The notes under the pieces were generated by a model. It had not been told where the DNA came from. It made no database searches and saw only the letters and a list, made by a program, of their open reading frames with translations. A program made the translations under genes and the position numbers. This document shows positions 1 through 23,104 of a DNA stretch of 23,104 nucleotides, piece by piece. Source of the stretch: a virus; IMG/VR virus record IMGVR_UViG_3300039171_000012, positions 1 through 23,104 of that record. One strand, given 5' to 3'. Position 1 is the stretch's first letter. The number at the start of each line of letters is the position of its first letter.

Positions 1-2
1 CT

Positions 3-1595
3 ACAACAGGATGGGCCTCATCGTCAGGTGTAGCAGTATTTACATCAGCTCCTACACCTGTTGAAGCAACAGGATGTCTTGGTGTGCAGGTGTCAACTGC
101 AACAGAGGACTCATATTTTAGTCAAACAGCAGCAAACTTAACTGACACCCTTGTCTATTGTTGGCTACTGCCAGGCGGCGTACTTGAAACGGTTGTAGGG
201 GGCGGCGTGCAGATTTACCTAGGCGACGGCACCAACAACCGAGGGTACCACATTGGTGGATCTAACGGTGCTGGCTTTAGGCACGATGCCGGCCCAGTGG
301 TGTGGCAGTGTTTCGTTGTAGATACCGGTAACTTGCCAGCTAATACGTCACAGTTCGGCGGCGGCGCTCCTAACTTCGGCGCTATAACACGAGTTGGAAA
401 CGTATTTACAACTCTGGCTAAGTCAGTTGGTAATCAAGAGAACTGCTTTATTGACATCATTGCATACGGCAACGGTGGGTTGACTATCACCGGTGGCGGC
501 ACAGGCACCGAAGGAAAGTTTCTTGAAATAGCAACAGCAGACCGATCAGAAGCCAATCTAACAGCATACGGTATATGTCGAGAACTAGGGTCAGGTCTGT
601 TTGGGCTGCAAGGGCCTCTCACGTTTGGTAGCACAGGAACCGGCAGCGTTGACTTTGAAGACACTGGTCTTACTGTGGTTTTTGAAGATCGTAACATAGG
701 AACAAACAAATACGGTATTACGATTGCAGGCGGCACAGGCAACACCACCGTTATATTTGGAAACAGGGACGGCGTCGGCCTAGGGTCACAGGGCGTTAAC
801 TTTGTTTGTCCCACTGGCGTAGGCGCGTTCTGGAATGCTAGTGACACAGACATTAACCTACTAGGCATGTACGGTGGCTCGCTGGCTGGATTTAACAACG
901 GTGTTACATTTACAAGCAGCGCCACAACCGGTCCTAATCACGAGATCTTCTCAACAGCGTTTAGGCAGTGCGGGTTAATAACTGTAGGAACAACAGAATT
1001 CAGAAATAACTCGATTACAGGCAGTGTAGCAACAAGTGCAGTACTCCTCGAAACTACATCTATAGTAAGCGATCTAGTGTTTACTTCAGCCGGCACTGGT
1101 CACGCGATAACAATTGAAACACCCGGCACCTACGATTTCACAGACTTTACATACGAAGGGTACGCAGCAACAGACGGCTCTACCGGCAACGAATCATTCT
1201 ATAATAACAGTGGCGGTGCAGTTACGATTAATGTATCAGGAGGTGATTCACCAACAGTAAGAAACGGCGCTGGCGCGAGCACAGTAGTAAACAACAACAT
1301 CAGTATTACTGTTACTAACCTAAAAGACAACACCGAAGTCAGAGTTTTCTTAACCAGCACTCTTGATAATGCAGCCCCGTATACTGCACCCACCGAAGTT
1401 ACTGGAATCGAGGTTGCAACTGATGGCACAGCTGGTGCTAGAAGCTTTACGTTTTCTGTTGCTGCTGGCACCGGGTTAACTATTAGGACGTTTAATGAGA
1501 GGTGGATAGCTGCCGACATTGCTATTGTTCCGAACTCATCACAAGAAGTACAGATTGCACAGCAGCGTGACAGAGTATTTACTAACCCTAGCTAG
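3..1595 (+). CDS. Glycine-rich beta-structured virion protein, 5' truncated
   Basis: The reading frame is open from the first full codon of the window, so the gene starts upstream; an internal GTG at 84 has no convincing ribosome binding site and is probably not the start. The visible 530 or so residues are rich in Gly, Thr, Asn and Val with short repeated beta-strand-like stretches, typical of phage fiber or beta-helix proteins. No enzymatic motif, signal peptide or membrane segment is seen. It lies directly upstream of three more virion-type genes and ends 40 bases before a late-promoter-like box. I infer a tail fiber or other surface structural protein; the exact role is unknown. Confidence 0.7.
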   Translation, partial: TTGWASSSGVAVFTSAPTPVEATGCLGVQVSTATEDSYFSQTAANLTDTLVYCWLLPGGVLETVVGGGVQIYLGDGTNNRGYHIGGSNGAGFRHDAGPVVWQCFVVDTGNLPANTSQFGGGAPNFGAITRVGNVFTTLAKSVGNQENCFIDIIAYGNGGLTITGGGTGTEGKFLEIATADRSEANLTAYGICRELGSGLFGLQGPLTFGSTGTGSVDFEDTGLTVVFEDRNIGTNKYGITIAGGTGNTTVIFGNRDGVGLGSQGVNFVCPTGVGAFWNASDTDINLLGMYGGSLAGFNNGVTFTSSATTGPNHEIFSTAFRQCGLITVGTTEFRNNSITGSVATSAVLLETTSIVSDLVFTSAGTGHAITIETPGTYDFTDFTYEGYAATDGSTGNESFYNNSGGAVTINVSGGDSPTVRNGAGASTVVNNNISITVTNLKDNTEVRVFLTSTLDNAAPYTAPTEVTGIEVATDGTAGARSFTFSVAAGTGLTIRTFNERWIAADIAIVPNSSQEVQIAQQRDRVFTNPS

Positions 1596-1600
1596 CAGCA

Positions 1601-1607
1601 TAAATAC
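1601..1607 (+). promoter_or_regulatory. T4-type late promoter box
   Basis: TAAATAC in the short gap between the truncated fiber gene and the first paralog gene, preceded by CA. It matches the core of the T4 late promoter TATAAATA and lies 29 bases before the next ATG, with AGAGGAA as ribosome binding site in between. Confidence 0.6.
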
Positions 1608-1635
1608 ATTTAACTAAAAGATTAGAGGAATAATA

Positions 1636-3282
1636 ATGGCTGGCAATCGAAAATTTACACAAATACCACCAGAAGGAACAGGCGATCGCATAAGAGTCAA
1701 GGCTCACACTAACGTCTTTTATGAGCAAAAAACAGCACCTATCGTCGTCGGCGCAACAGTAACATTACTTACTAGCGGCTTAATTGGAAAGATCACTCGT
1801 GTGCGCGAGGATACGTTGGTCACCGGACTCATATCAATAAACTGGAGTGACCTGTCAGAAGATGCAGACACTACGGTTCCTATCACTGGCGAAAGCATAG
1901 AGGTCGATAACGGAAATGCAGCCACGGTAGCAGCCAGCGTGGGCTCTACTGAGTCTTTTGACACATACGCTAACGTTAGTACCACAGTCAGCTACAACAA
2001 TCATTACTATGGACAAAAGGTATCAGCACAGGGCGAAGCACACGTTAGGTTTGGTGAAGGTCCAGCTCGCGTTAACGCAGCAGGCAAGCTCGAAATAGAT
2101 TTGTCGACTATTATGGCAGAGTACCCCTTTGTTTATAGCCGTCTAGCTGAGGAATTTTCGGTAATATCTTCAGGAAGCGGCCAAGTATTTCACGACAATG
2201 TTTCAGGGGCCTTAGCATTACAAAACCAAACTGCTTCAGGTGACAAGATAACATACCGTTCTAACCTCTGGCATCACTATACACCAGGCGTTCCTATTAT
2301 TACTGAACAGACGGTTGACCTTAACGACCAAGGCAAGCAGAACGTAACAAGACGCTGGGGCATGTTTGACGACAGCGACGGCTTATTTTTTGCTCTCACT
2401 GGCACAGATTTTAGTTTTGTACGCAGGAGCTCAACCTCAGGAACTGTACAAGAGAACAATATCCCCCGCAGTGACTGGAATCAGGATCGATTGGACGGTT
2501 CAGCATCGCAAGAGTCTAACCCCAGTGGGGTAAAGTTAGACCTAAGGACACTCAACGTGTTCTGGATGGACTATACTTGGCACGGTGCTGGTATCGTACG
2601 GTTTGGTGTGTTCGCCAAAGGACAGCGCATCGTGTGTCATATTGAGAGCTTTGCTAACCAAGTACCAGTGGCCTACATGCGACGAGCAAGTTTACCGATA
2701 ACCTGGGAAATCGAAAATACAGGTCTGTCGCAAAGTATCAGCGAAATGAGATGCTGGTCAGCTAGTGTGGCCAGCGGCGCACACTATGATCCTCTCAAGA
2801 ACGCAAAAACGTTCACTTACAACACAGGTGGTCCTGTAACATTAGTAGGGTCTACAGAGACGCCAATCGTTAGTTTACGCGCTCGAGACATATTCAACGA
2901 TATTAAAAACCACACAGTAACAGCACTTGAAAGAATCGAGGCGTGGGCATATGACAACACAACAGGCGCCGAAGGCATAGTAAAAATAAGATTATATGCA
3001 GGTGCAACAATAGACGGAACGTTTGTTGCTCACGGACCGGAAAGTGCAGTTGAGGTCAACGACACTGCCACTACCGTAAACGGTGGCGCGTTAGTGGCCG
3101 AGTACTATCTACGAGGCGACAGAACCTGGCAATTCGAAGACATTGTTCAGCTACAGTATCGTACAATCATCCAAAATGCAGATGGAACTATTCCGGAGTT
3201 CACGTTTACTGCCCAGCGACAGTTTGGGACGAGTGACGTTAATTTTGAAACCCAGATGCGATGGAAAGAGGTAATAGGTTAA
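1636..3282 (+). CDS. Virion structural protein, paralog A of a tandem pair
   Basis: A 548-residue protein starting at ATG after AGAGGAA. It is a clear paralog of the next gene: both begin MAG-x-R-(K/R)-FT, then share PPEGTGDRIRV around residues 10-20, RFGEG in the first third, HHY-x-PG near residue 215, the block around NPSG near residue 290, and a W-x-GAG-(I/R)-(V/I)-RFGV block near residue 320. The composition is beta-rich with no enzymatic motif. Tandem duplication and the late promoter point to a virion surface or fiber protein. The shared N-terminus could be an attachment module, which is inference. Family recognised only as a conserved phage structural type. Confidence 0.75.
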   Translation: MAGNRKFTQIPPEGTGDRIRVKAHTNVFYEQKTAPIVVGATVTLLTSGLIGKITRVREDTLVTGLISINWSDLSEDADTTVPITGESIEVDNGNAATVAASVGSTESFDTYANVSTTVSYNNHYYGQKVSAQGEAHVRFGEGPARVNAAGKLEIDLSTIMAEYPFVYSRLAEEFSVISSGSGQVFHDNVSGALALQNQTASGDKITYRSNLWHHYTPGVPIITEQTVDLNDQGKQNVTRRWGMFDDSDGLFFALTGTDFSFVRRSSTSGTVQENNIPRSDWNQDRLDGSASQESNPSGVKLDLRTLNVFWMDYTWHGAGIVRFGVFAKGQRIVCHIESFANQVPVAYMRRASLPITWEIENTGLSQSISEMRCWSASVASGAHYDPLKNAKTFTYNTGGPVTLVGSTETPIVSLRARDIFNDIKNHTVTALERIEAWAYDNTTGAEGIVKIRLYAGATIDGTFVAHGPESAVEVNDTATTVNGGALVAEYYLRGDRTWQFEDIVQLQYRTIIQNADGTIPEFTFTAQRQFGTSDVNFETQMRWKEVIG

Positions 3283-3285
3283 CAT

Positions 3286-4914
3286 ATGGCAGGCGAAAGA
3301 AGATTTACACGAATACCACCAGAAGGCACAGGCGATCGCATACGAGTTCAGCACTCGATTGACATCCTTTATAATAGCCGAACAGGAGTGCTAACTCAAG
3401 GAGACACAGTTTTCTTTAACGCTAGCACTATATCTGGCACTATTATTAGAGTGCGAGAAGATACTGCTACTTCTGGTTTGATTTCTATTAATCTCGACAG
3501 CGCAAACAGAGATAAAAATACATTGCCTCAGCAAGGCGAAAACATTCAACGGCTACCTGGTAACACTCAGTTAGCAAAGGTAGCCCCTGGAGACCCAATT
3601 GACGTGTATGCTAGCGTTGGTACTCTTGTGGGGTACAACGACCAATATAACGGGTTATTAATCGACAACAAAGGTGCTGCTGCGATAAGGTTCGGTGAAG
3701 GCGAAGCAACACTAGACGCATTTGGCGGACTGCGCGTATCTAACTCATCGGTGCAAGGTGATTACTTTTTCCCGCAAGGCGTTAACACCCGACTGTTTTC
3801 TATTAATGCACAAGGTAGTGCAACAATCACCCATGATGCAAATTTAAGAGCTGTGGTATTAACAAACACTGGAGCAACAGGCGACTTAATACAGTACACG
3901 TCAGATCAATATCACCACTATATTCCAGGGTTTGGGCAAACAACGTTAATGACAGTAGCAGCAGGCGATACTGGCAAGGCCAATCTTACTCGCAACTGGG
4001 GTTACTTCAATGATGACAATGGCATGATGTTTCGAGAGTCTAACGGATTATCGGCTGTTGTACGGTCTAGTGTTACTGGTACTGTACAAGAAACCATTGT
4101 CGATCAATCCAACTGGAACAAAGACACATTTGACGGCACCAGTGGCATTGATAACCCCTCTGGTGTTGCACTTGACGTAACCAAAGACAACATATACTGG
4201 TTCGACATGCAATGGCTAGGCGCTGGACGAATCAGGTTTGGTGTCTATATAGCTGGCGAGCGGGTAATAGCACACGAATATTACCATAGTAACTTGTATC
4301 CTTACCCTAACATGCAGACAGGTTCACTTCCTATAAGAATCGAGCAACGTAATGACGGAGCAACTGGCGCTACTAGTCAGCTCAAGCTTTGGTGTTGCGG
4401 CGTATTAACTGAAGGCAACGTGGACATAAGCCAATTAGGAACAAACTTTAGTGTAGAAGCAGCTGGCATCACCTCCGGAACAACAGAAACTCTTATAGGA
4501 GGAACTCGGCCAATCGCAGTACACCCCAGCGGCGATATAAATCACAACTTGTACTTCCCCAAAGACATATTTGTCGGAGCATGGGACTCGACCGCAGGAG
4601 CCGCAGCATTTGTTAAGATCGGAGTTTATGGCGGCGGAGAGATTGCCGGCGGATCCTGGGATCAAAAACCGGGAACGCTGTTTGAATCAAACACTACAGG
4701 CACAGTAGGCACCCCTGGACTAAAAATTGCAGAGTATTTTGTAAATGCTACACAAATAATCGATACATCGTCGAGATTTTCAAACTCACAAAACGCTATA
4801 AAAAACAAAGCAGACGGCACTCAACCGTTGTTCTACTTCACAGCAACCAAGTTAGTAGGCACCAATGACGTTAGTACGCAACTGTCAATTACATTTAAGG
4901 ACGTGCCTAACTAA
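3286..4914 (+). CDS. Virion structural protein, paralog B of a tandem pair
   Basis: A 542-residue paralog of the preceding gene, starting three bases after its stop codon; the ribosome binding site (GAAAGAGG) lies inside the upstream gene. The first residues and the middle third (HHY, RNWG, TVQE, NPSG, LGAGRIRFGV) align well with paralog A, while the last 150 or so residues are less alike. Nucleotide identity is very high over the first 50 bases (43 of 47 between 1651-1697 and 3301-3347). Its stop overlaps the ATG of the next gene (TAATG). Likely a surface or fiber component made in the same transcript; the exact function is unknown. Confidence 0.75.
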   Translation: MAGERRFTRIPPEGTGDRIRVQHSIDILYNSRTGVLTQGDTVFFNASTISGTIIRVREDTATSGLISINLDSANRDKNTLPQQGENIQRLPGNTQLAKVAPGDPIDVYASVGTLVGYNDQYNGLLIDNKGAAAIRFGEGEATLDAFGGLRVSNSSVQGDYFFPQGVNTRLFSINAQGSATITHDANLRAVVLTNTGATGDLIQYTSDQYHHYIPGFGQTTLMTVAAGDTGKANLTRNWGYFNDDNGMMFRESNGLSAVVRSSVTGTVQETIVDQSNWNKDTFDGTSGIDNPSGVALDVTKDNIYWFDMQWLGAGRIRFGVYIAGERVIAHEYYHSNLYPYPNMQTGSLPIRIEQRNDGATGATSQLKLWCCGVLTEGNVDISQLGTNFSVEAAGITSGTTETLIGGTRPIAVHPSGDINHNLYFPKDIFVGAWDSTAGAAAFVKIGVYGGGEIAGGSWDQKPGTLFESNTTGTVGTPGLKIAEYFVNATQIIDTSSRFSNSQNAIKNKADGTQPLFYFTATKLVGTNDVSTQLSITFKDVPN

Positions 4915-5582
4915 TGCCTCAATTAATTTATAACTACGGTGACTGGGACTTTTGGTCACTGTATGCTCCGCAAGATGGAACTTTTGGTAGACAAAAGGTA
5001 ACATTTGACGGACCAAATAAATTAATACTAGTCAACGAAGGCGAAACTGATCTTAACTTTAGGGAAGACGTTTACTCTAATTGGAAGGAGTGGTTAACGA
5101 CTAGAGAAAACGCCAAGTGGGAAGAAGCTATTACAGTGATCGGTGGTGACCCTTTGCCAGGACAGCGTGTGCTAGGTACTACATTCTTCCTAGACAACGG
5201 CTGGCGGATGCGTACATGGGAAGGCAACCACGAACTAACTGTTACTGGCAACGTGTTTACTACAGAAGGTGATCCTATATTTGTACCTACATTGCTTCCT
5301 TGGACCATTACTATTAACTTGAACACCAGTACCTTGGTAGAAGCCCTAGTACCTGAAACTAATCTCAACAGTACAGACATTGCTGCTGTTGTGAACAGCG
5401 TGTGGAACAACAACATACAAGGTGCAGATTCTGCACTAGGCATCCTTAACAGTATAATCGCAGACATTGGATCAATACCAGATAATGTGTGGGACGAGAT
5501 CATCGATGCTACAAAAGACCAAACTGCACGAGAGAAACTACGCAGGATTGCAACTAAGACACAGGACATTGCACTCCGATAA
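4914..5582 (+). CDS. Virion structural protein of 222 residues
   Basis: Starts by a one-base TAATG overlap with paralog B, so it is probably translationally coupled. The N-terminal half has many aromatic residues (YGDWDFWSLY, then SNWKEWL) and a segment, GWRMRTWEGNHELTVTGN, that I recognise in general terms from tail or neck-region proteins of many tailed phages. The C-terminal 70 residues look helical, with repeated (V/I)WN and VWDEI elements. Position after the two fiber-like genes supports a virion role. No catalytic motif is visible and no symbol is justified. Confidence 0.7.
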   Translation: MPQLIYNYGDWDFWSLYAPQDGTFGRQKVTFDGPNKLILVNEGETDLNFREDVYSNWKEWLTTRENAKWEEAITVIGGDPLPGQRVLGTTFFLDNGWRMRTWEGNHELTVTGNVFTTEGDPIFVPTLLPWTITINLNTSTLVEALVPETNLNSTDIAAVVNSVWNNNIQGADSALGILNSIIADIGSIPDNVWDEIIDATKDQTAREKLRRIATKTQDIALR

Positions 5583-5620
5583 CGCATACCATCTATCTAA
5601 GTTTATCTTCTAATACAAAC

Positions 5621-5627
5621 TAAATAC
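5621..5627 (+). promoter_or_regulatory. T4-type late promoter box
   Basis: TAAATAC (context ACTAAATACTAG) in the 63-base gap between the structural cluster and the next gene cluster, 19 bases before the ATG at 5646. AAGGA follows as ribosome binding site. Probably drives the 5646-9079 gene block. Confidence 0.6.
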
Positions 5628-5645
5628 TAGCAAGGAACTTACTAT

Positions 5646-5909
5646 ATGAAAAAACGCACTAGAAGCATACTAGAAGAACTTAATAACTTAGGTAGGCAAA
5701 AGAATAACGACTACTTAATTGATGCAACTGCGTCGAATATTATTGAGAGTTCAATTAATTTACTCAACAGAATTAATGATGTATATGACGAAGATACGGC
5801 ATCGGAGTTAGAACGACGATTCATCAATTCAATTAAGAGCGGTGACCCAAAAAAGTTTCGTCGCTCAATGGCTAGGATAATAGAGAGTAAAAACAATGAT
5901 GCTAAATGA
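5646..5909 (+). CDS. Small hypothetical helical protein (87 aa)
   Basis: ATG preceded by AAGGAACT, first gene after a late-promoter box. The product is charged and mostly helical by composition, with a basic N-terminus (MKKRTRSILEELN). An I-L-E sequence at residues 8-10 could be a prohead-protease-like site, but this gene is the weakest member of that set. Its last 14 bases overlap the start of the nucleotidyltransferase gene, suggesting co-translation. I do not recognise a family; an internal head protein is a guess from context. Confidence 0.6.
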   Translation: MKKRTRSILEELNNLGRQKNNDYLIDATASNIIESSINLLNRINDVYDEDTASELERRFINSIKSGDPKKFRRSMARIIESKNNDAK

Positions 5910-6759
5910 AGGTGGATCAATGCCCGGGGTCGGGGCAATACACATATCCGAGATCGAACCTACTCTTAATGCATTAGAGAAGATACTCGGAATTGACCTA
6001 AAGAACAATGTACTAGGTAGCGTAGGAAAAAAAGAGTTCTCAGGTGACATCGACGTTGCTCTACAGATAGACCCAAAAGATATTCCAGAATTCATAAACC
6101 GACTCGAAAAAACTCCCGAAGTGATTGACATTAAAAAATCTAGTGTTATAATGACTAAAGTAAAGATTGTTGACTACGATCAATCAAAAACAACAGCTAA
6201 GCCGAGAACTGGGCATGTACAAATAGACTTTATGCCAGGTGACCCGGATTGGATGAAAACATTTTATCACGCACCGAACGAAACTGAATCGAAGTACAAA
6301 GGAGTATTTCGTAATTTATTAATCTCGTCTATTGTTCCTCACTACCAATCAAAAGTATCAGACGAAACTATCGAAGACGGTAGGCCGGTGGAGCAAGAGC
6401 GATGGATGTGGTCATCAACCGACGGCCTAGTTAGAGTAAATCGCAAGCCTAAGCCTAAAAAGAACGGCAAAGGATACACCCAGCAATGGATAAACACTCG
6501 ACTAACTAAGCCAATGACAGACCCAAAGCAAATTGTAAAAACTCTAAACTTAGATTCAGTTGCTGACCTAAACTCGTTCGAAAGCCTACTAGCAGCTATC
6601 GAAAAAAACTACCCATCAGACATGGTAAGAAAGATTAAGGACAGCTTTGCCAACAACAGGACAGCACAGGACATTGGGCTGCCAGGCGAAGTAAAGACCG
6701 AAAGCCTGGCAGACAAGCAACTACGCAGAATTAAACAACTTAACGGGTTCAACAGATGA
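5896..6759 (+). CDS. Pol-beta-superfamily nucleotidyltransferase-like protein
   Basis: A 287-residue protein with the signature of the DNA polymerase beta nucleotidyltransferase fold: G41-S42, then D51-I-D53 (GDIDVAL) after the helix, and a third carboxylate D111 on a following strand (HVQIDFM). In the family these acids bind the two catalytic metals and the enzyme transfers a nucleotide to RNA, protein or a small molecule; the substrate cannot be told here. ATG at 5896 gives the long form; ATG at 5920 has a better ribosome binding site (AAGGTGG) and would remove eight residues. The stop overlaps the next start (ATGA), pairing it with the KWDG-motif gene. I recall related pairs in marine T4-like phages. 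Confidence 0.7.
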   Translation: MMLNEGGSMPGVGAIHISEIEPTLNALEKILGIDLKNNVLGSVGKKEFSGDIDVALQIDPKDIPEFINRLEKTPEVIDIKKSSVIMTKVKIVDYDQSKTTAKPRTGHVQIDFMPGDPDWMKTFYHAPNETESKYKGVFRNLLISSIVPHYQSKVSDETIEDGRPVEQERWMWSSTDGLVRVNRKPKPKKNGKGYTQQWINTRLTKPMTDPKQIVKTLNLDSVADLNSFESLLAAIEKNYPSDMVRKIKDSFANNRTAQDIGLPGEVKTESLADKQLRRIKQLNGFNR

Positions 6760-7862
6760 GATTTCGCGAGATACAACGCGCCCTAAATGAGTCAAAGCAG
6801 TTACTAGAAGCTAGAGTTGGACGTGAGTATCAACACCTAGAAGACCTAGTGTTTGTTGACGGCAGTGAAGGCGCAATTAAAGCGGCAGACATACTAGATA
6901 AACTAGGCAGTAACAGCGGCGACGTAAGTATTAAGTGGGACGGCAATCCTACTATCTACTGGGGCCGAGACGAAGATGGAAAGTTTGTGCTAGTGGGCAA
7001 GAATGGGTGGGGCAAACTAAAAGCAACATCACCAGAAGAGCTAGTCGACTTCATTAATAGCACAGGCAAGGGCGAAGAATGGCGTGCCCAGTTTGCTTCT
7101 AATATGGGCAACTTATTTAGAATTATGGAGCAGTCAACGCCTACAGATTACCAGGGCTACGTATTTGGCGACCTCCTATACACCCCGGACAAGCCGTTCG
7201 AAACAACCAATGACGGTGTTGAATTTACCCCTAACCTTGTTAAATATACAGTGAGTAGCAATAGCGAACTCGGAAAGCGCATAGCAGCAAGTAAAGTTGG
7301 TGTTGTTGTTCATAACAAATTTAATGAGTTTGGGGATAAATCCAGCAAACCTATCACAGACGTAGAAGCACTAAACAGCGGTGACGTTGTTGTACTTGGC
7401 CAGACTTATGTAACGCACCAGCCCGAAGTAGATGTATCTGGTGTTGACAAGATTAGACAGCACGCCAAACAAAGTGCTGCGATCATGGACGAATTCCTTG
7501 CTCCGGTTAAGGGGTTAGCTGATATGAAGAACATCATATATACATACGTTAACCAAATGAGTCGTAACAAGCAACTAAAGAATCTAGAAACGGGCTTCTT
7601 TGACTGGCTACAAAAGTCAAAGGTTAGCACAAACAAACAAAAGAAGATTGCCGGAATGGCACAGGAGTCACCTAAGGCGCTACCTATAATCTTTAGATTA
7701 GTTAAAGAGATTATGGCTGTAAAAGATCATGTAATTGATCAACTCGACAGCGCCGACAGTGACGTTAAAGCAAGTACCGCAGGCGAACGCGGTGGCGAAG
7801 GATATGTCGCACAGGACTCAAAGATTAAGCTTGTGCCAAGAGCAAGATGGACACCAAACTAA
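6756..7862 (+). CDS. KWDG-motif protein, ligase/covalent-nucleotidyltransferase-like
   Basis: A 368-residue protein. K60-W-D-G63 after a hydrophobic strand matches motif I (K-x-D-G) of ATP-dependent ligases and capping enzymes, where the lysine is adenylated or guanylated. GYVFGDLLY (134-142) resembles motif III with an acid at D139, and KVGVVVHNKF (180-189) is in the place of motif IV, but without its usual Glu; both are weak matches. I recall related proteins of unknown function in cyanophages (possibly DUF6267). The N-terminus MRFREI and the site L16-L-E18|A19 fit a capsid-targeting propeptide. It overlaps the nucleotidyltransferase gene by ATGA. Ligase activity is inferred from motif I; a head-associated end-repair role is speculation. 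Confidence 0.65.
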   Translation: MRFREIQRALNESKQLLEARVGREYQHLEDLVFVDGSEGAIKAADILDKLGSNSGDVSIKWDGNPTIYWGRDEDGKFVLVGKNGWGKLKATSPEELVDFINSTGKGEEWRAQFASNMGNLFRIMEQSTPTDYQGYVFGDLLYTPDKPFETTNDGVEFTPNLVKYTVSSNSELGKRIAASKVGVVVHNKFNEFGDKSSKPITDVEALNSGDVVVLGQTYVTHQPEVDVSGVDKIRQHAKQSAAIMDEFLAPVKGLADMKNIIYTYVNQMSRNKQLKNLETGFFDWLQKSKVSTNKQKKIAGMAQESPKALPIIFRLVKEIMAVKDHVIDQLDSADSDVKASTAGERGGEGYVAQDSKIKLVPRARWTPN

Positions 7863-7871
7863 GGACTAGAT

Positions 7872-8210
7872 ATGAAAATTACTGAAATTACAGATGTAAA
7901 GAACAAAGGAAAGAAGTTAAGAGAGAATTCAGAGGTTGTTGAACTCGGCCGCAGCATGATGGATATGGCCGTAACACAAAAGGACGAAGAGGTATCTAAC
8001 AATCTAAGTAGCTTAGGCGACGCACTTACTCGCTTCGGAACAAACATGGGGCCCAAGAATATCAAGGACTTGGTTAGACAGACCGGCTTAGATCAAGGTA
8101 CTATACAAAAGTACATGGCAGCAGCAGAAAATCATCTTGAGAAAAACGGTCCTAACCGCGCCGGCGCAAAGGACATGGACGACGACAACTTCAACGACGA
8201 AGCTTATTAA
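7872..8210 (+). CDS. Hypothetical protein with MKITEI N-terminus (112 aa)
   Basis: ATG with AAGGA six bases upstream, the ribosome binding site overlapping the previous stop codon. The protein begins MKITEI, a member of the repeated N-terminal signature in this region, with L16-R-E18 as a possible processing site. The middle is helical and the C-terminus acidic (KDMDDDNFNDE). It ends in a TAATG overlap with the next gene. No known domain is recognised. Probably an internal head or assembly protein if the signature is a targeting sequence. Confidence 0.65.
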   Translation: MKITEITDVKNKGKKLRENSEVVELGRSMMDMAVTQKDEEVSNNLSSLGDALTRFGTNMGPKNIKDLVRQTGLDQGTIQKYMAAAENHLEKNGPNRAGAKDMDDDNFNDEAY

Positions 8211-9079
8211 TGGACTTTCTCAAGGACCTGCACGAAGCACGGATGACACGCAACGAAAACAACGTCAAGGTACTAACCTACACTGATTGTTGTGAGCGCC
8301 TGTATCTGTCTCTAATAGTCCTTGAGGTGTTGAGACAGTATCCACAACACCGTTCAGCGGCTACTAGGTATGCTCGCAAGACTACTGTGTATACCGGGTA
8401 TGACAGATTTAGTATGAGTAGCACAGACTTGTACAACTTCATCTACTTCGTCACAGGAGACAAGGCAGCAACCGATAAGCTCAAAGATCCGGATGCTGCC
8501 GGGGCAATGAGAGAGCGTACTACGCTGCCTACTATGGCAGTCAACCGATATCTTCAAAAGTTAGCAAATGGCGCTACGCCAGACCAAGTAAGTGCAATGT
8601 TTATGAAAGTAGAGTCATCTTTACACATCAGCAACAGTGCTTACAAAGCAGCAAGACGCGACCTAATGGGATATGCTAAGCTAGGTCACCCTGCCAGACA
8701 AGAGCTCGTAAGTATGCTATTACTGGCTTGTAGAGCTAAACTACGTAGCTCTGACATTATTGACGATCTAGAAAAATTGGCTGCTGACCGGCATCTAGAG
8801 ACTGCGAGAGTAGCAGACAACGAACCTACAGTAAGTATGCCTGATATTAACATGACTGGACAGGATCTTGCGCTGTACCGTTACGTTGTAGGAGCCAAGA
8901 ACATGCACATGACTAAGTTGTTTGTCGAGCATGTCAAGCAAGGCAAGGCTACTAACAGTGCAATGAACCAAGCATACCTGCCAGCAGTAGAAATGTTAGA
9001 CGATATCGTCACTGCTGGCCCAGCATTTATACAGCAACTTAGAGCATTACACAAACGAGCTAAAAAAGACAGAAAATAA
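8210..9079 (+). CDS. Hypothetical mostly helical protein (289 aa)
   Basis: Starts in a TAATG overlap. The first ten residues, MDFLKDLHEA, form a short amphipathic helix ending in L7-H-E9|A10, which fits the T4 prohead protease cleavage rule. The rest looks all-alpha, with Cys26-Cys27 near the start and a very basic tail (KRAKKDRK). No enzymatic motif is seen. It closes the five-gene block that includes the nucleotidyltransferase and KWDG proteins, before a new late promoter. Function unknown; a packaged or core protein is inferred from context. Confidence 0.65.
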   Translation: MDFLKDLHEARMTRNENNVKVLTYTDCCERLYLSLIVLEVLRQYPQHRSAATRYARKTTVYTGYDRFSMSSTDLYNFIYFVTGDKAATDKLKDPDAAGAMRERTTLPTMAVNRYLQKLANGATPDQVSAMFMKVESSLHISNSAYKAARRDLMGYAKLGHPARQELVSMLLLACRAKLRSSDIIDDLEKLAADRHLETARVADNEPTVSMPDINMTGQDLALYRYVVGAKNMHMTKLFVEHVKQGKATNSAMNQAYLPAVEMLDDIVTAGPAFIQQLRALHKRAKKDRK

Positions 9080-9099
9080 TAGGTTTTCTGCGTAATGGC

Positions 9100-9106
9100 T
9101 AAATAC
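9100..9106 (+). promoter_or_regulatory. T4-type late promoter box
   Basis: TAAATAC (context GGCTAAATACATAT) upstream of the 9163 gene. The 57-base leader that follows holds a hairpin and a strong ribosome binding site, and the gene has its own terminator, so this is probably a strong late single-gene unit. Confidence 0.65.
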
Positions 9107-9115
9107 ATATAACAA

Positions 9116-9132
9116 CTTCACTGAGCGTGAAG
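9116..9132 (+). other. Leader hairpin at the 5' end of the 9163 transcript
   Basis: CTTCAC (9116-9121) pairs with GTGAAG (9127-9132) around the loop TGAGC. A transcript started by the TAAATA box at 9100 would begin only a few bases before the stem. Such 5' stem-loops can stabilise phage mRNA; that role here is inference. Confidence 0.45.
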
Positions 9133-9162
9133 ATGTCCATTTTGAGACAAAGGAGAAATAAA

Positions 9163-9651
9163 ATGGCTACACAACCAAAAGTAAACCCGACTCTAGTGAA
9201 CGAAGCACGTCACTTTAACGGTAAATCAGTAACAGCAGTAAACGTTAACCTTGGCGTTAACGTAACGGCAGAGTTTGGTGCAAACGGTGCATTGCAAGCT
9301 GTTTACACTGTACTAGCTGAAAATGCTACCCCGATCATCATCGGTCAAGTAGTTGATCTAACAGCAGGCGACTTTGACGTATACTTTGAAGGCGACTTCC
9401 TAGAGTTAGACGACTACGGCACAAACGGCACTGATTCATTCATTGCTGATTTACAAGTTCGCATCCGCGCACTTGGTACAAACGTAGGTGTACGTGACGC
9501 AGTTACCGCAGCAGCAAGCGGCGAAAGCGAAAGCGCAGGTATTACCATGGCAAACGCAGCAGTAGTAGCAGTTGCTACTCTAGCATCAGGTGATCCGCTA
9601 GTAGACGGCACAGCTGGTCTAGTAGGCCCAGGTGGCGTTAAACTTGTTTAA
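9163..9651 (+). CDS. Putative abundant virion structural protein (162 aa)
   Basis: ATG at 9163 follows AAAGGAG at ideal spacing; an upstream in-frame start at 9127 has no such site and would cover the leader. The product is Ala/Val/Gly/Thr-rich and acidic with few charged clusters, resembling a compact beta-sandwich or assembly protein. It is expressed alone between a late promoter and a perfect terminator, an arrangement typical of highly expressed structural proteins. I do not recognise the family; a tube, decoration or other abundant virion protein is plausible. Confidence 0.7.
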   Translation: MATQPKVNPTLVNEARHFNGKSVTAVNVNLGVNVTAEFGANGALQAVYTVLAENATPIIIGQVVDLTAGDFDVYFEGDFLELDDYGTNGTDSFIADLQVRIRALGTNVGVRDAVTAAASGESESAGITMANAAVVAVATLASGDPLVDGTAGLVGPGGVKLV

Positions 9652-9671
9652 TAGCTAGTTAAAGCAACACC

Positions 9672-9703
9672 AAAAAGGTTCACATTCGTGTGAACCTTTT
9701 TTT
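9672..9703 (+). terminator. Strong intrinsic terminator
   Basis: A perfect 13-base-pair stem (AAAAAGGTTCACA / TGTGAACCTTTTT) closes on the very stable loop TTCG and is followed by further T residues. It lies 20 bases after the stop codon of the 9163 gene and is the only clear factor-independent terminator in the window. Confidence 0.92.
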
Positions 9704-9712
9704 ATGGCTGAG

Positions 9713-9719
9713 TAAATAC
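9713..9719 (+). promoter_or_regulatory. Possible late promoter box just after the terminator
   Basis: TAAATAC ends four bases before ATG 9723. A transcript from it would have almost no leader, so either this mRNA is leaderless, the start is further downstream, or the box is chance. Its position right after the terminator supports a promoter. Confidence 0.4.
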
Positions 9720-9722
9720 ACT

Positions 9723-10115
9723 ATGAAACGATACAAACTGCATACACTGATAGACATAACAGAGACTAATGCCAGGCGCGGCGAAGATCCTAGAGCATAT
9801 AAGCAACAACAGAACTGGATGGCATTGATACAGACTCTAGGATTACGATGTAACCCTATAGTTACCCATACCGAGTGCAAAAATGCCAGTGTTGCTAATC
9901 TAGGTTTTGGCACTGCATACACTAGTAGTCAACAAGTATGGACTGTATATTTTGATTTCGAACACGAGGACGATAACGATCTAACGTTTCTAGTTAGTGA
10001 CTTTGACCTAGTACCTGTAGCCGCAGGACTTGACGAAACAATAGCGCTAGAAACTGACATTTTCCGGACCGAGTCTAAGAAGTATTGCAACATTGTTTTC
10101 TCTACGGATCGATAA
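9723..10115 (+). CDS. Conserved phage hypothetical protein (130 aa)
   Basis: I choose ATG 9723; an open frame reaches back to a GTG at 9690, but that codon lies inside the terminator stem. The N-terminal 45 residues (MKRYKLHTLIDITETNAR, then a QQQNW segment) look familiar from cyanophage and other marine T4-like genomes, where the protein is conserved but unassigned. The C-terminal half is acidic and beta-rich (FDFEHEDDNDLTF). No ribosome binding site of normal strength is visible before the start. Function unknown. Confidence 0.65.
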   Translation: MKRYKLHTLIDITETNARRGEDPRAYKQQQNWMALIQTLGLRCNPIVTHTECKNASVANLGFGTAYTSSQQVWTVYFDFEHEDDNDLTFLVSDFDLVPVAAGLDETIALETDIFRTESKKYCNIVFSTDR

Positions 10116-10119
10116 ATAC
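10113..10119 (+). promoter_or_regulatory. T4-type late promoter box
   Basis: TAAATAC (context GATAAATACTCG) overlaps the end of the previous gene and lies 28 bases before the GTG start at 10148, with GAGGAGG between. It probably drives the chain of small genes from 10148 to 11956. Confidence 0.6.
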
Positions 10120-10147
10120 TCGTATACACAACTGAGGAGGTCCATTT

Positions 10148-10381
10148 GTGGAGCCTACACCATTAGAGAAAACTAACCTAGAAGCGCATGTTGATCTTTG
10201 TCAGCAACGCTACTTAAATTTAGAAGCAAGACTTACTAAGATAGAGAACAAAGTAAACCAAGTACACAATGACATCGTCGAAGGTAATAAATCAATGACC
10301 AAGGTATTAGTGGGTACTGCTGGTACTGTTGTTGCAGGACTACTGTCTACAATTGTTGTAATTTTAATCGCGTTCGTGTAA
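10148..10381 (+). CDS. Small coiled-coil plus C-terminal TM protein, holin/XhlA-like
   Basis: A GTG start with a very strong ribosome binding site (GAGGAGG, seven bases away). The 77 residues comprise an N-terminal heptad-like helix (about 10-50: LEARLTKIENKVNQVHNDI) and one C-terminal hydrophobic segment (about 53-77) ending at the membrane face. This is the layout of XhlA-type holin accessory proteins, which act in the inner membrane during lysis. Sequence identity to that family cannot be tested here and no endolysin is adjacent, so the lysis role is inference; another small membrane protein is possible. Confidence 0.6.
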   Translation: MEPTPLEKTNLEAHVDLCQQRYLNLEARLTKIENKVNQVHNDIVEGNKSMTKVLVGTAGTVVAGLLSTIVVILIAFV

Positions 10382-10388
10382 GGACATT

Positions 10389-10682
10389 ATGTTACTAAGA
10401 GAGCTAACACAAGGTATCGAAATAGGCGAAGGTCAGACCTGGGCTAGATCAGGAAAGAAAATTGTACGCAAGTACCGTTGCTCAACGGGCTCTCGCAAGA
10501 ACCGAATAGTGGCTAACATAGCACAGTGTTATGCTGCACCCGATCCCAAAAAACGAGCGCAAATGAAACGAACAAAGGCAAGGCTAGGTGCAAAAATGAC
10601 GAGAAAATCTAAGAAGACAAAACGTGTAAACCCAGCAAGCCGTCGCGTACAGCGTATGAACAAAGCAGCAAAAGGAAGGTAA
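10389..10682 (+). CDS. Very basic protein, protamine-like, paralog 1
   Basis: A 97-residue protein with AAGGA before its ATG. After a non-basic N-terminus (MLLRELTQG, then I12-G-E14|G15, a fit to the prohead protease rule) comes a Lys/Arg-rich body. A conserved block VRKYRC-(x)-GSRK and a second Cys about 17 residues later occur also in the next gene. The C-terminal half is almost entirely basic (MKRTKARLGAKM and beyond). I infer DNA binding or condensation in the head; the two cysteines could bind metal or form a disulfide. I recall similar unassigned proteins in marine T4-like phages. Confidence 0.65.
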   Translation: MLLRELTQGIEIGEGQTWARSGKKIVRKYRCSTGSRKNRIVANIAQCYAAPDPKKRAQMKRTKARLGAKMTRKSKKTKRVNPASRRVQRMNKAAKGR

Positions 10683-10683
10683 C

Positions 10684-10995
10684 ATGCTGATAAGAGAGAT
10701 ACTCGAAGGAGCAATTCCTGTAGCTGGTAGGTCTGGGAATAAGGTAGTACGTAAATACCGCTGCACGTCAGGTAGTCGTAAAGGCAGAGTAGTTGCTAAG
10801 CCAAGTACGTGCAATGCGCCGCGAAACGTTGGCAAAAGTGTTACACTAAAAAAGAACAAGCGAAAAGCCGGCTCAAGTATGCAGGTTAAGATTAATCGCA
10901 CAAAGCGAGCAAAGCCAAGTTCAGTACGGCTAAAAAGCATAAACGTTGGTAGACGTCATAAAGAGCGTAGGCCAGGCAAAGGAAAACGTATATGA
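10684..10995 (+). CDS. Very basic protein, protamine-like, paralog 2
   Basis: A tandem paralog of the preceding gene, one base after its stop, 103 residues. Shared features are the MLIREI start, KVVRKYRC, GSRK and the second Cys, then a basic tail ending in GKGKRI. I6-L-E8|G9 fits the T4-type prohead protease rule closely. The two copies differ strongly after residue 50, so the duplication is old or selection on the tail is only for charge. Likely packaged with DNA, by inference. Its stop codon overlaps the next ATG (ATGA). Confidence 0.65.
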   Translation: MLIREILEGAIPVAGRSGNKVVRKYRCTSGSRKGRVVAKPSTCNAPRNVGKSVTLKKNKRKAGSSMQVKINRTKRAKPSSVRLKSINVGRRHKERRPGKGKRI

Positions 10996-11366
10996 AAATT
11001 AACGAAATAGTGCCCGACTTAGCCAATAATCCTAAAAATCAGCAAAGTCAAAGTAGCCAGCCTAGTAAGCACAGGACTAGCCAAAGCACACAAGGCACAC
11101 AAGGCACACAAGGCCCTGGGGCATCTACCAACGATCGCAGTGCAGAGCACAATAAAGATAGACAAATTAAACAAGGCGGAACAGTTAAACTAAGAACCGC
11201 TGATGGCTCTGAACAAGAGTTTAAGATTACGCGAGACATGGGCAACGAAGTAGAAATTGAAAATCCAGAAGGCCGAAGCAATCCTAATGAGCCAAATAAA
11301 TTAGTATACGATAAGAAACAACTTAGACGTGGAATGTCATCAAACAATGAAAATAACCGAACTTAG
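10992..11366 (+). CDS. Hypothetical protein with Ser/Gln-rich linker (124 aa)
   Basis: Starts by an ATGA overlap with the second basic protein. It begins MKINEI, part of the regional N-terminal signature. Residues 15-45 are a low-complexity Ser/Gln/Thr/Gly stretch containing three GTQ-type repeats from a 9-base DNA repeat (11088-11114). Residues 55-110 look like a small folded domain (TVKLRTADGSEQEFKI, then EVEIENPEG), perhaps SH3-like. No family recognised. A tether-plus-domain layout is consistent with a structural accessory protein. Confidence 0.6.
   Translation: MKINEIVPDLANNPKNQQSQSSQPSKHRTSQSTQGTQGTQGPGASTNDRSAEHNKDRQIKQGGTVKLRTADGSEQEFKITRDMGNEVEIENPEGRSNPNEPNKLVYDKKQLRRGMSSNNENNRT
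11088..11114 (+). repeat. Three perfect 9-base tandem repeats
   Basis: ACACAAGGC occurs three times in frame, coding Thr-Gln-Gly each time, within the Ser/Gln-rich linker of the 10992 gene. Such a tract can change length by slippage without breaking the frame. Confidence 0.85.
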
Positions 11367-11559
11367 TCAAGACATAACAATTGCGCTGTCTAACGAAGAG
11401 GCAGAGTTGCTCGAGCGGATAGATACAGCGCAGCCGCTATCTTCCTTTTCAGAAAGAGATCGTGTTGTTATTAGAGGACTAGTACGCAAAAGCTGTTTAA
11501 GCAAAGCAGTAGTCAACACAACTGTTATGGTGGTTAAAAATGAGACTAGAAGCACTTAG
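11347..11559 (+). CDS. Small hypothetical protein with MKITEL N-terminus (70 aa)
   Basis: ATG at 11347 gives MKITEL, matching the regional N-terminal signature; the in-frame GTG at 11329 would add six residues unlike it. The gene overlaps the previous one by 20 bases and the next by 20 bases. The product has an acidic helical first half and a Val/Lys-rich second half. No domain recognised. The start resembles, at the DNA level, those of the genes at 7872 and 10992. Confidence 0.55.
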   Translation: MKITELSQDITIALSNEEAELLERIDTAQPLSSFSERDRVVIRGLVRKSCLSKAVVNTTVMVVKNETRST

Positions 11560-11956
11560 CATCCTAGAAGAAGTAATAGACAGTGGACTTGAAGACGTTA
11601 CATTGCCGTATGTGTCCGGTAACAGTATTCGTATTAAACATATGGTAGTTCGGAACAGTAAGGTTGGGTGGCTAGTGTATAACAGCAAAACTCACACTCA
11701 AGTATCTAAGTTGTTTTGTAAAAGCAGTGCCATTGCGCTTGCTAAAAGTTACGCCGAAGGCAAGAATAAACGACTAATAATTGAAGAGCTAGATAGAGTA
11801 ATCGAAAAAAATCATAAAGATTGCACCTTTTATAAGAATACTCTTAATAATTGTAAAGACAGCGTTAAACGCGAAGCAACCTATAATAGGTACGAAGTAA
11901 GTTTATTAAAGACACAGTCTGCTAAGAAGTCTTTAGACCGATTTATATTTTGGTAA
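11540..11956 (+). CDS. Hypothetical protein, coiled-coil C-terminal half (138 aa)
   Basis: Overlaps the preceding gene by 20 bases, with GGTGG upstream of the ATG. The N-terminus MRLEALSILEEV holds I8-L-E10, a looser fit to the prohead protease rule. A middle segment (about 35-60) with WLVYNSK and KSSAIALAKSYAEGK resembles a small alpha/beta unit. Residues 75-138 are charged helix, likely coiled coil, ending in FIFW. I recall similar unassigned proteins in T4-like phages. Function unknown. Confidence 0.6.
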   Translation: MRLEALSILEEVIDSGLEDVTLPYVSGNSIRIKHMVVRNSKVGWLVYNSKTHTQVSKLFCKSSAIALAKSYAEGKNKRLIIEELDRVIEKNHKDCTFYKNTLNNCKDSVKREATYNRYEVSLLKTQSAKKSLDRFIFW

Positions 11957-11961
11957 CTGGA

Positions 11962-11968
11962 TAAATAG
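11962..11968 (+). promoter_or_regulatory. T4-type late promoter box
   Basis: TAAATAG (context GGATAAATAGTT) in the gap before the 11998 gene, 29 bases from its ATG. The seventh base differs from the commoner TAAATAC form. Confidence 0.5.
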
Positions 11969-11997
11969 TTACAATAACCACTAGGAATAGTTAACCC

Positions 11998-12726
11998 ATG
12001 AACATTAGAGACATATCAAAACCAGTAACTGCTAAGGCATTAAACGAGAGCCTTGCAAGACGGTTCGGCCAGCGAATTAACCTCGAAGCCTTTACCCTTG
12101 ACAGGCTGCAAGATTCACGTAATAACTTGCGCACTAAGATGAGCCAAGTAGAAACCACTGAAAGTTTTAACAGCGTCCAGAAAGAGACTTATCAAAAGAC
12201 TAAACTCTTCCTCGACGTGCTAAACGCTGAGATTGCCGAGCGCGAACAGATTGTAGGCTCAAAGCTAAAAGAAGGTGCAGAAGATAAAGCAGAGCTTACT
12301 ATGGCAGCCAAGGACATGGTTGACCGTGTCACCGGTTGGATGGAAGACACTGCCGAAATGGAAACTGAAAGTATGTTAGCACTGGCCGACAGCATCAGAG
12401 ACGAAATGGGATCAGAAGAGTCAGAGCAGTTCACTAATACTGTGCGACCTGCGCTAGAAGCGTTGTACCAAGTAATGGCACAAACTCGCGAAACGCTCAT
12501 TCAAGGTGTTAGTATGATCACAGGCGATGGCGGATTTAAACAGCCAATGGGCGACGATCCGATGGACGACGATCCGATGGACAGCGATCCGATGGACGAC
12601 GATCCGATGGACAGCGATCCGATGGACGACGAGTTCGGAGCAGACGCTTCGGCAGCAGGCGGGGAATTAGAAGGCGGTCGCGAAAAGCGAGAATCAGTAC
12701 AACGCCCTCGTTCAAAAAAAAAGTAA
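11998..12726 (+). CDS. Acidic head/scaffold-like protein with DPMD repeats
   Basis: A 242-residue protein starting MNIRDI with L15-N-E17|S18 as a possible processing site. Residues 15-100 are helical and polar; residues 100-175 hold a second helical domain (MVDRVTGWMEDTAEM, then DSIRDEMG). Residues 187-211 are five DPMDD/DPMDS repeats, and the tail turns basic (REKRESVQRPRSKKK). The acidic helical nature and signature suggest a core or scaffold-like internal protein, as in related marine T4-like phages, which is inference. The stop follows an A9 run, and the -1 frame continues openly into the next ORF, so a longer fused product is likely. Confidence 0.65.
   Translation: MNIRDISKPVTAKALNESLARRFGQRINLEAFTLDRLQDSRNNLRTKMSQVETTESFNSVQKETYQKTKLFLDVLNAEIAEREQIVGSKLKEGAEDKAELTMAAKDMVDRVTGWMEDTAEMETESMLALADSIRDEMGSEESEQFTNTVRPALEALYQVMAQTRETLIQGVSMITGDGGFKQPMGDDPMDDDPMDSDPMDDDPMDSDPMDDEFGADASAAGGELEGGREKRESVQRPRSKKK
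12556..12630 (+). repeat. Five 15-base tandem repeats coding DPMDD/DPMDS
   Basis: GATCCGATGGACGAC and GATCCGATGGACAGC alternate as five exact 15-base units, making a 30-base higher-order repeat. They encode an acidic linker in the 11998 protein. The two-base difference between alternate units is kept perfectly, pointing to recent expansion by 30-base steps. Confidence 0.92.
12714..12722 (+). other. A9 run, candidate -1 frameshift site
   Basis: Nine consecutive A residues end one base before the TAA of the 11998 gene. In the -1 frame there is no stop across this junction, and reading continues as KVSEGTDETATL directly into the 12756 ORF. That ORF has no good start of its own. The run could be a programmed slippage site or a homopolymer sequencing error; both predict one fused protein. 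Confidence 0.6.
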
Positions 12727-12755
12727 GTGAAGGAACAGACGAAACTGCAACTCTA

Positions 12756-13034
12756 GTGCAAGTACTAAAGACTGTCCCAAAAGGCACTAAGCTTTCTTGG
12801 GACAAGTTAAACAAGTATATGGCTAAAGCAGGTGTTCCTCAATTTAACTTTGAGTCTTTCAAAGTAGTGTATGACAACACTCCCCAGTTACAAGAGCTTG
12901 TTAAGTTCGGGCCAAACGGGGTAAAAATATATAGTGACAACACGGACAAACTGCCAAACTCAAAGCCAGGTGGCGGCGAAGACAGAGTTGCAGCAATGGC
13001 CAGCAGAGCAACCAGCAAAGATAGACAATTCTAA
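12756..13034 (+). CDS. C-terminal extension or small protein in the -1 frame (92 aa)
   Basis: The ORF reads from GTG 12756 but is open far upstream, and the nearest ribosome-binding-like AAGGA (near 12731) is about 20 bases away, too far for that GTG. The product has a small domain (KLSWDKLNKYMAKAG, then FESFKVVYDN and LVKFGPNGVKIY) and a Pro/Gly-rich tail. The best reading is that it is the C-terminal part of the 11998 protein made by -1 slippage at the A9 run, or a gene split by a sequencing error. Independent translation from a weak start remains possible. Confidence 0.55.
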   Translation: MQVLKTVPKGTKLSWDKLNKYMAKAGVPQFNFESFKVVYDNTPQLQELVKFGPNGVKIYSDNTDKLPNSKPGGGEDRVAAMASRATSKDRQF

Positions 13035-13042
13035 AATAAACA

Positions 13043-13071
13043 TTGACCTCCTGTAAATTATATGCTATAGT
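13043..13071 (+). promoter_or_regulatory. sigma70-type promoter for nfu
   Basis: TTGACC (13043-13048), 17 bases, TATAGT (13066-13071). Transcription would start near 13078, giving a leader of about 17 bases before ATG 13095. A TATAAT at 13075-13080 is too far from the -35 and would start inside the ribosome binding site, so it is less likely the -10. Confidence 0.7.
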
Positions 13072-13090
13072 GTATATAATCTACAGGAGG
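13047..13090 (+). promoter_or_regulatory. Inverted repeat sequestering the nfu ribosome binding site
   Basis: The arm 13047-13063 pairs with 13074-13090, 16 of 17 positions, with a single A-C mismatch at 13056/13081. The outer nine bases (CCTCCTGTA / TACAGGAGG) are perfect and bury AGGAGG, the nfu ribosome binding site. The -10 hexamer TATAGT forms the loop. Transcripts entering from upstream would fold and hide the site; those started at the internal promoter lack the left arm. A DNA operator is the alternative. Confidence 0.7.
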
Positions 13091-13094
13091 CCAA

Positions 13095-13409
13095 ATGCCT
13101 AACAGAACACAGCAAGAAATAGAAACTAGCATAAAAGAAACCATGGACACGTTTGTTGCTCCAGCGGTAGCTCAGCACGGCGGCAATGTGCGGTTTGTAA
13201 GCTACAGCGACGGCAACGTGGTTCTAGAAATGAGCGGAGCATGTAGCGGCTGTGCCGGATCAGCAGCAACTCTACAGTTCGGCATCCAAAGCATCCTAAC
13301 TGAAATGGTTCCCGAAGTTAGTACCATACAAGGATTCGATGATCCTAACTCAACTGTAGATCCTTACTTTACTGACTTCGACGACGATGCTCAGTGGGGC
13401 TTCGAATGA
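13095..13409 (+). CDS. NifU C-terminal-domain (Nfu-type) Fe-S carrier protein
   Basis: A 104-residue protein with AGGAGG five bases before ATG. The NifU C-terminal domain is visible: an N-terminal helix with a P-x-(V/L)-x-x-HGG element (H28-G-G30), then a strand region and the cluster-binding pair C50-S-G-C53 followed by small residues (AGSAATLQFGIQ). Family members carry 4Fe-4S clusters to target enzymes in the cytoplasm. It lacks the A-type N-terminal domain of bacterial NfuA and has an acidic tail (DFDDDAQW). Its stop overlaps the next gene by ATGA. It is a likely host-derived metabolic gene; the target is unknown. Confidence 0.85.
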   Translation: MPNRTQQEIETSIKETMDTFVAPAVAQHGGNVRFVSYSDGNVVLEMSGACSGCAGSAATLQFGIQSILTEMVPEVSTIQGFDDPNSTVDPYFTDFDDDAQWGFE

Positions 13410-14089
13410 GTTTAGTAATCACCAAATACAACTACACAAAACTAAGCCGCACCGAGTTTAATGGCGCGAGACGTTATCTTACTCCTGACGGCAGTGCTGT
13501 TGCTAGTGTAACTACTATCCTAAGTGAGACATCAGACAAAAGTCATCTGATTGCTTGGCGTAACAGGGTAGGACACGCCAAAGCCAAAGAGATTACTACA
13601 GAGGCAGCTGGAGTAGGCACCCGCATGCACAAGTATCTCGAAGACTACATCGTAACAGGCGAGTGGCCCACACCAGGCAGCAACCCTTATGCAATTAAAG
13701 CACACGCAATGGCAACTGTTATTAGAGACCAAGCACTAGTTGATATGGATGAAATCTGGGGCACAGAGGTTAGCTTGTACGTACCTAAGATATACGCAGG
13801 CACTACTGACCTAGTAGGAAAGTACAAACGCAAGCCGTCTATTTGCGACTTTAAACAAACCAATAAGCCCAAGAAGCTAGAGTGGGTCTATGACTACTTT
13901 CTACAAATGGTAGCTTATGCTGACGCTCACAATGCGGTACACGGCACCAATATACGCGAAGGCCATGTGTTTATGTGTTCGAGAGATTTGGAGTATCAGC
14001 AGTTTGACGTGTGGCCTAATGAGTTTGATGACTGGCGGCACGAGTGGTATGAAAGAGTGCATCAATTCTATTCAAAGACAGGAGGCTAA
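13406..14089 (+). CDS. PD-(D/E)XK exonuclease, RecB/Cas4/MGME1-like
   Basis: ATG 13406 overlaps the nfu stop (ATGA); a GTG at 13394 is less likely. The 227 residues carry the RecB-type nuclease core in order: H75 (GTRMH), E121 (WGTEVSL), D135 (GTTDLVG), D148-F-K150 (ICDFK) and a Q167 helix (YFLQMVAYADA). Such enzymes cut single-stranded DNA ends in a metal-dependent way and act in recombination, repair or nucleotide scavenging. The protein lacks the cysteine set of Fe-S Cas4/AddB nucleases, so the neighbouring Nfu probably does not serve it. Similar small exonucleases are common in cyanophages. Confidence 0.85.
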   Translation: MSLVITKYNYTKLSRTEFNGARRYLTPDGSAVASVTTILSETSDKSHLIAWRNRVGHAKAKEITTEAAGVGTRMHKYLEDYIVTGEWPTPGSNPYAIKAHAMATVIRDQALVDMDEIWGTEVSLYVPKIYAGTTDLVGKYKRKPSICDFKQTNKPKKLEWVYDYFLQMVAYADAHNAVHGTNIREGHVFMCSRDLEYQQFDVWPNEFDDWRHEWYERVHQFYSKTGG

Positions 14090-14090
14090 T

Positions 14091-14381
14091 ATGAAACTTG
14101 AAACTAAGAAAAAGTACTATGCCAAACTCTACAAGTGGGCATATAAGAAGTATAGAGACACGCATCTTAGCATGTTTTACAACGACATTAAGTGTCCGGG
14201 TTGCAACGAGTGGATGAGCATATCTGGCATCAAACACAAACACTCGTCCGTGGAACCACAACCCGATTGGGGCAGCCACATACACTGCGGCCAGTGTAGC
14301 ACCGATACCTATTGGAATCTTTGTATGGCTCCGTTTGCAGTGCGATGCAATAGCAACGGCGTGCCGTTCCCGGATAAATAA
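14091..14381 (+). CDS. Small zinc-ribbon protein (96 aa)
   Basis: ATG at 14091 has AGGAGG six bases before it, at the end of the exonuclease gene; an open frame extends to 13917 but only overlaps that gene. Two Cys pairs, C-P-G-C and C-G-Q-C about 37 residues apart, form a zinc-ribbon-like site, with a basic N-terminal helix (KKKYYAKLYKWAYKKY). Such proteins bind nucleic acids or partner proteins. Operon position after nfu and exonuclease suggests a DNA-processing or regulatory role, by inference. The stop overlaps a late-promoter-like TAAATAA. Confidence 0.65.
   Translation: MKLETKKKYYAKLYKWAYKKYRDTHLSMFYNDIKCPGCNEWMSISGIKHKHSSVEPQPDWGSHIHCGQCSTDTYWNLCMAPFAVRCNSNGVPFPDK
14375..14381 (+). 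promoter_or_regulatory. T4-type late promoter box
   Basis: TAAATAA overlapping the stop codon of the zinc-ribbon gene and 29 bases ahead of the tail spike ATG at 14411. The structural nature of the downstream gene fits a late promoter. AGGAG follows as ribosome binding site. Confidence 0.55.
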
Positions 14382-14410
14382 TACTACAATAACACAGGAG
14401 TATTACCTAC

Positions 14411-15991
14411 ATGGCCGTTGTATCAATATCACGAATACAAGTAAGACGAGGCACAGCTAACCAAGGAACCGGGTTGCCACAGCTTGCAAGCGGAGAGTTC
14501 GGTTGGGCTATAGACTCTCAAGAACTATACATCGGCAACGGTAGTACTTCAGAAGGAGCTCCAGCAGTTGGCAACACGCAGGTGCTAACTTCAAACTCTA
14601 ACATTATAAACCTAGCTGGCCAATATACGTACCGAGCCAACTCCAACATACAAACAAGTGAATCTACTCAAGTTGTTAGGTCTATCGCGGCACGGCTTGA
14701 CGAGCGAGTTAGCATAAACTCATTCGGCGGCCTAACACAAACAGATCAACTACAAAAAGCATTATTAGAACTATATCTTACTGACCCTACCCCAACTTCG
14801 GCCCCAGTACTGCACATCGAACCCGGAGTCTTTAACATTACTCGCACAGTTTATGTACCGCCAAACACTACCATAGTGGGTTCGGGCAAAAACAAAACAA
14901 TCTTTACAAAGGCCGGTAACTTTGATATGTTTCGGACTATTGGGACAAACGTTCCGTATAGCGGGTTCTTATCAAGTATAACAGAAACCGAAGTAACAGC
15001 ACTAAGTACATCTGGTCAAACAGAAGACCGGGCCCAAAATATACGATTTGAAGCAATGACACTTCGGGCAACCGGACAAAGGATGAGTGGCAGGTCGTAC
15101 TTGTTACGATTAGACAATTGTAGCAACAGCGAATTTAAAGATATTGAGTTTATCTATCCTGCCGGCGAAGCTTCGGTTACTAACTACGAATCAGGGGTCG
15201 GACTTGACAGTGGCAGCGGCGCAACTATTTCTAGAAACAACAAATTTATTGACTGTGATTTTACAGGGCTAAAAGAGGCCGCACATAGTTTACTCAAGGC
15301 AGACGACAATCAGTTTATTCGTTGTAACTTTAACCAATTGAATAGAGGAGTAGTGTTAGGCGAGTCGGGGCTACTTGCCGGAAACCCTGGTGCAGATAAC
15401 AATATTATTACAGACAGCAAATTTAGTAATATTAATCAGCAAGCATTTATGGTGTTACATGGAACCGGCAACAGAAGTAAAAATAACAGATATGGTGAAA
15501 ATGTTAGCAACGGATTTCCTGTCGTAAAGTACGGCGAAAGAGGAAACTTTTCGATTGACGACACCTTCGAAAGAACGTATAATTATGCTATAAGCGGGAA
15601 TCTTAACGAAGCATATTTGCCAGAAGTAGAAGGTCCTGTGTTCTATACAAATGGCGGCTATCATGAGTTTGCACTAAGTGGCACCCCCGTACCGTTTAGA
15701 TTACCGGCTGACGCTACAAGAGCGTACTCGATTGACTACTTTTACAAAAGTGCTTCAACAGGCCTGACTCAATCCGGAGTTCTGGACGTACTAGTTAGCC
15801 CCGACACCGATCTCGTTGACTTGGCAAACAGTTACTCCGAAGTAAACGGATCAGGACCAGAAGTAACAGAGATTAGTTTTGCCAGCGAACTGCAACTTGA
15901 TCTTGTCACGTCAGAGGTCTTGTCTGCTAGAATCCTAGTTTCCTCTAGTCAAATAGGAAATATAGTCGTTAAAATAACCACTAAATCATAA
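14411..15991 (+). CDS. Tail fiber/spike with beta-helix domain
   Basis: A 526-residue protein. The N-terminus (ISRIQVRRGTANQGTG, then LASGEFGWAIDSQELYIGNG) is the attachment-domain type seen at the start of many marine phage fibers. Residues 100-400 form a pectate-lyase-like parallel beta-helix: IEPGVF, then VYVPPNTTIVGSGKNKT, followed by repeated N-x-F-x-D-(C/I)-x-F rungs (KFIDCDF, QFIRCNF, SKFSNI). The last 130 residues are a beta-rich C-terminal domain. Such proteins bind host surface polysaccharide, sometimes with hydrolase or lyase activity; no catalytic residues can be assigned. Late promoter upstream. Confidence 0.8.
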   Translation: MAVVSISRIQVRRGTANQGTGLPQLASGEFGWAIDSQELYIGNGSTSEGAPAVGNTQVLTSNSNIINLAGQYTYRANSNIQTSESTQVVRSIAARLDERVSINSFGGLTQTDQLQKALLELYLTDPTPTSAPVLHIEPGVFNITRTVYVPPNTTIVGSGKNKTIFTKAGNFDMFRTIGTNVPYSGFLSSITETEVTALSTSGQTEDRAQNIRFEAMTLRATGQRMSGRSYLLRLDNCSNSEFKDIEFIYPAGEASVTNYESGVGLDSGSGATISRNNKFIDCDFTGLKEAAHSLLKADDNQFIRCNFNQLNRGVVLGESGLLAGNPGADNNIITDSKFSNINQQAFMVLHGTGNRSKNNRYGENVSNGFPVVKYGERGNFSIDDTFERTYNYAISGNLNEAYLPEVEGPVFYTNGGYHEFALSGTPVPFRLPADATRAYSIDYFYKSASTGLTQSGVLDVLVSPDTDLVDLANSYSEVNGSGPEVTEISFASELQLDLVTSEVLSARILVSSSQIGNIVVKITTKS

Positions 15992-16002
15992 ATGGTGTAA
16001 TA

Positions 16003-16428
16003 ATGTTTACTAAGAAATACGAAGACCGTTTGCAAGAATGGAGAGACTTCCGTGTCTCTCTAGAAACGGCAGAAGACACAATTCAATCTGCTGTTGACCA
16101 GTACGCAAAGGCCCCTACTGTAAGCATACAAACTGACCCCTGGGACCGAGACTCGTGGCCGAACCCGTGGGAACTCATCCTAGAAAACCAGTACTGTGAG
16201 TTTTGTAAATTACTAGGCATTTGCTACAGTTTACAGTTAACTGACAAGTTTTCGGCCAGCGGATTTGAGATACATATTGAAGTAGATAGAGAAAAAGGCA
16301 GGAATTATTACCTTTTATATATCGATCAACAAGTAGTTGGCTACGACGAGCAGTCGTACGTACACAGAACAGATTTACCGAAGACGCTAAAGTCGCAACT
16401 CGTCTACGTTATGAAACCGCTAAACTAA
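16003..16428 (+). CDS. Conserved hypothetical protein (141 aa)
   Basis: Starts 12 bases after the spike gene, without a strong ribosome binding site (GGTG only). The N-terminal 50 residues are helical, followed by a Trp/Pro-rich turn (DPWDRDSWPNPWELI) and a beta-rich half containing CEFCK and EIHIEVD. I recognise the general type from marine phages but know no function. It is probably co-transcribed with the spike, so it could be a fiber chaperone or accessory protein, which is speculation. Confidence 0.65.
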   Translation: MFTKKYEDRLQEWRDFRVSLETAEDTIQSAVDQYAKAPTVSIQTDPWDRDSWPNPWELILENQYCEFCKLLGICYSLQLTDKFSASGFEIHIEVDREKGRNYYLLYIDQQVVGYDEQSYVHRTDLPKTLKSQLVYVMKPLN

Positions 16429-16432
16429 ATAT
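16426..16432 (+). promoter_or_regulatory. Possible late promoter box before nrdA
   Basis: TAAATAT overlapping the end of the 16003 gene, 33 bases before nrdA. No good sigma70 promoter is seen here, unlike before nrdB. A late-type box before a nucleotide metabolism gene would be unusual, so it may be chance. Confidence 0.35.
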
Positions 16433-16465
16433 CAATCTAACACACAATACAATCAGGAGCAATAA

Positions 16466-18865
16466 ATGTCAAATGGGATTTACATCGTCAAACGGCACGG
16501 TGACAAGGTACCTTTAAATATAGACAAGATTCATTTTGTCGTAGAAGAAGCATGTAAAGGACTAGCTGGGGTGAGCTCTAGTCAAATTGAGATGAATGCT
16601 AACCTACAGTTTTACGACGGCATGACAACTAAAGAGATACAAGAAATTCTTGTGCGATCAGCAAATGATCTTATTAGTCTAGACGCAGCAAACTATCAGT
16701 ACGCGGCTGCTCGACTGTTGAGCTACGGCATCAACAAAGAAGTGTTCGGAAAATACACTGCCATTCCGCTAATTGAAACAATAAGTCAAAACATTGAACG
16801 CAAAGTTTACGACCCGGAGATATTAAACAAGTACAGCAAAGAAGAATTGGCTAGACTGGACTCATATATTACTCACAGCCGCGATGAAAACTTTACCTAC
16901 GCTGGATTGCGTCAAGTAGTAGACAAGTACCTTGTACAAGACCGCAGCACCGGACAACTATTCGAAACTCCGCAGTTTATGTACATGATGATTGCTGCTA
17001 CATTGTTTTCTAATTACCCAGCTGACACAAGAATGCAGTATGTCAAGCGTTACTACGATGCTATTTCGTTGTTTAAGATCAACATACCTACTCCGGTAAT
17101 GGCAGGTGTGCGTACACCTATTCGTCAGTTTGCCAGCTGTGTGCTAGTAGATAGTGACGACACGCTAGACAGCATCTTTGCCAGTGATATGGCCATCGGA
17201 CGTTATACTGCACAACGCGCTGGTATCGGCATTAACGCTGGCCGTATCCGTGGAGTTAATAGTCGCATTAGAGGCGGCGAAATAGCACACACCGGCGTGG
17301 TTCCGTTCCTTAAGAAGTTCGAGTCCACTGTTCGGTGTTGTACACAAAACGGTGTACGTGGTGGTTCAGCAACTGTACACTTTCCGTTGTGGCACCAAGA
17401 GATTGAAGACATCCTTGTGCTCAAGAACAACAAAGGCACTGAAGACAATCGCGTTCGCAGGCTAGACTATTCGATCCAGCTGAACAAGACCATGTACGAG
17501 CGCTTGCTAAAGAACGAAGATATTACTCTGTTTTCTCCGCACGATGTACCTGACCTTTACGAAGCATACTTTGGCGATGCTGATAAGTTTAAGACACTGT
17601 ACGAGAAATACGAACGGAGTACTAAGATTAAGAAGAAGCGTATTCCTGCTATGGAATTGTTTGGAGACTTACTTAAAGAACGCACCGAAACTGGTCGTAT
17701 CTATATAATGAACGTGGACCACTCTAATACACACAGCTCATTTAAAGACACTATCTATATGAGTAACCTGTGCCAAGAAATTACTCTACCGACTAAGCCG
17801 CTCAATCATATTGACGACCCAGAAGGCGAGATTGCGTTGTGTATTCTGTCCGCAATTAACGTAGGTATCATTAAGAGTCTAGCAGACCTAGAAGACCTGT
17901 GCGACCTAGCAGTTCGTGCTCTAGAAGAAATTATTGATTATCAGAACTATCCTATTGCAGCAGCAGAGCTGTCTACTAAGGCAAGGCGTTCGTTAGGCGT
18001 AGGCTTTATTGGGTTGGCCCACTTCCTTGCCAAGCGCAAAGTGCAATACAGCGATTCAAGAGCCTGGCAGCTAACACACGACCTAAGTGAAGCATTCCAG
18101 TATTACTTGCTCAAGGCAAGTAATAACCTAGCTAAAGAGCGCGGGCCTTGCTCAGGGTTTGCTGCTACTAAGTACGCAGACGGTATTTTGCCTATTGACA
18201 CATACAAGAAAGACCTTGATGCTATTGTTCCAAACACGTTGAACTATGACTGGGAGTCGTTACGCGCAGAGATTGTAGAACACGGGCTAAGACATAGCAC
18301 ACTAAGCGCACAGATGCCTAGCGAGTCATCGTCTGTTGTATCTAACGCAACCAACGGCATTGAACCACCGCGCGGATACCTGAGTGTTAAGAAGAGCAAG
18401 AAAGGCCCACTCAAGCAAATAGTACCACAATACCAGAGCTTGAAGAATCACTATACCTTATTATGGGACATGCCCAGCAACGAAGGATACATCAACATAG
18501 TTGCATCTATGCAAAAGTTCTTTGATCAAGGCATCTCGGGTAACTGGAGCTACAATCCAACGCAATTTGAGAATAACGAAGTACCTATGAGTGTGATCAT
18601 GAAAGACTTACTGACTACTTACAAACTAGGCTGGAAGTCAAGCTACTACTTGAACACATACGATTACAAGACTGATCCTAGTGAACAAGCAGACACCGAT
18701 CAACTGATATCACAGAGCATCGGAGCTAATACATCGCTCGGAGTAGATACTGGGTTACGCGATTACACCCACGATGCCCAAGCTGCTACAGATCCTATGC
18801 AAGTTAGTAGGTATGTAAGTAGTAATAACGATGACAACGATGAGTGCGACGCCTGTAGCATCTAA
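16466..18865 (+). CDS. nrdA: Ribonucleoside-diphosphate reductase class Ia, alpha subunit
   Basis: The 799-residue large subunit reduces ribonucleotides to deoxyribonucleotides for phage DNA synthesis, together with NrdB. The N-terminal region (VKRHGDKVPLNIDKI) is an ATP-cone-type allosteric domain. Active-site residues are in place: C225 (RQFASCVL), N434 and C436-Q-E438 (SNLCQEI), C459 (LCILSAINVG), a YY pair in SSYYLNT for radical transfer, and a C-terminal redox pair C794-D-A-C797. The phosphate-binding loop PSESSSVVSNATNGIEPP is intact. Ribosome binding site AGGAG is near ATG. Length and residues match a functional enzyme. No intron or intein is seen. Confidence 0.97.
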   Translation: MSNGIYIVKRHGDKVPLNIDKIHFVVEEACKGLAGVSSSQIEMNANLQFYDGMTTKEIQEILVRSANDLISLDAANYQYAAARLLSYGINKEVFGKYTAIPLIETISQNIERKVYDPEILNKYSKEELARLDSYITHSRDENFTYAGLRQVVDKYLVQDRSTGQLFETPQFMYMMIAATLFSNYPADTRMQYVKRYYDAISLFKINIPTPVMAGVRTPIRQFASCVLVDSDDTLDSIFASDMAIGRYTAQRAGIGINAGRIRGVNSRIRGGEIAHTGVVPFLKKFESTVRCCTQNGVRGGSATVHFPLWHQEIEDILVLKNNKGTEDNRVRRLDYSIQLNKTMYERLLKNEDITLFSPHDVPDLYEAYFGDADKFKTLYEKYERSTKIKKKRIPAMELFGDLLKERTETGRIYIMNVDHSNTHSSFKDTIYMSNLCQEITLPTKPLNHIDDPEGEIALCILSAINVGIIKSLADLEDLCDLAVRALEEIIDYQNYPIAAAELSTKARRSLGVGFIGLAHFLAKRKVQYSDSRAWQLTHDLSEAFQYYLLKASNNLAKERGPCSGFAATKYADGILPIDTYKKDLDAIVPNTLNYDWESLRAEIVEHGLRHSTLSAQMPSESSSVVSNATNGIEPPRGYLSVKKSKKGPLKQIVPQYQSLKNHYTLLWDMPSNEGYINIVASMQKFFDQGISGNWSYNPTQFENNEVPMSVIMKDLLTTYKLGWKSSYYLNTYDYKTDPSEQADTDQLISQSIGANTSLGVDTGLRDYTHDAQAATDPMQVSRYVSSNNDDNDECDACSI

Positions 18866-18867
18866 GA

Positions 18868-18896
18868 TTGACAACGCAAGCGGTTGATTGTATTAT
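18868..18896 (+). promoter_or_regulatory. sigma70-type promoter for nrdB
   Basis: TTGACA (18868-18873), 17 bases, TATTAT (18891-18896), in the 53-base gap between nrdA and nrdB. The predicted start near 18903 leaves a leader of about 16 bases with AAGGA. The hexamers and spacing are the same as at 22608. Confidence 0.75.
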
Positions 18897-18918
18897 AAAA
18901 GACTAAGGAAAAATGTAA

Positions 18919-20022
18919 ATGGCTAAGACAGTTTTTAATAAAGATAATGTAGACTTCACCAAAGAGAATATGTTCTTTGGCGCAGATCAAAATACACAGC
19001 GGTACGACCAGTTCCGCTTTCCGGTGTTTGACAAGCTAAACCAAACAATGCTAGGATACTTTTGGCGCCCAGAAGAAGTTAGTCTACAGAAAGATCGTGC
19101 AGACTACGCCAACTTTAGACCAGAGCAGAAGCACATCTTCACAGCTAACCTAAAGTACCAAACTCTGTTAGACAGCGTACAAGGAAGAGGCCCTTGTTTG
19201 GCGTTCTTGCCCTACTGTAGCTTACCAGAGCTTGAAGGCGCAATAGTAACGTGGGACTTCTTTGAGACCCTGCACTCACGCAGTTACACCCACATTATGA
19301 AGAATGTGTATGCTGACCCCAGCGAAGTGTTTGATACAATCTTAGACGACGAGAAGATTATTGCTCGGGCACGAACTGTAACCAAGTACTACGACACATT
19401 TACTGACGCTGCTAACGAGTGGTTCTTCAAAGGCAACGGCAGTATGCGCGACGTTAAGAAGAAGTTGTTCTTGGCAATGATGAACGTAAATATCTTAGAA
19501 GGTCTGCGTTTTTACGTGAGCTTTGCTTGCAGCTTCGCGTTTGGCGAGCTCAAGTTAATGGAAGGTTCGGCTAAAATTATATCGTTGATAGCACGTGACG
19601 AGAGCCAACACCTTGCGCTAACCTCGCATATACTCAAGCTGTGGATACAAGGCAAAGACGATCCAGAGATGGTAGAGATTGCCAAAGAGTGCAAGGACGA
19701 TGTCTACGAAATGTGGAGGGCATGTGTACTTGAAGAGAAGGCCTGGGCACAGTATCTGTTCAAAGACGGATCAATTATTGGTCTTAACGAAACTTTGCTC
19801 TATAAGTACGTTGAGTACATTGCTAACCGTCGACTAAAAGCACTGGGCTACAGCACAATCTTTGACCAGCCGGTTAATACCAACCCACTGCCGTGGACAC
19901 AGCACTGGTTGAGCAGCTCAGGTCTCCAAATAGCTCCTCAAGAAACGCAAATTCAGTCGTATGTTATAGGCGGAATCAAACAGGACGCATCCACTGATAG
20001 CTTTAAGGGATTCGAACTGTAA
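18919..20022 (+). CDS. nrdB: Ribonucleoside-diphosphate reductase class Ia, beta subunit
   Basis: The 367-residue small subunit holds the diiron-tyrosyl radical that starts catalysis in NrdA. All ligands are visible: D62 (RADY), E116 and H119 (FFETLHS), radical tyrosine Y123 (RSYTHI), E194 (NILEGLRFY), E228 and H231 (ARDESQH). The C-terminus ends in an acidic and aromatic tail (FKGFEL), as needed for NrdA binding. AAGGA precedes ATG 18919; an ATG at 18913 is followed at once by a stop. It has its own sigma70 promoter, so it can be expressed apart from nrdA. Length matches functional NrdB. Confidence 0.97.
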   Translation: MAKTVFNKDNVDFTKENMFFGADQNTQRYDQFRFPVFDKLNQTMLGYFWRPEEVSLQKDRADYANFRPEQKHIFTANLKYQTLLDSVQGRGPCLAFLPYCSLPELEGAIVTWDFFETLHSRSYTHIMKNVYADPSEVFDTILDDEKIIARARTVTKYYDTFTDAANEWFFKGNGSMRDVKKKLFLAMMNVNILEGLRFYVSFACSFAFGELKLMEGSAKIISLIARDESQHLALTSHILKLWIQGKDDPEMVEIAKECKDDVYEMWRACVLEEKAWAQYLFKDGSIIGLNETLLYKYVEYIANRRLKALGYSTIFDQPVNTNPLPWTQHWLSSSGLQIAPQETQIQSYVIGGIKQDASTDSFKGFEL

Positions 20023-20026
20023 AGTT

Positions 20027-20425
20027 ATGATAGCTGACGCTATGCTGCCCAACGACACTCACTCTAGTCTACTAGCAGCAATGCAGGAGCTAGGGTGTAA
20101 CCAGGCAGTTGCAGTCTGTATTGCTCCTAGACCCTGCGCAATATTAAACCAGTGTCATAATAATGTGGCTAGACAAGTTTCAATGTACGGTGGCGCACAA
20201 GTCAAAGGATACTACGTAGCAGTTAGTGAGAGCACTAGCGACTGGATTGCTATAAAACACAGTGTATGGAAGCGAGACGACGAGTTAATAGATATAACGC
20301 CAGTTGACGATAACCGCACACACAATATTTTCATTTACGGGGCAGAGACCTTGTATACTGAGGTATATAATACAAACAACGAAACAAAGAGGTTTAATTA
20401 TGAGCACTACCATTGTATGGAGTAA
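20027..20425 (+). CDS. Conserved hypothetical with Cys-His-Asp pattern (132 aa)
   Basis: Starts four bases after nrdB and overlaps the glutaredoxin start by 26 bases. It holds a conserved-looking C43 (LNQCHNNVA), G-x-x-V-x-GYYVAVSES, then H78 (IKHSVW) and D89 (LIDITP). This order of Cys, His and Asp in an alpha-then-beta layout resembles papain-like or NlpC/P60-type hydrolases, and I recall similar unassigned bacterial proteins, some near SEC-C motifs. A peptidase or amidase role is only inference. The position in the nrdB-glutaredoxin operon could instead suggest a redox role. Confidence 0.6.
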   Translation: MIADAMLPNDTHSSLLAAMQELGCNQAVAVCIAPRPCAILNQCHNNVARQVSMYGGAQVKGYYVAVSESTSDWIAIKHSVWKRDDELIDITPVDDNRTHNIFIYGAETLYTEVYNTNNETKRFNYEHYHCME

Positions 20426-20639
20426 AGAGAGCTGCCCGTTTTGTCAACGAGCAATTGCACTACTAGACGAAAAAGGCATTGACTACGAACTGCGTACTAT
20501 AGGCGAAGGATGGTCGCGAGAACAACTGTTAGAGTCGGTGCCTCATGCAAGAACAGTACCACAAATTTTTCTAGAAGGTAAGCTCATCGGTGGGTTTACC
20601 GAACTAGCTCACCATCTCAACAAAAGGAACCAAGCATGA
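20400..20639 (+). CDS. Glutaredoxin
   Basis: A 79-residue thioredoxin-fold protein with active site C12-P-F-C15 and the cis-proline motif T52-V-P54 followed by QIFLEG, then a GG pair (IGGFTEL) for glutathione binding. ATG 20400 is in phase with AAAGAGG upstream; the frame open from 20304 only overlaps the previous gene. It can reduce the C-terminal disulfide of NrdA, fitting its place after nrdB, and corresponds in role to T4 NrdC. Stop overlaps the next start (ATGA). Confidence 0.92.
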   Translation: MSTTIVWSKESCPFCQRAIALLDEKGIDYELRTIGEGWSREQLLESVPHARTVPQIFLEGKLIGGFTELAHHLNKRNQA

Positions 20640-20926
20640 TGTTACTCGATGTACCATATAAGAAAGGCGACTGTATTAGTTTAAAACTCACCTCGGGCGA
20701 GGAAGTGATAGGCCGGCTAGAAGAAGAAAAGAACGACAGCTTAATCTTATCAAAGCCTATGATGATTGCAGCAACACAAGAAGGACTAGGACTTGCTCCG
20801 TTTATGTTTAGCGTAGGCCCTAGTGCAAAGTTTGTACTAAAGCTGTCTAACGTGTTGTGCGTCGTTAAGTCTGACCGCGAGTTCTCAAAGCAGTACTTAG
20901 AAAACACCACAGGGATTCAGATGTAG
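20636..20926 (+). CDS. Small beta-rich protein, Sm-like in appearance (96 aa)
   Basis: Starts in an ATGA overlap with glutaredoxin. The first 45 residues (YKKGDCISLKLTSGEE, then VIGRLEEEKNDSLILSKP) have the alternating-strand and G-x-(L/I) pattern of Sm/Hfq-type small beta barrels, followed by PMMIA and a second beta part. I recall a conserved protein of this type in marine T4-like phages, ending TSGIQ or similar, here TTGIQM. RNA binding is a hypothesis. No Hfq YKH motif is present. Confidence 0.6.
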   Translation: MMLLDVPYKKGDCISLKLTSGEEVIGRLEEEKNDSLILSKPMMIAATQEGLGLAPFMFSVGPSAKFVLKLSNVLCVVKSDREFSKQYLENTTGIQM

Positions 20927-21145
20927 ATGAAAGGACGTTATGTAGTTAGGGACTGCGGGGCCCTGGTTGAATACACTAACTACGAAAGTATACCTCTTGC
21001 GTTCGATCATCTAATTTCGTTCGAACCGGAAATTATCCCAGGGCCTCACACTTACGATGAACACCAAGAAATGAACAAATTCAACGATATGCTAAAACAG
21101 TTAATAAAGAGAGAAAGGAGCAACAATAATGCCAGCAGTAACTAG
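20927..21145 (+). CDS. Small hypothetical protein (72 aa)
   Basis: ATG directly follows the previous stop (TAGATG), so translation is probably coupled. The product starts MKGRYVVRDCGALVEYTN and ends in a Lys/Asn-rich tail, with the middle segment rich in Pro, His and Glu. It overlaps the PAAR gene by 17 bases and contains that gene's ribosome binding site (AAAGGAG). No family recognised. Confidence 0.55.
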   Translation: MKGRYVVRDCGALVEYTNYESIPLAFDHLISFEPEIIPGPHTYDEHQEMNKFNDMLKQLIKRERSNNNASSN

Positions 21146-21419
21146 GATCGGCGATGCAGACGTTCCGCATTGTTCAGGAATGACTAGAGCGGTAGGTTCG
21201 CCCAACGTGTTTATTAACAATATTCCAGTATCTCGACAAACTGACGTTAACACTGTGCACTTGCTGCCGGGTTCTCCGTGTCCGTCACATGCTGCTCCTA
21301 TAGCGGTAGGGTCTACCACAGTGTTCGCAAACAACCTAGGGGTTGGCCGTATCGGTGATGCTGTCTCGGGATGTACATCTGTAGCTGCCGGCAGTCCTGA
21401 TGTATTTGCAGGCGGCTAG
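21129..21419 (+). CDS. PAAR-domain spike-tip protein, gp5.4-like
   Basis: A 96-residue protein of the PAAR family, which forms the sharp metal-binding tip of contractile tail spikes (T4 gp5.4). Visible are the N-terminal PAVTRIGD, H14 (VPHCSG), H44 and H54, C82 (VSGCTS) as candidate zinc ligands, and the repeated G-x-P-(N/D)-VF and G-x-TTVF strand-turn units. It has AAAGGAG before ATG 21129. This supports a contractile-tailed phage. It is odd that it lies in the nucleotide metabolism block rather than with baseplate genes. Confidence 0.88.
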   Translation: MPAVTRIGDADVPHCSGMTRAVGSPNVFINNIPVSRQTDVNTVHLLPGSPCPSHAAPIAVGSTTVFANNLGVGRIGDAVSGCTSVAAGSPDVFAGG

Positions 21420-21429
21420 CAGTTATCTA

Positions 21430-21458
21430 TTGACTCTTCTAGCAAAAGAACTTATACT
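21430..21458 (+). promoter_or_regulatory. sigma70-type promoter for the HAD nucleotidase
   Basis: TTGACT (21430-21435), 17 bases, TATACT (21453-21458). The start would be near 21465, 20 bases before ATG 21485. The -10 lies inside a palindrome (21451-21463). Confidence 0.72.
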
Positions 21459-21463
21459 ATAAG
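21451..21463. promoter_or_regulatory. Palindrome over the -10 element, possible operator
   Basis: CTTATA-C-TATAAG is a perfect inverted repeat around one base and covers the -10 hexamer TATACT. It could bind a dimeric regulator; short AT-rich palindromes also arise by chance. Confidence 0.35.
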
Positions 21464-21484
21464 TTAACATTAAGAGAGCAATAT

Positions 21485-22072
21485 ATGAAGAAAATATTAA
21501 CAGATGTGGACGGTTGTCTCTTGTACTGGGAAGAAGCATTCCATCGTTGGATGGCCCAGCGAGAACAGCATCCGCTAGATCGTCGAGATACGTACTACAT
21601 ACACGAAATGTATCCGAGTATGAGTCAACAGCAAGCTGTATACACAATGACCGAATTCTCAAACAGCAGTTGGATGGGCTTCTTAGACCCTCTAAGAGAC
21701 GCTGTTACAGGAGTTTCTGCGCTAGTAGAGCAAGGTTACACCTTTGATATCATCACTAGTTTGAGTACCGACCCGAATACTACACAACTGCGCACAATGA
21801 ACTTGGCTAATCACTTTGGGGCTAACACATTTAACCAATATGCGTATCTGGCACAAGGAGCTAGCAAAGAAGCTGCACTTGCACCGTATGCCGGCACAGG
21901 CCATTATTGGATAGAAGATAAACCAGAGAATGCCGAGGCAGGGCTAGAGTTTGGATTACAACCTATATTAATCGACCACCCGCATAATCAATGGTACAGT
22001 CACCCTAAGATCTTTCGCGTAACAACTTGGGAACAAGTTGCTGACATTATTCTAAACAACAAAAAATTGTAA
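21485..22072 (+). CDS. HAD-family 5'(3')-deoxyribonucleotidase-like phosphatase
   Basis: A 195-residue HAD phosphatase. Motif I is D7-V-D9-G (ILTDVDGCLLYWEEAF), motif II is T91-S92 (DIITSLS), motif III is K128 (ASKEAAL), motif IV is E144-D145 (WIEDKPENA). The size and the CLLYWEEAF stretch suggest the phage 5'-nucleotidase group, which removes phosphate from (deoxy)nucleoside monophosphates. It fits the nearby ribonucleotide reductase genes in nucleotide pool control. It has its own sigma70 promoter and AAGAGAG before ATG. Its stop overlaps a late-type box. Confidence 0.8.
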   Translation: MKKILTDVDGCLLYWEEAFHRWMAQREQHPLDRRDTYYIHEMYPSMSQQQAVYTMTEFSNSSWMGFLDPLRDAVTGVSALVEQGYTFDIITSLSTDPNTTQLRTMNLANHFGANTFNQYAYLAQGASKEAALAPYAGTGHYWIEDKPENAEAGLEFGLQPILIDHPHNQWYSHPKIFRVTTWEQVADIILNNKKL

Positions 22073-22076
22073 ATAC
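22070..22076 (+). promoter_or_regulatory. T4-type late promoter box
   Basis: TAAATAC overlapping the stop of the nucleotidase gene and 24 bases before ATG 22100. It would start transcription of the 22100 gene with AGAGGA as ribosome binding site. Confidence 0.5.
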
Positions 22077-22099
22077 ACTACACAAGAGAGGATAGTCTT

Positions 22100-22429
22100 A
22101 TGGAAGCAAGCCAAGAAACAATTATGTACCTAGAACAAATCGCAGAGCGCAGTCAGGAGTACTTCGACGCTCTCCAATTTGCCAAGCAGTATGTCTTAGA
22201 CAACGACATCTTGGAGAAGCGAAGAATCATAGATTGTGTACTACTAAGCATACTATGGTGCGCCTCGAATAGAAACGACGAGCTCACAGAGGACGATGTG
22301 TGCACCTTATTAAACGTAGATGTAGTAGTTAAAAAAGGAGAAATATCTGTCGAGCTAGTCCCCGAAATGAAATTATGGACGCTCGAAGAGATACTCGAGT
22401 ATGCAAAGGGAGCTCACGGTTCTCTCTGA
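22100..22429 (+). CDS. Hypothetical acidic protein (109 aa)
   Basis: ATG preceded by AGAGGA. The product is acidic and mostly helical (EASQETIMYLEQIAERSQEY) with a Cys-containing hydrophobic helix around residues 44-55 (IDCVLLSILWC) and an acidic beta part later. The late-type promoter upstream points to late expression. No family recognised and no catalytic motif is seen. Confidence 0.6.
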   Translation: MEASQETIMYLEQIAERSQEYFDALQFAKQYVLDNDILEKRRIIDCVLLSILWCASNRNDELTEDDVCTLLNVDVVVKKGEISVELVPEMKLWTLEEILEYAKGAHGSL

Positions 22430-22449
22430 TCTAACAACAGGTAAGTAGC

Positions 22450-22611
22450 ATGACCAAGAAACTTAGAGTTCCGCAAAAACCAAAAGACTACAGGGCGCTC
22501 AACAGGACACCCGAGCCCGAGTGGAAGGAACGAAAACGCGGTCTCCGCTATAAGCACATTAAAAAGAAAGTTAAGTACAAAAACCAACTGTACAGTGAAA
22601 TTAATGGTTGA
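22450..22611 (+). CDS. Short basic protein (53 aa)
   Basis: A 53-residue ORF from ATG 22450 to TGA 22611, 20 bases after the previous stop, with a modest AGGT upstream. The product is strongly basic (MTKKLRVPQKPKDYRALN, then WKERKRGLRYKHIKKK), suggesting nucleic acid or ribosome binding. It fills a gap otherwise without a gene, and its stop codon forms part of the next promoter's -35 element. No family recognised. Confidence 0.5.
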   Translation: MTKKLRVPQKPKDYRALNRTPEPEWKERKRGLRYKHIKKKVKYKNQLYSEING

Positions 22612-22636
22612 CACCTTGCTATATTGACAGTATTAT
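22608..22636 (+). promoter_or_regulatory. sigma70-type promoter, near consensus
   Basis: TTGACA (22608-22613), 17 bases, TATTAT (22631-22636). It lies over the stop codon of the short basic gene and would give a leader of about 39 bases before ATG 22682. It is among the strongest promoters in the window by sequence. Confidence 0.75.
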
Positions 22637-22681
22637 ATGTACTTAGGATAAACAACCTAGCAACAACAAAGAGCAAATACT

Positions 22682-23005
22682 ATGACTACAGTAGAAATGT
22701 ACTTTTGGCACTTTAAAGAAAAGATCAATAACGTACTCAGCGAGTATCAAAAGACTAATTGTATCGAGCAGTACGGATTTGATCCGTGCGAGCTAGTAGC
22801 TAAGTACAATGCGGCTATTGAAGATGCTGGCCGATATCGATGGTTGCGCAACAGCGGACACCTTAACGCATTTTGGAGTGTCGAAGAACCAGAAGACCGT
22901 CGTGATAATATCGACGCCTCCATCGAAGATGCAATGGCCGAACACGCCTTACATAATGTGATGGCAGACTTAGAAAAAGAAGAGCTTAGCAGAGCCAAAG
23001 ACTAA
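22682..23005 (+). CDS. Hypothetical phage protein (107 aa)
   Basis: ATG 55 bases after a strong sigma70 -35 box; a weak AGAG lies upstream. The sequence YNAAIEDAGRYRWLRN, then W-x-VEEPEDRRDNIDASIEDAM, matches a widespread small phage protein type with the RYRWLR motif and unknown function. Mostly helical and acidic at the end. Its stop overlaps the next gene by TAATG. Probably expressed early given the promoter class. Confidence 0.65.
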   Translation: MTTVEMYFWHFKEKINNVLSEYQKTNCIEQYGFDPCELVAKYNAAIEDAGRYRWLRNSGHLNAFWSVEEPEDRRDNIDASIEDAMAEHALHNVMADLEKEELSRAKD

Positions 23006-23104
23006 TGCAATACATACTAAGCGCAGAAGAGTACGACGCTCTGGTTAAAATAGGGCGTGATGTAAAGCATAGTGTGAATGCCGACTTACAACAAGCGTGT
23101 ACAT
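23005..23104 (+). CDS. Hypothetical protein, cut by the window end
   Basis: ATG in a TAATG overlap with the previous gene; 33 codons are visible without a stop (MQYILSAEEYDALVKIG and on), running off the right edge. The tight coupling and codon use like its neighbours support a real gene. Too short to assign. Confidence 0.5.
   Translation, partial: MQYILSAEEYDALVKIGRDVKHSVNADLQQACT

Follow-up and report, generated by a model that had tools for sequence, protein, structure and literature searches.

The proteins IPI, IPII, IPIII and Alt of phage T4 carry a capsid-targeting sequence (CTS) that is cut by the prohead protease gp21 (Mullaney and Black, 1996; review PMC3012670). Most known examples of such injected proteins come from T-even phages; they were found through their common leader and serve in anti-restriction, such head cargo countering restriction enzymes (PMC3012670, PMC12373910). 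Inner-head proteins of phiKZ and SPN3US are likewise cut during maturation by a distant gp21 relative, the S80 prohead protease; unlike the sites described below, theirs follow A-x-E, and the propeptides are mostly very long (PMC5694885, PMC10052503).

The DNA analysed here (the window) is a 23,104-base viral record from a marine giant phage of T4 type. Tail-fibre-like genes are followed by the cluster of interest, an exonuclease gene, genes for ribonucleotide reductase subunits, a glutaredoxin-like gene and a PAAR gene; no head operon is present within this 23-kb fragment. Judged by single window genes, the nearest isolates are jumbo phages, namely Pseudomonas phage PA5oct and its kin, Salicola phage SCTP-2 and Salmonella Munch-like phages, and those nearest for the DUF6267 gene are cyanophages. 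A preliminary description made from the sequence proposed that proteins of this cluster share a start peptide resembling a capsid-targeting propeptide. We consider it very probable that the peptide is a divergent form of the T4-type propeptide.

A start peptide shared by clustered genes

The genes under discussion are named by their first positions and are as follows, with arrows marking predicted cuts.

5646..5909, + strand: 87-aa protein of the phrog_11854 family (virion structural protein; PHROGs, 4e-16), without leader
5896..6759, + strand: predicted Pol-beta-fold nucleotidyltransferase, minimal leader MMLNE↓GG; absent from the preliminary description's list
6756..7862, + strand: DUF6267 protein (Pfam DUF6267, 4e-30), leader MRFREIQRALNESKQLLE↓A, probable ligase-like core
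7872..8210, + strand: cargo candidate, MKITEITDVKNKGKKLRE↓N (LRE↓N); leader in 35/54 relatives, site in 35/54
8210..9079, + strand: cargo candidate, conserved site MDFLKDLHE↓A, found in 57/64 relatives
9723..10115, + strand: protein without leader, homologue of PA5oct gp250, which is MS-detected (E=3.6e-4)
10389..10682, + strand: putative basic internal-protein-like cargo, MLLRELTQGIEIGE↓G; paralogue of 10684
10684..10995, + strand: putative basic internal-protein-like cargo, MLIREILE↓G; paralogue of 10389
10992..11366, + strand: doubtful member, hexapeptide MKINEI, no canonical site near the N-terminus; leader in 17/20 relatives, site in 3/20
11347..11559, + strand: doubtful member, hexapeptide MKITEL, no canonical site near the N-terminus; leader pattern in 59/60 relatives
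11998..12726, + strand: putative cargo, leader MNIRDISKPVTAKALNE↓S; leader and site in 68/69 relatives

All seven open reading frames (ORFs) reported to begin with the signature lie where the preliminary description had placed them, most with plausible ribosome-binding sequences upstream. The strict pattern M-x-[ILF]-x-[ED]-[IL] occurs in 7 of 34 curated window genes, and these fall within 12 consecutive genes (span p=0.002). A shuffled control gave 0.15 expected occurrences and at most three in 20,000 shuffles of residues 2-21. A null drawn from internal positions predicts 0.16 (p=2e-10, or p=1e-8 with the paralogues 10389 and 10684 counted once), and one that uses position-specific N-terminal composition predicts 0.24 (p=4e-9, or 1e-7 without the paralogue).

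These figures bear on the explanation that the likeness is a functionless effect of N-terminal codon usage or composition, A/T-rich starts favouring K, I, N and T. Starts of the MKITEI type are indeed built from A/T-rich codons, but with 0.15-0.24 expected against seven seen, chance and N-terminal composition are ruled out statistically. This explanation also leaves the downstream site and the conservation in diverged orthologues unaccounted for, and no leader with site was matched in lambda or in the first 50 kb of N4. It is scarcely credible.

The genes might alternatively be ancient duplicates of one gene, of which the leader is the last recognisable part. That 10389 and 10684 are clear paralogues fits this idea and reduces the 'seven unrelated genes' of the preliminary description to six families. 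The mature parts nevertheless look unrelated, as had been claimed: they comprise a Pol-beta fold, a probable ligase-like core and short basic proteins, and the fold of 5896 is unrelated to that of 6756. Even leaders of common ancestry would amount to a transferred module with the same functional reading, and descent of the whole genes from one ancestor is very unlikely.

In its working form, the proposed tag of this lineage would be M-x-(I/L/F/Y)-x-(E/D)-(I/L/F), followed by a spacer, between 0 and about 40 residues long, and then the cut. During prohead assembly it would dock the newly made protein on the scaffolding core, so that the protein becomes enclosed in the shell; a gp21-like (S77) protease would then cleave it behind [I/L]-x-E, leaving the mature protein inside the head together with the DNA, probably for injection into the bacterium. 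In the window the putative bearers comprise at least five families (6756, 7872, 10389/10684, 11998, and 8210 in T4 spacing), plus the minimal form on 5896. Docking on the core, cutting and injection are the inferred steps of this scheme.

Predicted cut sites and their coupling to the leader

The cut-type sites reported earlier are all present: LLE↓A in 6756, IGE↓G in 10389, ILE↓G in 10684, LNE↓S in 11998 and LHE↓A in 8210. A site of the form [I/L]-x-E↓[A/G/S] is found in these five and in 5896, where it lies at residue 5; none is found in 10992 or 11347, and the fit of 7872 to such a site at about residues 8-20 is weak.

To survey conservation we retained 80 of 191 IMG/VR stretches matched by the DUF6267 gene and 80 of 468 matched by the 11998 gene, about 160 related loci. 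Among the non-redundant genes of all these loci, a site [ILVMF]-x-E↓[AGSN] with its E at residues 7-30 occurs in 137/238 tagged genes (58%), against 32 in shuffles and 13% of untagged genes; weighted by family, the frequencies are 33% and 10%. With the residue after E left free, A, G or S stands there in 60% of tagged and 23% of untagged genes. Typical leaders in the relatives are MRYREFKILTE↓AKVGREYQHLED, MFVREIIE↓GATPIFG, MNIREFTKPVSAKKLNE↓SLAQRFG and MKINEVITE↓S. As a positive control, all T4 ORFs gave six matches to leader plus site: IPI, IPII, IPIII and gp24, which are gp21 substrates (PMC5694885), and two false ones (dda and a td exon). In T7, which is without such a protease, the broad pattern gave two chance matches in 40 genes.

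Individual families differ in how well they fit. The 6756 protein matches DUF6267 (PF19782) at 105.9 bits, with a curated cut-off of 27, and the leader pattern occurs in 74/80 relatives of this family, mostly in the first of the forms just given. Where DUF6267 proteins have gained extra N-terminal stretches (L002, L066, L174 and L208), the tag stands at the new N-terminus. The family of the basic proteins 10389 and 10684 has the leader in 111/117 members and the site in 85/117. Relatives of 7872 include the example MKINEVITE↓S and a weak relative in a cyanophage. The site of 8210 has its E at residue 9, its N-terminal extension varies among relatives, and it has a homologue in SCTP-2. In the 5896 family E5-G6-G7 is nearly invariant. 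In predicted structures, residues 1-5 of 5896 have pLDDT<50 and lie outside the confident fold, and residues 7-24 of 6756 have pLDDT<50 with no confident fold there.

In three homologues the putative leader is missing, and their starts lie close to the predicted cut. The first is the SCTP-2 basic protein MAKLIYGRSGSKLVKKYRCT, compared with MLIREILE↓GAIPVAGRSGNKVVRKYRCT of 10684; a stop codon stands three codons upstream of its start. PA5oct gp253 begins M↓SGNAF, compared with MMLNE↓GGSMP in 5896, and so starts where the mature part would begin. The DUF6267 protein of cyanophage ACG-2014j is leaderless as well, beginning a few residues ahead of the common HLED. The basic protein of L200 was considered as a further case and dropped, its leader being present with a GTG start.

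These observations help to weigh the principal alternative, in which the peptide serves virion proteins for docking or assembly (on the scaffold, the portal or another structure such as the tail) and is retained without proteolysis. The 10992 and 11347 families, which retain the hexapeptide but have no conserved site, could be read in this way, as could some PA5oct proteins that have the leader pattern and no site; tail-fibre-like genes also lie in the region. Against it stand the strong coupling of [ILV]-x-E↓[AGS] to the leader and the leaderless homologues that start near the site, and we regard an uncut motif as improbable. Several points count against the propeptide reading: two of the seven genes (10992 and 11347) lack a site, the window fragment holds no head operon, T7 yields chance matches to the broad pattern, a leaderless homologue (PA5oct gp253, below) is MS-detected, and the likeness to T4 leaders is confined to motif and spacing, the pattern here being nearer the initiating Met by one residue.

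For 11347 by itself, MK[IL]xEL is somewhat more likely to form the opening strand of a small folded domain than to be a tag. By eye, its SCTP-2 counterpart aligns without gaps from residue 1, and no site occurs at a fixed place among 60 relatives, although a strand alone need not keep the leader pattern in 59/60 of them.

On sequence grounds, then, the case for membership appears strong for 6756, 10389, 10684 and 11998, good for 8210 (T4 spacing, conserved site) and 5896 (minimal leader), and moderate for 7872. It is doubtful for 10992, in which few relatives have a site, and for 11347, in which the hexapeptide probably belongs to a folded domain. The original list of seven is thereby revised: five stay, 10992 and 11347 become doubtful without a convincing site, and 5896 and 8210 are to be added.

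Protease, head genes and virion proteins in relatives

Larger relatives carry the head genes that the window fragment lacks. A 170-kb relative (G004), whose DUF6267 protein is 63% identical, has an S77 protease, scaffold and capsid protein as well as tagged genes. In a 357-kb relative (G018), a single contig holds both a T4-type head operon and a cluster of tagged genes syntenic with the window. This operon comprises portal, a gene beginning MILRELFYFD, an acidic core-like protein, S77 protease, scaffold and capsid protein, the last with the predicted sites MSELLESRWQDTKAALLE↓G...YLAE↓S (LLE↓G and LAE↓S). Among the capsid proteins of related head operons, fifteen distinct sequences have L[LVT]E↓G as their first site, and capsid proteins of the relatives also have L[AS]E↓[ST] motifs; these cut sites are predicted from sequence. 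Profiles of gp21 and gp23 had no match in a 275-kb relative (G006); since its portal is absent as well, this contig seems to be without the main head region.

The preliminary description had noted no signature outside the cluster, which is true of the 23-kb fragment; in larger relatives the leader occurs elsewhere too, including beside the portal gene. Beside the portal, the PA5oct gene (gp333, MKINDIITE↓G, MS-detected) bears both tag and site; its counterparts in the other relatives have the hexapeptide.

For PA5oct, MS-detected status was taken from annotation of the GenBank record. The counterpart of positions 5646-15991 of the window is its block gp259-gp243, which lies upstream of the genes for ribonucleotide reductase; within this block 11 of the 14 proteins gp245-gp258 are annotated as detected by ESI-MS/MS. 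tblastn with 11998 and 10684 against isolate phages found little, and family profiles were needed to see homologues. Such profiles link 5896 to gp253 (4e-15) and 11998 to gp247 (E=1.6e-16; MFLKDVKITE↓S), both MS-detected, 11540 to gp248 (2e-8) and the window exonuclease to gp244 (1e-69). The 5646 protein is 41% identical to gp259 by tblastn and has kin in Munch-like and SCTP-2 jumbo phages, and 11998 itself matches the virion structural protein family phrog_14154 (4e-9).

Of the 93 MS-detected ORFs in the entire phage, 5 have tag plus site, against 1 of the 347 others (p=0.002); for the tag alone the counts are 11/93 and 14/347 (p=0.007). Equal frequency among non-virion genes, which the preliminary description had named as fatal to its idea, is therefore not what PA5oct displays. 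Within the block the tag is limited to some proteins (gp246 and gp247), with gp333 elsewhere. As gp253 is MS-detected though leaderless, the leader is not required for virion association in every phage. Taken together, site enrichment, the T4 control, conservation, co-occurrence with an S77 protease, PA5oct mass spectrometry and low fold confidence of the leaders support the capsid-targeting propeptide as first proposed.

Predicted cargo and comparison with known systems

The predicted fold of 5896 matches DNA polymerase beta (E=1e-4, TM-score 0.36), and G50, D51, D53 and D111 are invariant in its family (GS...DxD plus a third Asp); by this modelling it is a Pol-beta nucleotidyltransferase fold. 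In the DUF6267 family KWDG is invariant (a KxDG motif). The best fold matches of 6756 are tRNA and DNA ligases, weak at E>=0.1, and its core is probably ligase-like. The 11998 protein has acidic DDPMDSDPM repeats close to its C-terminus. In relatives the tag also occurs on a cytidylyltransferase-like protein, a cytidylyltransferase/ParB-like fusion and a zeta-toxin-like kinase. The scaffold protein and several cluster proteins have in common a second motif, the terminal [IL]K[RKE]LAG, which may be another docking element.

It is possible, though we put it forward only tentatively, that giant T4-type phages, marine and other, use a generic head-import code, under which gaining the tag would suffice to turn any gene product into head cargo. 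Injected effectors could in that case be listed straight from phage genomes by reading the tag; the list would include a packaged nucleotidyltransferase and ligase-like pair as well as cytidylyltransferase and zeta-toxin-like kinase domains. Given a recognisable leader across a large uncultured group (191 IMG/VR stretches matched by DUF6267, 468 by 11998), head cargo would become predictable from the sequence, and the leader points to enzymes with no earlier link to head packaging. Our literature search found no description of capsid-targeting sequences in these phages.

The closest parallel is with the T4 internal proteins. In both systems a short N-terminal tag stands on otherwise unrelated, often small basic proteins, with a hydrophobic-x-E-hydrophobic core and, behind it, [IL]-x-E↓[AGS]; T4 and the relatives of the window phage also share an S77 protease and a head operon of T4 type. 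The tag here reads M-x-phi-x-[ED]-phi where the T4 leader is MKT[YF]xEF: the hydrophobic-x-acidic-hydrophobic spacing is equal but shifted by one residue, and 8210 has the T4 spacing. The basic proteins of the window resemble T4 internal proteins only in small size and basic charge. Here, in contrast to T4, the spacer is variable, the tag occurs on many more families, including enzyme domains, and the cargo genes are flanked by tail-fibre-like genes on one side and ribonucleotide reductase genes on the other. The T4 capsid vertex protein gp24 (MAKINELLRE↓S) has the same pattern and is cut by gp21, but is a shell protein and no cargo. The PA5oct block gp245-gp259 is like the window in lying, in synteny, ahead of exonuclease and ribonucleotide reductase genes and in encoding homologues of 5646, 5896, 9723, 11540 and 11998.

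Leader-bearing proteins and a longer module

Among environmental loci related to the window, the putative capsid-targeting leader, with its predicted cut before G, precedes a zeta-toxin-like kinase (Pfam, 2e-13) and is clear in two proteins of about 400 amino acids. The kinase, a toxin-like enzyme, would be head cargo.

L113:8394-9074 (contig G010), kinase, leader MKIHDILEQQIEE
L105:6211-7452 (G006), ~400-aa protein, leader MRFREFKLYHQPTVLTE
L093:13469-14632 (G003), ~400-aa protein, leader MRYSDFKQPLFE

A longer leader module (..GGKADKVKGKEPxPKxxKPGGNETPHPMRGRLVGE) occurs both as a separate gene and fused to DUF6267, the family of window gene 6756 (L119:4674-5237; L207:2150-3352; L174:2158).

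A terminal LAG motif

An [IL]K[RKE]LAG-like motif recurs at the extreme ends of unrelated proteins, among them scaffold proteins and the 5896 (nucleotidyltransferase) family, which carry it at the C-terminus. By pattern count, 24 matches are terminal versus 13 internal, a terminal density about sixfold higher.

Window 5896-6759 (+), C-terminus
G018 (357-kb relative contig), 110536 and 352910
PA5oct (distantly related Pseudomonas jumbo phage), gp330

Other window genes

Acidic tandem repeats (DDPMDSDPM) lie at 12500-12640, within the 11998 protein, a cargo candidate. The protein of 13095-13409, an unusual gene for a phage, contains a CSGC motif and, on inspection by eye, resembles the C-terminal iron-sulfur scaffold domain of NifU/NfuA.
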